This document shows positions 1 through 64,000 of a stretch of 64,000 bases of DNA, one piece after another. Positions within the stretch are counted from its first letter, which is position 1. Each line of letters opens with the position of its first letter. The stretch is taken from contig NZ_ADGX01000007.1 of NCBI RefSeq assembly GCF_000177675.1, positions 1 to 64,000 of the forward strand, given 5' to 3'. The position numbers and the translations under genes are program-made. The DNA comes from Parafrankia sp. EUN1f. Its GTDB lineage: Bacteria; Actinomycetota; Actinomycetes; Frankiales; Frankiaceae. A model generated the notes under the pieces. The model searched no databases. It saw only the letters and a program-made list of their open reading frames with translations, and was not told the origin of the DNA.

Positions 1-584
1 GGGGGACGCCCCCGCGGCCGCCCACCCGCGACGGCGACCAAACGGCCGCGCGCCGAATACCGGCACCCCGTCAACTCAATGACTTCTCGGGCTTCCCGGC
101 CGGTCCGCACCGGTGCAGACCGCTGGCCGCAGCCGCCTCGGGCCCCGGTCTGGCGCCCGACCCGGATCACTGCGACCGACCCCGGCGGCGAAACCCCCAG
201 CCGACCTCCGCACACGGCCACCGCTCCAGCACCAACCCGCGGATGCGGGCCTCGACAGACATGGACGCCGATGCCGTGACATCACCTGTCGGTCGACGCC
301 GACAGGCTCGACATCGGCCGCTATCCGGATGATCCGTCACCGGTTTTCCCGCCCGACGCACGTGGATCCGTCCACTATTTGGTGACCGCCGTCACTGTCG
401 GGAACGCGGGACCTGCGCTCACCCGGGACGACGGGGTCGGCCACCCACCGACAAAACAGTGGCCTCGACCACATCCGCCGCCATTCCGGGCACCGCCGCG
501 AGTCCACCGCGACCCGCGCCGAGGCCGGGCCGGACCCGACGGTCGAGCCCCCTCCAGAATTCACAACAGCACCATTCACAAGGC
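1..584. other. GC-rich stretch without a convincing gene
   Basis: No reading frame here has a recognisable domain or a start with a good ribosome binding site, and the open frames on both strands are what high GC alone produces. The only structure seen is a perfect 8-bp stem with a 6-base loop at 285-306. A gene ending to the left of the window cannot be excluded. Confidence 0.5.
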
Positions 585-770
585 TTATAAAGACTCGGGA
601 ACGTTATTTCCGAAAATTAGATATAGCACTCCATCATACGGAAATTCGATGTCCGAAATGTCGCTAAACGGGTCTGCAACTTTCATGATCATCCATCCCG
701 CGGCGGCTCCGAACCTTTTGGCGAGCGCCTGATCGAAGGGTCGACAGACAGCTCTGTCGGCGACCGTCAA
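585..770 (-). CDS. Small hypothetical protein or gene remnant in an AT-richer patch
   Basis: A 61-codon frame opens with TTG and ends TAA. The C-terminal half (for example WMIMKVADP and DGVLYLIFGN) looks protein-like, mixing hydrophobic and acidic residues instead of the Arg/Ala/Pro-rich noise typical of shadow frames here. Codons such as AAA, AAT, ATA and TTA are used, unlike the neighbours, so the patch at about 560-730 may be acquired DNA. A GGAGG lies directly against the TTG with no spacing, and the frame stays open upstream without another start, so this may be the tail of a truncated gene. I do not recognise a family. Confidence 0.3.
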   Translation of the reverse strand: MTVADRAVCRPFDQALAKRFGAAAGWMIMKVADPFSDISDIEFPYDGVLYLIFGNNVPESL

Positions 771-785
771 CCTCCCCGAGGAATG

Positions 786-814
786 TTGGCAACGGCGCCA
801 TCTACGGCTATAAC
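786..814 (+). promoter_or_regulatory. Candidate sigma-70-type promoter for the peptide ABC operon
   Basis: TTGGCA at 786-791 and TATAAC at 809-814 are separated by 17 bases, close to the vegetative consensus, and lie about 100 bases upstream of the first permease gene. The assignment is by motif only. Confidence 0.45.
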
Positions 815-913
815 GGTGCCCACGCCATATCGCCGTATTCGCCCTCAGTGAGGAACTCGGGTCAGTTCGGTCGTTGTCCGTGCGACCTTCAGACGATCAA
901 GGAAGCGAGCTGT

Positions 914-1867
914 ATGCTGCTCACCGCTGCGCGCCGTATCGGCCGCGCCCTGCTCGTGGTCTTACTCGTGACCATGGGGGCCGTGGCACTTCTCAGCCTG
1001 GCGCCGGGGTCGGCGGCCTCAGTGATCCTGGGCGAGAACGCGACAGCCGAAGCGGTCGACGCCCTGAACGCCGAGCTCGGGCTCGACCGGCCCCTGTGGT
1101 CACAGTACGTGCACTGGATCGGCGACGCCGTCACCGGTGATCTCGGCACATCGCCGATCACCCACCAGCCGGTGCTGGACGCGATCACCGAACGTCTTCC
1201 GGTGACGCTGGAACTCGCCGCGCTGGGCCTGCTCGTCGCGCTCCTGGTCGCCGTGCCGCTGGCGGTGGCCTCGGCGGCCTGGCCGGGTTCCCTGCTCGAC
1301 CGGGCGATCACCGCCCTGTCCTCGGTCTTCCTCTCCGTCCCCGCGTTCATCGCCGGGCCGGTGCTGGTCTACGTGTTCGCCCTGCAGGCCGGCTGGTTCC
1401 CCGTAACGGGCTGGACCCGCATCAGCGAGGACCCCGGCGAGAACCTGCGCGGCGTCATCCTGCCCGTCATCGCCATCGCGCTCACCGAGATCGCCTCGTT
1501 CCACCGGCTGCTGCGCACCGACCTGGTCGGAACGCTGCGCGAGGACTTCATCGGCGCCGCCCGGGCCAAGGGCATGAGCCCCGGCTACGTGATGGCCCGC
1601 CACGCCCTGCGTCCCTCGTCGTTCTCCCTGGTGACACTGGTCGGCATCAACCTCGGGCGCCTCATCGGCGGCACGGTGATCGTCGAGTCCTTCTTCTCCC
1701 TGCCCGGGCTCGGGCAGCTCGTCATCTACTCGATCACCGCCCGCGACGTCATCACCGTCCAGGGCGTCGTCGTGTTCATCGCCGTGGTCTACGTGGTCAT
1801 CAACATGCTCGTGGATCTCAGCTACGGCTGGCTGGACCCGCGCGTCAGGAAGGCGGCGACCGCATGA
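914..1867 (+). CDS. Peptide-type ABC transporter permease (DppB/OppB family)
   Basis: This 317-residue inner-membrane protein should form one half of the channel of a dipeptide/oligopeptide/nickel-class importer. It has an N-terminal membrane helix (about residues 10-32), a long extracytoplasmic segment, and a multi-helix permease core carrying the coupling-loop region around RAKGMSPGYVMARHALRPS. The ATG at 914 is chosen because GGAAG lies about 10 bases upstream and the peptide then starts with the usual MLLTAARRIGR-type N-terminus; a frame start at 848 would add residues without family character. It overlaps the next permease by four bases (ATGA). First gene of a five-gene operon. The transported solute cannot be read from the sequence. 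Confidence 0.9.
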   Translation: MLLTAARRIGRALLVVLLVTMGAVALLSLAPGSAASVILGENATAEAVDALNAELGLDRPLWSQYVHWIGDAVTGDLGTSPITHQPVLDAITERLPVTLELAALGLLVALLVAVPLAVASAAWPGSLLDRAITALSSVFLSVPAFIAGPVLVYVFALQAGWFPVTGWTRISEDPGENLRGVILPVIAIALTEIASFHRLLRTDLVGTLREDFIGAARAKGMSPGYVMARHALRPSSFSLVTLVGINLGRLIGGTVIVESFFSLPGLGQLVIYSITARDVITVQGVVVFIAVVYVVINMLVDLSYGWLDPRVRKAATA

Positions 1868-2841
1868 CCAGCCCCGATGTCGTGGCGAACACCACCGCCC
1901 TGTCCAAGACCGCACCGGGAGGCACCACGGCCGACGGCACCGCGCCCGACGGCACCGCGCCCGACAACACCCCGCCGCCGGCCGCGGCGGCGCCCGGCGC
2001 GCTTCCCGACGTGCCCGCGGTGCGCGAGCGACGCTCGATCCTGGTAGCGCTGTCCTTCGGCTGGCTGATCGCCATGATCCTGCTGGCCGCCATCGCGGAC
2101 CTGTTACCGCTGACGTCCTACTCGGTGCCGATCGGCCGGCCGCGCCAGCCACCGAGCTTCGAGTCGTTCGACATGCTGCTGGGCACCGACCAGCAGGGCC
2201 GGTCCATCCTCTCCCGCTGCATCTACGGCGCCCGGGTGTCCCTGCTCGTCGGCACCGCCGCCGGCCTCATCGGCGCGGCCATCGGCACCTTCTTCGGGAT
2301 GCTCGCCGGCTACCTCGGCGGACGGACCAAGGCCGTCATCGGCCTGATCACCGACGCCATGCTGGCCTTCCCGCCGCTGATCCTGCTGCTGGCCCTGTCC
2401 TCGATCCTCACCCCCAGCGTACGGACGCTGCTGGTCGGTCTGACACTGCTGATCATTCCGACCTTCGTGCGCCTCGCGCTGGCCAACACCATCGCCTGGT
2501 CGTCGCGCGAGTTCGTCACGGCCGCCCGGAACATGGGCGCCGGCCACGGCCGGATCCTGGTCAAGGAGATCCTGCCCAACCTGCTCCCCCCGCTGGGGGC
2601 GTTCCTGCCCGTCGTGATGGCGGCCCTGATCGTCGCGGAAGGCTCGCTGAGCTTCCTGGGCGTGGGCATCCCACCGCCCCAGCCGAGCTGGGGCGGCATG
2701 ATCGCCGACGGCAAGGACGCCATCGAGAACGCCCCCCACATGGTCTTCGTGCCGGCCGCCGCCATCTTCCTCACCGTGTTCGCCCTCAACCAGGCAGGCG
2801 ACCACCTTCGCCACCGCTTCGACCGCACCATGCGCGACTAG
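1864..2841 (+). CDS. Peptide-type ABC transporter permease (DppC/OppC family)
   Basis: The 325-residue partner permease of the upstream gene. An N-terminal Thr/Pro/Ala-rich cytoplasmic tail (about 1-50) precedes the first helix (about 58-80). A DppC-type segment with LLGTDQQGRSILSR follows, then the permease core with the coupling motif around ARNMGAGHGRILVKEILPN. Translation is coupled to the upstream gene through an ATGA overlap. It should pair with the upstream permease and two ATPases encoded downstream. Confidence 0.92.
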   Translation: MTSPDVVANTTALSKTAPGGTTADGTAPDGTAPDNTPPPAAAAPGALPDVPAVRERRSILVALSFGWLIAMILLAAIADLLPLTSYSVPIGRPRQPPSFESFDMLLGTDQQGRSILSRCIYGARVSLLVGTAAGLIGAAIGTFFGMLAGYLGGRTKAVIGLITDAMLAFPPLILLLALSSILTPSVRTLLVGLTLLIIPTFVRLALANTIAWSSREFVTAARNMGAGHGRILVKEILPNLLPPLGAFLPVVMAALIVAEGSLSFLGVGIPPPQPSWGGMIADGKDAIENAPHMVFVPAAAIFLTVFALNQAGDHLRHRFDRTMRD

Positions 2842-3187
2842 CTCCGGGCCGGACCCTGCCGGGGCACGGCGTCGGTCACGGCGTCGGCCGCGACCGCGCG
2901 CATGGTCACACCGCCGCACAGATGACCATCCGGACGGCCCCACGGCCGCTCGACGCCGATCCCACGCGTTCCGCTGCTGGCTGTCCGCTGTACGGCGTCG
3001 GTTCGCCACCGCCTCGACGTACCGGCCCCGTCGGCCGGCCCGGCCGGCCGTGCCCACGCCGGCTGCGGACAGCCGCGAAAGGTCAGTTCACGGCTCGGCT
3101 CACCAGGATGTCCGCCATCCGGGCGACGGTCGGGACGCCGTTGCCCGCCCGGATATCGACACGATCCACCACAGCGAAAGGCAGCAA
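2842..3187. other. 346-base gap inside the peptide ABC operon
   Basis: No gene is supported between the second permease and the binding protein. The gap is long enough for a second promoter or an RNA-processing site allowing extra binding protein, but I see no clear -10/-35 pair or strong hairpin. Confidence 0.4.
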
Positions 3188-4759
3188 ATGTTACGCAGGA
3201 CCCGAACTGCCGTGGCCGCCATCGTGTGCGGCACGGTCCTCGCTCTGGGGGCATGCGGCGGAAGCAGCGACAAAGCTGACACCACGTCGACATCCGGCGT
3301 CACCGGCCAACCGGTGGCCGGCGGCGAGGCGCGGATCCTCGCACTCAGCGAACCGAGCAGTCTCGACCCGGTGGTGAGCGGGAACAACGCGGTCATCGCC
3401 GGCGTCATCGGCAACGCGCTCTACGGCTCGCTGATGATCGACGATGCCGACGGCAAGGTCGTCTACCGGATGGCGGAGTCGTTCGAGACGACCGACAAGG
3501 GCGCCAGCTTCACCCTCAAGCTGCGCCCGGGCCTGGTCTTCTCCGACGGCACCCCGCTCGACGCCGCGGCCGTGAAGTTCAACTGGGACCGGTTCCGGGA
3601 CCCGGCCAACCGCTCGACGTACCTCGCGGACGGATCACTGATCGCCTCCACCGAGGTGGTTGACAACGTCACTCTCAAGGCAACGATGGTGAGCCCGGTA
3701 CCGTCCTTCGCCGGGGCGATCATCAACAGCTCGCTGAACTGGATCGCCTCGCCCGATGCGCTCAAGAAGGGCAAGGCGGAGTTCGACAAGAACCCGGTCG
3801 GCGCCGGCCCCTTCAAGCTGCAGAGCTGGTCCCGCCAGGCCGAGCTCCGCCTGGTGAAGAACCCGAAGTACTACGACGCGCCCAAGCCCTACCTCGACAG
3901 CCTCGTCGTGCGGGCGGTGACCGACGCCGGCCAGCGCATCAACACGGTGACCAGCGGCGGCGCCGACATCGAGATCGACTCGAACCCGGTCAACATCGAC
4001 AAAGGCAACTCCGCGGACCTCAACGTCAACGTGGCTGTTCTCAACGGCGGCTTCTTCATGGCGTTGAACACCCGCCGGGCGCCGTTCAACGACATCCGGG
4101 CCCGGCAGGCGTTCAACGCCGCGATCGATCTGGACGCGGCCAACCTGGCCGTCTACAACGGCACCGGCGAGGTCCCCGAGACGCTGTTCACCAAGGACTC
4201 ACCGCTCTACGCGGACGTCCCGCTGCACAAGACCGACCCTGCCAAGGCCCAGAAGCTGTTCGACGAGCTGGCAGCCGAGGGCAAGCCGGTCGCCTTCACC
4301 TTCACCTCGTTCGCGAGCACGGAGAACCGCACGCTGGCGGAGAACATCCAGGCGCAGCTCAGCCGCTACAAGAACGTCAAGGTCGAGGTCAAGGTCGTCG
4401 ACTACGCGGAGGTGCCCAAGCTGCGCAGCACCTATGACTTCGACGTTCTGGTCAGCTCCGCCTTCTTCACCAGCCCCGACCCCCGGCTGACCACGGCCTT
4501 CGCCAGCGGCTCGGCCGCCAACCTCTCGGGCATCGAGGACAAGGCTCTGACCGACGCCCTCGCCGCCGGGCGGGTCGCCACGACGGACGCGGAACGCAAG
4601 ACCGCGTACACCACGGTGCAGAAGCGGCTGGCCGAGCTCTCGCCGCTGGTGTTCTACACCCGGCCGAACTTCGCCGCGATCGCCGGTACCGACGTCGGCG
4701 GTCTGCACCAGTACGGCAGCGGCTCACTCCTTCCCGAGGAAATCTGGATCAAGAAGTAG
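3188..4759 (+). CDS. Extracellular solute-binding lipoprotein, family 5 (peptide ABC transporter)
   Basis: A 523-residue binding protein that would capture the solute outside the cell and deliver it to the adjacent permeases. The start at 3188 gives a lipoprotein signal: basic MLRRTR, a hydrophobic stretch and the lipobox LGAC near residue 20, followed by a Ser/Thr-rich linker. AAAGG lies about 8 bases upstream. The mature part follows the SBP_bac_5 pattern: a SSLDPVVSGNN-type N-terminus, then LRPGLVFSDGTPLDAAAVKF and GAGPFKLQSW blocks. Length is normal for the family. Substrate specificity (peptide, nickel, glycoside or other) is not readable. Confidence 0.92.
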   Translation: MLRRTRTAVAAIVCGTVLALGACGGSSDKADTTSTSGVTGQPVAGGEARILALSEPSSLDPVVSGNNAVIAGVIGNALYGSLMIDDADGKVVYRMAESFETTDKGASFTLKLRPGLVFSDGTPLDAAAVKFNWDRFRDPANRSTYLADGSLIASTEVVDNVTLKATMVSPVPSFAGAIINSSLNWIASPDALKKGKAEFDKNPVGAGPFKLQSWSRQAELRLVKNPKYYDAPKPYLDSLVVRAVTDAGQRINTVTSGGADIEIDSNPVNIDKGNSADLNVNVAVLNGGFFMALNTRRAPFNDIRARQAFNAAIDLDAANLAVYNGTGEVPETLFTKDSPLYADVPLHKTDPAKAQKLFDELAAEGKPVAFTFTSFASTENRTLAENIQAQLSRYKNVKVEVKVVDYAEVPKLRSTYDFDVLVSSAFFTSPDPRLTTAFASGSAANLSGIEDKALTDALAAGRVATTDAERKTAYTTVQKRLAELSPLVFYTRPNFAAIAGTDVGGLHQYGSGSLLPEEIWIKK

Positions 4760-4797
4760 TCGGTCGTCCGCAGGGCGGAGGAGAGGTCCCGCATCCC

Positions 4798-5865
4798 ATG
4801 AGCATCGAGCCCGTCAAGAGCGCTCCGCAGGCAACGAGCGCCGAGCCCACCGGCAGCGCTGGGCCTGTTCTGCAGGTGCGTAACCTGCGTGCGTACATCG
4901 GCACCCCACGCGGTGTCGTCCGGGCCGTCGACGACGTCTCCCTCGACCTCGACCACGGCCAGGCGCTCGGCGTGGTCGGCGAGTCCGGGTCCGGCAAGTC
5001 GGTGATGGCCCGGGCGATCATGGGGCTGATGCCCGGACGGTCCGGCTGTTCGGGTGAGGTGCTGTTCCAGGGCCGGGACCTGCTCTCCCTCCCCCGCCGG
5101 CAACGCGCCGAGATCTGGGGCAAGCAGATCGCGATGGTGTTCCAGGACCCCGGTCGGTCGCTCAACCCGGTCGTCCGGGTTGAGCGCCAGCTCACCGAGG
5201 GAATGCGACGCCATCTCGGCGTCAGCCGCGGCGAGGCGCACACCCGGGCCCTCGACCTCCTGCGGGAGGTCGGGGTGCCCGACCCCGAACGGCGGCTGCG
5301 CAACTACCCGCACGAGCTCTCCGGCGGGATGCGCCAGCGCGTCATGATCGCGACCGCGCTGGCCTGCGAGCCGACGCTGCTGATCGCCGACGAGCCGACC
5401 ACGGCGCTGGACGTCACCGTCCAGCGCCAGATCCTCGACCTGCTGCGGCGGGTGCAGCGCAGCCACGGCATGTCCATGATCCTCATCAGCCACGACCTGG
5501 CCATCGTCGCCGGACGCACCGACCGGACCGCGGTGATGTACGCCGGCCGGCTCGCCGAGGCCGGCTCCACCGGCGAGGTCTTCGGCGCGCCGCGGCACCG
5601 CTACACCCACGCGCTGCTCGAGGCGACACCCACCATCACCCACGAACGCCACGCGCCGATGCGTCTCATCACCGGCTCCCTGCCCGACCCCACCGATCCG
5701 CCGGCGGGCTGCCGGTTCGCGCCGAGATGCGCGCACGCCGACACCGCGTGCTCCGACCCGGGGCCGACGATGACCTCCGTCGGCGCTGACCACCAGGTCG
5801 CCTGTCTGCGCCCCGCGCAGACAGGCACCGAGAACCTCACCGGAGGTGAGCTCGTTGGCCGGTAG
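4798..5865 (+). CDS. Peptide-type ABC transporter ATPase (DppD/OppD family)
   Basis: A 355-residue ATPase that would energise the transporter. Walker A GESGSGKS (near residue 60), signature LSGGMRQRV, Walker [13 protein letters not shown] and the H-loop ISHDL are all present. The C-terminal oligopeptide-transporter domain has paired cysteines (CRFAPRC and a later C). GGAGGAGAGG lies about 10-15 bases before the ATG. Its end overlaps the start of the second ATPase. Complete and apparently functional. Confidence 0.93.
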
Positions 5866-7021
5866 CGGGACCGCGCATCTGCGTGGCGAGGAAGCCCTGC
5901 TCAGCGTGCGGGAGCTGGTCGTCGAGTACCCGACGGGCGGCGGGGTCGTGCAGGCCGTCTCGAAGGTGAGCTTCGACGTCCTGCCCGGAAAGACACTCGG
6001 CATCGTCGGCGAGTCCGGCTGCGGCAAGTCCACCACCGGTCGGGCCGTGCTGCGCCTGGACCGCCTCACCGCCGGCGAGATCACCTTCGCCGGCGAGCGC
6101 ATCGACGGTGTGAGCGAGAACCGGATGCGTGAGCTCCGCCGCTCCATCCAGATGATCTTCCAGGACCCGGTGGGGTCGCTGAATCCCCGGCGCGCCGTCA
6201 AGGACATCGTCGTCGAGGGCCTCGCCGTCGCCGGGGCGCCGAAGTCCGAGCGGGCGACCGCCTCGGCGGAGGTCCTGTCACAGGTCGGGCTGGGCAGCGA
6301 GCGGTTCGCCGACATGCTGCCGCGCCAGCTTTCCGGCGGGCAGGCCCAGCGGGTCGCGATCGGGCGCGCGCTCGCGCTGCGGCCCCGCCTGCTGATCTGC
6401 GACGAGCCCGTCTCCGCGCTGGACGTCTCCGTGCAGGCGCAGATCCTCAACCTGATCGAGGAGCTCAAGGCCGAGTTCGACCTGACCGTCGTGTTCATCG
6501 CCCACGACCTCGGGGTGGTGCGGGCGGTCAGCGACGACGTCCTGGTCATGTACCTCGGCAAGGTATGCGAGTTCGGCGACGCCGACCTGGTCTACGACCA
6601 GCCCGCGCACCCCTACACCCGGGCGCTGCTCGACTCGGTGCCGCTGACCGACGCCGCTCGCGGCTTCACCGGCCCCGCGCTCGAGGGGGACCTGCCCTCA
6701 CCGCTGGCGCCGCCGTCCGGCTGCCGCTTCCGGACCCGCTGCCCGCGGGCCGAGGAGCGCTGCGAGGCCGAGGAGCCGCCGGTCCTCGAGATCCGTCCCG
6801 GACAGTTCGCCGCCTGCCACTTCCCGCTGACGCCGGTGACGCTGGCCGCGTCGGCCACACCGGCGGACACCGCCGTCGAGCCGGAGCCCACCCCGATCGC
6901 CGATGCCACGCCCACGCCCGATGCCACGCTCACGGCCCAACCCACGCCCACGCCCGAAGCCGAGCCGGCCACCGGGCAGAAGACGACCAAGGTGCGCAGC
7001 GGCCCGGACGCCACCGAGTGA
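5855..7021 (+). CDS. Peptide-type ABC transporter ATPase (DppF/OppF family) with repetitive tail
   Basis: The second ATPase of the importer: Walker A GESGCGKST, signature LSGGQAQRVAIGRAL, Walker B LLICDEPVSALD and a Cys-containing C-terminal domain (CRFRTRCPRAEERC). I prefer the TTG at 5855 because GGAGGTGAG ends four bases upstream; a GTG at 5846 lies inside that Shine-Dalgarno. About 60 residues after the domain are an unusual Pro/Thr/Ala-rich tail built from ATPTP-type repeats, which a typical DppF lacks and which is probably disordered. It overlaps the preceding gene and ends the operon. Confidence 0.92.
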   Translation: MAGSGTAHLRGEEALLSVRELVVEYPTGGGVVQAVSKVSFDVLPGKTLGIVGESGCGKSTTGRAVLRLDRLTAGEITFAGERIDGVSENRMRELRRSIQMIFQDPVGSLNPRRAVKDIVVEGLAVAGAPKSERATASAEVLSQVGLGSERFADMLPRQLSGGQAQRVAIGRALALRPRLLICDEPVSALDVSVQAQILNLIEELKAEFDLTVVFIAHDLGVVRAVSDDVLVMYLGKVCEFGDADLVYDQPAHPYTRALLDSVPLTDAARGFTGPALEGDLPSPLAPPSGCRFRTRCPRAEERCEAEEPPVLEIRPGQFAACHFPLTPVTLAASATPADTAVEPEPTPIADATPTPDATLTAQPTPTPEAEPATGQKTTKVRSGPDATE

Positions 7022-7103
7022 GCCATCCGGTGAGCCACCGGCAACCGCCTCGACCGGTTCTGCCGGAACCCGCGATACCCACGGAACCGTCGGCAGCGCA
7101 GCT

Positions 7104-7973
7104 TCAACGAGCGGTGCGGGCGACGGTGGCGACGCAGTAGGGCTTGCCGGCCGGCCCGCGGGCGGTCACCTTGTACACGGCGACCGAGCGCCCGCGGTGC
7201 TCCGGCACGACGTCGTAGCTGACCGAGGCATCCACCTCGGCCCTGCGCAGGTAGTGCACGGTGACCGAGGTCGTCCGCAGGAGGCCTTCGGGGTCGTCAG
7301 CCGCCACCGCGGCCTGCTCCATGCCGCAGAACAGGATGCCGCCGTGCACGGCACCGCTGCCGTTGCCGAACTCCGGGCGGGCCGGCACCACGATCCGCGT
7401 GCCGCCCGTGGTGTCACCCGACCCGGCCACGGCGGCGACGGCAACCGCGGACGTCCGGGCAGGCGCGGAGGAGGTGAGGGAACCGTTCCACGCGGCGGGA
7501 CCGAGGACGTCGAGGGCTGACAGCTCGCTCACCCCGGCCACGGTCGTCGCGCCGATCCGTTGGGGCTGCGCCCAGCCCGCGGCGACGAAGCGCAGGTGCG
7601 CACGCCCGGTGGCGACCAGCCGGCCCGCACCGTCGACGATCTCACAGTGCGACAGCCCACGCGCCGCGTCGACGTCGACGACCGTGCCGTATGCCCGCAG
7701 CAGCGGCCCGGACCAGGGCGGCGGCGTGACGATCTCGACCGAGAGCTCGAACGTCACAAGGTGGCTCCCGGCGGGGCGCGCCATGAAGACGGGCCGGCCG
7801 AGAACATCGTCGACCAGCACGCCGAGCGAACCGACGGCCGTGGTGGCGCCGACGCCGGTGAGCCAGGGGCCGACCCCCATGGTCAGCTCGGCGCCGTCGG
7901 GCCGCTGCCGGTAGCCACCGACCCGGAAGATCGCCTGTGGCCCGCCGATCTCCTCATCCGCCGTGGCGGCCAT
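7104..7973 (-). CDS. Double-hotdog acyl-CoA thioesterase-like protein, 5' end displaced by an insertion
   Basis: Two hotdog-like halves are visible, the second with the PaaI-type signature around GNGSGAVHGGILFCGMEQA. It probably hydrolyses or binds acyl-CoA thioesters in the cytoplasm. The ATG at 7971-7973 is a conservative start giving 289 residues. The frame stays open further upstream, but those codons come from the right end of a tnpB element. The original start appears to be the GTG at 9149-9151, with GGAGGG at 9161-9166, now on the far side of that element. Read without the insertion it would give M-T-S-G-F-G-L-A in frame. Whether the gene is still translated is uncertain. Confidence 0.7.
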   Translation of the reverse strand: MAATADEEIGGPQAIFRVGGYRQRPDGAELTMGVGPWLTGVGATTAVGSLGVLVDDVLGRPVFMARPAGSHLVTFELSVEIVTPPPWSGPLLRAYGTVVDVDAARGLSHCEIVDGAGRLVATGRAHLRFVAAGWAQPQRIGATTVAGVSELSALDVLGPAAWNGSLTSSAPARTSAVAVAAVAGSGDTTGGTRIVVPARPEFGNGSGAVHGGILFCGMEQAAVAADDPEGLLRTTSVTVHYLRRAEVDASVSYDVVPEHRGRSVAVYKVTARGPAGKPYCVATVARTAR

Positions 7974-8037
7974 GGCCGCCACGGTCACCGTCGCCGCAGT
8001 CGGAACGGACGGACCTGTCGCCAGGCCGAAACCACTG

Positions 8038-9146
8038 TTGACATCCTCCCCGGTCTGACGGCCGGTGATTCCCACCCTCACGGGCAGGTTTTCCTGCTTC
8101 ATCGACAGACGCCTCCCCATTCTAGGAACGGGGTGGTCTGACTCCGTCTCCACAGGCTGACACCGTGAGCCCCACGGCCAGAATGTTCCGCGCCGCGTTC
8201 ACATCCCGATCGTGCACCACACCACACCGGCAGGCCCACTCCCGAACAGTCAACGGCAGAACCTCGACCCGCGCCCCGCAGAACGAACAGGTCTTCGAGC
8301 TCGGATACCAGCGGTCGACAGCGATGACCTCCCGGCCATACCAGCCGGCCTTGTACTCCAGCATCCGCCGCAGCTCCGACCACGACGCATCCGAGATCGC
8401 CCGGGCCAGCGCACGATTCCGGACCATGTTCCGCACCGCCAGGTCCTCGACGACCACCGTTTGGTTCTCGCGGATGATCCTCGTGGACAACTGGTGCAGA
8501 TGATCCCGACGCCGGTCCGCGATCCGACCATGGACCCGGGCGACCCGAGCCCGGGCTTTCGCCCGGTTCGCCGAGCCCTTCGCCTTGCGGGACAGCGCCC
8601 GCTGCACCCGGGCGAGGCGTTCCCGATCCCGCCTCTCGTGCCCCGCGTTGGCGACCTTCTCCCCGGTCGACAACGTGACCAGCGACGTGACCCCGGCGTC
8701 GATCCCCACCCGCGCCCCGGTCTCGGGCAGCTAGGTCGCCGAATCGGTGGTCTTTCCTTTCCTTTTGAACGTCGGGTAGCCCGCCCGTTTCGCCCAGAAG
8801 TTCACATACGCGGCCTGCAAATACCGTAGCGTCGCCTGCAGCGGCCCCTTCGACGGCTCGGCGAGCCACCGTGTATCCGGCCCGCGTTTCCACCCGGTGA
8901 GTATCCTGTCGGTCTCGGCATGACCGAACCTGCGCTGCTCCTCGACCCAGGCCCGATGCCGTTCGGCCAACGCACGCGCGAGGTTCTCTACCTGTTCCGG
9001 ATTCGGGTAGAAACGGTACCTGTATGCCCGCTTCACCACCCGATTCCCTATAGCCGGCAGAATACAACACGCCGCGGTCGCCCTGGCGGCGGAGTTGATG
9101 CGCTGACCCCGCCCTGAAGGACGGGGCCTGCGCGCTACCTTTATCG
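8038..9146 (-). mobile_element. IS605-family (IS1341-like) tnpB-only element, decayed
   Basis: The right end carries the hairpin and GGATGTCAA terminus typical of tnpB elements (reverse complement of 8038-8075). The left end carries a hairpin at 9107-9126. No tnpA is present. The flanks rejoin in frame into the thioesterase start, which fixes the boundaries to within a few bases. Such elements do not duplicate their target, and none is seen. Confidence 0.7.
8122..9039 (-). pseudogene. tnpB: tnpB RNA-guided nuclease pseudogene with amber codon and internal deletion
   Basis: The N-terminal part (GTG at 9039; AYRYRFYPNPEQ and later GYPTFKRKGK) runs 102 codons to a TAG at 8731-8733. The same frame continues as LPETGARVGIDAGVT through the RuvC region, the acidic VVVEDL motif and the zinc-ribbon and final RuvC segment (CSFCGARVE, then VHDRDVNAARNI) to 8122. 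TnpB proteins are usually near 380-410 residues. Here about 80-100 residues between the N-terminal domain and the first RuvC motif are missing, so restoring the TAG would not give a complete protein. The visible RuvC acidic residues are intact. Confidence 0.8.
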
Positions 9147-9333
9147 GTCACGAACGGATGCCCTCCATGCTCGTCCGCTGCGGCGTCTCCGCCACGAGGT
9201 CCGGACGCATGGTTCGTGCCGCGGCAGCAGGATTCAGTCTCCGCATCCTGCGGTCCGCTCCGTCGCCCGGACAAGCCGGGGACGCCTGCGTGTCAGCAAA
9301 GACACATTCCGGGCACCGGTCGAGGGCAGGGTG

Positions 9334-9996
9334 TCAGCTCGGCAGGAACGGGTTGTCCCAGGTGTCGAGAGCCGTCACGGTGCCCACCGGGCGGCGTCGC
9401 ACCGGACCGTGCTTACCCTCCGGCCAGCCGGCCGCGACCAGCGACGCGATCCGCCAGTCGTCCGGCATCCCGATGACCGACCGAAGCTTGTCCTCCCCGA
9501 AGGTGAACCATGTGCTCGGCACCGTGCCGAGCCCTTCGGCCCGGGCGGCGAGCAGGAAGTTCTGCATGGCGGGGAAGATCGAGCCAGCCTCGATGAACTC
9601 GGACACGAACCCGGACAGGCGGTAGCAGAACAGCACGTAGACCGGCACCTTCTCGAAGTTGTCGACCAGGTGCAGCATGGTGCGGGTGAGCCGGGCCTGG
9701 CGTGACATGTCGTCGGGGGCCGGCGGCTCGGCGGACTGGCCGTAGATGGTGCGGACCCAGTCCCAGCCCTCGCGGAACGCCGGGCCCAGCACGGCCCGCG
9801 CCTCGGGCGACCGCAGGACCACGAACCGCCAGGCCTGCGCGTTCGAACCGGACGGAGCCCAGGTCGCCGCCTCCAGGCAGCGGGCGAGCACCTCGTCCGG
9901 CACCGGGTCGGGGCGGAACCGGCGCAGCGAGCGCGCGGTGCGCATGGCCTCGCGCAGGTCAATGGTGGGCGCGGTCCCGGGTTCGGAATCACTCAT
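9334..9996 (-). CDS. Nitroreductase family protein
   Basis: A 220-residue flavin-dependent oxidoreductase of the nitroreductase fold: the FMN-binding block RSLRRFRPDPVPDEVL near residue 23, the WAPSGSNAQAWRFVVL motif, and the C-terminal EGLGTVPSTW segment. It would use NAD(P)H to reduce nitro groups, quinones or related acceptors. Start ATG at 9996 with AAGGAG about 11 bases upstream. It lies alone on its strand beside an alpha/beta hydrolase; the substrate is not evident. Confidence 0.88.
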   Translation of the reverse strand: MSDSEPGTAPTIDLREAMRTARSLRRFRPDPVPDEVLARCLEAATWAPSGSNAQAWRFVVLRSPEARAVLGPAFREGWDWVRTIYGQSAEPPAPDDMSRQARLTRTMLHLVDNFEKVPVYVLFCYRLSGFVSEFIEAGSIFPAMQNFLLAARAEGLGTVPSTWFTFGEDKLRSVIGMPDDWRIASLVAAGWPEGKHGPVRRRPVGTVTALDTWDNPFLPS

Positions 9997-10100
9997 TCGG
10001 CTTTACACTCCTTCGGCACCGCGCCCCTGGACGGATACGACGCGGCATGAGGGAAACGACAGCGGTGACGACGTGGCTGAACGACAGCGGGGCCGCGCGG

Positions 10101-10964
10101 TCAGGCCAGGGCCTCGTCCGCCCATGCGAGCAGCGGCGGGGCGAGCAGGGGCCAGCGGGCGAACAGGCCCTCCTTGACCGCCTCGGGGGCGTGCCGGTCG
10201 TTCCACTCGGTGTCACCCCACGGCGGCTCGGCGAGCACGGCCCGCGGGAGCAGCTGCGCGATGCGCTCGGAGGTCTCGCGCCGGTGGTGCAGATCGCTCT
10301 CGCCGCTGCGGAACACCAGGGCCGGGATGTCCAGGCCGCGCGCGTCGTCGTCGGGCAGGCCCGGGACCAGCTCACCGTCGCGCGGGCTGTAGACCGCCAT
10401 CCACCGCTCCATGGTCGCCAGGAACTCCCGGCGGTCCTGGTCGAGGATGCGCTGGCGGTTGGCAGGGTTGCGGGTGATGGGCTCCTGCCATTCCGGCAGT
10501 GCGGCCACGGCCCCCATCCCGCGGTGCCAGGCGGCGGTGAAGGAGCCCGCCGCGTAGTGGACGCCGATGCTCATCAGGCCGTACACGCCGCCGCTGAGCC
10601 ACCAGATCGCGAGGCCGGCGGCGATGTCACGGTGGCGCGCCGCGGTGAGCAGGGAGACCCGGGAGCCGCCCGAGCCACCCGCGATGACGGTCGGGCCGAG
10701 GTCGAGGTGGCGGATCAGCCCGGCGAGGGCGTCGGCCTGCATCTGCGACTCGGACTCGCCGTCGAAGCAGACGTCCGACTCGCCGGTGTTGGGACGGTCC
10801 CAGACCAGTACCCGCCGGCCGGTGGCCGCGATCTCCGCCGCGAGCTCACGGATTCCCGGATCGTCCTTGCTGTACCGACCACCCGGAGTAATCACCCAGG
10901 GCTGTCCGGCGGCGCCGATCAGGTCGTAGGAGATCGATAATCCGTCAACCGTTGCTAGTGCCAT
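10101..10964 (-). CDS. Alpha/beta hydrolase
   Basis: A 287-residue alpha/beta hydrolase with the nucleophile elbow GGSGG (Ser about 98), an oxyanion-region strand WVITPGGRYS and a conserved WDRPNTGESD block. A DGE/D acid segment and a late His (DRHAPE or WGDTEWNDRH) could complete the triad. The start codon overlaps that of the divergent amidohydrolase frame in the palindrome CCATGG, so both promoters must lie in a very short AT-rich spacer. Probably an ester or C-C bond hydrolase of the adjacent catabolic block. Confidence 0.85.
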   Translation of the reverse strand: MALATVDGLSISYDLIGAAGQPWVITPGGRYSKDDPGIRELAAEIAATGRRVLVWDRPNTGESDVCFDGESESQMQADALAGLIRHLDLGPTVIAGGSGGSRVSLLTAARHRDIAAGLAIWWLSGGVYGLMSIGVHYAAGSFTAAWHRGMGAVAALPEWQEPITRNPANRQRILDQDRREFLATMERWMAVYSPRDGELVPGLPDDDARGLDIPALVFRSGESDLHHRRETSERIAQLLPRAVLAEPPWGDTEWNDRHAPEAVKEGLFARWPLLAPPLLAWADEALA

Positions 10965-10983
10965 GGCTCACATATTAACATTG

Positions 10984-12165
10984 ATGTCTATGTCAAGTTC
11001 CCTAAAAGAGAGTGGCCTGTTCATCGTCGACGCGGACTCCCACTGGTCCGAGCCGCCCGATCTGTTCACCAAGCGCGCGCCGGCGGCGTACCGCGACCGG
11101 GTTCCGCGGGTAGCCGATGTCGACGGCACTCCCATGTGGATCTTCGACGGCAAGCCGGTGGGGCGCTTCAGCGCCGCCGGTGTCATCGGGCGCGACGGCC
11201 GCAAGGAGGCCGCCGACATCGCCCTGCACCACTGGACGGTCGACCAGGTGCATGTCGGGGCCTACGACCCCCAGGTCCGCCTCGGGGTGCTCGACGAGTG
11301 CGGCATCGACGCCCAGATCATCTTCCCGAGCACCATCGGCCTGGGCGGCCAGGACCTCGGCGCCGCCAGCGACCCGGCGCTGACCAGGCTTTCCGTCGAG
11401 ATCTACAACGACGCGATGGCCGAGATCCAGAGCGACTCGAACAACCGGCTGCTCCCGCTGCCGCTGATGCCCGCCTGGGACGTCGACCTGTGCGCGCGGG
11501 AGGCGAGGCGGGTGCACGCGCTCGGCGCCCGTGGGGTCAACATGACCTCCGACCCGCAGGACCTGGGCGCCCCGGACCTGGCCAACCGGGCCTGGGACCC
11601 GTTCTGGGAGGTCTGCACCGAGCTGCGGCTGCCGGTCCACTTCCACATCGGGGCCAGCGTCACGACGATGACCTTCTACGGCAAGTACCCGTGGGAGTCC
11701 CACGGCAGCAACACCAAGCTCGCCATCGGCGGCACACTGCTGTTCATCGGGAACGCCAGGGTCGTCACCAATCTCATTCTCTCCGGTATCTTCGACCGGC
11801 ACCCGGGGCTGAAGACGGTGTCCGTGGAAAGCGGCGTCGGCTGGATCCCCTTCATTCTCGAGGCCCTTGACTACGAGATGGCCGAGAACGCGCCGGAAGA
11901 ACTCGCCGCGCTCGGCAAGGCGCCTTCCGAGTACTTCCGCAGCAACATCTACGCCACCTTCTGGTTCGAGAAGAACCGGAACAACCTACCGGCCCTCATC
12001 GAGGCCGTCGGCGAGGACAACATTCTTTTCGAGACCGACTTCCCGCATCCGACCTGCCTCTACCCGAGCCCGCTGGAGACCGTCGCGCCCAAGCTGGCGA
12101 CGCTCGCTCCCGAGACCCGGGCGAAGATTCTCGGGGAGAATGCACGCAAGCTGTACCGGCTCTGA
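10984..12165 (+). CDS. Amidohydrolase family 2 (TIM-barrel metal-dependent hydrolase)
   Basis: About 393 residues with amidohydrolase-2 features: VDADSHWSEPPDLF near the N-terminus, the barrel-strand histidine block LPVHFHIGAS, and the C-terminal metal/catalytic motif ILFETDFPHPT. The family includes decarboxylases and hydrolases of aromatic or cyclic acids. The frame has ATGs at 10963, 10984 and 10990. The first overlaps the divergent gene's start and leaves no promoter space, so 10984 is preferred; there is no obvious ribosome binding site and the mRNA could be nearly leaderless. Complete. Confidence 0.87.
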   Translation: MSMSSSLKESGLFIVDADSHWSEPPDLFTKRAPAAYRDRVPRVADVDGTPMWIFDGKPVGRFSAAGVIGRDGRKEAADIALHHWTVDQVHVGAYDPQVRLGVLDECGIDAQIIFPSTIGLGGQDLGAASDPALTRLSVEIYNDAMAEIQSDSNNRLLPLPLMPAWDVDLCAREARRVHALGARGVNMTSDPQDLGAPDLANRAWDPFWEVCTELRLPVHFHIGASVTTMTFYGKYPWESHGSNTKLAIGGTLLFIGNARVVTNLILSGIFDRHPGLKTVSVESGVGWIPFILEALDYEMAENAPEELAALGKAPSEYFRSNIYATFWFEKNRNNLPALIEAVGEDNILFETDFPHPTCLYPSPLETVAPKLATLAPETRAKILGENARKLYRL

Positions 12166-12274
12166 CGCATCGCCGCCGCGGTGGCCCGCTCCTCCCGTTC
12201 CCGGCCACCACGGCATCCCCTGTCCGCCACCGCAGCAGGCCCGGCGCCTGGCTGCGAGTCAGGAGTACGCCCGC

Positions 12275-13765
12275 GTGAAGACGATCGGCCACTGGATCAA
12301 CGGCACCGCCGCAGCCCCCTCGGACCCGAGCCGCCTCGGCCGGGTGTTCGACCCGGCCCGCGGGGTGCAGACCGCCGAGGTCACTCTCGCGTCACCGGTG
12401 GATGTCGACACCGCGGTCCGCGCCGCGGTGGAGGCGGCGCGCACCTGGGGCGCCTCCTCGCTCTCCCAGCGGGCGACGCTGCTGTTCCGGCTGCGTGAGC
12501 TGCTCGACGGCAGCCGGGACGAGCTCGCCGCGGCCATCGCGGCCGAGCACGGCAAGGTCCACTCCGACGCGCTCGGCGAGGTCGCCCGAGGCATCGAATG
12601 CGTCGAGTTCGCCTGCGGCATCCCGCACCTGCTGAAGGGCGCGCACAGCTCGGAGGTCTCCCGCGGGGTGGACGTCCACACCGAGCTGCACCCGGTCGGG
12701 GTCGTCGCGGGGATCACCCCGTTCAACTTCCCGGTCATGGTGCCGCTGTGGATGCTCTCGAACGCGCTGGCCTGCGGCAACACGTTCGTTCTCAAGCCGT
12801 CGGAGAAGGACCCGTCGGCGTCGCTGCTGCTGGCCGACCTCATCACCCGGGCCGGCTTCCCCCCCGGCGTCTTCAACGTGCTCCAAGGTGACGCGGAGGC
12901 GGTTCGCGGCCTGCTGGCCCACCCGGACGTCGCCGCGATCTCCTTCGTCGGCAGCACGCCGGTCGCCCGCAGCATCTACGAGACCGGCACCGCGGCGGGC
13001 AAGCGGGTGCAGGCTCTGGGCGGGGCGAAGAACCACATGGTCGTGCTGCCCGACGCCGACCTCGACGCGGCCGCCAACGCCGCCATCTCGGCCGGCTACG
13101 GGTCGGCGGGTGAGCGGTGCATGGCGATCTCGGTCGTCGTCGCCGTGGGCGACATCGGTGACAGGCTCGTCGAGGCGATCGCGGCCCGCATTCCGGACAT
13201 CGTCATCGGTCCGGCTACGGACGAGTCCTCGCAGATGGGCCCGCTGATCAGTGCGGAGCACCGTGACCGGGTCCGCTCGTACGTGCAGCGGGCGACCGAC
13301 GAGGGTGCCCGTGTCGTCGTCGACGGCGAGACCGCCGGCCGCCCGGACGGATACTTCGTCGGATGCTCGCTGGTCGACGGGGTGAAGCCGGGAATGCGGG
13401 TCTACGACGACGAGATCTTCGGCCCCGTTCTCAGCGTCGTGCGGGTGGACACCTACGACGACGCCATCGCCCTGATCAATGACAACCAGTACGGCAACGG
13501 CGTCGCGCTGTTCACCCGCGACGGCGGCGCCGCCCGCCGGTTCACCCGGCAGGTCAACGTCGGGATGATCGGTATCAACGTGCCGATCCCGGTCCCGGTG
13601 GCCTGGCATTCCTTCGGCGGCTGGAAGGCCTCCATCTTCGGCGACGCGCCGATCTACGGCCCTGAGGGAATCCGCTTCTACACCCGCCCGAAGGTTGTCA
13701 CCTCACGGTGGCCCGAAACAGCCGCCGTCAGCGCCGTCGACCTGGTCTTCCCCGCCAACCGCTGA
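12275..13765 (+). CDS. mmsA: Methylmalonate-semialdehyde dehydrogenase (CoA-acylating)
   Basis: A 496-residue aldehyde dehydrogenase of the MmsA type. It converts malonate or methylmalonate semialdehyde to acetyl- or propionyl-CoA with NAD and CoA, in valine, beta-alanine or myo-inositol breakdown. Seen: ITPFNFPVMVPLWM (cofactor region), the catalytic Cys in GSAGERCMA (about residue 282), the EIFGPVLSVVR block, and the family's C-terminal FGDAPIYGPEGIRFYT. There is no usual ALDH catalytic Glu, which is characteristic of MmsA. GTG start at 12275 with AGGAG nine bases upstream. Confidence 0.92.
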   Translation: MKTIGHWINGTAAAPSDPSRLGRVFDPARGVQTAEVTLASPVDVDTAVRAAVEAARTWGASSLSQRATLLFRLRELLDGSRDELAAAIAAEHGKVHSDALGEVARGIECVEFACGIPHLLKGAHSSEVSRGVDVHTELHPVGVVAGITPFNFPVMVPLWMLSNALACGNTFVLKPSEKDPSASLLLADLITRAGFPPGVFNVLQGDAEAVRGLLAHPDVAAISFVGSTPVARSIYETGTAAGKRVQALGGAKNHMVVLPDADLDAAANAAISAGYGSAGERCMAISVVVAVGDIGDRLVEAIAARIPDIVIGPATDESSQMGPLISAEHRDRVRSYVQRATDEGARVVVDGETAGRPDGYFVGCSLVDGVKPGMRVYDDEIFGPVLSVVRVDTYDDAIALINDNQYGNGVALFTRDGGAARRFTRQVNVGMIGINVPIPVPVAWHSFGGWKASIFGDAPIYGPEGIRFYTRPKVVTSRWPETAAVSAVDLVFPANR

Positions 13766-13806
13766 CAACCGCTGGCCCCACCTGCCGACGCGCCCACCAG
13801 AAACCG

Positions 13807-13842
13807 GTCGGCCGGCCGATCAGAGTCGATCGGCCGGCCGGC
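13807..13842. terminator. Bidirectional terminator hairpin between convergent genes
   Basis: A 15-bp stem (one G-T wobble) with a 6-base loop lies between the convergent mmsA and CitE-like genes. There is no T-run, as is common in GC-rich actinobacteria. Confidence 0.6.
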
Positions 13843-13897
13843 TCCCCCGCGTTGCCGGCTCATGTTCCCGGCTCCCGCGTTCCCCGCTCCCGCGTTC

Positions 13898-14704
13898 CTA
13901 CCGCGGCGCGCGGCGCAGGATCTGGCGGGCCTGCGCGACCAGCGGCGCGTCGATCATCCGGCCGTCGAGCAGGAACACCGCGCTGTCGGTGCTGCCCGCC
14001 ACGACCTTCTCCGCCCAGGCGACCTCGTCCGCGGACGGGCGGAACGCCTCACGCACCACCGCCGCCTGCGACGGATGAATGCAGGCCTTCGCCACGAAAC
14101 CGGACGCGACCGCCTCGTCGGCCTCCGCCCGCAGCCCCACCGCGTCGGCGGTGTCGAGGAAGACCGTGTCGATCGCGGGCACACCGGCCACCGCGGCGTT
14201 GAGCAGCACCGTGGACTTGGCGTACCGCGCGACGTCGCGGTATCTCCCGTCGGCCAGCCGGCTCCCGCTGCCGCCGATCGAGGCCATCAGGTCCTCGGCG
14301 CCCCACATCACGCCCGCCAGGTTCGACGCCTGCGCGATCTCCGGGGAGGCCAGCACCCCGCGGGCCGTCTCGCACAGCGCGACCACCTGGTACGGCGCCG
14401 CTTCCTCGACCTGGCGGACGCTCTCCGCCTTGGCCAGCATGATCACGCGATAGTCGGTCCGCCCGAGGGCGCGGAGGTCCTCGTCGTAGTCGGCGGTGGT
14501 GCGCGGATTGACCCGCACGATCACCCGCGACGGATCCACCGGGTGCTCGACGAGCGCCTCACGGGCCAGCGGCCGGCGCGCCGCGGAGACCGCGTCCTCA
14601 AGATCGAGGATCACCGTCTCGGCGGCCGCCAGCGCCTTCTCGTACCTGTCCGGCCGATCGGCGGGGCAGAACAGAAGGGATGCTCCCAGGGTCCACTCGG
14701 TCAC
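13898..14704 (-). CDS. HpcH/HpaI aldolase / CitE-like citrate lyase beta-subunit homolog
   Basis: A 268-residue TIM-barrel lyase of the CitE-like group acting on acyl-CoA thioesters or 2-oxo acids with a divalent metal. Seen: LLFCPADRPDRYEKAL at the N-terminus, ILDLEDAV (metal/phosphate region), RVNPR, CETARGVL (catalytic Glu region), GAEDL, and CIHPSQ near the C-terminus. The full set suggests an active enzyme, for example a malyl- or citramalyl-CoA lyase-type reaction. It is 50 bases upstream of nothing else on its strand but follows the MaoC-like gene as a likely two-gene operon. Confidence 0.87.
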   Translation of the reverse strand: MTEWTLGASLLFCPADRPDRYEKALAAAETVILDLEDAVSAARRPLAREALVEHPVDPSRVIVRVNPRTTADYDEDLRALGRTDYRVIMLAKAESVRQVEEAAPYQVVALCETARGVLASPEIAQASNLAGVMWGAEDLMASIGGSGSRLADGRYRDVARYAKSTVLLNAAVAGVPAIDTVFLDTADAVGLRAEADEAVASGFVAKACIHPSQAAVVREAFRPSADEVAWAEKVVAGSTDSAVFLLDGRMIDAPLVAQARQILRRAPR

Positions 14705-14754
14705 GCTTTCTCCAACCTCGACAAAGACCGGCGAGAACTCATGCCCACCGGGAT

Positions 14755-15249
14755 TCAGCCCGCCGCATCCGAATCGGCCTCGCCGGCCGGAACCCGCAGC
14801 ATCAGCGCGGTACGCTCGGCGAGCGCCACCAGCTCACCCTTCTGGTTCAGGGCCCGGTGCTGGAAGACGACGATTCCGTTCGTCGGCCGTGACCGGGAAT
14901 CCCTCTTCGACAGCACCTCGGTCTCCGCGTAGAGCGTGTCTCCGGCGAAGACGGGGGCCGGAAAACGGATTTCGCCGAACCCCAGGTTCGCGACTGTGGT
15001 GCCCTGGGTGAGCTGCGCGACACTGAGCCCGACCAGGATGGAAAGGGTCATCATGCTGTTGACGAGACGCTCGCCGAACTCCGTCGACGCACTGGCGGCG
15101 GCGTCCAGATGCAGGCTCTGCGGGTTCATCGTCAGCGTGGAGAAGAGGGTGTTGTCCGCCTCACCGACCGTACGGCCCGGACTGTGGGCGTAGACAACGC
15201 CGGTCTGCAGTTCCTCGAAATATAGCCCTCGCTGCTGAATTCGCTTCAC
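14755..15249 (-). CDS. MaoC-like dehydratase / mesaconyl-CoA hydratase-type protein
   Basis: A hotdog-fold (R)-specific enoyl-CoA hydratase-like protein of about 164 residues, with the typical block [32 protein letters not shown] and [16 protein letters not shown]. Next to a CitE-like lyase it probably hydrates an unsaturated branched acyl-CoA before cleavage. The GTG at 15247-15249 fits the family N-terminus ([12 protein letters not shown]) with GGTGGAG just upstream. A GTG at 15288 would add 13 residues and also has an AGGATG upstream, so the start is not settled. Confidence 0.85.
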
Positions 15250-15653
15250 ATCTCCACCCGAATGTATCCGCAGTTTTCCCAGCCGCACAACATCCTGTAC
15301 TGTACGGAGGAAGCAAGACGACTGTCAACGTTTACACCGACCCGTCCACACGCGACCCGGCCCGACTCATATCAGTTTTTCCGGTGCCGGTCGAGCCGGC
15401 CGCCCTTCACGGTGGCCAATATCGCTTTTCGATGTCGGTCGTGATGTCAGCCCGTATTCGAATTCCCGATCGGTCCGGAGCCTGCCGCGCCGGGTGGCCC
15501 GGCTCGCCCACACGTGCCGGGCCAGGCGGCCCGTCAGACCCGCCGGGCCCGCGTTCCACCGGTTCGGCGACGGTACCGGACAGGTCGAAGGACCGGCCCT
15601 GCTCGGGAAACAGGTCGCGGCCGGCGGGCCCACACCGAAACCGACAATGACTC
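15250..15653. other. Divergent intergenic region
   Basis: Four hundred bases between the MaoC-like gene and the divergent methyltransferase. It must hold promoters for both. A short GTAC-T-GTAC inverted repeat at 15297-15305 is the only symmetrical element I noticed. No gene is supported. Confidence 0.4.
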
Positions 15654-16283
15654 GTGGCACGGACGGATGACTGCGGTGCGTTCTGGGAGAACCGCTACCG
15701 CCAGACGGAACGGATGTGGACGGGCGCTCCGAACGAGCTGCTGGTCCGCGAGATCAGCTCCGTCGGACCGACCACGGCGCTCGACCTGGGCTGCGGCGAG
15801 GGCGGCGACGCGGTCTGGCTGGCCGCGCGCGGCTGGCAGGTCACCGCGGTCGACATCGCGCCCACCGCGTTGGAACGGGTGCGGGAGGCCGCGCGGGCCG
15901 CCGGCGTCGCCGAACGCGTGACCCCGCTGTGCCGGGACCTCGCCTGCGGGCCGCCGCCTGGTGAGTTCGGGCTGGTCGTCGCGATGTTCCTGCACTCACC
16001 GGTCGGCATGCCACGCGGCGAGGTGCTCCGCGCCGCGGCGCAGCGTGTCGCCGCCGGCGGCACCCTGCTGGTGGTGGGCCATTCCGGTGCCCCGTCGTGG
16101 CAGCCCCGGACCAGCCCGCACACCCGCCTCACGACCCCCGACGACGTGCTCGCCGAGCTCGGCACAACGGTGCGGGGGTGGTCGGTGGACCTTCGGGAGG
16201 TGTACGAGGCACCGATGTCCCGCCCGAACGGGCAGGTGGGCTTCCGGGTCGAGAACGCGCTGCGGCTGGGCCGCCCGGTCTGA
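15654..16283 (+). CDS. SAM-dependent methyltransferase (class I, TehB-like)
   Basis: A 209-residue class I methyltransferase. Motif I is LDLGCGEGGDAVWLA (residues about 43-57), followed by the acidic loop VTAVDIAPTALERV. The N-terminus FWENRYRQ...WTGAPN resembles tellurite/thiol methyltransferases of the TehB group. GTG start at 15654; an overlapping ATG at 15647 is in another frame. The methyl acceptor is unknown. It converges on the lipid-transfer thiolase gene and is not clearly part of a neighbouring operon. Confidence 0.85.
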   Translation: MARTDDCGAFWENRYRQTERMWTGAPNELLVREISSVGPTTALDLGCGEGGDAVWLAARGWQVTAVDIAPTALERVREAARAAGVAERVTPLCRDLACGPPPGEFGLVVAMFLHSPVGMPRGEVLRAAAQRVAAGGTLLVVGHSGAPSWQPRTSPHTRLTTPDDVLAELGTTVRGWSVDLREVYEAPMSRPNGQVGFRVENALRLGRPV

Positions 16284-16352
16284 GACCGGGCGGCCGCGCC
16301 CATCGCCAGGTCGCCAGGAGGCGGGTCAGGCGGTTCGAGCGGTTCTGGTGCG

Positions 16353-17498
16353 TCAGGTGGTCACGATCGACACACCGGCCGTTCCCGGCGCGCCGTAGAG
16401 CTGGGCGTAGCCCACCCGGGGGTTACCGGGGACCTGCCGCTCACCGGCCTGGCCTCGGAGCTGCAGGACCAGCTCGTGGATCTGGCGCAGGCCGGAAGCG
16501 CCGACCGGCTCGCCGTTCGCGATCAGACCGCCGTCGGTGTTGACCGGCAGCCGACCGCCGATCTCGGTCGCGCCCTCGGCGAGGAGCTTCTCCTGCTCAC
16601 CGTCGGCGCAGAAGCCGTTCTCCGCCATGTGGATGATCTCAGCGCCGGAGTCGGTGTCCTGGACCTGGATGACGTCCACATCGCCCGGGCCGATCCCGGC
16701 CGCCTCGTAGGCCGCGCGGGAGGCGTAGACCGTCGGCGCCTCGGCGGGCTCGACCGCCGCCCAGGAGCTGTGCACCTCGTGGGCCCCGTAGGTACGGGTC
16801 CGCAGCACGCTCGTCCGCAGGTAGATCGGGTTCGACGTGTACCGGCGCGCGATGTCGGCCCGGCAGAGCACGACCGCGGCCGCCCCTTCGTCCGGGCTGC
16901 AGAACATGTACTTGGTGAGCGGGTAGTTCAGCATCGCGGAGGAGAGGATCTCCTCCTCCGAGATCGCCTTGCGGCGGAACGCGTTGGGGTTCAGCACACC
17001 GTTGCGGTAGTTCTTCGCCGCCACCCGCGCCAGCGTCTGGTGCGAGATCCCGTGGTCGTGCATGTAGCGGTTGATCTTCATGCCGAAGAACTTCGTGGTG
17101 AGGAAATGGCCGATATCCCCGTACCACGGCGGAGCGCTGTAGTGGACCGGGTCCGCGGTGAAGGCGCCGAACGCGTGCTTGTCCATGCCGACGGCCACGC
17201 CGATGTCGTACTTGCCGAAACGGATGGCGTCGGCGGTGAGGTCCAGTGCGGTCGCGGCGGTGGCGCAGCCGTTGTAGACGTCCATGAAGGGGATGCCGGT
17301 CAGCCCGAGCAGGCCGACGACCGCGTCGGGGTTGTCCACCTCGCAGCTGCCACCGAAGGCGAACTGCACCTGCTTCCACTCAAGGCCCGCGTCGGCCAGC
17401 GCAGACCGGATGGCCTCGGCGCCCATCTGGATAGCGGACTTGTCACCGAAACGCCCGAAGGGGTGGATGCCCACCCCGATGATCGCGACGTCCTCCAT
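16353..17498 (-). CDS. Lipid-transfer protein / thiolase-like (SCP2-type, Ltp family)
   Basis: A 381-residue thiolase-fold protein of the non-specific lipid-transfer (SCP-x/Ltp) group. It starts VAIIGVGIHPFGRF, has the potential nucleophile Cys78 in VYNGCATAA, and ends with GEPVGASGLRQIHE, a thiolase C-terminal His/Gly block. In actinobacteria such proteins pair with DUF35 partners as retro-aldolases or thiolases in steroid side-chain or branched acyl-CoA degradation. The DUF35 gene is one base upstream here, matching that arrangement. No canonical second thiolase Cys block is evident, which favours the aldolase-type role. Confidence 0.88.
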   Translation of the reverse strand: MEDVAIIGVGIHPFGRFGDKSAIQMGAEAIRSALADAGLEWKQVQFAFGGSCEVDNPDAVVGLLGLTGIPFMDVYNGCATAATALDLTADAIRFGKYDIGVAVGMDKHAFGAFTADPVHYSAPPWYGDIGHFLTTKFFGMKINRYMHDHGISHQTLARVAAKNYRNGVLNPNAFRRKAISEEEILSSAMLNYPLTKYMFCSPDEGAAAVVLCRADIARRYTSNPIYLRTSVLRTRTYGAHEVHSSWAAVEPAEAPTVYASRAAYEAAGIGPGDVDVIQVQDTDSGAEIIHMAENGFCADGEQEKLLAEGATEIGGRLPVNTDGGLIANGEPVGASGLRQIHELVLQLRGQAGERQVPGNPRVGYAQLYGAPGTAGVSIVTT

Positions 17499-17499
17499 C

Positions 17500-17931
17500 T
17501 CAGTTTCCTTCCTCTGCCGGCGCGAACGCGTAGGACATCACCTGGGTGCCGTCCCCGTCGGTACGGAACGGGTAGATCACCAGCTCCAGCTTCATTCCGA
17601 AGCGGATCTGCTTGGGATCACTCACGGTCAGGCGGCCCTCGACGCGCACGTCGTCGCCGAGCTGCACCAGACCCATCCCGAACGGCTTGAAGGTCTGCGG
17701 GGTCTCACCACTGGCGTAGGGCTCCTTCGGCAGGAAGTCCTGCGTCGTCCACGTCCACAGGGTTCCTTCCCGCGGCAGCAGGAGCTGCTCCATCTCCAGC
17801 TTTCCGCACCGCGGGCAGGAATCCTGGGCGGGAAAGGTCACCGCCGCGCAGCTCGCGCACCGCGCGCCGATGAGCTGTGGTTTCTCCGCGGGCCAGGTGA
17901 AGACGTCCGGAGCAAAGGGAACTTGGGCCAT
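17500..17931 (-). CDS. DUF35 zinc-ribbon/OB-fold acyl-CoA-associated protein
   Basis: A 143-residue protein with a rubredoxin-like zinc ribbon (CASCAAVTFPAQDSCPRC, residues about 25-42) followed by an OB-fold domain ending LVIYPFRTDGDG. In steroid-degrading actinobacteria this family forms a complex with an Ltp-type thiolase-fold enzyme and stabilises or supplies the acyl-CoA site. The ATG at 17931 has AGGAG eight bases upstream. One base separates its stop from the lipid-transfer gene, so the two are translationally coupled. Confidence 0.88.
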   Translation of the reverse strand: MAQVPFAPDVFTWPAEKPQLIGARCASCAAVTFPAQDSCPRCGKLEMEQLLLPREGTLWTWTTQDFLPKEPYASGETPQTFKPFGMGLVQLGDDVRVEGRLTVSDPKQIRFGMKLELVIYPFRTDGDGTQVMSYAFAPAEEGN

Positions 17932-18298
17932 CAGAACACTCCTAGCATCTCGACCAGCCCGTAACGTGGTCACCGGCTTTGCCCAGGTGAATGAATAAGC
18001 CTTTTCCGTCGTCGACGCGAACCTGCGTCGCTCCTGACCGTGGGCCCTGAGCTGGAAAAGGCCGGTGGGAGCGGAACCGCGCCGCGCCGGAACGCGGCCG
18101 TCCGCGAAAGCGCACCGCCGACCCCCCTGCCAGGCGCCCGGCCACCCCTGCCCGTCTGGTGGTTGCGGCTGGCGCAGCACGGCCGGTGCGGGGACGGCAT
18201 GCAACGGATTCCAACCCTCCGCGTGGTCAGCATCGTTTCGCCGGACGACGGCGATCAGCAGCCGGCGAATGCCGGCGGCCTTCGGGTAGGAGGAGCAT
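17932..18298. other. Gene-free interval upstream of the lipid-transfer operon
   Basis: About 370 bases with no supported gene. It precedes both the DUF35/Ltp operon on the minus strand and a decayed hydrolase on the plus strand, so it probably held promoters for both. I see no clear operator. Confidence 0.35.
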
Positions 18299-18847
18299 AT
18301 GCGCATCCGACCCGCACCCGCACGATAAGGATCTCCGCCGCAGGCGACGGCAATCCAGGCCGGACCAGGGCGGATACCCCTGGCACGCCGCCGTGATCCG
18401 GGCCGGAGCCGCGCAGGCCCGGCAGCACCGTGACCATGCCGACATGACAGGCCATGCCAACCCGATTCTGTGCTTTCCTCCTGCCGAGAACGCCACTCTC
18501 AGCCTGACGGCCACGCGGCCGAGCTCGGCGTCGACCCCGGCCAGATCTTTCTCGCCGGCGCCTCGGCCGGGGCGCATCTGGCGGCCATGTGCCTCGTGGA
18601 CGACTGGCTGCCGATCACGTTGCGGGTGCGCGGCGTCATCCGGGGGGCCTGCCTGGTCAGCGGTGTCTACGAGCTGGAGACACTGCGGCACTCCTACCTC
18701 GGGGAGGCGTTTGGCCTCACCGCGGCCGAGGCCGTCCGCAACAGCCCGCTGCGCCACGTGTTCCGGGCCGCGAACCGTGCGCACCGGGCACACCAGCCCG
18801 GGGCGGGGCCGAACCAGCGGTCGGCGGGTGTCTCACACCGGCGGTGA
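18299..18847 (+). pseudogene. Decayed alpha/beta hydrolase (fold-3 / kynurenine formamidase-like)
   Basis: A textbook AGGAGGAG sits five bases before an ATG at 18299, but the frame closes after nine codons (MRIRPAPAR). A different frame from about 18520 encodes a recognisable nucleophile-elbow segment (VDPGQIFLAGASAGAHLAA) and VRGACLVSGVYELE, then loses similarity near 18760 and stops at 18847. Only about 90 residues of hydrolase are left, lacking the acid and His. I read it as one gene broken by frameshift and truncation. The link between the orphan start and the downstream fragment is an inference. Confidence 0.6.
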
Positions 18848-19002
18848 CCCACGGCCCGGCCGCATGACCAAAGTCGCTGAGCGCTCCTGCTTGTGACCCA
18901 CAGAGAGTGATTCCGCCGATTCGCCACGTATCTTCGGGCGAAATGGCGAAATATCCGCTTCGTTCAAGTTGCGGGCGGTTCCGGTCCAAGGAGGGCTCGG
19001 CG

Positions 19003-19572
19003 GTGGCGGAGAAGATTGGTCCGGAGTTCGGTCCGTTGGCGGCTCTGGCCGGCGTATGGGAGGGCGACCAGGGCGTGGACGTCGCCTTCGGCAACACCGA
19101 AGGCAAAATGATCACAACGCCGTTCCGGGAGAAGATGACGTTCAAGCCGTTCGGCCCGGTGAACAACGGCGCCCAGCAGCTCTACGGGCTGGACTACCAC
19201 ATGATCGCGTGGCCGCTCGGCGAGGACAAGGCGTTCCACACCGAGATCGGCTACTGGTTGTGGGACTCCGTGCTCGGCCACGTCATGCGCTGCTTCATGG
19301 TGCCCCGGGGCCAGGCACTCATCGCCGCCGGCACCGTGGCGCCCGACGCGACCAGCTTCACGCTGCGTTCCGACCTCGGGTCCACCACGTACGGGATCCT
19401 CTCCAACCCCTACCTGGCCCGCGCGGCGAACACCACCGCCTACGAGGTGACCGTCACCGTGCGCCCGGACGGGTGCCTGGAGTACGAGGAGACCACCACG
19501 ATCAACCACGCGCGGGTCGCCGACCCGGTCGCCCACACCGACCGCAACGTGCTGCGGAAGCTGTCCGCCTAG
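19003..19572 (+). CDS. Nitrobindin-like heme-binding beta-barrel protein (FABP-like, PF08768 type)
   Basis: A 189-residue single-domain beta-barrel with the family start (LAALAGVWEGDQGVD), the LDYHMIAWPLGED region and the FHTEIGYWLWD strand motif. Nitrobindins bind heme b and react with NO or peroxynitrite. The GTG at 19003 has AAGGAGG eight bases upstream, which decides the start over an upstream ATG at 18907. The proximal His expected near the C-terminus may be in the TINHARV segment. The gene stands alone. Confidence 0.8.
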   Translation: MAEKIGPEFGPLAALAGVWEGDQGVDVAFGNTEGKMITTPFREKMTFKPFGPVNNGAQQLYGLDYHMIAWPLGEDKAFHTEIGYWLWDSVLGHVMRCFMVPRGQALIAAGTVAPDATSFTLRSDLGSTTYGILSNPYLARAANTTAYEVTVTVRPDGCLEYEETTTINHARVADPVAHTDRNVLRKLSA

Positions 19573-19809
19573 GCCTGGGCATCCCCATGACGGCACCCGG
19601 GCCGATCGGGGCCGTGCCTTTGAGCGTGACCGGGAACGCACGACGGTTCCGCGCGCTCACCACGGCCCCGTCTCCCAGGTGCCCACGCGACGTCCCTCGC
19701 CCACGCCCATCGGCCGGGAGCGTCCCGGTCGGTATCCCGCTGATCCACGACGGCCCCTCGCGGCGTCACAGACTGCTCCCGACACTGACGACGTAGACTG
19801 AGAGCCTTT

Positions 19810-19831
19810 CCGACTTATCCGGTCGGCTTTT
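19810..19831 (+). terminator. Weak hairpin followed by CTTTT
   Basis: CCGAC and GTCGG form a 5-bp stem followed at once by CTTTT. This could end transcripts from the nitrobindin-like gene or act in the leader of the carbonic anhydrase gene 30 bases downstream. The short stem keeps confidence low. Confidence 0.3.
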
Positions 19832-19861
19832 CGTGGATTATGTCGTCAGGGGATGCCGCAT

Positions 19862-20353
19862 ATGAGCGCAACAGATGACCTGCTGGCCAACGCCGCCGCC
19901 TACGCCCGCGACTTCGACAAGGGCGACCTGCCGCTGCCCCCGGCCCTCGGTGTCGCCATCGTGGCCTGCATGGACGCCCGGCTGAACGTCTACGGCCTGC
20001 TCGGGCTCAGCGAGGGTCAGGCCCATGTCATCCGCAACGCCGGCGGCGCGGTGACCGACGACGAGATCCGCTCGCTGGCGATCAGCCAGCGCCTGCTCGG
20101 AACCCGCGAGATCATCCTCATCCACCACACCGACTGCGGGATGCTGACCTTCACCGACGACGGCTTCAAGGCCCAGGTCGCCGCCGACACCGGTATCCGC
20201 CCGCCGTGGGCGGCCGAGGCCTTCACCGACCTCGACGAGGACGTCCGCCAGTCGATCGCGCGGGTCCGGTCCAGCCCGTTCATCCCGCACACCGACGCGG
20301 TCCGCGGTTTCGTGTACTCGGTCGAGAAGGGCACCCTCACCGAGGTCAGCTGA
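19862..20353 (+). CDS. Beta-carbonic anhydrase (Rv1284/CanA type)
   Basis: A 163-residue beta-carbonic anhydrase converting CO2 and bicarbonate in the cytoplasm. Zinc ligands are Cys36 (in VACMDAR), His89 and Cys92 (HHTDCG), with the Asp38-Arg40 dyad present. The order matches the small actinobacterial enzyme of the Rv1284 group over its whole length. The ATG at 19862 is used with AGGGGAT upstream; an in-frame ATG nine bases earlier is possible. Complete and single-gene. Confidence 0.93.
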   Translation: MSATDDLLANAAAYARDFDKGDLPLPPALGVAIVACMDARLNVYGLLGLSEGQAHVIRNAGGAVTDDEIRSLAISQRLLGTREIILIHHTDCGMLTFTDDGFKAQVAADTGIRPPWAAEAFTDLDEDVRQSIARVRSSPFIPHTDAVRGFVYSVEKGTLTEVS

Positions 20354-20939
20354 CCCTGCCTCGAGACATCCTGACGGCAGGATGCCGGGCGCCCGGCACG
20401 ACATGTCCGGCGCCCGGCACGGGGCACGGGAGCCGGCGCCGCGCATCCGAACCCCGCGTATCTCCACGCCGCGCGGCCCAGCCGTGCCAGGCCGCGCCCG
20501 CCCCCCGCGGTGCCGCTCCCAGCCCGCCGACGGCTTCCTGCGCTGGGAATTCATGCTGACAGCGGTAATAGCGCCACCTTTGCCAGCCGCACAAAGCGGC
20601 ACCTTTACCGGGCGCACAAATTCCGCGAAAAGCCGCATATCTGTTGACAGATCGCCGGCGCCTCACGAAGCTTGGTGACGCACCGAAACCGAAACGGCCA
20701 CCGCGTCCACCGGCATCCCGAGCAGTCGGTCCCACGTGTCGGTCCTGGAGTTCCCGCCACCGTCTCCCACCCTCTTCGCGCGGTTTCCCTCCGTGCCGAT
20801 TCATTCCCCGGCGTCCCGCGCCGCGGCCCTTCGCCGCGGAGTTTCTCGTCACGCCGCCACGATGCCCGGTGGCACGCGTGCCCGTTTCTGGAGAGGCGCT
20901 CGACCGAGCGCCTAATTTCCCGTGGAAATGGAGCCCAAC
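20354..20939. other. 586-base gene-free region with repeats
   Basis: No gene is supported. GCCGGGCGCCCGGC-type palindromic blocks occur twice at about 20383-20420. A pair of 25-base tandem repeats lies at 20571-20620. The region must contain the promoter of the GMC oxidoreductase. Confidence 0.5.
20571..20620. repeat. Two tandem 25-base repeats (21 of 25 identical)
   Basis: Units 20571-20595 and 20596-20620 share the pattern GCGNCACCTTT followed by CGCACAAA. They lie about 320 bases upstream of the GMC oxidoreductase, in otherwise non-repetitive DNA. A regulator-binding role is possible. Confidence 0.7.
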
Positions 20940-22571
20940 ATGGCCGAGCAGACAGTCGACTCCCCACTGGCCACCGACGGCCTCAGCCGAAGGAGGTTAT
21001 TCGGCACGGCCGCGGTCGGGGCTGCCGTCGCCGGCGGCATCGTCGGCGCCGGCGCGTCGCCGGCGCGGGCCGCGACCACGGCGGCAACCGTGCCCACCAC
21101 CGTCACGCGGGAGCGGGCGGTGGTCATCGGCAGCGGCTTCGGTGGCGGGGTCACCGCGCTGCGGCTGGCCCAGGCCGGTGTGTCGACCCTGGTGCTGGAG
21201 CGTGGGATCCGGTGGCCCACCGGCCCGAACGCCACGACCTTCTGCCGCTTCTCGAACATTGACAACCGGTCGTCCTGGCTGACCGACCACGCCACGATCG
21301 GCGGCGTCGTGAAGACCTGGGATCCCTATGTCGGCGTCATCGAGAGCGTGGCCGGCAACGGGATGACGATCAACTGCGGCGCCGCCTACGGCGGTGGCTC
21401 GCTGATGTACCACGGAATGACCCTGCAGCCCACGAAACAGCACTTCGCGAAATCGATGCCCGTGGCGGCCGGCCTGTATGACGAGCTCAATCTGTGGGCT
21501 TACCCGCTGGTCGCCCGCATGCTGGGAATCTCGACCATTCCCAATGACATCCTGAACACCGACCCCTACAAGTCGTCCCGCCTCTTCCGCGATGTCGCGC
21601 CGCAGGCGGGGCTGGAGCCGGTGGCGGTTCCACTGCCCATCGACTGGAGCTACGTGCGCGGTGAGCTGGACGGCCGCTACACGCCCACCTACACCACCAG
21701 CGACCTCGCGTTCGGCGTCAACAACGGCGGCAAGCGTTCGATCGACGTCACCTATCTCGCCGCGGCCGAGGCCACCGGCCGGGTGCGGGTGGCGACGCTG
21801 CACGTCGTCCGGGACATCGCGCTGGACGCGAACAAGCGCTGGGTGCTGTCGGTCGACCGCATCAACACCGGCGGAGTCGTCCAGGAACGCAAGAGCATCG
21901 TCGCCGACGCGGTCTTCCTCAACGCCGGCTCCGCCGGCACGACCCGCCTGCTCGTGAAGTCCAAGGCAAAGGGCCTGGTGCCGGGCCTGCCCGACGCCAT
22001 CGGCACCCAGTGGGGCAACAACGGCGACCGCATCTACGCCTGGATCGGCATGAACGGCGACCCGGGCACCATCCAGGGCGGACCGGCCTGCGTCGGCGGC
22101 CGCGACCCGAACGCGACGATCCCCTACACGATCATCCATGCGGGCTCACCCGTGCCGACCGGCGGCAACAAGGTGCTGACCGTCGTCGGCCTGGGCATCG
22201 TCGACGCCGCGGGAACCTGGGCCTACGACGCGGCCAAGGACGACGCCGTTCTGACCTGGCCTTCCAGCGGCGACGCCGCGCTGCAGGCGCTGATCGCCGC
22301 GAAGATGCAGCAGATCGCCCAGGTCGGCGGCGGCATCATGAGGGACACCAACGCCCAGGCGGCGTCGACCTGGCATGCCCTGGGCGGCGTTCCGATGGGC
22401 TCCGCGGTCGACCTGACCGGCCGGGTGCTCGGCCAGCGCGGTCTCTACGTGCTGGACGGCGCGCGCATCCCGGGCTCGACCGGCGCGTGCAACCCGTCGA
22501 TGACCATCGCCGCCCTCGCCGAGCACAGCATGGCGAAGATCATCCTCCAGGACGTCGGCCGCGTCTTCTGA
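20940..22571 (+). CDS. Tat-exported GMC oxidoreductase (cholesterol-oxidase-like)
   Basis: A 543-residue FAD-dependent oxidoreductase. It has a twin-arginine signal (SRRRLFG at about 16-22, then a hydrophobic stretch and ARA cleavage site near 44), the FAD dinucleotide fold VVIGSGFGGG (61-70) with the acidic end LVLERG, and a central substrate domain. The C-terminal GMC block includes WHALGGVPMGSAVD and GACNPSMTIAALAEH. The His and Asn-Pro motifs match cholesterol oxidase-type active sites, which oxidise a secondary alcohol, often a sterol, with O2. ATG at 20940 with GGAG upstream. Export plus the nearby Ltp/DUF35/MaoC genes fits sterol-like substrates, but this is an inference. Confidence 0.88.
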   Translation: MAEQTVDSPLATDGLSRRRLFGTAAVGAAVAGGIVGAGASPARAATTAATVPTTVTRERAVVIGSGFGGGVTALRLAQAGVSTLVLERGIRWPTGPNATTFCRFSNIDNRSSWLTDHATIGGVVKTWDPYVGVIESVAGNGMTINCGAAYGGGSLMYHGMTLQPTKQHFAKSMPVAAGLYDELNLWAYPLVARMLGISTIPNDILNTDPYKSSRLFRDVAPQAGLEPVAVPLPIDWSYVRGELDGRYTPTYTTSDLAFGVNNGGKRSIDVTYLAAAEATGRVRVATLHVVRDIALDANKRWVLSVDRINTGGVVQERKSIVADAVFLNAGSAGTTRLLVKSKAKGLVPGLPDAIGTQWGNNGDRIYAWIGMNGDPGTIQGGPACVGGRDPNATIPYTIIHAGSPVPTGGNKVLTVVGLGIVDAAGTWAYDAAKDDAVLTWPSSGDAALQALIAAKMQQIAQVGGGIMRDTNAQAASTWHALGGVPMGSAVDLTGRVLGQRGLYVLDGARIPGSTGACNPSMTIAALAEHSMAKIILQDVGRVF

Positions 22572-22707
22572 GGCCGTTCCCTTCCCTGCCCGGCTGCCCC
22601 GGGCGTGACCACCACCGCCGTCCGTGCCCGGCGGCCGACGCGGAATGGTGGCGCGGCCCGGCACCGGGCATGGTTGCCCTGGGAGCCGATGCGACCAGGA
22701 GGTGCTC

Positions 22708-23250
22708 ATGGCCAACGTCTCCGGTGCCGGCGCCGGGCTGCTCACCGACGCGTTCGGGCGGATCCGCGAGGTCGTGCACGAGGTCGTCGACGGGCTGAGC
22801 GCGGACGAGCTGAACAACCGCCCAGGCGGCCGGGCGAACTCCATCAGCTGGCTCGTCTGGCACCTGAGCCGGGTCCAGGACGACCATGTGGCGGACGTCG
22901 CCGGGTTTGACCAGGTGTGGTTCTCCGGCGGCTGGGAGCAGCGGTTCGGGCTCCCGGCGACGGCCGGCCCGGCGAACCGCTACCGGTCGATCGGGTACGG
23001 GCACAGCTCCGCCGACGTCGACACCGTCCGCGTCACCGACCCGGGCCTGCTCGTCGGCTACCACGACGCCGTCCACGAGCAGACCGTGCGCTACCTGGCC
23101 GGACTCGCCGACACCGACCTCGACCGGGTCGTCGACACGTCCTGGGATCCGCCGGTCACCCTCGCGGTGCGCCTGGTCAGCGTTGTGTCGGACGACCTGC
23201 AGCACGCCGGTCAGGCGGCGTTCGTCCGCGGGCTGGTCCACCCAGGCTGA
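22708..23250 (+). CDS. DinB-like / DUF664 four-helix protein
   Basis: A 180-residue DinB-superfamily protein with the three-His metal pattern in the expected places (ISWLVWHLSRVQDDH near 50-65, DDLQHAGQAAFVRGL at the end). In actinobacteria related proteins are mycothiol-dependent transferases or isomerases. The ATG at 22708 has AGGAGG five bases upstream. Substrate unknown. Confidence 0.85.
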   Translation: MANVSGAGAGLLTDAFGRIREVVHEVVDGLSADELNNRPGGRANSISWLVWHLSRVQDDHVADVAGFDQVWFSGGWEQRFGLPATAGPANRYRSIGYGHSSADVDTVRVTDPGLLVGYHDAVHEQTVRYLAGLADTDLDRVVDTSWDPPVTLAVRLVSVVSDDLQHAGQAAFVRGLVHPG

Positions 23251-23268
23251 TCACCGCCGGCCCGCTGC

Positions 23269-23306
23269 CGGTACCCCGGCCGGCCCGTCAGTCGGCCGGA
23301 GTACCG
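23269..23306. terminator. Terminator hairpin between convergent DinB and DUF2993 genes
   Basis: A 14-bp inverted repeat with one mismatch (CGGTAC...GTACCG outer arms, CCGGCCG/CGGCCGG inner arms) and a 10-base loop lies directly between the two stop codons. Confidence 0.6.
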
Positions 23307-23307
23307 C

Positions 23308-24639
23308 CTACGGGCACTGACGGGGCTCGGACTTCTCCGCCGCGGGCATCACGACGTCGTAGGCCCGCGCGGTCAGGGACAGCCCGTCCGGGCCGCTGGA
23401 CGCCTCGACGATGTTCAGGTCCAGCGGCAGCTGGCCCACCGGGATCGGCAGCGCCGGCAGCAGCGAGCCGCCCGGAATCGGGATGGAGAAGTTGATGGCA
23501 CCGCGCAGCGCGACCTCGCTGGGTACCAGCGTCAGGACGTTGTTGCGGACCTCGAAGGTCGTCACCCCGCCGACCTCCTGGGCCCCGAGCAGCGGGATGT
23601 CGACACGCCCGGAGATCTCGATCCGCCGACCGCCGTCGACCGGGTTGACCTGGATCTCACCGGGCAGCCCGGCCAGGTAGGTGTTCAGGTCGGAGTAGTC
23701 CAGCCGCACCGTCGCCCGGATGTCGTCGACGGGGACCTCCCCGACGTTCCCGGAGATCATGTCCCCGAGCGGCACGTGGATGCCGTTGAGCCTGGCCTGC
23801 ACCCAGGAGATCCGCGGCCCCGGCGTGGGGATCCCCTCGATGGTCACGCCGATGTCCTTGAACGTGCCGGACAGGATCTGGGTGAGGAACGGGAAGCCGC
23901 CGATGGTGACATCACGCACCGTGGGCGCCGGCACACCACAGTCCAGGCCCTCGAGCACCGCGACCTTGATCTGCTTGGCCATCTGCCCCTCGGCCACCGC
24001 GACCGCGGCGCGGTCACCCGCGATGAGCAGGACCAGCACCACCAGCAGCGCCACCACGGCGCGCACCCCACGGCGGCGACGCCTCGGCGTCGGTGCCCCC
24101 TGGGCACCGACGGCCTGGGGACCATCCGGAGGCATCCCGGCACCCGCAGGCGGCCCGCCGACCTCCGCGGGCGGTGCCCCCCAGTCGGCGGGAGGGCTCC
24201 CATCACCCGGGTACGGTGCTTGCGTGACAGCGGCCGGAGCCCATCCGCCGGGATACGGGGCCCCCTCGTCGGGCGGCCGTGACCAGACGCTTTCCTCGGG
24301 GTGGGGCCACCCGCCATACCCGGGCCCGCTGCCTTCCGCGGACTCGTCCAACCGCCAGGTCGGCGTGGCTGCTGCCTGGCGGGTCGGCGGAATCTCCCCC
24401 ACCGTCGGCACCGCGAGCTCCGCCGGATCCACGTGGTACGCCGCTTGAGCGGAATCCGCCTCGCGGCCGGCGTGCTCGGCATCGGCGTGCTCGGCATCGG
24501 CTGGTGTCAGCGGAGCCTGCGGCTGGGCACGACGCGGAAGACGCATCGTCGGATGGTCAGTGTCGGTGGACGGTGGTGCTGACGCCGCCGCCGGGCTCGA
24601 CGGATCCACGGGCTGTTCCCCGTCACCGCCGTGATCCAC
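23308..24639 (-). CDS. DUF2993 (LmeA-like) envelope protein with long disordered N-terminus
   Basis: 443 residues. A Pro/Gly/Ala-rich cytoplasmic segment (about 1-185) is followed by a basic stop (TPRRRRRG), one transmembrane helix (about 192-210), and an extracytoplasmic DUF2993 domain to the C-terminus. DUF2993 includes mycobacterial LmeA, a mannosyltransferase-related envelope protein, and has a lipid-binding tubular fold. The very long PYPG/PPAD-rich N-terminus is unusual and resembles scaffold-type tails. GTG start. Function here is unknown beyond envelope location. Confidence 0.82.
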   Translation of the reverse strand: MDHGGDGEQPVDPSSPAAASAPPSTDTDHPTMRLPRRAQPQAPLTPADAEHADAEHAGREADSAQAAYHVDPAELAVPTVGEIPPTRQAAATPTWRLDESAEGSGPGYGGWPHPEESVWSRPPDEGAPYPGGWAPAAVTQAPYPGDGSPPADWGAPPAEVGGPPAGAGMPPDGPQAVGAQGAPTPRRRRRGVRAVVALLVVLVLLIAGDRAAVAVAEGQMAKQIKVAVLEGLDCGVPAPTVRDVTIGGFPFLTQILSGTFKDIGVTIEGIPTPGPRISWVQARLNGIHVPLGDMISGNVGEVPVDDIRATVRLDYSDLNTYLAGLPGEIQVNPVDGGRRIEISGRVDIPLLGAQEVGGVTTFEVRNNVLTLVPSEVALRGAINFSIPIPGGSLLPALPIPVGQLPLDLNIVEASSGPDGLSLTARAYDVVMPAAEKSEPRQCP

Positions 24640-24827
24640 CGGAACGTCTCCCGTCCTGTTCCAGTCCTGGAGACCTGGTAGCCGCCCTCGTTGCTCTGGG
24701 CATTGAGCCTACTGCGCTGCCGGCCCGATCCAGCCACCTCGACACCGCACGAGTTGACAGCATCCCGACTCCTTCGGGACCGGACCGGCGACCTCCCCCG
24801 CCACCGGCGTGTCCCGGACCAGGCGCG

Positions 24828-25499
24828 TCAGAGCAGGGCTGGCCAGGACAGCCCGGCCGGGCTGGTGCGCCGCAGCGCTTCGACGGTCTGCGCGGAGACC
24901 GGTGCGGTCACAAAGCCAGCGACGCCGTCCAGCAGGTCCATCACATGCACTTCGAAGGGAAGCAGCGGCCGGTCGCTCGCCCGGGCGCGCTGCCGCTCGG
25001 CGGTCGCGTCGATGATGAGCGCCATCGCCTGTGAGATCCGGTGCGCGCGCATGTGCTCGGAAAGGAACGGCAGGTGGGCTCCCAGCTGTTCCTGAAAAGC
25101 CCGTGTCGATGCCCGCATCGACGGTGACATGCAGTCGAAGACGTCACGCCGACCGTACTGCTTCAGCATTGCGACGAAAGTCAGGTAGTAGCTGTCCACC
25201 TCCTCGCTGTGCTCCATGAGGGTGCGGACCTGGCATTCCAGCAGGGAACGGAGGTCGTGTGACACCCGGGTTGCGACGAGATCCGCCCGGCGCTCGTGCA
25301 GGCGCGGCAGCCGGTATTCGAAGATCGCTCGAATCAGGCGGTCCTTGGAGCCGAAGTGGTACTGCACGGCGGAGTTGTTTCCGTTGCCCGCCGCGGCACC
25401 GATCTGCCGCAGCGAGATCCCGTCAATACCGTGAAGTGCGAACAGCCGCTCGGCGGAGAGGACGATCTGCTTCTTACTCGAAGTGGTGACCACCGGCAT
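24828..25499 (-). CDS. TetR family transcriptional regulator
   Basis: A 223-residue one-component repressor. The N-terminal helix-turn-helix (residues about 9-55) has the family pattern LSAERLFALHGIDGISLRQIGAA then VQYHFGSKDRLIRAIFEYR. The C-terminal ligand domain is specific and not matched to a known effector. Neither neighbour forms an operon with it; it may regulate the divergent or nearby genes, but no clear palindromic operator was found beside it. Confidence 0.9.
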   Translation of the reverse strand: MPVVTTSSKKQIVLSAERLFALHGIDGISLRQIGAAAGNGNNSAVQYHFGSKDRLIRAIFEYRLPRLHERRADLVATRVSHDLRSLLECQVRTLMEHSEEVDSYYLTFVAMLKQYGRRDVFDCMSPSMRASTRAFQEQLGAHLPFLSEHMRAHRISQAMALIIDATAERQRARASDRPLLPFEVHVMDLLDGVAGFVTAPVSAQTVEALRRTSPAGLSWPALL

Positions 25500-25606
25500 G
25501 GGCGGATGAAAGCATCAGGCGGCGCTCCCGGTCAAGCGACCCAACAGCTGATGACAGCGCGGCCTGCCCAGGTGACACCACGCCTGGACAGGCCACCGCG
25601 ATACCT

Positions 25607-26431
25607 TCAGGGCTTCCTGCCGACACCGCAGGATTCCAGTGGCGCAAACGGCCCGTCCGGCTCCGGGTTGTTACGCCAGTATGGCGGCGAGACGATTCCC
25701 GGCGCGACGAGCTCAAGCCCGTCGAAGAAACGGGTGATCTGATCGACGGTTCGGTAGTGATATCCGTTCCCGACCGTGGTGACCTCGTTGAGGTCGGCCA
25801 TACTGAGGTCTTTGTTCGTCGCCGGTACCGGTGCCGGGTCCGAGGTCCGGTCGTCGGAGCCGTCCTCCAGCACGAGGAAGCTTCCCGACGGCAGTTCCCC
25901 GAGCAGGTGGCGCACGATGGAGTAGGCCTCGTCGAGGTCCGCGATCAGACCCATGATCGACATGAGCATCAGGCCGACGGGCTGGGAGAAGTCCAGCGTC
26001 TGGCGGGCGAAGGCGAGGATGCGCGCGGGGTCGCGCGCATCGGACTCCAGGTAGGTGGTGACGCCCTCGGGCGTCCCGGCCAACAGCGCACGGGCGTGAA
26101 TGAGCACCATGGGATCGTTGTCGACGTAGACGACCCGCGACTGCGGCGCTATGCGCTGCGCGACCTGGTGCGTGTTGTTCTCGACCGGCAGTCCGGTGCC
26201 GACGTCCAGGAACTGCCGCACCCCCTGTTCGGCCGCGAGGTAGGTGATGGCGCGGGCCAGAAACGCCCGTGACGCCCGCGCCACGTCCAGGATCTGGGGG
26301 AAGACGGCGATGGTCCGATCGCCGTGCTCCCGGTCGACGGGAAAGTTGTCCTTGCCCCCCAGGTAGTAGTTCCACACCCGGGCCGAATGCGGGCGGCTGG
26401 TGTCGAAGGTCGGGGGCGGATAGTCGGTCAT
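25607..26431 (-). CDS. PF04672 SAM-dependent methyltransferase
   Basis: A 274-residue protein of a mostly actinobacterial methyltransferase-like family: PPTFDTSRPHSARVWNYYLGGKDNFP near the N-terminus, the SAM-binding FLDVGTGLP, VVYVDNDPMVL, and the C-terminal FFDGLELVAPGIV and PYWRNNP blocks. The ATG at 26431 fits this family start; the frame extends upstream without similarity. The substrate of the family is not established. Confidence 0.88.
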   Translation of the reverse strand: MTDYPPPTFDTSRPHSARVWNYYLGGKDNFPVDREHGDRTIAVFPQILDVARASRAFLARAITYLAAEQGVRQFLDVGTGLPVENNTHQVAQRIAPQSRVVYVDNDPMVLIHARALLAGTPEGVTTYLESDARDPARILAFARQTLDFSQPVGLMLMSIMGLIADLDEAYSIVRHLLGELPSGSFLVLEDGSDDRTSDPAPVPATNKDLSMADLNEVTTVGNGYHYRTVDQITRFFDGLELVAPGIVSPPYWRNNPEPDGPFAPLESCGVGRKP

Positions 26432-26521
26432 GCGGTGTGGGCTCCCGTTCCGGACCCGGCCGGGCTGGGCGGTTCCTGACGGTACCGCCCAGCCCGGACC
26501 ATGGTGGCTTCCGACTCCGCG

Positions 26522-26572
26522 CCGGCTGGTCACGTGAACCGGCTGGTCATGTGAACCGGCTGGTCATGTGAA
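26522..26572. repeat. Three tandem 17-bp repeats
   Basis: Units of CCGGCTGGTCAYGTGAA run head to tail at 26522, 26539 and 26556, with partial CCGGCT copies after. They occupy the short gap between the binding-protein stop and the methyltransferase start on the minus strand. Confidence 0.85.
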
Positions 26573-26590
26573 CCGGCTGTCGTGTGCCGG

Positions 26591-27754
26591 CTAGTTGAGC
26601 GAGATGTCGGTGTCGATGAACTCGTCGGTGACGACATCGGCCGGCTTCAGCCCGGCCGCCGGCGGGGTCCCGGCCTCGGTGAGGCCAGGGGTCAGCCTTG
26701 TGATCAGCTGCTGGACCCGCTCGGTGTCGAAGGTGCCGTACACGCCGTCCGCGCCGTTCGCGACCAGCCCGAGCTCACGCTGCCTGGTGTTGCCATCCGA
26801 GAGCAGACCGCTGGACAACTCGTACCCGGCGGTGTCCAGCCGGGACGTGACCTCGATCATCAGGTCGTTCGCCGGCTTCGGGTCGGCCAGGTAGTCGACC
26901 ATCGCCCGCTGGAACAGGGGCACGAGCTTCGACAGGCACTCCCGGTTCTCCGCCAGCTTGTCCTTGCGGATGCCCAGCACGTTGGCGTAGGCGGGGTACT
27001 CGTCGCCGACCATCAGGTACTTCACCGGCTTCGCCCACTCGGCGACGTCGTGCTCCAGCCGGTACGGCTCGTCGGTGACGAAGCCGACCTGGACGAGCTT
27101 GCCGTCCTCGGCGACGAACCGCCGCAGGTCACCGTCGTAGGAGTTGTCGATCTGGGAGCGCTGGAAAAGTCCTTCACCTACGAGCGCGTTGAGGTACGCC
27201 TCGTCACCGACCAGCACCGTCCGGCCCGACCTGCCGATGTCGGCGAGCGTGCGGAAGTCCGACGACGGATCGCCCCAGAAGAACATCAGCGGCGTCTTGG
27301 CGTACGGCGCCAGCACCCCGACGGACGGGTGCTCGGCGGAGTTGCGGATCACCTCGTCCAGGTCGAGGTAGCCCAGCAGGATGTCGTCGTCCTTCTCGAA
27401 CAGCGCGGAGGTCGAGTCGAAGGACACCGCCGGCCCACCGGAACGGATCTCGAGGTTGACCCCGGTCGCGCCGAGCGGCCCGGACACCCGGAACCTGCCC
27501 TCGTCGATCTTCGGGTTGGCCCCGAGCAGCTGGTAGGTCGCGCCGTAGTCGACCTCCGGCCACCAGCTGGTCTGGACGACCACGGTGTCGGGGCAGATCC
27601 CCTTCAGCGGCGTGTTGTAGCTCGCCGACGCGGCGGTCCCGGCACCGGCGGATGCGGACGGTTCGGTCTCGGACTCGGAGTCCCCACACGCGGCCAGGCC
27701 CACGGCCAGGCCCACGGAGCAGACCCAGGCCGCCACCGAACGAAGTCTCGTCAC
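26591..27754 (-). CDS. Substrate-binding lipoprotein of a nitrate/sulfonate/taurine-type ABC importer
   Basis: A 387-residue periplasmic-type binding protein. The GTG at 27754 (GAGGAGAG about 10 bases upstream) gives a lipoprotein signal, VTRLRSVAAW then the lipobox LAAC near residue 27. The mature protein resembles the NMT1/SsuA/TauA group (VVVQTSWWPEVDYGATYQLLG, and later FGYLDLDEV-type segments). It is divergent from a permease of the same importer class, but no ATPase is adjacent. The ligand, perhaps a sulfonate, nitrate or vitamin, cannot be told. Confidence 0.85.
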   Translation of the reverse strand: MTRLRSVAAWVCSVGLAVGLAACGDSESETEPSASAGAGTAASASYNTPLKGICPDTVVVQTSWWPEVDYGATYQLLGANPKIDEGRFRVSGPLGATGVNLEIRSGGPAVSFDSTSALFEKDDDILLGYLDLDEVIRNSAEHPSVGVLAPYAKTPLMFFWGDPSSDFRTLADIGRSGRTVLVGDEAYLNALVGEGLFQRSQIDNSYDGDLRRFVAEDGKLVQVGFVTDEPYRLEHDVAEWAKPVKYLMVGDEYPAYANVLGIRKDKLAENRECLSKLVPLFQRAMVDYLADPKPANDLMIEVTSRLDTAGYELSSGLLSDGNTRQRELGLVANGADGVYGTFDTERVQQLITRLTPGLTEAGTPPAAGLKPADVVTDEFIDTDISLN

Positions 27755-27917
27755 GTGCTCTGCTCTCCTCGGTTCAGGAAGGACGGGCAGAAGGGGAGGC
27801 ACGGTCAGGCCCGGCTCGGGGACCGGCGAATCGCCAGCGTGAGCGCCCCGTCCGTATTCCGTGACCTCCACTTCCGGGCCAGCCTCCCACGCCCCACCAG
27901 ACCTACAGCAACCAGGT

Positions 27918-27953
27918 GTCTCCATCACATTGCATACCGAAGCCGATGGAGAC
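27918..27953. promoter_or_regulatory. Inverted repeat in the divergent binding-protein/permease spacer
   Basis: GTCTCCATC at 27918-27926 and its exact complement GATGGAGAC at 27945-27953 are separated by 18 bases in the divergent spacer. A shared operator for both transcripts is plausible. Confidence 0.4.
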
Positions 27954-28020
27954 TTACCGCAACCATCCGAAGCGGACTGAAGTGGCTGATACCGACCGAC
28001 CGCCGAGATAGGGTTCCGGC

Positions 28021-28878
28021 GTGCCAGACGGCCACCTCCCCCTACCGCCCGCCGCCGCGCCCCCGGCCGGTTCCCCACGCCTGCTCGGGCTCGCGGCGCG
28101 AACCGCGCGGACGGTCCTGCCTCCGCTCGCCGTCCTCGGCGTGGTGCTGGCCATCTGGTACGTCGTCTCGTACTGCTTCCTGGCCCCGCGGCGCCGCTTC
28201 CTGCTCCCGCCGCCCCACGAGATCGTCGCGGAGGGCTTTCTCGACCGCCGGGCCGCGGGCGAGATCCTCACCGCGCTGGGCGGCACCGCCGAGGTCGCCC
28301 TCGCCGGCCTCGCGATCGCCGCGGTGATCGGTGTCGCCGCGGCGATCCTGATGGCCCAGGCCCGCTGGATCGAGAACTCGTTCTACCCCTGGGCGATCCT
28401 GCTGCAGACGATCCCCGTGCTGGCGATCGTGCCACTGATCGGGTTCTGGCTCGGCTACGGCTTCTGGTCACGCACGGTCGTCTGCGTCGTCATCGCCATG
28501 TTCCCGATGATCACGAACACTCTGCTGGGCATCCAGTCCGTCGACGCCGGCCACCACGACCTGTTCACCCTGCGCCGGGTCGGCCGGTGGCGCCGGCTGA
28601 TCCACCTGGAGCTGCCCAGCGCGCTGCCCGCGATCTTCGCGGGCCTGCGCATCTCGGCCGGCCTGGCCGTGATCGGCGCGATCGTCGGGGACTTCTTCTT
28701 CCGCCGGGGCGACGTCGGCATCGGCGCGCTCATCGACAACTACACCCGAGACCTCTCCTCGGGCCGGCTGTTCGCCGCGATCATCGCCGCCGCGTTCCTC
28801 GGCCTGGTGGTGTTCTGGATCTTCGGCCTGGCCGCCCGCCTCGCCGTCGGCTCCTGGCACGAGTCCGCACGCGGCTGA
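28021..28878 (+). CDS. ABC transporter permease, SsuC/TauC type
   Basis: A 285-residue permease with about six helices and the coupling-loop motif (VGRWRRLIHLELPSALPAIFAG) of the BPD_transp_1 SsuC/TauC class. GTG start. It is divergent from the binding-protein gene and is the only other transporter gene in this cluster, so an ATPase must be supplied elsewhere; the only candidate in this window is the damaged one at 44.8 kb. Confidence 0.88.
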   Translation: MPDGHLPLPPAAAPPAGSPRLLGLAARTARTVLPPLAVLGVVLAIWYVVSYCFLAPRRRFLLPPPHEIVAEGFLDRRAAGEILTALGGTAEVALAGLAIAAVIGVAAAILMAQARWIENSFYPWAILLQTIPVLAIVPLIGFWLGYGFWSRTVVCVVIAMFPMITNTLLGIQSVDAGHHDLFTLRRVGRWRRLIHLELPSALPAIFAGLRISAGLAVIGAIVGDFFFRRGDVGIGALIDNYTRDLSSGRLFAAIIAAAFLGLVVFWIFGLAARLAVGSWHESARG

Positions 28879-29020
28879 CCCTCGTCCGCGGCTGTCAGTA
28901 ACGCGATAGGGCAGGCCCACCCAGGGCGGCACGAGGCGGTCCGCGATGGACGCAACGTCGCTAACCTGATACCCAGCGGCGCCGCAGGCCTGACAGCGGC
29001 GGCGCCCAGCCAACGCGGGG

Positions 29021-31006
29021 GTGTCGGCGGTGCGAGGTATGCGGAGTCTGCGGGGGCACGCTGTCCGTGCCGGCTCGGTCACGCTCGCCGCGCTACTCGC
29101 CGTGCTGACCCTGCTCGGTGTGCTGGGTACCAGCCCCGGCGCGGCCGTCGTCCGTGTCACCGACGGCGGCGCCTGGCTGTGGAGCGCGACCAGGGGCTGG
29201 GTCACCCACGTGAACGGCCCGTCCGGTGAACCGGACTTCAACGTGGGTCTCGCCGCGGCCCGCGGGCATCCCGTCGAGCTGGCGCAGGACGGTGTGTCGG
29301 TCCTGGTCACCGATCTGCAGACCGGGATCGTCAGCCGCATCGACCCGGCGACGATGGATCTCGCCTCCCGCCGGTTCGGGCCGGCGGGGCCCGACGGCTC
29401 CGCCGGTGCGGTGCGGGTGGTGGCCCGCGACGACCTCGCCTTCGTGATCGAGACCGACACCGGCCTGGTGACCCGGATCGATCCGCGGACTCTCGACGTC
29501 ATCGGTGAGCAGATCGCCGTCGGGGCACCCGTCACCGGCGCCGGCATCGACGCGGACCGTGTGCTCTGGGTGGTCGTCGCCGAACGCGGCGAGGCCATCG
29601 CGATCAGGGACGGCCAGCGGCTGGCCACGGTACCGGTCGCCACGCCACGTTCCGCGCTGGGACTCACCATCGCCGGTGGGCGGCCCGTGGTCGTCGACGC
29701 GACCTCACCCGCGCTGGTGCCGGTGACAGCCGCCGGTGCCCGGCCCGCGGTCAACCTCCCCGCACCGGCGGGCGGTCACCGGAACCTGCTGGTAGCGCCG
29801 ACAATCGAGGGCCGTGTCGTCCCGGTCCTGGTCGAAGGCACCGGCACCGTGCTGCTCATCGACCTGGACGCCCATGGCGGGCACGGGTCGACGCAGCCGG
29901 TCGAGCTGGCCGGGCAGCGACCGTCACCGGACCTCGGCGCCCCGATCATCGAGGCGGGCCGCTTGTACGTGCCGGACAACGGCACGGGCCGCGTTCTCGT
30001 CTACGACCGGTCAGCGCGGCGGTTCGAAGCACCGATCCAGCTCGCCGGCGGCGCCGGCATGCTGACGCTGTTCGTCCGCAACGGCACCGTGTGGGTGAAC
30101 AAGGCCGACGGGACGAGTGCCGTCGCGGTCGATCCGGAGGGTCACCGCCGCGACGTCGACAAGTACGCCTCGGACATGGCGGTGCCGGTGGCGAACGCCA
30201 GCACGAGTGTCCCGCCGCCACCGGTTGTCGTGCCGTCAGCGCCCGGGCGGCGGGTCCCGCCGACCGCCCGCCCGAGCCGCACCCCCAGGCCGACCGTGCC
30301 CGCACGCGCCCAGCCCGGTCCCGACCCGAATCCGGTTCCCGGCACAGGCCAGCCACCGACGACATCGGCTCCGGCTCGGCCACCGGACACGGCGACGGCG
30401 CCGCCGATCATCACCCTGCCGCCCACGACACCGCCGGCGGCCGCGCCGGGCCAGCCGTCCGTCACCGCGAGCTCCGCGTCCGGAGCCGTCATGTTCACGG
30501 TGGCCGCAGGCGCCGGCGGGCCTGCAACCACGTTCACCGTGAGCACGAGCCTGGGTACGAGCGAGACGCTGCAGGGCGCAGGGACCCTGACCGTGCCGAC
30601 GACTGGCTGCCAGACCGTCTCCGCGACGGCGACCGCCACCGGGCCGGGTGGCACATCCATCTCCTCGGCACCGGCACAGGCCCTGGGCTGCGTCCCACCC
30701 GGGCAGGTGCGAAACCTCGACGTGGTCTCGGTCGGTCTGGGGACCGACGACCCGAAGCGCAGAATCACCTGGCAGTCGCCGCTCGCCGACGGCGGTGGGC
30801 CCCTTGAGTACGTCATCACCATCACGAACTTCGGTAACCCGGGTGAATACCCGCCGGAGACCTACACCACGACCGGATTCGTCTACGAGGTCGACGCCTA
30901 CACCGGCGGTACGGACACCTGCGCCGCGTGCCAGGACTTCACAGTCCAGGCACGAAACGCGGCGGGTACCGGCCCGGGTCAGACCACCAGGGGGCGTTCC
31001 GGGTGA
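29021..31006 (+). CDS. Secreted propeller-like repeat protein with Pro/Thr linker and Fn3-like domains
   Basis: 661 residues with an N-terminal signal sequence (about 10-45). Seven or so beta-propeller-like segments follow (for example VSVLVTDLQTGIVSRIDPATM, FVIETDTGLVTRIDPRTLDV and RLYVPDNGTGRVLVYDRSAR). Next is a long Pro/Thr/Ala linker (about 410-490), then two beta-sandwich segments, the second Fn3-like (PPGQVRNLDVVSV ... PLEYVITITN) with four closely spaced Cys. A cell-surface adhesive or scaffold role is likely, but no enzyme motif is seen. The GTG at 29021 is used; GTG at 29030 is an alternative. It ends seven bases before a convergent gene. Confidence 0.75.
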   Translation: MSAVRGMRSLRGHAVRAGSVTLAALLAVLTLLGVLGTSPGAAVVRVTDGGAWLWSATRGWVTHVNGPSGEPDFNVGLAAARGHPVELAQDGVSVLVTDLQTGIVSRIDPATMDLASRRFGPAGPDGSAGAVRVVARDDLAFVIETDTGLVTRIDPRTLDVIGEQIAVGAPVTGAGIDADRVLWVVVAERGEAIAIRDGQRLATVPVATPRSALGLTIAGGRPVVVDATSPALVPVTAAGARPAVNLPAPAGGHRNLLVAPTIEGRVVPVLVEGTGTVLLIDLDAHGGHGSTQPVELAGQRPSPDLGAPIIEAGRLYVPDNGTGRVLVYDRSARRFEAPIQLAGGAGMLTLFVRNGTVWVNKADGTSAVAVDPEGHRRDVDKYASDMAVPVANASTSVPPPPVVVPSAPGRRVPPTARPSRTPRPTVPARAQPGPDPNPVPGTGQPPTTSAPARPPDTATAPPIITLPPTTPPAAAPGQPSVTASSASGAVMFTVAAGAGGPATTFTVSTSLGTSETLQGAGTLTVPTTGCQTVSATATATGPGGTSISSAPAQALGCVPPGQVRNLDVVSVGLGTDDPKRRITWQSPLADGGGPLEYVITITNFGNPGEYPPETYTTTGFVYEVDAYTGGTDTCAACQDFTVQARNAAGTGPGQTTRGRSG

Positions 31007-31013
31007 CATCGGA

Positions 31014-33068
31014 TCATGCCGGGGTGCCGGACCATGTGCTTCGAACCGGAGACGAACCCGTGCCTGCGGGCGGGGCCGTTCTCGGTGTGTTCTGCCCGCC
31101 CACAAGCTCGCCGACCAGCTCCCGCAGCAGCTCGAAGCCGTCCTCGCTGAGCACCGACTCGGGATGGAACTGCAGGCCGGCGAACCCCGGCCCGCGCAGC
31201 GCGTGGACCGCGGCGCCGGGGCCGCCGCGATGTTCCTCGGTGTCCCGGTCGAGTTCGACGGTGCCGTACGGGGTGGCGAGCTGGCTGTGCGCGGCGACCG
31301 CGGTGAACGTCGAGTAGAAACCGACCCGGCGCCGGTGCCCGAAGACGTCGATCTCGCGGCTCAGCCCCTGGCAGGTCTGCTCCCACCGGCGCAGGCGCAG
31401 CCCGAGCAGGTCGGCGAGGATCTGGTGTCCCAGGCAGACGGCGAGCAGCGGCTGGCGGCGGTCCAGCGCCGCGGTGACGACGGAACGCAGCGTCGTCATG
31501 CGCCGGTCGTCGCGCACGGTCGGGTCACCGGGGCCGGGGCCCGCGACCACCAGGTCGAAGCCGGTGGTGTCCCCGACCTCGTCCCAGCCGCGCACCGTCA
31601 CCGCCAGGCCGAGGCCACGCAGCTGGTGCGCGAGCATGCCGCTGAACGCGTCCTCGCCGTCGGCGATCAGCGCCGACCGGCCGTCGAGCGCGGACCGGGT
31701 GCGCGGGCCGGTGCCGCGGTCACGCAGCCAGAAGCGGGCCAGCCGCTCGGTGCGGGCCGCGAGCGCGGTCACGACCAGCGGATCGTCCTGGAACGACGGC
31801 GCCTCGAACGACGGCGCCGCGGGCGACAACGCTGCCGGCGACGGCGGCACCGCGGAACCGGGCAGCCCCGAGCGCCGTGGCCGGGGCTCGGGGCGTACAC
31901 CGAGGGCCGCGAGTATTCCGGCTGCCTTGGTGTGCGTCTCCGCGGTCTCGCCGGCGGGAGTGGAGTGACGGACCAGGGTGGCGCCGACCGGCACCCGCAG
32001 CTCACCGGTGGGTGAGATCTCCGCGGTGCGGATCAGGATCGGCGCGTCGAGGGTCTGGCAGCCGGCGTCGTCCCGGCCGAACAGGGCCAGCACGCCCGCG
32101 TAGTACCTGCGGCCACGCCGCTCGTGCCGGGCGATCACCCGGGCCGCGTTCTCCAGCGGACTGCCGGTGACCGTCGGCGCGAACATCGTCTCCCGCAGGA
32201 CGTCGCGCACATCGAGGTGGCCCCGGCCGACCAGCAGGTACTCGGTGTGGACGAGGTTCGCCATCTCCTTCAGATACGGCCCCAGCACCTGACCGCCCGC
32301 CTCGGCGACCCGGGCCATCATCTTCAGCTCCTCGTCGAGGACCATGTGCAGCTCGTCGATCTCCTTGCGGTCGGCCAGGAAGCTCAGCAGCGCGTCCCGG
32401 TCGGGGCCGGTGGCGGGCAGCCGGTGGGTTCCGGAGATCGGGTTCATCATGACGAGTCCGTCCGACACGCTGACGTGCCGTTCGGGGGTGGCCCCGACCA
32501 GCACCCGGGTTCCGGTGTGGACGACGAACGTCCAGTAGGTGCCGCGTTCGCCGACGAGCAGCCGGTGCAGCACCGCGAGCGCCGCGGCCAGCGGCGGGCC
32601 GGCGATGGAGGCGGTGTAGGTGCGGTGGATGACGAAGTTCGAGCCCTCGCCCTGCCCGATCTCGTCGCGCAGCACCGCCGCCACCGTGCGCGCGTACTCG
32701 TCGTCGTCGATGTCGAAGCCGCCGCCCGCGCAGACGACCTCTCGCTCGGGCAGGCCGCTCAGGGCCTGCAGGGCAACCGGCAGGGCGACCTGTTCGGAGC
32801 CGCCGATGCGCAGGCATTCCAGCGGGGTGCCGTCGTCGACGCAGGTGAAGCCCCGTTCGGCGAGCTGCCGGTAGGGGACGAGGGCCAGCACCTGCGGCCC
32901 GGCCGGCCCCGGTGGCAGGTCGATGTCGGCGAGCCGGGTAACGGTCTCGACCGTGCCGGTGAGCACGTCGAGATGGTCGGCACCGTCGCGGCGGATCATC
33001 GCGAAGGGGCCGGGGTCGGTTCCAGCGGCGAGCGCCGCGAGCAGGTCGTGCAGCAGGGGCATCGTCAT
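31014..33068 (-). CDS. trpEG: Fused anthranilate synthase (TrpE-TrpG; PhzE-like)
   Basis: A 684-residue fusion making anthranilate, or an aminodeoxychorismate-type product, from chorismate and glutamine. The N-terminal chorismate-binding half (to about 395) has PISGTHR (210-216), ELHMVLDEELKMMARV and VTGSPLENAARVI, close to the TrpE PIAGT/GSP set. An Ala/Pro/Ser-rich linker follows, then a class I glutamine amidotransferase with Cys in AVCLGHQILA and His-Glu in QFHPES. It is preceded by a Trp-codon leader peptide and hairpin, which argues for a tryptophan role. The PISGT variant is shared with PhzE-type enzymes, so a secondary-metabolite role is possible. Confidence 0.9.
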   Translation of the reverse strand: MTMPLLHDLLAALAAGTDPGPFAMIRRDGADHLDVLTGTVETVTRLADIDLPPGPAGPQVLALVPYRQLAERGFTCVDDGTPLECLRIGGSEQVALPVALQALSGLPEREVVCAGGGFDIDDDEYARTVAAVLRDEIGQGEGSNFVIHRTYTASIAGPPLAAALAVLHRLLVGERGTYWTFVVHTGTRVLVGATPERHVSVSDGLVMMNPISGTHRLPATGPDRDALLSFLADRKEIDELHMVLDEELKMMARVAEAGGQVLGPYLKEMANLVHTEYLLVGRGHLDVRDVLRETMFAPTVTGSPLENAARVIARHERRGRRYYAGVLALFGRDDAGCQTLDAPILIRTAEISPTGELRVPVGATLVRHSTPAGETAETHTKAAGILAALGVRPEPRPRRSGLPGSAVPPSPAALSPAAPSFEAPSFQDDPLVVTALAARTERLARFWLRDRGTGPRTRSALDGRSALIADGEDAFSGMLAHQLRGLGLAVTVRGWDEVGDTTGFDLVVAGPGPGDPTVRDDRRMTTLRSVVTAALDRRQPLLAVCLGHQILADLLGLRLRRWEQTCQGLSREIDVFGHRRRVGFYSTFTAVAAHSQLATPYGTVELDRDTEEHRGGPGAAVHALRGPGFAGLQFHPESVLSEDGFELLRELVGELVGGQNTPRTAPPAGTGSSPVRSTWSGTPA

Positions 33069-33127
33069 GTCCTCGGTGGCCGGGGGCCGCCGCGACCGGG
33101 CAGCCCGCCCGCGATGAGGAGACGACG

Positions 33128-33151
33128 GCGGCCGCCCGAGGGGGCGGCCGC
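33128..33151 (-). terminator. Attenuator terminator hairpin upstream of trpEG
   Basis: A perfect 10-bp stem (GCGGCCGCCC and its complement) with a 4-base loop lies between the leader stop codon and trpEG. A GGCGGCC in the leader coding region can pair with GGCCGCC in the hairpin arm, giving a competing antiterminator. There is no T-run after it. Confidence 0.6.
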
Positions 33152-33161
33152 GTGAAGGGAG

Positions 33162-33233
33162 CTACGCGCGAAGGAGGTGGGCCGCCGCCGGAGCGGGCCA
33201 CCAGAGATTCGTCAGGGTCGTCAACGCGCGCAC
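33162..33233 (-). CDS. trpL: Tryptophan leader peptide (attenuator)
   Basis: A 23-residue peptide with GTG start, reading MRALTTLTNLWWPAPAAAHL and three more residues, TAG stop. Two adjacent TGG codons at positions 11-12 act as the sensor: ribosome stalling there when charged tRNA-Trp is scarce would favour antitermination and trpEG expression. TACAGT at 33240-33245 would place transcription start at about the GTG, so the leader may be leaderless. The length, tandem Trp codons and downstream hairpin match known actinobacterial trp attenuators. Confidence 0.75.
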   Translation of the reverse strand: MRALTTLTNLWWPAPAAAHLLRA

Positions 33234-33395
33234 CCGGTCACTGTACCCGGGTCGCAGCGGGAATCCAGCCGCCCCGCCGGGCAGCGGAAAGGGCTCCGGG
33301 CACCCCCCGACGAGCGGTTCGGGGGTGCCCGGAGCGCGGTGCGTTCTCCACTGACGGTGGCGGTCCGGTAGGACGCGACCGTCAGGGCTGGGCCG
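33234..33395. other. Upstream region of the trp leader
   Basis: No gene. It holds the candidate -10 (33240-33245) for the trp leader and, on the other side, the end of the Liv operon. Between 33300 and 33360 there are two nearly complementary CTCCGG/CCGGAG blocks. Confidence 0.4.
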
Positions 33396-33869
33396 TCAGG
33401 ACGCGACGGTCTCCTTCACGGCGGTCGTCTCCTGCGCGGCGGTCGTCTCCTGCGCGGCCGGCGCAGCGGGTGCCGGCTGCGCCGCTTGCGGCGCCGGGGC
33501 GGCCGCGGGAGCCACCGCCTGCGTGGCGGCGGCAGGATCGATGATCCGGTCGCCGAGCACGGCCAGGTCGAAGGACTGCCGCGCCATCCAGAACCGCAGG
33601 AAGCCGGTCAGCGAGTACCGCAGGAACAGCGCCGCGCCGGCGACAGCCGCGGTGACGCCCCCCAGTCCCAGGGTGATCGCGTCCCGCTGGACCAGCGGGT
33701 CGCGGGTGCCGTGTGACATCGCGTAGGAGGTGACGGCCAGTGCCGCACCCGCCACCATCAACACCACGCCCAGGCGCATCCACAGCTGTGGCCGGCCGGC
33801 CGCCGGGTCGGGGATCTTCAACTCCCCGAGCTCGCGGACGAAGCGGTCCGCGCGCGAGTCAGTCGTCAT
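33396..33869 (-). CDS. Small two-helix membrane protein of the Liv operon
   Basis: 157 residues. Two membrane helices (about 33-55 and 66-90) with a short loop are preceded by a cytoplasmic N-terminus. A C-terminal Ala/Pro/Gln/Glu-rich tail contains AAQETTA-type repeats. ATG at 33869 overlaps the LivF stop by four bases, so it belongs to the same operon. Unrecognised family; a transporter accessory role is only inferred from context. Confidence 0.7.
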   Translation of the reverse strand: MTTDSRADRFVRELGELKIPDPAAGRPQLWMRLGVVLMVAGAALAVTSYAMSHGTRDPLVQRDAITLGLGGVTAAVAGAALFLRYSLTGFLRFWMARQSFDLAVLGDRIIDPAAATQAVAPAAAPAPQAAQPAPAAPAAQETTAAQETTAVKETVAS

Positions 33870-34621
33870 GTGGAACTCCCCAGATAGAGGGCGGATAGTT
33901 CGGCGCGCAGCTCGTCGGGGGCGCCCTCCCGTTCGACCCGGCCCCGCACCAGCACCGCCGCGTGGTCGGCGATGCCGAGCACCGCGGCGGCGAACTGCTC
34001 CACGACCAGGACGCCGACGCCGTGGCTGGCGATCTCGGCGACCTGCTCGTAGAGGCGGGCCACGACCAGTGGGGCGAGCCCCATCGACAGCTCGTCGAGC
34101 AGCAGCACGGCGGGGTCGGTGGCCAGGCCCCGGGCCAGCGCCAGCATCTGCTGCTCGCCGCCGGACATGCTGCCGGCGGGCTGGTTGGCCCGCTGCGCGA
34201 GGATCGGGAACCGTTCGAACGCGATGGTCTCGATCTCGTCGCGGGAGTGACCGGTGAAGGTCATCATCAGCAGGTTGTCGCGGACGGACAGGTTGGGGAA
34301 GACCCCCCTGCCCTCGGGGATCAGGCACACGCCGGCCCGCGCCAGATCACGCGGGTTGGCCCCGGTCAGGTCCCGCCCGCCGAGCATCAGCTGGCCGGAC
34401 AGCGCCGGATGGGTTCCGGCCGCGACGTTCAGCGACGTCGTCTTGCCGGCGCCGTTCGGGCCGAGCAGCGCCACCACCTGCCCGGCCGACACGCTCAGGT
34501 TCACCCCGTGCAGCACGGTGATCCTGCCGTAGGCGGCGCGGACGTCGCGCAGCTCGAGCAGCGGGGGCGGCTGGGGCGCCGTCACCCCGCCCGCCCCACT
34601 CGCACTGGTCATGCCGGTCAT
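33866..34621 (-). CDS. livF: Branched-chain amino acid-type ABC ATPase (LivF)
   Basis: A 251-residue ATPase: Walker A GPNGAGKTT, the LivF-type VCLIPEGRGVFPNL, signature MSGGEQQMLALARGL, Walker B LLLDELSMGLAP and H-region VLVVEQF. ATG at 34621 with GGGGGA six bases upstream. It overlaps livG by four bases and the small membrane-protein gene by four. Confidence 0.93.
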   Translation of the reverse strand: MTGMTSASGAGGVTAPQPPPLLELRDVRAAYGRITVLHGVNLSVSAGQVVALLGPNGAGKTTSLNVAAGTHPALSGQLMLGGRDLTGANPRDLARAGVCLIPEGRGVFPNLSVRDNLLMMTFTGHSRDEIETIAFERFPILAQRANQPAGSMSGGEQQMLALARGLATDPAVLLLDELSMGLAPLVVARLYEQVAEIASHGVGVLVVEQFAAAVLGIADHAAVLVRGRVEREGAPDELRAELSALYLGSST

Positions 34622-35331
34622 GCCGCATCCCCCAGGTAGGCCGCGAGCACGACCTCGTTGCGCCGGATCTCCTCCGGACGCCCGGAGGCGATCACCTTGC
34701 CCAGGTCGAGCACGTGCAGGTCGTCGCAGACGCTCATGACCAGGTCCATGTCGTGCTCGACGATCAGCACGGTGGTCCCCTCCGCGGCGAGCGAGCGCAG
34801 CAGGTCGGCGAAGCGCTCGGTCTCGTCGGGGTCCTGGCCGGCGGCGGGCTCGTCGAGCAGCAGCACCTTCGGCCGCGCGGCGAGCGCCCGGGCGACCTCG
34901 ACGAGGCGGGCGACGCCGGTCGACAGGGTGTCGGCCGAGGTGTCCGCGAGCCGGGTCAGGCCGACCCGGTCGAGGATCTCGTCGACCAGCGCCGCGGCCT
35001 GGCGCCGGTGCGCACCGAGCTCGGCGGCGACCAGCAGGTTGTCCCGCACGCTGAGGCGACCGAACAGCTCCAGCCGCTGGAACGTGCGGGCCAGCCCGTG
35101 CCGGCTACGCCGGGTGGGACCCAGCCGGGTGACCTCGTGGCCGTCGATGAACACCTGCCCGGACGACGGCCGGCGCAGGCCGGAGATCACGTCGAACAGC
35201 GTGCTCTTCCCTGCCCCGTTCGGGCCGATCAGGCCCGTGATGCGGCCTCCCTCGACGGAGATGGCGACGTCGCTGAGCGCACGCACCCCGCCGAAGGCGA
35301 CCGTCACATCCCTAACCTCCAGCAATGCCAC
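34618..35331 (-). CDS. livG: Branched-chain amino acid-type ABC ATPase (LivG)
   Basis: A 237-residue ATPase with Walker A GPNGAGKST, RTFQRLELF, a LivG-like signature (LSTGVARLVEVARAL, where the canonical SGG is replaced by STG), Walker B LLLDEPAAGQDP and H-loop VEHDMDLVM. The GTG at 35331 gives the usual MALLEVRDV start. It overlaps the permease fusion gene by 20 bases. Confidence 0.9.
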   Translation of the reverse strand: MALLEVRDVTVAFGGVRALSDVAISVEGGRITGLIGPNGAGKSTLFDVISGLRRPSSGQVFIDGHEVTRLGPTRRSRHGLARTFQRLELFGRLSVRDNLLVAAELGAHRRQAAALVDEILDRVGLTRLADTSADTLSTGVARLVEVARALAARPKVLLLDEPAAGQDPDETERFADLLRSLAAEGTTVLIVEHDMDLVMSVCDDLHVLDLGKVIASGRPEEIRRNEVVLAAYLGDAA

Positions 35332-37435
35332 GGGCCAGCACCTCCTCGTCCTCCCGGCGCCACCCGCGGCGCACGCCCCACCATTCGACGGGGACGTCCG
35401 ATGCGGCGGATCTGGCCTGCCGACCTTCCAGGGCCTGCGCGATGGCCTGGGCCGCGACCAGCGCGAGCAGCGCCAGCCAGAAGGTCGTCCAGCCGTCCAG
35501 CACGTCCTGGAGCTGGAGCGCCCACAGCGCCGCCAGCGCGACGCCGAGCACCCCCAGAACGGGCTTGTTGCGGCCCACCGCCTCGTAACCACTGCGCACC
35601 TCGGCAACCGCCCCGTCCGGGTTCTTGGCGAGCCCGAGACCGGCAAGGGCCGGCATGAGCGAGGTGACGTTCTGCGCGAAGGTCCCCGCGGCGGCGATCA
35701 CCGGGAAGGAGCCGCCCAGCGCCAGACCGGTGAACAGGCCGTTGCCGACCGCGGTGAGACCACCGACGACCGCCACCAGGTACAGCGGCAGCCCCGCGAC
35801 GAAACTGAACTGGTCACCGCTGACCGAACGCTGCTGCATGCCGTAGAGCGCACCGCCCAGACCGGCGATGCCCGCGGAGAGCGCGAAGACCGCCATCTTG
35901 GCCAGCAGCAGGTTGCCGCCGAGGGTGGCGTACGCCGCCTCGGAGTCGCGCAGGGCGATCAGCTGACGTCCGAAGCGACCGCGCCGCAGCGCCATCACCG
36001 CGATCGACGCCAGCGCCAGCCAGACGGCGGCGAACACCATCAGCTCGGAGCCGTCGTCGAGGTGCCAGCCGAACAGCGACGGCCCGGCGACGTCGACCGC
36101 CCCGCCGTCGAACAGCGAGATCTTCAGGCCTCCGATCTCGAACGAGGGAAGGGTGAAGATCCACCGGTCGAGGATGAACGCGAACGCGGTCGTGCCGAGC
36201 GCCAGGTACACGCCGGACAGCCGCAGCGCGGGCAGCGCGATCAACGCACCGACCACCGCGGAGACCACCACGGCCAGCGCGAGCGCCCACAGCTCGCCGT
36301 GCCCGCCGGCATGGGCCCAGACCGCCGCGCCGACACCGGCCACGCTGAGCTGGCACAGCGAGATCTGGCCCGCATAGCCCGCGAGCGGGATGTAGGACAG
36401 CGCGATCACACCGAAGGAGAAGATCTGCCCATAGGTGATCAGCTCACCCTCGCCGAGCAGCGAGGCGAGCACGAGACCGAACACCACGATCGCACCGGCG
36501 AACAGCAGCGTCCCACGGACCGACGGCACCGGCACCGGGCGTGCCTTGGTGTCCCGGCCCCGCAGCCGCCGGTGCGGGAACACCAGCAGCGCCAGGAACA
36601 ACAGCAGCGCGGGGGCCGCCAGCCGCAGACCGGGCAGGTACTGGTTCTGCGGCAGGTAGCCGGTCAGGTAGCTCTCCAGGCAGCCGACCACGATCGCGCC
36701 CACGAAGGTCAGCGGCAGGCTGCGCAGCCGGCCGAAGATCGCCGCCGTGTAGGCGCTGACGATCAGCAGCGACAGCTGGGCGGCGTCCAGGGTGACCGCC
36801 GGGGCGATGAGAATGCCCCCGATGGCCGCCAGCTGGGTGCCGAGGATCCAGGCGACCTTGTTCGCGCGCACCGGATTGGCCCCGGTGAGCCCGACCAGGG
36901 CCCGGTCGTCGACACTCGCCCGCATCTCGGCACCGACGCGGGTCCCGTAGAGCAGGACCCGCAGGCCGATGGCCACCACCACCGCCACGATCATGGTGAT
37001 CGCCTGATGCCAGGTGATCGTGGCGGGGCCGATGTCGATCGAGTCCGCGTTCTCGAAGAACTTCGGCAGCGACCGGGCCTCGTTCGGGTCCCAGACCCAC
37101 CGTGAGATGGCGATCAGACCGCTGAGCATCGCGACGGTCATCACCAGCCGTTCGGCGTCGCCCATGCCCTGCACCGGGCGCAGCACCAGGCGTTCGACCA
37201 GCAGGCCGAAGCCGGGCGCGAGCACCGCCAGGACAAGGATCAGCGCGAGCGGTACCGGCAGCCCCCAGCCCTCGGTGAGCTGCCAGTACGCGAACGCCGC
37301 CATCATGCCGGCCGCACCGTGCGCGAAGTTGAACACGCCGGTGGTGGTGTAGGTGAGCACCAGACCGCTGCCGATGACGGCATAGATGGCGGCGGTGCTC
37401 AGACCCACAATCCCGAAGGTGAGGAACTGTTCCAT
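35312..37435 (-). CDS. Fused LivH-LivM permease
   Basis: A 707-residue fusion of both permeases of a branched-chain amino acid-type importer. LivH-like half, about 1-290 (GSGLVLTYTTTGVFNFAHGA near residue 22). LivM-like half, about 310-640 (SYIPLAGYAGQISLCQLSVAGVGA, SGVYLALGTTAFAF). A C-terminal hydrophobic and charged extension of about 65 residues follows. The two are normally separate genes. It is coupled three bases after the binding-protein gene. The fusion guarantees a 1:1 permease ratio. Other residues look intact. Confidence 0.9.
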   Translation of the reverse strand: MEQFLTFGIVGLSTAAIYAVIGSGLVLTYTTTGVFNFAHGAAGMMAAFAYWQLTEGWGLPVPLALILVLAVLAPGFGLLVERLVLRPVQGMGDAERLVMTVAMLSGLIAISRWVWDPNEARSLPKFFENADSIDIGPATITWHQAITMIVAVVVAIGLRVLLYGTRVGAEMRASVDDRALVGLTGANPVRANKVAWILGTQLAAIGGILIAPAVTLDAAQLSLLIVSAYTAAIFGRLRSLPLTFVGAIVVGCLESYLTGYLPQNQYLPGLRLAAPALLLFLALLVFPHRRLRGRDTKARPVPVPSVRGTLLFAGAIVVFGLVLASLLGEGELITYGQIFSFGVIALSYIPLAGYAGQISLCQLSVAGVGAAVWAHAGGHGELWALALAVVVSAVVGALIALPALRLSGVYLALGTTAFAFILDRWIFTLPSFEIGGLKISLFDGGAVDVAGPSLFGWHLDDGSELMVFAAVWLALASIAVMALRRGRFGRQLIALRDSEAAYATLGGNLLLAKMAVFALSAGIAGLGGALYGMQQRSVSGDQFSFVAGLPLYLVAVVGGLTAVGNGLFTGLALGGSFPVIAAAGTFAQNVTSLMPALAGLGLAKNPDGAVAEVRSGYEAVGRNKPVLGVLGVALAALWALQLQDVLDGWTTFWLALLALVAAQAIAQALEGRQARSAASDVPVEWWGVRRGWRREDEEVLARGIAGG

Positions 37436-37438
37436 AAT

Positions 37439-38833
37439 CTACTGGAAGTCGCTCAGGCTCTTGCCGACGCTGGCCAGAGTGAGTGGTTTCCCGTAGTCGC
37501 CCGTGAACTTGATCTCGGGTGCGTCGCATCGGTAGAGGTCATCGGTGTCGGGCTTGAAGTCGGCGATCTCCCAGCCCTCGCCCTTCGCCTGCACGACGTT
37601 GAAGCACTTCACCGGGGCGTCCGTCTCGGAGATGTCGACAACGGTCTGCAGACCGCCGGCCGTCCAGTCCGTCTGCTCGCGCGCGGTGTCGTAGAGGCAC
37701 TTGCGGGTGAGGTCGTCACCGCACTCCGTCGCCGACGTGGCGAACAGCAGCCACGCGGAGAAGGCACGCAGCGCCGGGAAGCTGATGTCGGCCTTCGGCG
37801 CGTACTTCTTGTACAGATCCTCGACCTGCTGGAGAGCGGGAACGTCGTCCGCCGCCTCCAGCGGCGCCACGCCACTGAGGTCGGCGTAGTTGTTCTGGAA
37901 GGTGATCGCGTCGCCGCCGAGCTCCTGGAACGACGAGCCGTAGGCGTTGCTGTTCGCGTCGATCCAGTCGAGCTTGTAGTCGATCGACTTCAGCACCTGC
38001 TCCAGCTTCGCCAGGCTGCGGAAGTCACCCAGGAAGACCAGGCCCTTGACACCCTTGCTCTTGATCGCCTGGGCGTAGGGAGTCCAGTCGGAGACGCCGA
38101 CGGCCGGGTACAGGTCGTCGTAGACGACCGTGCCGCCCACCGCCTTCATCCCCTCGACGTTCTGGGCCCCGATGGTCTTGGTGACCGGCGAGTCACCGGA
38201 GATGAAGCCGACGGCACCCGCCGAGTCCGGGTGGGCCTCCGTGATCAGCCACTTGTAGTAGCCCACGTAGCGGGCATACGAGTGGCCGGCACCGATCGCG
38301 TCGATCTGTAGGTCCGAACCGATGTTATCGACCATGCTGGTCTGCGCCGGAATGTCCGGGAGCAGGCACTTCAGCCGCTCCTCCACACCGCCGGAGTCGA
38401 GTGCGGCGCCGCCGCCCACAAGGGCGAAGTCGTCGCGACACGCCTCGATCATCCGCTGGCGGACCTCGAGCATCTTCGTGTCACGCAGGTTGTAGACGAT
38501 CTTGCGACCGTTGATGCCACCCGCGTCGTTGCACCACGAGGTGAAGACCTTCGCGGCGTCGTCGAACTCGGAGTTCTTGGTGAAACCGACGTCGCTGAAG
38601 ACACCGACGTTGATCTCGCTCGCCGTGACGCCCTGCGCGGACGCGGTCTTCGCGTCGCCAGCCCCGCAGACGTCCTTCAGGGAGCCGAAGTCGCCAGCCG
38701 CGGTGGAGGCGGCCTCGGTGGCCGGCGCGTCCTCGGCGCCTAACTCGCCGCCCCCGCTCCGGCCGCACCCGGCAGCGAACACGGATACCGCCGCAACGGC
38801 GGCGATGGCCGCGACAGTTCTACGCGGTTTCAC
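37439..38833 (-). CDS. Branched-chain amino acid-type ABC substrate-binding lipoprotein (LivK-like)
   Basis: A 464-residue type 1 periplasmic binding-fold lipoprotein. A signal with lipobox AAGC near residue 23 is followed by a Ser/Gly/Ala linker and the two-lobed ligand domain (TASEINVGVFSDVGFTKN, later VRQRMIEACRDDFALVGGG). GTG at 38833 with AAGGAGGAGG upstream. First gene of the Liv operon. Ligand unknown; amino acids, amides, ureas and aromatic acids are all handled by such systems. Confidence 0.9.
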   Translation of the reverse strand: MKPRRTVAAIAAVAAVSVFAAGCGRSGGGELGAEDAPATEAASTAAGDFGSLKDVCGAGDAKTASAQGVTASEINVGVFSDVGFTKNSEFDDAAKVFTSWCNDAGGINGRKIVYNLRDTKMLEVRQRMIEACRDDFALVGGGAALDSGGVEERLKCLLPDIPAQTSMVDNIGSDLQIDAIGAGHSYARYVGYYKWLITEAHPDSAGAVGFISGDSPVTKTIGAQNVEGMKAVGGTVVYDDLYPAVGVSDWTPYAQAIKSKGVKGLVFLGDFRSLAKLEQVLKSIDYKLDWIDANSNAYGSSFQELGGDAITFQNNYADLSGVAPLEAADDVPALQQVEDLYKKYAPKADISFPALRAFSAWLLFATSATECGDDLTRKCLYDTAREQTDWTAGGLQTVVDISETDAPVKCFNVVQAKGEGWEIADFKPDTDDLYRCDAPEIKFTGDYGKPLTLASVGKSLSDFQ

Positions 38834-38930
38834 GGAGTTCCTCCTCCTTGCTATCCCGATACGGCCACAGACCGCCGCACCGCGCCAGGCCAGGCCGCGT
38901 CAGGGCGCGGCACGGCATGGCGGCGGTGAC

Positions 38931-38970
38931 GGTCAGGTCTGGTCGGGTCCGGTCAGGTCCGGTCGAGCTG
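38931..38970. repeat. Tandem 10-bp repeats upstream of the Liv operon
   Basis: GGTCRGGTCY runs head to tail at 38931, 38941 and 38951, with a degenerate fourth copy. About 100 bases upstream of the binding-protein start. Confidence 0.75.
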
Positions 38971-39223
38971 GGCATGGTCGAGCCGCCGAGCAGCACCGGG
39001 GACACACGAGCGCGCCGTCTCGCGTCGTCGGTCAGGGCAGGTCCGACGACAGCCCACGCGGTTCGATCATGGCGTGAGCATCACTCGCGGTTTCCGGAAG
39101 GGATCTTCTCGGTGTGAGGAAACTATCGGCTCCCATCACGAGAATCAAACCCCATTCGTGTAGTGCCGACAGGGCAGCGCCCAGGCAATGGACACCCTAT
39201 GCATGCATATGAATCCGGATAGC

Positions 39224-39247
39224 CACCTGCCGGTCGGCCGGCAGGTG
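39224..39247. terminator. Perfect 10-bp hairpin in gene-free DNA
   Basis: CACCTGCCGG and its exact complement surround a TCGG loop. No annotated gene ends nearby, so it may terminate an unseen small RNA or be a relic. Confidence 0.4.
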
Positions 39248-39661
39248 CCCACACCACCACACCCGCACATCGGCCGCCGCGACCAACCCGAGGGCTAGCC
39301 GTTCGGCAAGCCACTCCTCGCCGATGCGGCATCGATCACCCACGCCGCCGGCCGATTCGCCGACTGCCGGCGACAACGCGGGAATCTTGACTGCCCCCGC
39401 TGGGATTCCAGCCGCCTACCTGCGAGTCCGCACCCCTCCACGGACGGCGCGAGCTCCGGGGGAATCGTCCGCGAGGCTACGCCGACGGCCACCCTCGGCG
39501 CCCATCGACCGGATGCCCGTCGCGGGAGATGCACCCGAGGCCGGCGGCGTCAACGGCTACTCAAGGCGAAGTCGGCGCAACTCATGCCGGCCAACCGTGG
39601 CACCAACCAGCGGTGATGAAGCTCACACCAGCCGCCGAATCAATGCTCTCGTGTACGAGAA

Positions 39662-40540
39662 CTACGTTTCCAATATCTGCACGGCCTGCTGGCCCGCAGG
39701 CGCGGTCGCGTGTCCCGTGGGCACGGCCGCAAGCCGACGATGAGTGAGGACGGGGAACTCTGCACGGACCGCCGCGAGCCGTGCCGGGTCGAGCTCCGCC
39801 CGCAGCATCCCCGCCGCGGTGTCACCGCGGGCGAGGACCACACCCCACGGATCGACGACCAGGCTCGTGCCGGCCAGCTCTACACCGGAATGGCTGCCGG
39901 CTGCGTTGCAGGCGACCACGAAGACCTGGTTCTCGACGGCCCTGGCCCGCACCAGCAGCTCCCAGTGCTCCAGGCGGGCCATCGGCCAGGCCGACACGAC
40001 CACGACCAGTTCGGCGCCGCCGTCGACGAGCAGTCGGAACAGCTCCGGAAACCGAAGGTCGTAGCAGGTGGCCACGCCCAGGCCGCCCCAGGGCGTGCTC
40101 GCCACCAGTACCTCGTCGCCGGCGGTGAGCAGTCGCGCCTCCGCCGACTGGTAGCCGAACAGGTGGATCTTCCGGTAGCGGCCACGGAGGCCGCCGTCGG
40201 GCCCGATCACAGCGGTGGTGTTGTGCAGCGCTCCGCTCTCGCCACGTTCGACCAGGCTGCCGGCGACGAGATGGAAGCCGCGCCGCGCGGCCATCGCACG
40301 CAACGCCGAGACGGCGGGACCGGCCAGCCCCTGGGCGTCCGCCTCGTACCGGTCGAAGTGGAAGTACCCGGTCGCCCACAGCTCGGGCAGCACGACCAGA
40401 TCCGTCTCGTCCGGATCGACGGCCTCCAGCGCGGCCAGCACTCGTTCCGTCCTGGCTGGCGCGCTCTCCTCGTCCGGCGAGGCGACCTGCAGGAGCACGG
40501 CCCGCAGGGGCGGCGGGCTCGCCTGATCCGTGCTGACCAC
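39662..40540 (-). CDS. Carbon-nitrogen hydrolase (nitrilase family)
   Basis: A 292-residue nitrilase-superfamily amidase with the catalytic triad Glu53 (in LPELW), Lys124 (YRKIHLF) and Cys159 (ATCYDLRFPE). It hydrolyses an amide, carbamoyl or nitrile bond; the GATCYDLRFP version is common in omega-amidase/deaminated-glutathione amidase-like and carbamoyl-putrescine-type groups. GTG start. The partner on the other strand is separate. Confidence 0.9.
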   Translation of the reverse strand: MVSTDQASPPPLRAVLLQVASPDEESAPARTERVLAALEAVDPDETDLVVLPELWATGYFHFDRYEADAQGLAGPAVSALRAMAARRGFHLVAGSLVERGESGALHNTTAVIGPDGGLRGRYRKIHLFGYQSAEARLLTAGDEVLVASTPWGGLGVATCYDLRFPELFRLLVDGGAELVVVVSAWPMARLEHWELLVRARAVENQVFVVACNAAGSHSGVELAGTSLVVDPWGVVLARGDTAAGMLRAELDPARLAAVRAEFPVLTHRRLAAVPTGHATAPAGQQAVQILET

Positions 40541-40717
40541 ATCGGCTCCGTTCGCTCACGTTCCGCGGCCGACACCCTATGTTGAGGCCCCAGCCGACGG
40601 GCAGCGCGCCAGTGCCGTGCACCGCGCGACCCGGACCGGCCCGGCGAGACCTGCGGTCATCAGTCGGACAGGACCGGCGGTTCCGGTGGAAACCCCGGAG
40701 ATGGCAAAGTGGGGCCT

Positions 40718-41689
40718 ATGTCAACACCACCCGGCTGGTACGACGATCCATCAGGGGAACCCGGCACCCGCTGGTGGGACGGCAACGCGTGGACCAGCCA
40801 CACACAGCCCGCGTCGCCTCCGCAGCAGCAGGCCACCGCACCGGCACCGCTCGGGCCGGGGACCGCACCGGCGGGCCAGACGCCGGCCCAGCAGCAGTAC
40901 CAGCAGCAGTATGGGCAGCAGCCGTACGGGCAGCCGCCGGCCCAGCAGGTTCCGGCGCAGCAGCCGCCGGGTGGCTGGGGTGGGCCGCAGGGCTACCAGC
41001 CTCCGCCCGTCCAGACCAGCGCCACACCGGACCGGATCCAGCGGCAGGTCCATGAGCGTGCCGGTGTGCACGTGCCCGCGCAGGGCGGCGGCACGTTGTT
41101 CAGTGAGCCCGTCCTGGTCGTCAACCAGAAGACGAAGATCATCGAACTGACCAACGAGTACGCCGTCTTCAACCAGCAGGGAACCCAGATCGGCTCGGTC
41201 GTGGAGGTCGGCCAGAGCGCGCTGAAGAAGGCCGTGCGCCTCGTCGGGTCGATCGACCAGTACTTCACGCACCGGCTGGAGGTGCGCGACACCGCCGGAG
41301 TTCCGCAGCTGGTGCTCACCCGGCCGAGGAAGCTGCTCAAGTCAAAGGTCATCGTGGCGCTGCCGGACGGCCGCGAGATCGGCCGCATCGCCCAGCAGAA
41401 CGTCTTCGGCAAGATCCGGTTCAGCCTGGAGGCCGACGGCGTGAGCGTCGGCATGATCAAGGCCGAGAACTGGCGGGCGTGGAACTTCTCCATCGTCGAC
41501 CAGACCGACACCGAGGTCGCCCGGGTGACCAAGACCTGGGAAGGCCTGGCCCGCACCCTGTTCACCTCGGCGGACAACTACGTCGTCCAGCTGCACCGCC
41601 CACTGCCCCAGCCGATGCTCAGTCTGGTCGTAGCCTCCGCGCTGACCATCGACACCGCGCTCAAGCAGGATTCCCGAGGCTTCAACTGA
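40718..41689 (+). CDS. Scramblase-like protein with N-terminal DUF2510 domain
   Basis: 323 residues. An N-terminal DUF2510 module (PPGWYDDPSGEPGTRWWDG) is followed by a Gln/Pro-rich linker (about 45-100) and a scramblase/LURP-type beta-barrel domain (about 110-323). The latter binds lipids or membrane in its family. DUF2510 is often found on actinobacterial membrane-associated proteins. ATG at 40718 is preferred over one nine bases upstream. Confidence 0.8.
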   Translation: MSTPPGWYDDPSGEPGTRWWDGNAWTSHTQPASPPQQQATAPAPLGPGTAPAGQTPAQQQYQQQYGQQPYGQPPAQQVPAQQPPGGWGGPQGYQPPPVQTSATPDRIQRQVHERAGVHVPAQGGGTLFSEPVLVVNQKTKIIELTNEYAVFNQQGTQIGSVVEVGQSALKKAVRLVGSIDQYFTHRLEVRDTAGVPQLVLTRPRKLLKSKVIVALPDGREIGRIAQQNVFGKIRFSLEADGVSVGMIKAENWRAWNFSIVDQTDTEVARVTKTWEGLARTLFTSADNYVVQLHRPLPQPMLSLVVASALTIDTALKQDSRGFN

Positions 41690-41749
41690 GCAGGTCCATC
41701 CCGATCTGCAGGTTCACCCCGAACTGATCCGGGGGCCCTCGCCGCCCAC

Positions 41750-41786
41750 GGTGGTTCAGCGCGCCAGCACGGCGCGCTGAACCACC
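41750..41786. terminator. Bidirectional terminator between scramblase and DUF4333 genes
   Basis: A perfect 16-bp inverted repeat (arms starting GGTGGTTCAGCGCGCC) with a 5-base loop lies between the convergent stop codons. Confidence 0.75.
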
Positions 41787-41794
41787 GGCCGCCG

Positions 41795-42151
41795 TCAGGT
41801 GGTCTTCGCGTCGCCGAGCTCGAAGCTGAAGCTCGCGGTGTCACCGTCGACGCCGTCGACCGTGACGTTCACCGGGTAGCTGGTGGAGTCGGTCGGATCG
41901 GTGAGCGTGCACTGCAGGGTCGCTCCCGTCTCGGCCCGCAACGCACCGGGGCAGTCGACGGCGAGGTCGGTGCGGTCGAACTGGCTGCCGAACTTCGCGG
42001 CGATCTCCTGCTCGACGTCCTCCGAGGCCACCTCGCGCCCGCCCAGGGAGACCGAGCCCTCACAGCCCACCAGCAGCAGCGCGGCCAGCAGGCCGCCACC
42101 GATCAGCGTGAACCGCCCGCCACGCCGTGTGGTCCGGATGTTCCCAGTCAT
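41795..42151 (-). CDS. DUF4333 lipoprotein
   Basis: 118 residues. ATG at 42151, AAGGGGA upstream, then a lipoprotein signal with lipobox LLVGC near residue 30 and a DUF4333 domain containing two Cys (DLAVDCPGAL and LQCTLTDP, likely a disulfide) and an aromatic end. The family is common in actinobacterial cell envelopes; its role is unknown. Confidence 0.82.
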   Translation of the reverse strand: MTGNIRTTRRGGRFTLIGGGLLAALLLVGCEGSVSLGGREVASEDVEQEIAAKFGSQFDRTDLAVDCPGALRAETGATLQCTLTDPTDSTSYPVNVTVDGVDGDTASFSFELGDAKTT

Positions 42152-42597
42152 TCCAGTCCCCTTCCCAGTCAGCCGAAACTCCCGCCGGGAAGCATTTCGG
42201 CATAATCGGGTCCGCAACCCGCGCGGAATGCGCCGGCCCGAACCGTCGAAGAATTCCCTGCCAACGGGGCGGCCTTTTGACCGCGACCCCCACGCGGCGC
42301 CCCGTCGTCAAGGTAGCAGGAGATACGAGCGGTTCAGCCGGTAAAACAATGTCACTACTGCGACAACAGCAAAAGGAAACCGGCAGCCGACATCCTCGCT
42401 GTCGGCTGCCGGATGGACAGCCGCGCGGGCCGCCCGGCGCCCGCCACGCGGCCACCGTGCGGTCACCGAGGCTCACAGCGACTGCACAGCCTGCGCACAG
42501 CGCGACCTCGGATGCGCCCGGCACCCTTCGAGGGGAGACACCGGTAACGGGACACGTACGACCCGACCTGACGGACGACATCCGAAGTGGAGCGACG
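42152..42597. other. Divergent intergenic region with a long hairpin
   Basis: About 446 bases between the lipoprotein gene and the divergent dioxygenase, holding promoters for both. A perfect 13-bp stem with a 7-base loop lies at 42380-42412. No gene is supported. Confidence 0.45.
42380..42412. terminator. Perfect 13-bp hairpin in divergent spacer
   Basis: CCGGCAGCCGACA and its complement surround TCCTCGC. The site lies upstream of both neighbours, where a terminator is not needed for them, so an unannotated transcript or regulatory RNA is possible. Confidence 0.4.
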
Positions 42598-43596
42598 ATG
42601 CACGAGCGCGACCCCGCCAGAAGGCCGATACTGCCGGGGCTGGCGCAGCGCCCCGCCGCGGAGGCTGTCGACCAGGATCCCACCGCCGGCCTCGGCGTTC
42701 TGGTGAACCGGCGCCGAATGCTGACCTTCCTGGGTATGGGGGCCGCGACAGCGGGACTCGCCGCCTGCGGAGGATCGACCGACTCGTCCAGCACCGGCGG
42801 CGCCGCCGCGGCGAGTTCCAACAGCGCGGAGATCCCGGAGGAGACCGCCGGCCCCTATCCAGGTGACGGGTCCAACGGGCCCGACGTCCTGGAGCAGGAC
42901 GGCATCATCCGCAGTGACATCAGGAGCAGCTTCGGTGACGCCAGCGGGACCGCGCAGGGAATCCCGATGACGCTGGAGCTGACGATCACGGACCTCGCCA
43001 GGAGTGCCGCGCCGTTCACGGGAGTGGCGGTGTACGTATGGCACTGTGACCGCGACGGAAAGTATTCGCTGTACAGCGAGGGAATCACCGGCGAGAACTA
43101 TCTGCGCGGCGTCCAGGTGGCGGACGAGAACGGTGTGGTCCGCTTCACGAGTATCTTCCCGGCCTGCTATTCCGGGCGCTGGCCGCACATCCACTTCGAG
43201 GTGTATCCCGACCAGTCCTCCATCACGGACTCCACCAAGGCGATCGCCACCTCACAGATCGCGCTGCCGAAGAAGATCTGCGACGCGGCCTACGCCGAGA
43301 CCGGGTACGAGCAGTCGGTGACCAACCTGGCCCAGGTCACCCTCGACAACGACAACGTCTTCGGCGACGACTCCGCTGCACGCCAGCTCGGGACCGTGAC
43401 CGGCAGCGCCACCGCGGGCTACCAGGTCTCGCTCACCGCCGGCGTCGACACGACGACGACCGCGGGCGGGGGAGGCCAGGCCCCCGCGGGCGGCGGCTCA
43501 GAAGGCGGAGCAGGAGGCGGCCAGCCGGGTGGCTACGGCGCGCCCGGCGGACAGCCGCCGTCGGACGCGCCCGGCGGACAGCCCCCGAGCGTCTGA
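42598..43596 (+). CDS. Exported intradiol ring-cleavage dioxygenase-like lipoprotein
   Basis: 332 residues. A twin-arginine-like NRRRM and hydrophobic stretch end with lipobox LAAC (54-57), so the enzyme is probably exported and lipid-anchored. The intradiol dioxygenase domain has the ferric ligands Tyr156 (after WHCDRDG), Tyr191, His197 and His199 (ACYSGRWPHIHF). Characterised enzymes cleave catechols in the cytoplasm; an extracellular version is unusual. The last 45 residues are Gly/Pro/Gln-rich. ATG at 42598 with GGAG upstream. Substrate unknown. Confidence 0.85.
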   Translation: MHERDPARRPILPGLAQRPAAEAVDQDPTAGLGVLVNRRRMLTFLGMGAATAGLAACGGSTDSSSTGGAAAASSNSAEIPEETAGPYPGDGSNGPDVLEQDGIIRSDIRSSFGDASGTAQGIPMTLELTITDLARSAAPFTGVAVYVWHCDRDGKYSLYSEGITGENYLRGVQVADENGVVRFTSIFPACYSGRWPHIHFEVYPDQSSITDSTKAIATSQIALPKKICDAAYAETGYEQSVTNLAQVTLDNDNVFGDDSAARQLGTVTGSATAGYQVSLTAGVDTTTTAGGGGQAPAGGGSEGGAGGGQPGGYGAPGGQPPSDAPGGQPPSV

Positions 43597-43697
43597 GGCC
43601 GCATGGCCCTTGGGCGGTCCTCCGGATCGCCCCAACCGGCAGGTCGGACGTCGGACGGTCAGCCGGGGAGGTCGGGGTCAGGGGGTCGGGCGGCCGG

Positions 43698-44495
43698 TCA
43701 GAGATCGGGGCCTGACGACCGGTCGCCGGCGTCGCCGTCCAGCGCGCCACCCGTGAGCGCGGGCGCGGGCCCGCGCAGCAGCGCGGCGCGAGCGTCGTCC
43801 AGCGTGTCGGCCACATGCTTGAGCGAAACGGTCACCGCTCGGCCCACATCACGCGCCCGGTAGGCGCTCACCAGCTCGTGATGGTCATGGTCCCCACGTT
43901 CCCGCCGCCCGCTGTCGCCCCCGAGCGAGACGCCGACGTAGAGGGTCGACAGATCGGACATCCGGGTGAGGATCTCCAGCAGGTGGGCGCGCCGGCACGG
44001 CGCGATCAGCACCGCGTGGAACCTGCGGTTGAGGTCCACCCACTCGGCCGGGTCGCTGGTGGCCTCCATCGCGGCGCCCAGCGCCTCGGCCTCGGCGAGA
44101 TCGCTGTTCGTGGTGCGGTCGACCGAGCCCTGAACCGCCGGCGGGGTCAGGCGGGTGCGGATCTCGTAGATCTCCTCGAGCTCGGCGAGCGTCGGTGAAT
44201 GCACCGTGGCGCCCCGGTAGGGGTCGAAGTCGACGAGCCCCTCCCCGACGAGGTCCCGCAGCGCCTCTCGTACCGGCGTCACGCTGACCCGCAGCCGCCT
44301 CGCCAGGTCCGCCTGGACGAGCCGGGTGCCGGCCGGCAGCGCGCCGATGAGGATCGCACGCCGCAGCCGGTCGATGACGTCCCGGTGCGTGGTCCGGGCG
44401 GCCGGGTCTTCGCCAGCTTCGGTGCCGGCCGCTGGCAGGTCTTCCGCAGCCTGGAGCTGCCCAGCGCGCTCACCCAGGCCAACGCCGCCGTGCAT
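43698..44495 (-). CDS. GntR/FadR-type regulator without its native start
   Basis: A helix-turn-helix of the GntR family (RTTHRDVIDRLRRAILIGAL ... VTPVREALRDLVGEG) and a FadR-type C-terminal effector domain (FHAVLIAPCRRAHLLEIL). The real N-terminus appears lost: no start codon precedes the HTH on native sequence, which abuts a permease fragment at about 44403. The ATG at 44495 lies in sequence antisense to that fragment and gives 265 residues. It is the nearest usable start but is not native. Only about ten residues of the regulator seem missing. Expression is uncertain. Confidence 0.6.
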   Translation of the reverse strand: MHGGVGLGERAGQLQAAEDLPAAGTEAGEDPAARTTHRDVIDRLRRAILIGALPAGTRLVQADLARRLRVSVTPVREALRDLVGEGLVDFDPYRGATVHSPTLAELEEIYEIRTRLTPPAVQGSVDRTTNSDLAEAEALGAAMEATSDPAEWVDLNRRFHAVLIAPCRRAHLLEILTRMSDLSTLYVGVSLGGDSGRRERGDHDHHELVSAYRARDVGRAVTVSLKHVADTLDDARAALLRGPAPALTGGALDGDAGDRSSGPDL

Positions 44496-44741
44496 ACCGC
44501 CGCCGCGCTCGCGGTGGTCGGCGCCGTCGTCGCCGAGCTGCCCGCCGGGTCCACCGAGGGCATGGCCGTCCTGGTGCTCTCCTCGGCGCAGTTCTACAAC
44601 TTCGAGCCCGCCGCCCTGTGGTGCGCCGCGATCACCACCGCGATCGGCGGTCTCGTCACGGTCTACCTCGCCCAGGCGATCTTCACCCGCCTGGCGAAGC
44701 TCGCCCTGCGGACATCCAGCCTGCCGACCGGAGACCACTGA
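44405..44741 (+). pseudogene. 5'-truncated ABC permease (SsuC/TauC type), C-terminal third only
   Basis: About 110 residues of permease remain, starting VFASFGAGRWQVFRSLELPS (the coupling-loop region) and ending with two helices. All upstream helices and the start are missing, at the same point where the opposite GntR gene loses its start. It ends at the ATG that probably began the ATPase gene, so the original operon order is kept. Confidence 0.8.
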
Positions 44742-45623
44742 TGCCGAGGACCACCACCGCCGCACCGGCCGCACCCGCACCCGCACCGGGACACGCCGCC
44801 CTTGCCACACCCGCACCCACACCCGGCCCCCACGGGCACAGCCGGTGACGAGCGCGGCGCCATCGAGCTGCGCGGAATCTGGAAGTGGTTCGGCGATCCG
44901 TCGGCACCCGTGCTGCGGGAAATCTCGTTCCGGATCCCGGCCGGCTCGTTCGTCTCGGTGATCGGTGCGTCCGGCTGCGGGAAGTCGACGATGCTGCGGA
45001 TGATGGGCGACCTCGCCCAGCCCAGCCGCGGCGAGGTCCTCACCGGCGGGCATCCGGTCTCGCAGGCCCGGCAGGCCCACGAGATCGGCTTCGTGTTCCA
45101 GGCCGCGAACCTGTGCGCCTGGCGGTCGGTGCGGCGCAACGTCGAGCTGCCGCTAGAGGCGATGAAGGTCGGGCGGGCCGAGCGCCGTGAGCGGGCACTG
45201 GCCGAACTCGACCGCGTCGGCCTGGCGGCGGCGGTGAACCAGTACCCGGCCGAGCTCTCCGGCGGCATGGCGCAGCGCGTCGCGATCGCCCGCTCGCTCG
45301 TCACCGAGCCACCGATCGTGCTGATGGACGAGCCGTTCGGCGCCCTCGACGAGATCACCCGCGACCGGCTCAACCTCGACCTGCACGAACTGTAGCGGCG
45401 CACCGCGAAGACGATCGTGTTCGTCACCCACAGCATCCCCGAGGCCGTCCTGCTCTCCACCCAGGTCGTGGTGATGGGCCGCCGCCCGGGACGAATCGAC
45501 CGCACGATCGACATCACGCTGCCCGACGAGCGCACCGCCGAGACCTCCCGGACACCGGAGTTCTTCGAGGCCGTCACCGAGGTCCGCGACGCACTGTTCG
45601 ACGTGATGGGGCGTGACCTTTGA
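44741..45623 (+). pseudogene. ABC ATPase (SsuB/TauB type) broken by frameshift and amber codon
   Basis: From 44865 on, an intact SsuB/TauB-type ATPase frame carries Walker A GASGCGKST, signature LSGGMAQRVAIARSL and Walker B IVLMDEPFGALD. The frame then meets TAG at 45393-45395 and continues in frame as RRTAKTIVFVTHSIPEAVLL to 45623. Homologs have Trp (TGG) here, so one base change explains it. The coupled ATG at 44741 is in a different frame from the ATPase, which is open from a TTG at 44802, suggesting a second lesion in the repetitive N-terminal stretch. The H-loop lies beyond the stop, so no active ATPase is made without read-through. Confidence 0.8.
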
Positions 45624-46597
45624 GCACCGTGACCGGCCCCCACCCCACCGGCACCCACCCCGCCGCCACCGCCACCGCGCAGACCGGCACCGCGCAGACC
45701 GGCACCGCGCAGACCGGCACCGCGCAGACCGGCACCGCGCAGACCGGCACCGACGGCACGGTCGCCGGAACGGGCGAGGCCCCGCTCCCGGCTCGCACCG
45801 GTCGCGGGCGGTCCGCGGGCCGACGGGTCCTGAGCGCGGCGGTCGCCGTCGCCGTTCCGGCGGCTGTGATCGCGGTGCTGCTCGTGCTGTGGGAGCTCGC
45901 GATCGAGGCGTTCGACGTCAGGCCGTTCGTGCTGGCCAAGCCGTCCGCGATCTGGGACGCATTCGCCGAGAAGCCCGACGTCTACATCGAATACGGCTTC
46001 AACACGCTGCGCGAGGCCGTGCAGGGACTGGCCTTCGGCGTCGCCGTCGGCGTCGCCGTCGCCGTGGCGACCTTCCGGTCGAAGCTGCTCTCCGAGCTGG
46101 CGCGGGCCTACAGCGCGGCCCTGCTCGCCCTGCCGGTCGTCGCCGTGATCCCACTGTCGAACGTCTTCTTCGGGCTGCAGCCGGCGTCACGGGTGTTCGT
46201 CGTCGCCGTGGGCACCACACCGATCATGCTCACATACACGCTGACCGGGCTGAAGGCGACCGACGCCGGGCTCGCGGAGATGTTCCGCGCGTGCGCGATG
46301 CCGCGCTGGCGGTCGGTGCTCTCGCTGTTCCTGCCCTCCGCGCTGCCGTACTTCATCAGCGGCGTCCGGGTCGCGCTGCCCAGCGCGTTCTCCGTCGCCA
46401 TCATCGGCGAGTACTTCGGCGGCGAGCGCAACACGCTCGGCACCTACATCAAGACGGCAGCGGTGCAGTCCAAGGTCGCCGACCTGTGGGGCGCGGCGAT
46501 GACCGCCTTCCTCTTCGCCGTCGCACTGTTCGCCCTGGTCGCGCTCGCCGACCGGCTGCTGCTGCGCTGGCACCCGTCCCGGGCCCGCCGCGGCTGA
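45620..46597 (+). CDS. ABC transporter permease, SsuC/TauC type, with N-terminal AQTGT repeats
   Basis: A 325-residue intact permease of the nitrate/sulfonate/taurine class (helices from about residue 70; coupling motif near MPRWRSVLSLFLPSALPYFI). The N-terminus carries five AQTGT repeats encoded by a perfect 15-bp tandem array. The start overlaps the ATPase stop (ATGA-like). Its partners upstream are broken, so it has no intact ATPase in the window. Confidence 0.85.
   Translation: MSTVTGPHPTGTHPAATATAQTGTAQTGTAQTGTAQTGTAQTGTDGTVAGTGEAPLPARTGRGRSAGRRVLSAAVAVAVPAAVIAVLLVLWELAIEAFDVRPFVLAKPSAIWDAFAEKPDVYIEYGFNTLREAVQGLAFGVAVGVAVAVATFRSKLLSELARAYSAALLALPVVAVIPLSNVFFGLQPASRVFVVAVGTTPIMLTYTLTGLKATDAGLAEMFRACAMPRWRSVLSLFLPSALPYFISGVRVALPSAFSVAIIGEYFGGERNTLGTYIKTAAVQSKVADLWGAAMTAFLFAVALFALVALADRLLLRWHPSRARRG
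45676..45750 (+). repeat. Five tandem 15-bp repeats inside a permease gene
   Basis: GCGCAGACCGGCACC is repeated five times without a mismatch, keeping frame and encoding AQTGT. A likely length-variable array. Confidence 0.95.
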
Positions 46598-46631
46598 CCC
46601 ACCACGCCGGGCAGCGCGGGCCGGCGAGCGG

Positions 46632-47072
46632 TCAGCCGGCGGCCTGTCGGCTGCGGAACCGGTCCACCACCTCGCGGTCCAGACCGTAGCTGAGCAGCCC
46701 GACCGCCGCCTCGAGCGGTAGCCAGCGCAGCTCGTCCACCTCCTCGTTGGGGACGAACGTGCCGCCGGTCGCCCGTAGCGCCCAGTAGCGCACGATCTTG
46801 GGACTCCTGGTGCCGTGCCGCTCGACCTCGTAAGTCACGTCGCCAAGGGACTCACCGACCTCCACCGCCAGACCGGTCTCCTCCGCGACCTCGCGGACGG
46901 CTGCCGCGAGCCAGGTCTCCCCGTCGTCGAGCTTCCCCTTCGGCAGCGACCAGTCCTCGTGCCGCGGCCGGTGGACGACCACGATCTCCACCCCGCCGGG
47001 CGCGGCGCGCCACACCACTCCCCCGGCGGCGCGCACCAGAGGTTCGTCCGGCTCCGGCTCGTTGCCCATCAT
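46632..47072 (-). CDS. NUDIX hydrolase (MutT-like)
   Basis: 146 residues with a complete Nudix box, GKLDDGETWLAAAVREVAEE followed by TG (residues about 48-69), which coordinates metal for pyrophosphate cleavage. The N-terminal RAAGGVVWR and RPRHEDWSLPKGKL are typical of the MutT/Ap4A-like actinobacterial group. It may remove oxidised nucleotides. Divergent from an AlkB homolog, with an IS110 element now between them. Confidence 0.9.
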   Translation of the reverse strand: MMGNEPEPDEPLVRAAGGVVWRAAPGGVEIVVVHRPRHEDWSLPKGKLDDGETWLAAAVREVAEETGLAVEVGESLGDVTYEVERHGTRSPKIVRYWALRATGGTFVPNEEVDELRWLPLEAAVGLLSYGLDREVVDRFRSRQAAG

Positions 47073-47123
47073 CGCTCCTTCGTCCGGCCGGTCCCGGCCC
47101 CCGCGGATCCTAATGATGTCGTG

Positions 47124-47345
47124 GGAGCCAGCCGTCCGGCAGACTCCCGATCGGTAGCCGCTGGCAGGTGAGCACTCGTGGGTCCTGGACTTCGAGTCCT
47201 GTTGAAAGACCGTGCCCCTGCCGGTTGGCCGGGAGAGTTGATCGCTGATGGGATGTCGTGCCCGCCCCTACGGCGTGAGCACTGTGTTCATTAGGTCGCT
47301 GACTGTTCTCCCGCGGGCTGCTCACGGTGATCGACACAGAGGGCG
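47124..47345 (+). ncRNA. Candidate IS110 bridge RNA
   Basis: This noncoding left end is where IS110-subgroup elements encode the bridge RNA that pairs with donor and target DNA. Seen: a small hairpin GGACT-TCG-AGTCC at 47187-47199; a GTGAGCACT direct repeat (47168-47176 and 47275-47283); and GGGATGTCGTG at 47250-47260, which equals the sequence obtained by joining the right end (GGGATGTC, 48589-48596) to the left end (GTG, 47121-47123). That is what a donor-recognition loop should contain. Ends and secondary structure are not determined. Confidence 0.55.
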
Positions 47346-47351
47346 GGAGAC

Positions 47352-48575
47352 GTGTTGCGACTGTTCGTGGGAGACGACTGGGCGGAAGATCACCATGATG
47401 TGGAGGTGATGGACGCCTCGGGCCGTCGGCTGGTCAAGGCACGGCTGCCCGAAGGCGTGGACGGGATCGCCCGCCTGCACGCCATGATCGGCGAGCATTC
47501 CGGGGACGATCCCGACGGCATCGAGGTGCTGGTCGGGATCGAGACCGACCGCGGCCCGTGGGTGGCGGCGCTGGTCGCCGCCGGGTACACGGTGTTCGCG
47601 ATCAACCCGCTGCAGGCGTCCCGGTTCCGGGCCCGGCACGCGGTGTCGGGCGCCAAGAGCGACGCCGCCGACGCGCACATGCTCGCGGACATGGTCCGCA
47701 CCGACGCCCACCAGCTGCGCCCGGTGGCCGGGGACACGGCCACCGCCGAGGCGGTCAAGGTCGTGACCCGCACTCACAAGACGCTGATCTGGGAACGGAC
47801 CCGTCATACCCAGCGGCTGCGGCACGCGCTGCGGGACTACTTCCCCGCCGCGCTGGTCGCCTTCGACGACCTCGACGCCGCCGACACTCTGGAGCTGCTG
47901 GCCAAGGCGCCCACCCCCGCGCAGGCCACCCGGCTGACGATCAGCCAGATCAGTGCCGCGCTGCGCCGTGCCCGCCGCCGCGACATCCCGGCGAAGGCGG
48001 CCGCGATCCAGGCCGTGCTGCGCGCGGAGCATCTCGGCCAGCCCGACGTCGTGACCGGCGCCTACGCGGTCTCGGTCCGCGCCCTGGTCGCGGTCCTGAC
48101 CGTGCTCGACGGGCAGGTCAAGGCCCTGCAAGGGCAGGTGGAGGAGCATTTTGGCCGGCACCCGGCCGCTGAGATCATCCGGTCCCAGCCCGGGCTCGGA
48201 CCGGTTCTCGGTGCCCGGGTGCTCGCGGAGTTCGGCGACGACCCCGACCGCTACACCACCGCCAAGGCCCGCAAGAACTACGCCGGCACCAGCCCGATCA
48301 CCCGCGCCTCCGGCAAGAAGAGAACCGTCGCGGCCCGCTATGTCCACAACGACCGGCTCGTCGACGCCCTCATGACCCAGGCGTTCTCCAGCCTCCAGGC
48401 ATCCCCGGGCGCCCGCGCCTACTACGACCGGCAACGAGCCCGCGGAGCCAGCCACAACGCCGCCCTGCGCCAGCTCGCCAACCGCCTCGTCGGCATCCTC
48501 CACGGCTGCATCAAGACCGGCAGCCCCTACGACGAGACGACCGCCTGGCCCTCCGCCGAACAGATCGCGGCTTGA
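47352..48575 (+). CDS. IS110 family transposase (DEDD recombinase)
   Basis: 407 residues. The RuvC-like DEDD domain contains VGDDWAEDHH, GIETDRG and KSDAADAHML, and the C-terminal Transposase_20 domain contains the expected RSQPGLGPVLGARVLAEFGDD with serine. A coiled-coil linker joins them. GTG start, with GGGAGA four to five bases upstream. No frameshift or stop, so the element may be active. Confidence 0.95.
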   Translation: MLRLFVGDDWAEDHHDVEVMDASGRRLVKARLPEGVDGIARLHAMIGEHSGDDPDGIEVLVGIETDRGPWVAALVAAGYTVFAINPLQASRFRARHAVSGAKSDAADAHMLADMVRTDAHQLRPVAGDTATAEAVKVVTRTHKTLIWERTRHTQRLRHALRDYFPAALVAFDDLDAADTLELLAKAPTPAQATRLTISQISAALRRARRRDIPAKAAAIQAVLRAEHLGQPDVVTGAYAVSVRALVAVLTVLDGQVKALQGQVEEHFGRHPAAEIIRSQPGLGPVLGARVLAEFGDDPDRYTTAKARKNYAGTSPITRASGKKRTVAARYVHNDRLVDALMTQAFSSLQASPGARAYYDRQRARGASHNAALRQLANRLVGILHGCIKTGSPYDETTAWPSAEQIAA

Positions 48576-48653
48576 CATGTCAGCTCCTGGGATGTCTTTC
48601 ATGCGCGCGCTCGGGAGCATTCCGCGCCGGCGACCGAGGCCGCGATCGAACAT

Positions 48654-49358
48654 GTGTTTGGTATCGTCGGGAGGGTGAGGGCAGCTCCGTTCCAGGCGTC
48701 GCTGCTCGACGTGCTGCTCGACGGGCAGGCCGATGCCGTCGTGGAGCCGCTGCGCGAGGGCCTGCGCCGCCACGATCTGGCCGCCGGCGCGTGGGTCGAC
48801 CTGCGCCGCCGCTGGGTCACCGGCGCCGACTCGCTGTTCGAGCGCCTGTGCGCCCAGGTTCCCTGGCGCGCCGAACGCCGCCCGATGTACGACCGGACGG
48901 TCGACATCCCCCGGCTGCTGTCCTTCTACGAGGAGGGTCAGCCCCTGCCCGACCCGGCGCTCGTCGCGGCCAGACGTGCGCTCGACGCGCACTACGCCCC
49001 GGAGTTGGGTGAGCCGTTCGCGACGCTCGGCCTGGCTCTCTACCGGGATGGTCGCGACAGCGTCGCGTGGCACGGCGACCGGATCGGCCGCGGCTCCAGC
49101 CACGACACGATGGTGGCGATCCTCGTTCTCGGCGCTCCCCGCGCCCTGCTGCTACGGCCGCGCCCCGGTGGGCCGGCGGCCACGAGAACAGCCACGGCCA
49201 CGGCCACGAGCGCGACGATCCGGCTCACACTTGGGCACGGCGACCTGCTCGTCATGGGCGGCAGCTGCCAGCGCACCTGGGATCACGCCGTGCCGAAGAC
49301 CACGCGCCCCGTCGGCCCCCGGCTGAGCGTCCAGTTCCGCCCACGCAACGTGCGCTGA
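48654..49358 (+). CDS. AlkB-like 2-oxoglutarate/Fe(II) dioxygenase
   Basis: 234 residues of the AlkB family, which removes alkyl groups from damaged bases. Iron ligands: His and Asp in AWHGDRIG, His in TWDHAVPK; the 2OG-binding Arg is in LSVQFRPRN. PMYDRTVDIPRLLSFY matches the substrate lid region. A low-complexity TATATATS insert lies between the core strands. The start is placed at GTG 48654; no strong ribosome binding site is seen, and GTG at 48675 is an alternative. IS110 sits 58 bases upstream. Confidence 0.88.
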   Translation: MFGIVGRVRAAPFQASLLDVLLDGQADAVVEPLREGLRRHDLAAGAWVDLRRRWVTGADSLFERLCAQVPWRAERRPMYDRTVDIPRLLSFYEEGQPLPDPALVAARRALDAHYAPELGEPFATLGLALYRDGRDSVAWHGDRIGRGSSHDTMVAILVLGAPRALLLRPRPGGPAATRTATATATSATIRLTLGHGDLLVMGGSCQRTWDHAVPKTTRPVGPRLSVQFRPRNVR

Positions 49359-49403
49359 CGCGCCGGCGCGGTAGTTGCCAACGGCTCAACCACCCGCACC
49401 GGC

Positions 49404-49871
49404 TCAGCTGAGGATGAGTGCGAGGGCCAGCAGGCCGCACACGACCGCGGCGACCGTGAGAAGCGGAAGAGCCCGTCCCGGATGCACCCAGCGGCCCGTG
49501 GGGTCGACCATTCCCTGGTGGTAGCGCCGTGAGGCGGTCAGCCACGCCGTCACACCGCCGGCGGTCGCCGCCGCCGCGGCTGCCCAGCCCAGCGGGCCGC
49601 CGCCGTAGTCCTGGGGGTTGTGCATGAGCAGCGCGGCCAGTCCGAGGAAGGCCAGCCCGGTCCGCCGCCAGGCAAGGTAGGTCCGTTCCGGCTGGGTCTC
49701 CCCCGCAAGCAGATCCGGTGCCGTAGGGAGGCCGCCGCGGCCCGGTTCCGCGGAACCGCCTCCCGAGGTGCCCGCCGGCCCCGCGCCACCCGAACGATCC
49801 ACGCTGCTCGGAGCACCCGCGGCACCCGCACCGCCGGCGGTACCCGGGCCATCCGCGGCATCCGCGTTCAC
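49404..49871 (-). CDS. DUF202 membrane protein with long N-terminal tail
   Basis: 155 residues. A Gly/Ala/Ser-rich tail (about 1-50) is followed by the DUF202 signature ERTYLAWRRTGLAFLGLAAL and three predicted membrane helices. GTG start overlapping the upstream DUF202 stop by four bases. Function of DUF202 (YidH-like) is unknown. Confidence 0.82.
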   Translation of the reverse strand: MNADAADGPGTAGGAGAAGAPSSVDRSGGAGPAGTSGGGSAEPGRGGLPTAPDLLAGETQPERTYLAWRRTGLAFLGLAALLMHNPQDYGGGPLGWAAAAAATAGGVTAWLTASRRYHQGMVDPTGRWVHPGRALPLLTVAAVVCGLLALALILS

Positions 49872-50359
49872 TGGGGGCCTTTGCCGGCCACCAGCACGAA
49901 GATCAGCGCGACCAGGCTGAGCAGCGCCACGCCGGCCGCGAGCACGCGCGGCAGCCCCGAGACGGGCAGCGATCTCCGTTCACGCATCGCCTTCTCGACG
50001 AGCGCCCACCGGCGGTAGCTGGTTGCGGCGACGGCGATGCTGAGCAGGATGAGCGGCACGCCCAGAACGTGCCGGGCGCCGGAGAAGCTGAAGTCGGGCA
50101 CGACCTGCACCACAGCGATGCCGCCGGCCAGCAGGGCGAGCGAGGTTCGCAGCCAGGCGAGGAACGTCCGCTCGTTCGCGAGGCTGAAACGCACATCCGG
50201 ATCCTGCCCGACCTGACCGATGTCCGCCGGGCGGCGCCACCAGTCGCGCACGGCCGACACCCAGCGATTTCGCTGGCGGTGGGCATCCGCGTCATCGTCG
50301 CCGCCGCCCACCGGCCCACCGTACTGTCCGCCAGGTGAGCGGCCCGACCGGTCACCCAC
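49868..50359 (-). CDS. DUF202 / YidH-like membrane protein
   Basis: 163 residues with the YidH-type block ANERTFLAWLRTSLALLAGG and three membrane helices (about 72-94, 100-118, 135-158). GTG start eight bases inside the truncated MFS gene. It and the next gene form the usual adjacent DUF202 pair. Confidence 0.85.
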   Translation of the reverse strand: MGDRSGRSPGGQYGGPVGGGDDDADAHRQRNRWVSAVRDWWRRPADIGQVGQDPDVRFSLANERTFLAWLRTSLALLAGGIAVVQVVPDFSFSGARHVLGVPLILLSIAVAATSYRRWALVEKAMRERRSLPVSGLPRVLAAGVALLSLVALIFVLVAGKGPQ

Positions 50360-51419
50360 CCGTCTGAGCCGTTCCCGCGCCGGTGACCACCTCCACGGGA
50401 GTGTCCGCCGACATGTCGACCGTTATCCCGGCGGGCTCGGTGGTCTCGGCGGGCCCGGCCGCCCCGGCGGGCTCGGTGCCGCGGTACCGCAGGAAGGACG
50501 GCATCGCCGCGAGCAGCACGGCGAGGCCGACCAGGCAGGCCACGCCTCCGGCGACGACCCTGAACTGGGCCGAGGTGAACCCGGCGACCAGGCCGGACTC
50601 CAGGTCACCGAGGCTGGGCCCGGCGGTTACCGTCACCATGAACAGGCCCGCCATCCGGCCACGGACGGCGTCCGGGGCGGCGACCCGCAGGATCGTCGTG
50701 CGCAGCACCGCGGAGACCGTGTCGGCGCCACCCGCGACGGCGAGCAGCAGCAGGGCCAGCGGCAGCGTCCCGACCAGGCCGGACAGGGCGATGGCCGCAC
50801 CCCAGACGGCGATGGACACGGCCACCACCAGGCCCTGGCGGCTCACCCGGGACAGCCAGCCGCCGGTCACCGCGACGATCGTGCCGCCGATGGCCATCGC
50901 CGCGTAGAGCAGGCCGGTGGTCCGCGGGCCACCGTGGAACTGTTCGACGGCGAGCACCGCGAACAGCACTCGGGGCATTCCGAACAGCATGGCGTTGATG
51001 CCGACCAGGAAGGTCATCGCGAGCACGGGACGTCCCCGCAGGAAGCGCAGCCCGTCGACGACGCTGCGCGGCCCCGCCTGGGTGCCACCGCCTTCGGGCC
51101 GCATCGGGGGCAACAGCCAGGTGGCGGCGAAGATCGCGACATAGGAGACGACGACCACCGCGCAGGACGTCCCGTAGCCCGCGCCTGCGACGAGGACGCC
51201 GGCGAGCAGTGGTCCGCCGGTCATCGCCACGGTCGTGGTCACGCCTTCGAGCGCGCCGACGGCGGGGAGCTGGTCGGCGGGCAGCAGCCGGGCCGCGAAC
51301 GTCTGGCGGGCCGGCGCGTCGATCGCCGACAGCGCCGCCTGCAGGCCCATCAGCGCGAACAGGACCCCGACGGGTACCTGACGGGCGCCGTGCCCCGCGT
51401 CTGCGACCCGGGCGGTCAC
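50352..51419 (-). pseudogene. 5'-truncated MFS transporter
   Basis: About 340 residues with eight or nine transmembrane helices of an MFS exporter (DAPARQTFAARLLPADQLPA, MTFLVGINAMLFGMP, RMAGLFMVTV). Similarity begins at about 51377 at a mid-protein helix, so roughly the first 80-110 residues are missing. Upstream codons, including GTG at 51419, lie in antisense of a VOC gene fragment. An alternative start could make a truncated protein, but function is unlikely. Confidence 0.8.
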
Positions 51420-51617
51420 CACCTGGCGTTCGAGGTCGCCGACGTCGCCGCCACCGCCGCGGCCTTCGCGGCCGAACCGGGAGTCAAAGTGCTCGGCGAA
51501 CCCCAGACGCTGGGAGCGAACCACCCGCTCGCCGGCCGGGAATGGATCTACGTCCTGCTCCCCTGGGGCACCTTCATCGAACTCGTGTCGAGACCCGCCA
51601 CCCGCAATATGCAGTAG
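51395..51617 (+). pseudogene. 5'-truncated VOC (glyoxalase/dioxygenase fold) protein
   Basis: The last about 70 residues of a VOC-fold protein remain (DPGGHHLAFEVADVAATAAA then LPWGTFIELVSRPA), containing the His and Glu of one metal-binding half. The 5' part and start are missing at about 51395, the same point where the opposite MFS gene is truncated. Confidence 0.75.
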
Positions 51618-51861
51618 GCGCATGTTGGCAGTTCCTGGCCTGGTCGCCCTCGGATTGGCCCGGCCACGCGCGCCTCTACCAGACGCCTGAGAAGGAAAGG
51701 TGACGTCGAAGTCCACATCGACATCGAGCGCAGGTGACACAGAAGTCCCAGAACGTCTCGCCCGTTTCGGGGCGTTGACGTGACCGCCTGCGCGGGCATC
51801 CGGGCATGCCGGTAACCTACGTCGACCATGGACAGCTCGAACGTTCACAGGGTCTGGTGAG

Positions 51862-53433
51862 ATGGTCCGGAGCTCGGGTCGCTGCAGCCCGGAGAACGGG
51901 ATACCGGCGTACGATTTCTTCATCTCCTACACGGCCGTCGATCAGCAGGCGGCCGAGTGGGTTGCCTGGCACCTGGAAGAGGCCGGCTACCGGGTGCTCA
52001 TACAGGCCTGGGACTTCGTCCCCGGGTCGAACTGGATTTCCGGGATCCAGCATGGAGTCACCCGAGCCCGGAGAATAATTGTCGTACTTTCCAAGGCCTA
52101 TCTGGCCTCGGTCTACGGCGGAGCCGAGTGGCAGAGCGCGCTCGCGGCCGACCCCGACGGGTTCGCCCGCAGTCTGCTACCGATCCGATTCGAGGACTGC
52201 GACCGGCCAGGCCTGCTGCGTGGCGTCGTCGGATTCGACCTGTTCGGCATGGATGCCGAATCGGCCAGGGGCCACCTGCTCGCCCAGGTTGGTCACAGCC
52301 TGGCCGGCCGGGCCAAGCCCAGCAGCCCACCCAGCTTTCCCGAGCTGCCTCGCCAGGCCCCGCCGGGAGCAGGGACCGCCCCCTTGGGAGAAGCGGCCGA
52401 CGCTGCACCCCGCCGTCCGTTCGGCACGCCGCTGGCGACCCTGCGAGGGCACACCCATGAGTTGAACAGCGCGGCGTTCTCCCGGGACAACTCTGTTCTG
52501 GTCACCATTTCCAGAGATCGGACCACCCGGCTCTGGGACGTCGCCAGCGGTCAGCAGCGAGCCGTTCTGAAAGGCCACACGGAGCCTGTGTGGTCAGTCG
52601 CCATCTCCCCGAACGGAGAGCATTTCGCCACCGCCTCGTGGGACCGGACCATTCGGCTGTGGGACATCACCACCGGCCGCCAGGTGGCCGTTCTCACCGG
52701 TCATCTGGGACCTGCCTGGTTCGTGACGTTCTCCCCGGACGGAACGCGGATCGCCAGCACCTCCGCCGACGGAACCGCGCGGCTGTGGGACTCGGCCACC
52801 GGCCGACAACAGGCTGTTCTTGCCGGTCACAAGAATACTGTGTACTGGGGATCATTCTCGCCAGACGGGACATTGCTTGCGACCACGTCCAAGGACACGA
52901 CCGCGTGCTTATGGGACGCCACCACCGGTCGCCAGCGGGCCGTTCTCACCGGCCACACCGACCCTGTCTGGGCAGGGGAGTTCTCCCCGGACGGCAGTCT
53001 TTTCGCCACCACGTCCAAGGACAAGACGGCTCGGCTCTGGGATGTCGCCACCGGCCGGACGCACGCCGTTCTCGACCGCCACAGCGACCCGGTGCCCTGG
53101 GGATCCTTCTCACCGGACGGCACGGTGTTCGCCACGGCATCCAGAGACAAGACCGCGAGGCTGTGGGACGTCGCCACCGGTAGCGAACGGGCTGTTCTCA
53201 CGGGCCACGACGACACCGTCTGGCACGGAAGATTCTCCCCGGACGGAACACTGCTCGCCACCACGTCCAAGGACACGACCGTGCGCCTGTGGGATGTCGC
53301 CAGCGGCAGTGAACGGCTGGTCCTCAGAGGCCACGAGGAGCCCGTGTCCTGGGGTACCACCTTCAGCTCCGACGGAGCGATACTCGCCACGGTTTCCGCC
53401 GACCGCACGGCCCGACTGTGGTCGATCGGCTGA
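51862..53433 (+). CDS. TIR-domain WD40-repeat protein
   Basis: 523 residues. An N-terminal bacterial TIR domain (about 16-150: YDFFISYTAVDQQAAEWVAW, the RVLIQAWDFVPGSNW loop, IVVLSKAYLASVYGGAEW) has a plausible catalytic Glu89. A short linker leads to eight consecutive WD40 repeats (about 190-523), each ending LWD or LWS with FSPDG turns, enough for one full propeller. Bacterial TIR domains cleave NAD or make cyclic-ADP-ribose signals; fused WD40 propellers often sense ligands or partners. The start lacks a strong ribosome binding site. No adjacent partner gene is visible; a single-gene immune or signalling protein is possible. Confidence 0.9.
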   Translation: MVRSSGRCSPENGIPAYDFFISYTAVDQQAAEWVAWHLEEAGYRVLIQAWDFVPGSNWISGIQHGVTRARRIIVVLSKAYLASVYGGAEWQSALAADPDGFARSLLPIRFEDCDRPGLLRGVVGFDLFGMDAESARGHLLAQVGHSLAGRAKPSSPPSFPELPRQAPPGAGTAPLGEAADAAPRRPFGTPLATLRGHTHELNSAAFSRDNSVLVTISRDRTTRLWDVASGQQRAVLKGHTEPVWSVAISPNGEHFATASWDRTIRLWDITTGRQVAVLTGHLGPAWFVTFSPDGTRIASTSADGTARLWDSATGRQQAVLAGHKNTVYWGSFSPDGTLLATTSKDTTACLWDATTGRQRAVLTGHTDPVWAGEFSPDGSLFATTSKDKTARLWDVATGRTHAVLDRHSDPVPWGSFSPDGTVFATASRDKTARLWDVATGSERAVLTGHDDTVWHGRFSPDGTLLATTSKDTTVRLWDVASGSERLVLRGHEEPVSWGTTFSSDGAILATVSADRTARLWSIG

Positions 53434-53500
53434 CAAGCCGCGATGGCGGGCGCAATGTCGCCTGCCGAGTCGGCTTCGGCGCGCACGGAACCCCTGGCGG

Positions 53501-53539
53501 ACCGCAGGGCGCGAACGGCTTCCGTTCGCGCCCTGCGGT
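53501..53539. terminator. Strong bidirectional terminator hairpin
   Basis: A perfect 18-bp inverted repeat with a 3-base loop lies between the convergent TIR-WD40 and succinate-semialdehyde dehydrogenase genes. Confidence 0.8.
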
Positions 53540-53595
53540 GCGGACAATCAGGCGGCTGTCTGGAGCAGCGACAGCCGGGTCAGGTGCCAGCCTGC

Positions 53596-54972
53596 TCAGG
53601 CGGCCCAGATGGTCTTGAGGTTGCAGAACTCGCGGATGCCCACGGCGCTGAGCTCCCGGCCGTAGCCGGAGCGGCGCACGCCGCCGAAGGGCAGCTCCGG
53701 GTGGGAGGTGACCATGCCGTTGATGAAGACGGCGCCGGCGTCGAGGTCGGTGATGAACCGCTCCTGCTCGGCCGGGTCGGTCGTCCAGGCGTTGGAGCCG
53801 AGGCCGAAGGTCGTGGCGTTGGCGATCTCGACCGCGGTGTCGATGTCGGGCACCCGGTAGATGGTCGCGAGCGGCCCGAACGCCTCCTCGAGGTGCAGGC
53901 GCATGTCCGGGGTGATGTCGCCGACGACGGTCGGCGGGAAGAACCAGCCCGGCCCGGCCGGGGCCGTCCCCCCGCACAGCACGCTGGCGCCGTGCTTCAC
54001 CGCGTCGGCGAGAAGCTCCTCGATGTCGTGGCGGCCGCCTTCGGTGGCGAGCGGCCCGACGTCGGTGCCGGGGTCCATCGGGTCACCGACCTTCAGCGCC
54101 CGCATACCGTCGACGAACAGCTGCGAGAACTGGTCGTAGACGTCCTCGTGGACGATGAAGCGCTTCGCCGCGATGCAGGACTGGCCGTTGTTCTGGCAGC
54201 GTGCGGTGACGGCGACGGACGCGGCGCGTTCCACGTCCGCCGACGGCATGACGACGAAGGCGTCGCTACCGCCGAGCTCCAGGACCGTCTTCTTGATCTC
54301 GTGCCCGCAGATCGACGCGACGGACTGGCCGGCGGGCTCACTGCCGGTGACGGTGGCGGCGGCGACCCGCGGGTCGCGCAGCACGCCTTCGACCTGGCCG
54401 GCGCCGATCAGCAGGGTCTGGAACGCACCGGCGGGGAAGCCGGCCCGCAGGAACAGGTCCTCCAGGTAGAGCGCGCACTGCGGGACGTTCGACGCGTGCT
54501 TGAGCAGGCCGACGTTGCCGGCCATCAGCGCGGGCGCGGCGAAGCGGACGACCTGCCAGAGCGGGAAGTTCCACGGCATGACAGCCAGGACGACGCCAAG
54601 CGGCTGGTAACGGCCGAACGCCCGCTTCGCGCCGACGACGCCGGGATCGCTCAGCCGCTCGTCGGCGAGGAAGCCCTCGGCGTGCTCGGCGTAGAAGCGC
54701 ATCCCCTTCGCGCACTTCGCCGCCTCGGCCTCGGCGGAGCGCAGGGTCTTGCCCATCTCGGTGGTCATCGTGACGGCGATGTCGTGCAGCTCGGCGTCGA
54801 GCAGGTCCGCGGCGCGGCGCAGCCACTCGGCCCGCTGCGCGAACGTCGTCCGGCGGTAGGTGGCGAAGGTGGCGCTGGCGCGGGACAGACGCTCCTCGAT
54901 CTGGGCAGGGTCGAGCGGCTCGAATGCGCGCACCACCGCACCGGTCGCCGGATTGACCGACCGAATCGCCAT
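53596..54972 (-). CDS. NAD(P)-dependent succinate-semialdehyde dehydrogenase
   Basis: A 458-residue aldehyde dehydrogenase: VMPWNFPLWQV, catalytic Glu232 (TVLELGGSDAFV) and Cys266 (NNGQSC), and the C-terminal LPFGGVRRSGYGRE. The short length and sequence match the GabD2/SSADH group, oxidising succinate semialdehyde to succinate, as in GABA or 4-hydroxybutyrate use. ATG at 54972 with AAGGAG five bases upstream. Complete and monocistronic. Confidence 0.92.
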   Translation of the reverse strand: MAIRSVNPATGAVVRAFEPLDPAQIEERLSRASATFATYRRTTFAQRAEWLRRAADLLDAELHDIAVTMTTEMGKTLRSAEAEAAKCAKGMRFYAEHAEGFLADERLSDPGVVGAKRAFGRYQPLGVVLAVMPWNFPLWQVVRFAAPALMAGNVGLLKHASNVPQCALYLEDLFLRAGFPAGAFQTLLIGAGQVEGVLRDPRVAAATVTGSEPAGQSVASICGHEIKKTVLELGGSDAFVVMPSADVERAASVAVTARCQNNGQSCIAAKRFIVHEDVYDQFSQLFVDGMRALKVGDPMDPGTDVGPLATEGGRHDIEELLADAVKHGASVLCGGTAPAGPGWFFPPTVVGDITPDMRLHLEEAFGPLATIYRVPDIDTAVEIANATTFGLGSNAWTTDPAEQERFITDLDAGAVFINGMVTSHPELPFGGVRRSGYGRELSAVGIREFCNLKTIWAA

Positions 54973-55238
54973 GTCACTCCTTCTGTTTCTGTGCTTCTGC
55001 TCTGCTTGTGGGTCCGCGGGCAACCACCGCCTGTGATGTGCACCGCACGTGCCGCCGGCGCTTTTCAGATGCCGATGACACCTTCACGCATTGTGTGCTC
55101 GAGACACCCGGTGCCGCCCGCTGAAACGTCGCCGCGAAAGCCGATGCGTGGCCTGGTTCTCCCAAAGCCCTGCCACGTGTCGAACCCTAGCAGAGACGAC
55201 GATTATCGGTATGGTTTCCGAGCCCCGGTGGGATGGTC

Positions 55239-56063
55239 TCAAGGAGTACCCCGCGAGTGTCCGGAGAGCAGGTCGGAATGCCCATTCGGTGGGTGCGTCC
55301 CAGCTGCCGGCGGGCTGATGAATCTCGCCGGCCGCGGCGGCGGGCCTGCGTCCGGCGGGCTGCGTACCGGGGCGCCGGCCCGCTCCCGGCCCGCAGGTGG
55401 AGCCGGTGGAATGGCCCGGGTGACAGCGCTGCCGGCCGCCAGATGGCAGCCGCGGGCGTGCAGGAGACCGGCCACCGCCGGGTCGTCCACCCGCTGCTCG
55501 GGGATCAGGAACAGGTCAAACAGTCGCGGGACGTCCGCCAGACCACGGACGACCGATGACGCATACCACGTGAAGCTGGTCGTCACCATGAGCAGACCGG
55601 CCACCAGCAGGCCCAGCGCGAGCTCGGCACGCCCCCGCGGGGACGCGCCGGTCAGGATCACCACCACGGACACGATCAGGCTGGCCGCGGCGAGGACCGC
55701 CGAGGACAGCGGGCCCTCGGTGGGTGGACCGGCCTCCGTGGCCTTCTCCAGCACGGCGATCCAGGCGAGCAGCGCGACGGCTCCGGTCACGATCAGGCCG
55801 TCGAGCACGGCGATCAGGTACCATCGCACCAGCCGGGATCTCGCCGCCGTGTTCCACCCGGACGTGAACGAGCCGGATGCTAACGAGTGCGTCGGATACA
55901 GCACGACGCCAGCCAGGCCGAGCGCGGCCCCTGGCGTCGGCTCGGATGCTGATGTTGGCTCGGACGCTGGTGGCGCCCCGGATGCTGGTGGCGCCCCGGA
56001 TGCTGGTGTCGGCTCCGCTGCCGGCGTTGCCGCAGTCATTGGCGCTGCCGCGTCGTTCATCAT
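55239..56063 (-). CDS. Membrane protein with repetitive Pro/Ala tail
   Basis: About 274 residues. An Ala/Pro/Thr N-terminal region with SGAPPA and EPT repeats is followed by three hydrophobic helices (about 95-120, 132-152 and 165-190) and a basic Pro/Gly tail. ATG at 56063 (adjacent ATG at 56060). The 18-bp repeated GGATGCTGGTGGCGCCCC within it is clear at the DNA level. No family recognised. Confidence 0.7.
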   Translation of the reverse strand: MMNDAAAPMTAATPAAEPTPASGAPPASGAPPASEPTSASEPTPGAALGLAGVVLYPTHSLASGSFTSGWNTAARSRLVRWYLIAVLDGLIVTGAVALLAWIAVLEKATEAGPPTEGPLSSAVLAAASLIVSVVVILTGASPRGRAELALGLLVAGLLMVTTSFTWYASSVVRGLADVPRLFDLFLIPEQRVDDPAVAGLLHARGCHLAAGSAVTRAIPPAPPAGRERAGAPVRSPPDAGPPPRPARFISPPAAGTHPPNGHSDLLSGHSRGTP

Positions 56064-56195
56064 GCTCACCGCCTTCACCAGCCCGCACGGCCCCGACCGG
56101 CGGCCGGACAGCAACCGCTCTCCATCTGCCCGAGCCTGGCTCGGAATAACTGGTTAGCTACGTACAGCGTCCAGATCGTCAACTGGCTGGCGGTG

Positions 56196-57137
56196 TTACG
56201 CCAGCATGCGGGCGGTGATGTCCCAGAGCTGCTTCGCTGCCACCGGGTCCAGCGCATAGGCGGCGACTCCCCCCGGGCTGCCCGGAGTGTGCGCGAGCGC
56301 CTCGTTGCAGTCCTCGAAGTATCGGCCACCGACACCGCCGAGCAGCGGCGAGGCTGCGACCAGCACCGACGTCGCGGCACCCTGCTCCACGGACTTCCAC
56401 TGCTGCTCCGGCGCCCCGCTGCGGGCACGCAGCCGCTCCATCTCGGCGGTGTCGACATGACGTTGCAGGTTGGTCGAGATCGCGCCGGGCATCAGCGCGT
56501 TCACGGCGATCCCGTCCTCGGCCCAGCGCCGGGTCGCCTCCACCGCGAACAGCACGTTCGCCGTCTTCGACTGGCCGTACGCCACCCATGGCTGGTACGG
56601 GCGGCGTTCGAAGTGGATGTCGTCGAAGTCCACCGCCGCCCGCAGGTGCGCCGCCGAGCTGACCACCGCCACCCGCGCTCCCCCGGCCGCCGCGAGTGCG
56701 GGGCGCAGGCCACTGACGAGCGCGAAGTGGCCGACATGGTTGGTGGCGAACTGAAGCTCCCAGCCCTGCGGGGTGTGGAGCCGCGGGGTCGCCATGATCC
56801 CGGCGTTGTTGACCAGGATGTGCAACGGACCCGCCCAGGCCGCGGCGAAGGCGGCGACGGAACCGAGATCGGCAAGGTCCAGTGCGGCAACGTGCACCGC
56901 CTTGTTGCCCGTGCTGGCGGCGATGTCGTCGGCGGCACGCCGGCCCGCCGCGAGATCGCGCACCGCCAGGGTGACCTCGCTGCCCGCACCCGCGAGCGCA
57001 CGGGCCGTCTCGATGCCGAGCCCGGACGACGCACCGGTCACCACAGACCTGCGACCACCGAGATCGACACCTGCCAGCACCTGCGCTGCCGTCGATTCCG
57101 CGGTGAACGGAGTCGTGATCCGTTCCGTCACAGCCAT
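56196..57137 (-). CDS. Short-chain dehydrogenase/reductase (retinol dehydrogenase-like)
   Basis: A 313-residue SDR with the cofactor-binding GASSGLG (TGxxxGxG), NNAGIM, the catalytic Tyr-Lys pair in AYGQSKTA, and ISTNL after the active site. The long C-terminal extension and HFALVSGL-type strand match the WW/retinol-dehydrogenase-like group. Substrate unknown. ATG at 57137. Confidence 0.9.
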   Translation of the reverse strand: MAVTERITTPFTAESTAAQVLAGVDLGGRRSVVTGASSGLGIETARALAGAGSEVTLAVRDLAAGRRAADDIAASTGNKAVHVAALDLADLGSVAAFAAAWAGPLHILVNNAGIMATPRLHTPQGWELQFATNHVGHFALVSGLRPALAAAGGARVAVVSSAAHLRAAVDFDDIHFERRPYQPWVAYGQSKTANVLFAVEATRRWAEDGIAVNALMPGAISTNLQRHVDTAEMERLRARSGAPEQQWKSVEQGAATSVLVAASPLLGGVGGRYFEDCNEALAHTPGSPGGVAAYALDPVAAKQLWDITARMLA

Positions 57138-57521
57138 CCCGCCACACTCCTGTCTCCTGGGCGCCCGGCCACACCGGTCCCCGTGGTCTCACCGGTCCCC
57201 ACGGCCACACCGGTCACGCCGATCGCACCGGTCACACCAGTTCGTCCACCCAGACTGGTCTGCTGGGGAGCAAGGCGCCACAGTTCGTGGTCTCACGCCG
57301 GGCTGCCAGCGCACCGAGGAGAAGAGGAAGTCGGAAGGCCCGACCGGCCCCGTCGTCCGTCTCCTCGACGCCGACATTGGACCCTTTCTAGGGACATTGT
57401 TCGCGCGGTTCAGTGAAACTGTCGGGACACACACCTGCACGACCTTGCCGGCTGGCGTGGCCATAGCCAGAAACAGCGCCAGCGCCCGCGGCCGGGTCAA
57501 TTCTGCGAAAGCGAGTCTCTG
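57138..57521. other. 384-base gene-free region
   Basis: It lies between the SDR gene and the divergent hemoglobin gene and contains several CACCGGTC-type direct repeats at about 57170-57240. Promoters for both genes are expected but not identified. Confidence 0.4.
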
Positions 57522-57875
57522 GTGAGCATCTACGACGCGATCGGTGGCGCGACGGCTGTCGAGGCCGCAGTCGACCAGTTCTACGTTCGCGTGACGGCAG
57601 ACCCCGTTCTCTCGCCCTACTTCGCCGGCCGTGACATTCCCAGCCTCAAGGCCCACCAGCGTGCGTTCATCGCCGCCGCGATCGGCGGCCCGGAGGTGTA
57701 CAAGGGCCGGGCCATTCCCGCCGTCCACACCCCGCTCAAGATCAGCGACGCACACTTCGACGCGGTGGTCGACCACCTGGTCGCGGCGCTGACCGGGCTC
57801 GGCGTCCCGGCCGAGACCACCGGCAAGATCGGCGCGGCGCTCGCCCCGCTGCGCAAGGAGATCGTCAGCGCCTGA
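57522..57875 (+). CDS. glbN: Group 1 truncated hemoglobin
   Basis: A 117-residue truncated globin. Tyr21 (in DQFYVRV) matches the B10 Tyr, with the expected AHQRAF E-helix and proximal His69 in AIPAVHTPLKI. Such proteins bind O2 and detoxify NO. GTG start at 57522. The single gene stands alone between an SDR and a repeat array; regulation is not visible. Confidence 0.92.
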   Translation: MSIYDAIGGATAVEAAVDQFYVRVTADPVLSPYFAGRDIPSLKAHQRAFIAAAIGGPEVYKGRAIPAVHTPLKISDAHFDAVVDHLVAALTGLGVPAETTGKIGAALAPLRKEIVSA

Positions 57876-58032
57876 TCCGCCGACGGACCCGGCCACACCC
57901 AGCCGGAGCAGGACCCGGGGCGGCCGACACCCGGCCCACCGCCGGCCCGGCCGCCCCGGCCGGCTGATCCGGCTCGCCCGCCCCGGTCGACTCGTCCGAG
58001 TCATCCGGGTCGCCTGGGTCACGAAACTCGCC

Positions 58033-58086
58033 CGGGTCATCCGGGTCATCCGGGTCGCCTGGGTCGTCCGGGTCGCCTGGGTCGTC
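58033..58086. repeat. Six tandem 9-bp repeats
   Basis: YGGGTCRYC units run head to tail from 58033, beginning CGGGTCATC CGGGTCATC. More degenerate units precede them from about 57995. They lie between the hemoglobin stop and the convergent ligase gene. Confidence 0.85.
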
Positions 58087-58116
58087 CGGCGCGTCCGGCC
58101 CCCGAATGGCAGGGAA

Positions 58117-59685
58117 TCAGGGCTCGCTCAGCACGAGCTTGCGCGCCTCGCGGCGCAGGACCTTGCCGTAGGCGCTCTTGGGCAGCGCCTCCAGATAGAT
58201 GATCTTCTTTGGCTTCTTGAAGCCGGCGATGTGGGTCGTGCTGTAGGTGATGAGCTCGCTTTCCGGCGGGGGCGGGGTCGTCACGGGCACCACCGCGGCC
58301 ACGACGTTCTCGCCCCACGTCTCGTCCGGCACCCCGAAGACCACGACCTCGGCCACGCCCGGATGCTGGACGAGCGCCTCCTCGACCTCCCGCGGGTAGA
58401 TGTTCGCGCCGCCGGAGATGATGACGTCGCTGCTGCGGTCCAGCAGGAAGAGGTTGCCGTGCTCGTCGAAGCGGCCGATGTCCCCGGTGTGCAGCCAGCC
58501 GCCCCGCAGCGCGCGCTCGGTCGCGGCCGGGTTGTTCCAGTAGCCCCGCATCACGACGTCGCCGCGCACGCAGACCTCGCCCTCGGCACCGGCGGGCACC
58601 GGCCGGTCGTCGCCGTCGAGGACGCGTACCTCGACCCCCGGATGAGCCACCCCCGCCGAGTCGAGCGGCGTCCCCGGCGATGTCGCGTGGTTCAGGTAGG
58701 TCACCGTCATCGGCGACTCGCCCTGCCCGTAGATCTGGACGAACACCGGGCCGAAACGGTCGATCATCGCCCGGGAGTGCTCGACGTGGATCGGAGCCCC
58801 GCCGTAGACGGCGCAGCGCAGCGAGCTGGTGTCCGTCGGCGCGACGCCGAGCATGCGGACGATCATCGTCGGCACGAGGAACGCGAGCACTGAGACGCGC
58901 TCACGAGCGACCAGGTCGAGCACCTCGGACGGATCGAAGCCGCCGCCGGCATGGATGATGTTGTCGGCGCCACGGGCGATCGAGCCCAGCGCGTACAGGC
59001 CGCTGCCGTGGGAGAGCGGGGCCACGTGCAGCACGACGTCGTCCTGGGTGTAGGCGCACACGTCGGCGAGCAGGGTCCATGTCATGGTGAGCAGGTTGCG
59101 GTGGCTGAGCTGGGCACCCTTGGGCCGGCCGGTCGTCCCGGAGGTGTAGAAGAGCCAGGCCAGGTCGTCCGCGGCGACCTCGGCGGGCTCGAGATCCGGA
59201 GTTCCCTCGGCGAGGAGCTGGGCGAAGGCTTCCTTCGCCCCACCGGCCGGGTCCATCGGCGCTGCCGGGTCCACCGGCGCTGCCGGGTCCACCGGCGCTG
59301 CCGGATCCACCGCGACGGTGTGCACACCGGTCAGATCCAGCCCTGCGACCAACCGCGCCGCGGAGGTGGAGTGCACCAGCGCCCGGGCGCCGCTGTCACC
59401 GAGGATCACGGCGACCTCCGGCCCGGCCAGCTTGGCGTTCATCGGCACCGCGACCAGCCCGGCATACCAGGCACCGAACAGTGCCACCAGGTACTGCTGG
59501 CAGTTGGGCATGAACAGTGCCACCCGGTCACCGGGGACCAGACCGCGCCGCAGCAGCGCGGAGCCGAACATCGCCGCGGCGTCGCGCAGCTGGCGATAGG
59601 ACGTCCGGCCGTCGGCGTAGCGCAACGCGCACCGGTCCGGAAACCGCTGGGCCGACGTCGTCAACAGGCTCGCGACATTGACCAT
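58117..59685 (-). CDS. Acyl-CoA synthetase (AMP-binding ligase)
   Basis: A 522-residue adenylating ligase: P-loop FYTSGTTGRPKGA (near 187), the A4/A5 region YGQGESPMTVTYL, A7 HTGDIGRFDE, A8 LDRSSDVIISGGANIYPREV and catalytic Lys in SAYGKVLRR. It activates a fatty, aromatic or short-chain acid to its CoA thioester. The ATG at 59685 is chosen because GGAGG lies six bases upstream, within the end of the CaiB-like gene; translation is coupled. A DPAAPV-type tandem repeat interrupts the N-terminal domain. Confidence 0.92.
   Translation of the reverse strand: MVNVASLLTTSAQRFPDRCALRYADGRTSYRQLRDAAAMFGSALLRRGLVPGDRVALFMPNCQQYLVALFGAWYAGLVAVPMNAKLAGPEVAVILGDSGARALVHSTSAARLVAGLDLTGVHTVAVDPAAPVDPAAPVDPAAPMDPAGGAKEAFAQLLAEGTPDLEPAEVAADDLAWLFYTSGTTGRPKGAQLSHRNLLTMTWTLLADVCAYTQDDVVLHVAPLSHGSGLYALGSIARGADNIIHAGGGFDPSEVLDLVARERVSVLAFLVPTMIVRMLGVAPTDTSSLRCAVYGGAPIHVEHSRAMIDRFGPVFVQIYGQGESPMTVTYLNHATSPGTPLDSAGVAHPGVEVRVLDGDDRPVPAGAEGEVCVRGDVVMRGYWNNPAATERALRGGWLHTGDIGRFDEHGNLFLLDRSSDVIISGGANIYPREVEEALVQHPGVAEVVVFGVPDETWGENVVAAVVPVTTPPPPESELITYSTTHIAGFKKPKKIIYLEALPKSAYGKVLRREARKLVLSEP
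59249..59311 (-). repeat. Tandem 18-bp repeats inside the ligase gene
   Basis: Three and a half in-frame copies of GGGTCCACCGGCGCTGCC (on the plus strand) encode VDPAAP-like repeats in a surface loop of the ligase N-terminal domain. Confidence 0.9.
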
Positions 59686-59687
59686 GG

Positions 59688-60989
59688 TCAACCTCCGTCT
59701 GGCTGAGTGGACTGGGCGGGCTGAGCTGGCTGAGCAGGCTGAGCGGGCAGATCGACGTTCGGTGAGGCGGCATGCGGTGAAGCGGTGCCGGGAGCGGTGG
59801 CCGGGGCGGTGCCCAGTTCGAGGTCGTCGAGGACTTCGCGGGTGTGGGCGCCCAGGCGCGGCGCCGGGCCCGCGACCCGGCCCGGAGTCCGGGAGAACCA
59901 GGCCGGCGAGCCGGGAAAACGCACCGGGCCGAGGTCGCCGTCGACCGTCTCGAAGAATCCGACCGCGTCGAGGTGCGGATTGTCGAAAAGCTCGTCGAGG
60001 GAACGCACCGGCGCGGCCGGGACGTCCAGTGACCGCAGCAGGTCGAGCCAGTACTGGGTGGTGTGCTCCCGGAAGGTCTCACCCAGCAGCGCGTAGACGT
60101 TGTCGATCTGGCGGGCCCGCTGTTCCAGCGTGGCGAGATGCTCGCCGGCCCAGGGCGGTTTCACCGCGTTGACGAAGGCGGCCCACTGCTTGTCGTTGTA
60201 GACAAGCACGGAGATGTAGCCGTCGCTGGTCCGGTGCGGCCGGCGGTTCGGTGCCACCGCCCTCGGGTATACCGCCGGGCCGAGCGCAGGGCTGAACATC
60301 GCACCGTTCGCGTGCTCGACGAGCATGAACGAGGCCATCGTCTCGAACATCGCGACCTCGACCTCCTGCCCCTCGCCGGTGCGGGCCCGGTGGAACAGCG
60401 CCATCATCGTGGCCCACAGCGCGGTCAGCCCGGCCACCTTGTCGGCCATGATGGTGCCGACGTAGCTGGCCTCCCCGGTCAGCTGCTCCTGCGCGAACGG
60501 AATTCCGCACTCCGCCTGGATCGTGTCGTCATAGGCGGTCAGGTTCGCGTCCGGCCCGCGGCGGCCGTAACCGTAGCAGTTGGTGTACACGATCGACGGA
60601 TTGATCGCGGCGACGTTCTCGTAGCCGAAGCCGAGCTTCGCGACCGCCTTCGCCCGCATCGAGTGGATGAAGACATCCGCGCCGCGGACGAGCTCGCGCA
60701 GCGCGTCAGCACCTTCGGGGCTGCGCAGGTCCAGCACGACGCTGCGCTTGCCGCGGTTCACGTTGACGAAGACGCCGGCCATGCCGGGTTCCGGGCCGAC
60801 GGAGATGAACCGGGTGTTGTCACCCGCCGGCGGCTCGATCTTGATGACATCGGCACCCATGTCGGCCATGATCTGCGTGCAGTACGGACCCATCACCATG
60901 GCGGTGAGGTCGATGACGCGGATCCCGGCCAACGGCCCGAAATGCCGCGGGCCACCGTCGGTGCCCTCCGAGCAGCTACGAGCCTTCAC
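59688..60989 (-). CDS. CaiB/BaiF family III CoA-transferase
   Basis: A 433-residue family III CoA-transferase. N-terminal IRVIDLTAMVMGPYCTQIMA, IKIEPPAGDN and the VNRGKRSVVLDL block; the catalytic Asp is in AYDDTIQAECG. It moves CoA between carboxylic acids. The C-terminus carries a PAQPAQ repeat tail. The GTG at 60989 is used; an upstream frame extends without family similarity. It forms an operon with the downstream ligase, the two genes separated by two bases. Confidence 0.92.
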   Translation of the reverse strand: MKARSCSEGTDGGPRHFGPLAGIRVIDLTAMVMGPYCTQIMADMGADVIKIEPPAGDNTRFISVGPEPGMAGVFVNVNRGKRSVVLDLRSPEGADALRELVRGADVFIHSMRAKAVAKLGFGYENVAAINPSIVYTNCYGYGRRGPDANLTAYDDTIQAECGIPFAQEQLTGEASYVGTIMADKVAGLTALWATMMALFHRARTGEGQEVEVAMFETMASFMLVEHANGAMFSPALGPAVYPRAVAPNRRPHRTSDGYISVLVYNDKQWAAFVNAVKPPWAGEHLATLEQRARQIDNVYALLGETFREHTTQYWLDLLRSLDVPAAPVRSLDELFDNPHLDAVGFFETVDGDLGPVRFPGSPAWFSRTPGRVAGPAPRLGAHTREVLDDLELGTAPATAPGTASPHAASPNVDLPAQPAQPAQPAQSTQPDGG

Positions 60990-61337
60990 GTATCGACCAC
61001 CCCTATCGTTCCTGCGGCCCGCGCCACCATCGTTCCGCCGCGCCATCCGTCTGCCCCAACCGCCCCAACCGCCCCGCACGGCACGCCCAACGGCCGGCCC
61101 GAACAGGCGGCCCGGGGCGTGCGACGGCCCGGCCGGCACGAGGCGCCGTTGCCTGGCGGGGTGCGCGGCGGATCGTCACAACGGGTGGTCACGGCGGGTA
61201 GTCACGGTGGGTGGTCGCGGCGGTCGGTCACGGCCATGATCCCAGCGTCCGCCGCACCCGGGGCACTTGTTTCCCGAAGACGGCGCCCGTCGAGACTAGA
61301 GGATGAATCCTTGCAAGGATAGTGCTATCAAGAGTTC
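60990..61337. other. Divergent regulatory spacer of two CoA operons
   Basis: No gene. It contains both promoters and a perfect 14-bp palindrome at 61307-61320. Confidence 0.5.
61307..61320. promoter_or_regulatory. Perfect 14-bp palindrome, candidate operator
   Basis: ATCCTTGCAAGGAT is symmetrical across all 14 bases, immediately upstream of the GTG at 61338, overlapping the expected promoter of the ligase-PPOX-SDR operon. A GATAG-N2-CTATC half-match follows. A TetR-type regulator is a natural candidate. Confidence 0.5.
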
Positions 61338-62936
61338 GTGAGCACCACTGGCGGCGAGCCCCGCCCGATCGCCCGCGTCCTCGACGACGCCCTCGCGAAC
61401 CGCCCGGACGCCGTCGCGGTCGAGGCGGCCTCCGGTTCCTGGACCTACGCCGAGCTCGACGACCAGGCCCGCCGCGCGGCCGGGGCGCTGTGGTCTCTCG
61501 GTGTGCGTCCTGGAGACCGGGTCGCGGCCTGCCTGCCCAACGACCTCGACATCGTCGCGGCGTTCCACGGCGCCCAGCGGATCGGCGCCGTCTGGGCCGG
61601 CATCGGCGAAGCCCTCACCGCCGCCGAACAGCGGGACCTGCGCGACATCTGTGACCCGAAGGTCGTCCTCGCCGGCCCACGGTGCCTGCTGACGTCGTCC
61701 GATGACCGCGACGACCACTCAGATGGCCGCGGAAGCAGCGGAAGCGGAGATGGCGGCGGTGGTGATGGCGGTGGTGGTGGCGACGGTGGCGACCTCGTGG
61801 GCCTCGACCGGTGGCACGCGCTGCTGGCCGAGGCCGGCGACGAGACAGCCCCGCCGCCCGGTCTCGGCCTCGACATCGACGCCCCCGCCGGCATCGCCTT
61901 CACCAGCGGGACGTCGGGACGTCCCAAGGCCGTCGTACACAGCCAGCGGAACCTGCTGCTGCCCGGCGCCGTCCTCGTCGCCACCCGCGGCTGGGGCCCC
62001 GAGCTGCGCAAGGGTGACAGCTTCCCGCTGACGATCCTCAACCTCATGGTGCTGTCGACCCTGCTCACCGCCCAGGCCGGCGGCTGCGCGGTCATCATGA
62101 ACCGCCGCGACGTCGCCGGCGTCATCGAATGGATCTCCAGCCGCCGCGTCACCGTCTGGAACGGCGCACCGGCCCAGCTCTACGACCTCGCCGCCCGGCC
62201 GGACGCCGACCTGAGCTCCCTGCGCGAGGTCTGGAGCGGCGGAAGCGACACCCCCGACTCCCTGCGCACCGCGTTCGCCGAGGCGCACGGACTGGTCCCT
62301 CGGGTCACCTACGGGCTGACCGAGGCGCCGACGGTCGTGTCGATCGACCCGGCCGACGGCGAGTGGCGCCCCGGCACCAGCGGACGGGTGCTGCCGAGCT
62401 ACGACGTCGCCGCCTACGACGACGACGGCAACCGGCTGCCACCCGGCGAGCTCGGGGAGCTGAAGCTCGCCGGCGCGGCGTCCGGGCCGTGGGCGGGCGT
62501 GTGGCGGCCGCTGCTCGGCTACTGGGAGTCCGGCCGGATCCGCCCACCGGAGCCGGGCCCGGTCGCGACCGGTGACGTCGGGACGGTCGACGCCGGCGGC
62601 TGGCTGTCCGTGCTGGACCGCAAGAAGCTGGTCATCATCCGCGGCGGGGCGAACATCTACCCGCTGGAGATCGAGCGGGTCATCGCCAGCCACCCGGACG
62701 TCGCCCGGGTCGCGGTGTGCCCCGTCCCCGACGACCGTCTCGGCCAGCGGGTCGCCGCGGTCGTCGAAAGCGCCGGGCCCACCCTCGACATGGACGCGCT
62801 CGCCGAGCTGTGCCGCCGCGAGCTCTCGCCGTACAAGGTGCCCGAGTTCTGGACGCAGGTCGACGCGCTGCCGGTCAACGCCATGGGCAAGGTCCAGCGC
62901 ACCGGCCTCACCGACCTCGTCGACACCGGCCGATGA
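61338..62936 (+). CDS. Acyl-CoA synthetase with Gly/Asp-rich insert
   Basis: A 532-residue adenylating ligase with AFTSGTSGRPKAVVHSQ (P-loop), YGLTEAPTVV, the RKKLVIIRGGANIYP-type A8 segment and NAMGKVQR (catalytic Lys). A Gly/Asp/Ser stretch of about 30 residues (residues 122-152) interrupts the N-terminal domain and is absent from most ligases. The motif HTGD is replaced by ATGDVG, a common variant. GTG start. First gene of the plus-strand operon. Confidence 0.88.
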   Translation: MSTTGGEPRPIARVLDDALANRPDAVAVEAASGSWTYAELDDQARRAAGALWSLGVRPGDRVAACLPNDLDIVAAFHGAQRIGAVWAGIGEALTAAEQRDLRDICDPKVVLAGPRCLLTSSDDRDDHSDGRGSSGSGDGGGGDGGGGGDGGDLVGLDRWHALLAEAGDETAPPPGLGLDIDAPAGIAFTSGTSGRPKAVVHSQRNLLLPGAVLVATRGWGPELRKGDSFPLTILNLMVLSTLLTAQAGGCAVIMNRRDVAGVIEWISSRRVTVWNGAPAQLYDLAARPDADLSSLREVWSGGSDTPDSLRTAFAEAHGLVPRVTYGLTEAPTVVSIDPADGEWRPGTSGRVLPSYDVAAYDDDGNRLPPGELGELKLAGAASGPWAGVWRPLLGYWESGRIRPPEPGPVATGDVGTVDAGGWLSVLDRKKLVIIRGGANIYPLEIERVIASHPDVARVAVCPVPDDRLGQRVAAVVESAGPTLDMDALAELCRRELSPYKVPEFWTQVDALPVNAMGKVQRTGLTDLVDTGR

Positions 62937-62997
62937 CCGCGCCGACGACCGCGCCGATGATCTCGACGAGGCACGTGACCCGCCACTGGGCGGCCCG

Positions 62998-63519
62998 ATG
63001 CTGGTGAGCCAGGACGATGCCTGGGAGTTCGTGGCCGGCGCGCACACCGGGATCCTGACCACGCTGCGCTCCGACGGCGCACCGGTCTCGCTGCCGATGT
63101 GGTTCGTCGTCGTGGACCGCGCCGTGTACCTTTCGACGCCGCCGCGGGCGGCCAAGCTGGCCCGGATCCGCAGGGAACCGCGGGCGGCGTTCCTGGTCGA
63201 GTCCGGTCGGGCCTGGGTCGACCTGCGTGCCGTCCATCTCAGCGGACGGATCCGGGTGGTGGACGACGAAGAGACACGCGCCCGGGTCCGCGGCATGCTC
63301 GATAGTAAGTACGCCGCGTACCGGGTGCCGCCCGAGCGGTTACCCGCCGCGGCCCGCGCCGCCTACGCCGACCGGGTCGTGCTGCGCCTGGACCCGCAGG
63401 GACGCCTGTTGCGCTGGGACAACTCCCGGATCCGGCTGGCCCCGCCCGCTGGCCTCGACGGCCAGCCCACCGGCACCATCGACCTGGCAGACACCGCCAA
63501 CGAAGGGACGTCCTCATGA
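62998..63519 (+). CDS. PPOX-class (split-barrel) F420/FMN-dependent protein
   Basis: 173 residues of the pyridoxamine-5-phosphate-oxidase-like split barrel: LTTLRSDGAPVSLPMWFVVVD, YLSTPPRAAKLARIRREPR and VDLRAVHLSGRIRVVDD. In actinobacteria such proteins use F420 or FMN to reduce substrates. The ATG at 62998 is used; 61 bases follow the ligase stop. It overlaps the next SDR by four bases. Confidence 0.85.
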   Translation: MLVSQDDAWEFVAGAHTGILTTLRSDGAPVSLPMWFVVVDRAVYLSTPPRAAKLARIRREPRAAFLVESGRAWVDLRAVHLSGRIRVVDDEETRARVRGMLDSKYAAYRVPPERLPAAARAAYADRVVLRLDPQGRLLRWDNSRIRLAPPAGLDGQPTGTIDLADTANEGTSS

Positions 63520-64000
63520 CGCCGGCCTCCGACACCGCGAACGCCGCGCACGAGGGGCCTGCCGCAGCTGCCACGGATGCCACGGATGCCACGGCCCGGA
63601 TGTTCGGCCTCGACGGCCGGGTCGCCATCGTGACCGGCGCCTCCTCCGGTCTCGGTGTCGCCGTCGCGCGGGCGCTGGCCGCGTTCGGCGCCCGGGTCGC
63701 GGTCGTCGCCCGCCGGCTCGACAAGCTGACCGAGCTCGCGAAGGAGATCGACGGCCTGCCGGTCGCCTGCGACCTGTCCGACCTCACCGCCGTCCGCACC
63801 GTCGTGCCGGCCGTCGTCGAGGGCCTCGGAGCACCGGAGATCCTCGTCAACGGCGCCGGCAGCATGTTCACCTACGAGCGGGCCGAGTCCGAGCCCGTCG
63901 AGGCGTCCCGCCGCACGATCGACCTCAACCTGCTCGCCCCGTTCCTGCTCGCCCAGGACGTCTTCCCGCACATGGTCGCCGCCGGCCGCGGCACCATCAT
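63516..64000 (+). CDS. Short-chain dehydrogenase/reductase, 3' end outside window
   Basis: About 161 residues are visible. An N-terminal Ala/Thr extension is followed by VAIVTGASSGLGVAV (the TGxxxGxG cofactor fold) and the NGAG motif (usually NNAG) near residue 107. The frame is open to the window edge, before the expected Tyr-Lys pair. ATGA overlap with the PPOX gene couples translation. Likely oxidises a 3-hydroxyacyl-CoA or similar in this operon. Confidence 0.88.
   Translation, partial: MTPASDTANAAHEGPAAAATDATDATARMFGLDGRVAIVTGASSGLGVAVARALAAFGARVAVVARRLDKLTELAKEIDGLPVACDLSDLTAVRTVVPAVVEGLGAPEILVNGAGSMFTYERAESEPVEASRRTIDLNLLAPFLLAQDVFPHMVAAGRGTI

What the first reader, a model, noticed from the sequence alone, without database searches (positions are those of the whole stretch)
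47115..48596. IS110 leader contains an 11-mer matching the predicted excised-circle junction
GGGATGTCGTG at 47250-47260, inside the noncoding left end, equals the sequence made by joining the proposed right edge (GGGATGTC, 48589-48596) to the left edge (GTG, 47121-47123). IS110 bridge RNAs carry guides for the donor junction. Here the guide-like string is contiguous, whereas published donor loops split left and right guides, so the match could be partly fortuitous. The transposase looks intact.
Basis: partly seen in the sequence, partly recalled or inferred. Interest (0 to 1): 0.75.

Follow-up and report, generated by a model that had tools for sequence, protein, structure and literature searches.

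The report
IS110 element with standard bridge RNA
The window holds an intact IS110 jumping gene whose leader encodes a bridge RNA, the guide RNA that pairs with the element's own ends and with its landing site; the 11-letter match is real, but only its first 8 letters are donor guide, and the element's ends lie elsewhere than first proposed.

Summary
The 11-mer GGGATGTCGTG is at 47250-47260, but the edges used to explain it are wrong. An empty site in a same-genus genome and multi-copy relatives place the element at 47110-48595, with a shared CT core (47110-11 and 48596-97). The donor junction is therefore GGGATGT-CT-AATGATG. Within the 11-mer, GGGATGTC (47250-57) is the left donor guide: 7 nt of the right end plus the core C, the same span as in IS621. 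The trailing GTG belongs to the apical hairpin of the donor loop, and its match to the leader is coincidental. The other three guides were located: LTG 47178-86, RTG 47203-08, RDG 47288-94. They track the corresponding DNA across about 55 unique relatives far beyond shuffles; the donor guide does so in more distant IS110s. The fold is supported by compensatory changes, and the circle junction rebuilds TTGACA-N17-TCTAAT. This is an ordinary IS110-group bridge-RNA element: a new member of a known kind. In passing: the main subclade's guides spell the complement of a Shine-Dalgarno sequence, and 12 of 30 of its insertions lie just upstream of an ATG start, resembling IS900's known preference. Nothing was tested experimentally.

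The parts
47110..48595 (+). IS110-group element (1486 bp with one copy of the CT core; second core copy at 48596-48597)
   Evidence: Ungapped empty site in L120; junctions of multi-copy relatives
47110..47111 (.). core dinucleotide CT, left copy
   Evidence: Empty site has a single CT
48596..48597 (.). core dinucleotide CT, right copy
   Evidence: Empty site has a single CT
47103..47109 (+). left target (LT) GCGGATC, host DNA
   Evidence: With the core CT pairs with LTG by 7 Watson-Crick and 2 wobble pairs
48598..48601 (+). right target (RT) TTCA, host DNA
   Evidence: With the core CT complementary to RTG TGAAAG
47112..47116 (+). right donor (RD) AATGA at the left end of the element
   Evidence: With the core CT complementary to RDG; covaries
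48589..48595 (+). left donor (LD) GGGATGT at the right end of the element
   Evidence: With core C identical to LDG; tracks LDG in distant IS110s
47121..47322 (+). predicted bridge RNA (5' end inferred from the -10 box; 3' end approximate, end of the closing helix)
   Evidence: Alignment A1 of 51 leaders: 26 of 46 pairs with changes on both sides, shuffled mean 10.0, slid versions at most 13
47124..47148 (+). 5' stem-loop of the bridge RNA (GGGAG..CTCCC)
   Evidence: Helices 1-2
47178..47186 (+). left target guide (LTG) GTGGGTCCT
   Evidence: Own vs shuffled pairing over 55 unique elements: 381/550 vs 266.2 +/- 8.7
47203..47208 (+). right target guide (RTG) TGAAAG
   Evidence: Own vs shuffled pairing: 367/440 vs 254.4 +/- 7.8, maximum 282 in 2000 shuffles
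47209..47210 (+). handshake guide AC of the target loop, complementary to GT at 48594-48595
   Evidence: Sequence; role by analogy with IS621 (PMC11208158)
47250..47257 (+). left donor guide (LDG) GGGATGTC: first 8 nt of the reported 11-mer
   Evidence: Identical to LD plus core C; almost invariant in the near family, tracks LD in distant groups
47258..47260 (+). GTG, last 3 nt of the 11-mer: 5' arm of the apical hairpin of the donor loop, pairs with CAC 47280-47282
   Evidence: Helix 7: 97.1% of cells paired, one compensatory change at the next pair (L019, L112)
47288..47294 (+). right donor guide (RDG) TCATTAG
   Evidence: Own vs shuffled pairing: 379/495 vs 340.0 +/- 4.2; at the variable sixth base 100% own vs 44% other
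47352..48575 (+). IS110 RNA-guided recombinase (407 aa plus stop), intact
   Evidence: PF01548 2.2e-36, PF02371 3.6e-13; NF033542 194 bits over cut-off 140; IS621 and ISCro4 structures matched
48572..48577 (+). -35-like box TTGACA at the right end; 17 nt from TCTAAT formed across the circle junction
   Evidence: same boxes with 17-nt spacing in 45 of the relatives tabulated

Best explanation
This is an intact IS110-group insertion sequence that moves by bridge-RNA-guided recombination. Shown from sequence: element 47110-48595 with a CT core, recombinase gene, and a structured leader RNA with a target loop and a donor loop. The LTG and RTG match the flanking target; the LDG and RDG match the element's two ends. 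Inferred by analogy with IS621: the element excises as a circle joining GGGATGT-CT-AATGATG, which rebuilds a promoter (TTGACA-N17-TCTAAT) driving the bridge RNA. The RNA holds the circle junction in its donor loop and a target such as GGATC-CT-TTCA in its target loop, and the recombinase exchanges strands next to CT. The reported 11-mer is the 8-nt left donor guide followed by the first 3 nt of the donor-loop hairpin.
For: Empty site and multi-copy junctions fix the ends. Guides pair with their own DNA much better than with that of other relatives: RT 367/440 vs 254 +/- 7.8, LT 381/550 vs 266 +/- 8.7, RD 379/495 vs 340 +/- 4.2, none of 2000 shuffles reaching any of them. LD/LDG vary together in distant IS110s, e.g. 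GGGACAC with GGGACAC and GAGAAT with GAGAAT (1 of 20000 shuffles). Fold: 26 pairs changed on both sides vs 10.0 shuffled and at most 13 slid. Guide order, strand and LDG length match the published IS621 scheme. Circle-junction promoter boxes at 17-nt spacing. Recombinase family and catalytic residues.
Against: In the near family LD and LDG hardly vary, so covariation there says little about LDG (435 vs 433.1). The single-sequence fold is no more stable than shuffles (z = -0.43). An identical but truncated left end elsewhere in the genome (L003) has a left flank that fits the LTG poorly. Shuffles ignore shared ancestry. [quoted passage not shown] No RNA or activity was measured.
Confidence: 0.95

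Rival explanations
1. One reading: the leader carries one contiguous 11-nt guide for the whole circle junction made from edges 48596 and 47121.
For: The 11 letters do equal that concatenation.
Against: The empty site contradicts the edges. The GTG is conserved in the leader where the left end has no GTG and pairs with CAC in a conserved hairpin. A separate RDG exists that covaries with the real left end.
Confidence: 0.01
2. The match between leader and right end is a chance or descent repeat (for example an old partial duplication of the right end) with no guide role.
For: Within the near family both copies are almost invariant, so covariation cannot separate the two.
Against: In IS110s of 31-43% protein identity both copies have changed together at the same place in the RNA. 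Length and position equal the IS621 LDG.
Confidence: 0.03
3. The element is a dead remnant in which the leader is preserved only by recent insertion.
For: Other copies in the same genome are cut off at contig ends, carry a stop (one TGA in C254) or are truncated (L003).
Against: This copy has an intact reading frame, catalytic residues, guides and ends, and its flanks are unbroken relative to the empty site.
Confidence: 0.05

Closest known systems
IS621 and the IS110-group bridge RNA systems (Durrant et al. 2024 PMC11208160; Hiraizumi et al. 2024 PMC11208158)
   Same: DEDD recombinase with catalytic Ser, bridge RNA in a long left end, 5' stem-loop then target loop then donor loop, LTG/RTG/LDG/RDG on the same strands, 8-nt LDG ending at the core C, CT core, promoter rebuilt at the circle junction, handshake guide after the RTG.
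   Different: Only distant protein similarity (52 bits in phmmer); leader sequence, target (TC-CT-TTC) and donor (GGGATGT-CT-AAT) differ; RDG is a contiguous 7 nt here, discontiguous in IS621.
seekRNA of IS1111/IS110 elements (Siddiquee et al. 2024, PMC11187229)
   Same: The same concept of a guide RNA from the noncoding region, upstream of the gene in the IS110 type.
   Different: IS1111 members carry the RNA downstream of the gene and have subterminal inverted repeats; not so here.
IS900 of Mycobacterium avium subsp. paratuberculosis (IS110 family)
   Same: Inserts at translation starts; motif CATGNNNNNNTCTCCTT (PMC8141618). The main subclade here prefers CAT-N(4-8)-TCCTTTC.
   Different: Sequence relationship to IS900 was not tested here; the window copy itself is not at a start codon.

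Membership tests
IS110 family, IS110 group (bridge-RNA recombinases) | DEDD (RuvC-like) recombinase plus Transposase_20 domain with catalytic Ser | tested here: met
   PF01548 and PF02371, NF033542 above cut-off, catalytic residues aligned with IS621
IS110 family, IS110 group (bridge-RNA recombinases) | Long noncoding left end, short right end (IS1111 is the reverse) | tested here: met
   Left end about 240 bp, right end about 20 bp
IS110 family, IS110 group (bridge-RNA recombinases) | Insertion without target duplication other than a 2-bp core | tested here: met
   Empty site with a single CT and no gaps
IS110 family, IS110 group (bridge-RNA recombinases) | Structured leader RNA with target loop and donor loop | tested here: met
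   Covariation-supported structure; Rfam gave no bridge-RNA match, so no curated-model test
IS110 family, IS110 group (bridge-RNA recombinases) | Guides complementary to target and donor, in the published order and strands | tested here: met
   for LTG, RTG, RDG; for LDG
IS110 family, IS110 group (bridge-RNA recombinases) | Promoter reconstituted at the circle junction | tested here: met
   TTGACA-N17-TCTAAT; sequence only
IS110 family, IS110 group (bridge-RNA recombinases) | RNA expressed and bound by the recombinase; RNA-guided recombination | not testable with these tools
   Needs RNA-seq and a recombination assay
IS1111 group | Guide RNA in the right end, long subterminal inverted repeats | tested here: not met
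   Right end is about 20 bp; RNA is in the left end

The most novel reading that the evidence does not exclude
The bridge RNAs of this actinobacterial IS110 subclade carry target guides fixed on the Shine-Dalgarno sequence (TC-CT-TTC is the complement of GAAAGGA). The element is thus RNA-guided to ribosome-binding sites in any host, and other IS110 lineages reach start codons with different guides. This would explain IS900's long-known preference for translation starts as RNA-guided targeting.
Probability: 0.5. Interest if true: 0.5.

Novelty: new member of a known kind. Interest (0 to 1): 0.3.

Why it matters
It shows that a donor-guide match can be read off raw sequence, but that the element's ends must be fixed from empty sites or multiple copies before junction matches are interpreted. 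It adds an actinobacterial bridge-RNA family with four legible guides and natural retargeting (TTTC, GACA, GCGC, TTGC and other right targets). Its main subclade appears aimed at Shine-Dalgarno sequences, which offers a testable mechanism for the old IS900 observation.

Tried and rejected
Direct repeat GATGTC at 47115-47120 and 48591-48596 as a target duplication: rejected, because it lies inside the true left end and relatives lack it. Rfam as a bridge-RNA test: no such match; only an Ms_AS-4 match inside the transposase gene. Single-sequence fold: not informative (z = -0.43). RNAalifold's pairing of the GTG segment with bases after the RDG: replaced by the apical hairpin, in which 97% of cells pair (a first version with one mis-indexed pair is). 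LDG covariation in the near family: not informative, so distant multi-copy IS110s were used instead. Antisense hed-like reading frame: the frame is exactly opposite the transposase codons, where stops arise only from rare TTA, CTA and TCA codons, so its length is expected.

Full report
What was checked first. The 11-mer GGGATGTCGTG is present once in the window, at 47250-47260. It lies in the noncoding leader of a 407-codon IS110-family transposase (47352-48575). The transposase has the catalytic residues seen in IS621 (D8/D9, E64, D104, D107, S320; alignment, positions).

Where the element ends. Copies in other genomes with unrelated flanks begin at CTAAT and end at GGGATGTCT. A same-genus genome (G003, locus L120) has the site without the element. 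The window's flanks joined with a single CT align to it over 515 bases, 497 identical, no gaps. The element is therefore 47110-48595, with a CT core shared by both junctions, and the circle junction is GGGATGT-CT-AATGATG.

What the 11-mer is. The leader and the right end share TGGGATGTC (47249-57 and 48588-96). GGGATGTC is 7 nt of left donor plus the core C, the same extent as the IS621 left donor guide, which is 8 nt and ends at the core C (PMC11208158). The following GTG pairs with CAC at 47280-82 in the apical hairpin of the donor loop; helix 7 has 97.1% of cells paired and one compensatory change at the neighbouring pair. Relatives keep GTG in the leader although their left ends have no GTG at that place.

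The other guides. LTG GTGGGTCCT (47178-86) pairs with GCGGATCCT of the left target (7 Watson-Crick pairs, 2 wobbles). RTG TGAAAG (47203-08) is complementary to CTTTCA at the right junction. RDG TCATTAG (47288-94) is complementary to CTAATGA at the left end. Across 55 unique elements each guide fits its own DNA far better than that of others: RT 367 of 440 pairs vs 254.4 +/- 7.8; LT 381 of 550 vs 266.2 +/- 8.7; RD 379 of 495 vs 340.0 +/- 4.2; none of 2000 shuffles reached any of these. Examples: CTTTCA with TGAAAG, CTGACA with TGTCAG, CTAGCGG with CCGCTAG, CTGTGTC with GACACAG, CTAATCA with TGATTAG, CTAATGG with CCATTAG. The shuffles do not correct for shared ancestry, but the number of independent target switches makes ancestry an unlikely sole cause.

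The donor guide itself hardly varies in the near family (435 of 440 vs 433.1), so more distant IS110s were fetched (31-65% protein identity, several copies each). There both sides change together: ATAGGGACAC with ATAGGGACAC, ATTGGGAAG with ATTGGGAAG, ATTGAGAAT with ATTGAGAAT. With windows set by a fixed anchor rather than by the match, the own-pair score is 93 vs 72.2 +/- 4.7 in shuffles (1 of 20000 as high); for seven distinct donor types it is 59 vs a mean of 47.1 (6 of 5040 permutations as high).

Fold and expression signals. The alignment of 51 leaders supports a 5' stem-loop, a target loop and a donor loop: 26 of 46 pairs have changes on both sides, against 10.0 +/- 2.1 in shuffles and at most 13 when slid. 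The fold of the single sequence is not exceptional (z = -0.43). The circle junction rebuilds TTGACA-N17-TCTAAT, and 45 of the tabulated relatives have the same boxes and spacing. IS621 was reported to form its bridge-RNA promoter this way (PMC11208158). The dinucleotide after the RTG (AC) is complementary to GT next to the core in the donor, like the handshake guide of IS621. In L084 and L102 the base after the RDG is U and the left target base is A, against G and C in most others; this is one suggestive compensatory case.

Classification. All sequence-level features tested for an IS110-group bridge-RNA element are met; the IS1111 group is excluded by the placement of the RNA. RNA production and activity are untested. 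It is a new member of a known kind.

Side result on targets. The main subclade's target TC-CT-TTC is the complement of GAAAGGA. Of 30 such insertion sites, 12 have an ATG with an open frame of at least 60 codons 4-12 nt beyond the AGGA on the opposite strand, and 16 have any start codon. Elements with other guides have 1 of 35 and 3 of 35 (Fisher P 2.8e-4 and 9e-5). Random flank positions give 4.4% and 16%. Other TCCTTTC sites in 462 kb of host-genus DNA give 1 of 16 and 4 of 16. Frames were not annotated genes, the pattern was noticed before it was tested, and selection against insertions in genes could add to the bias. Copies in several other lineages (G241a, G241b, G118a, G030b) also sit at ATG starts. 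IS900, another IS110-family element, is known to target translation starts (PMC8141618 citing Doran 1997). In the held library no paper linking IS900 to bridge RNA turned up. The window's own site is not such a case: its target is about 38 nt upstream of the NUDIX gene's start.

Noticed in passing
L002, L043, L052, L054, L058, L059, L061, L069, L074, L079, L090, L053, left junctions: Insertions of the TTTC-guide subclade often lie 4-8 nt from an ATG on the opposite strand, i.e. in a Shine-Dalgarno sequence; 12 of 30 sites vs 1 of 35 for other guides.
   Followed up: partly
47322-48578, minus strand: Long antisense reading frame exactly opposite the transposase codons, with AGGAG-N5-ATG in the right end (median 490 codons in relatives); reminiscent of IS900 hed, but expected from codon bias in GC-rich DNA.
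   Followed up: partly
48185-48266, minus strand: Rfam RF02464 (Ms_AS-4, actinobacterial sRNA) matches antisense to the transposase gene at 65.6 bits; the family may simply reflect conserved IS110 coding sequence.
   Followed up: no
L003 (G000:C376:4828-5149): Truncated copy, 322 bases identical to the left end, cut inside the transposase gene and next to a left flank that fits the target guide poorly.
   Followed up: partly
L036 1501-1558; L021 845-957: Partial left-end copies in same-genus genomes whose match to the element stops within the leader: bridge-RNA fragments.
   Followed up: no
L101 around 1124-1260: Plasmid copy preceded by a second right end and a short direct repeat of the target (CTGACAGGAAACCAC), suggesting tandem insertion.
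   Followed up: no
45668-45752: 15-bp tandem repeat (5.7 copies, 98% match) near the start of a permease-like frame, giving a TAQTG repeat at the N terminus.
   Followed up: no
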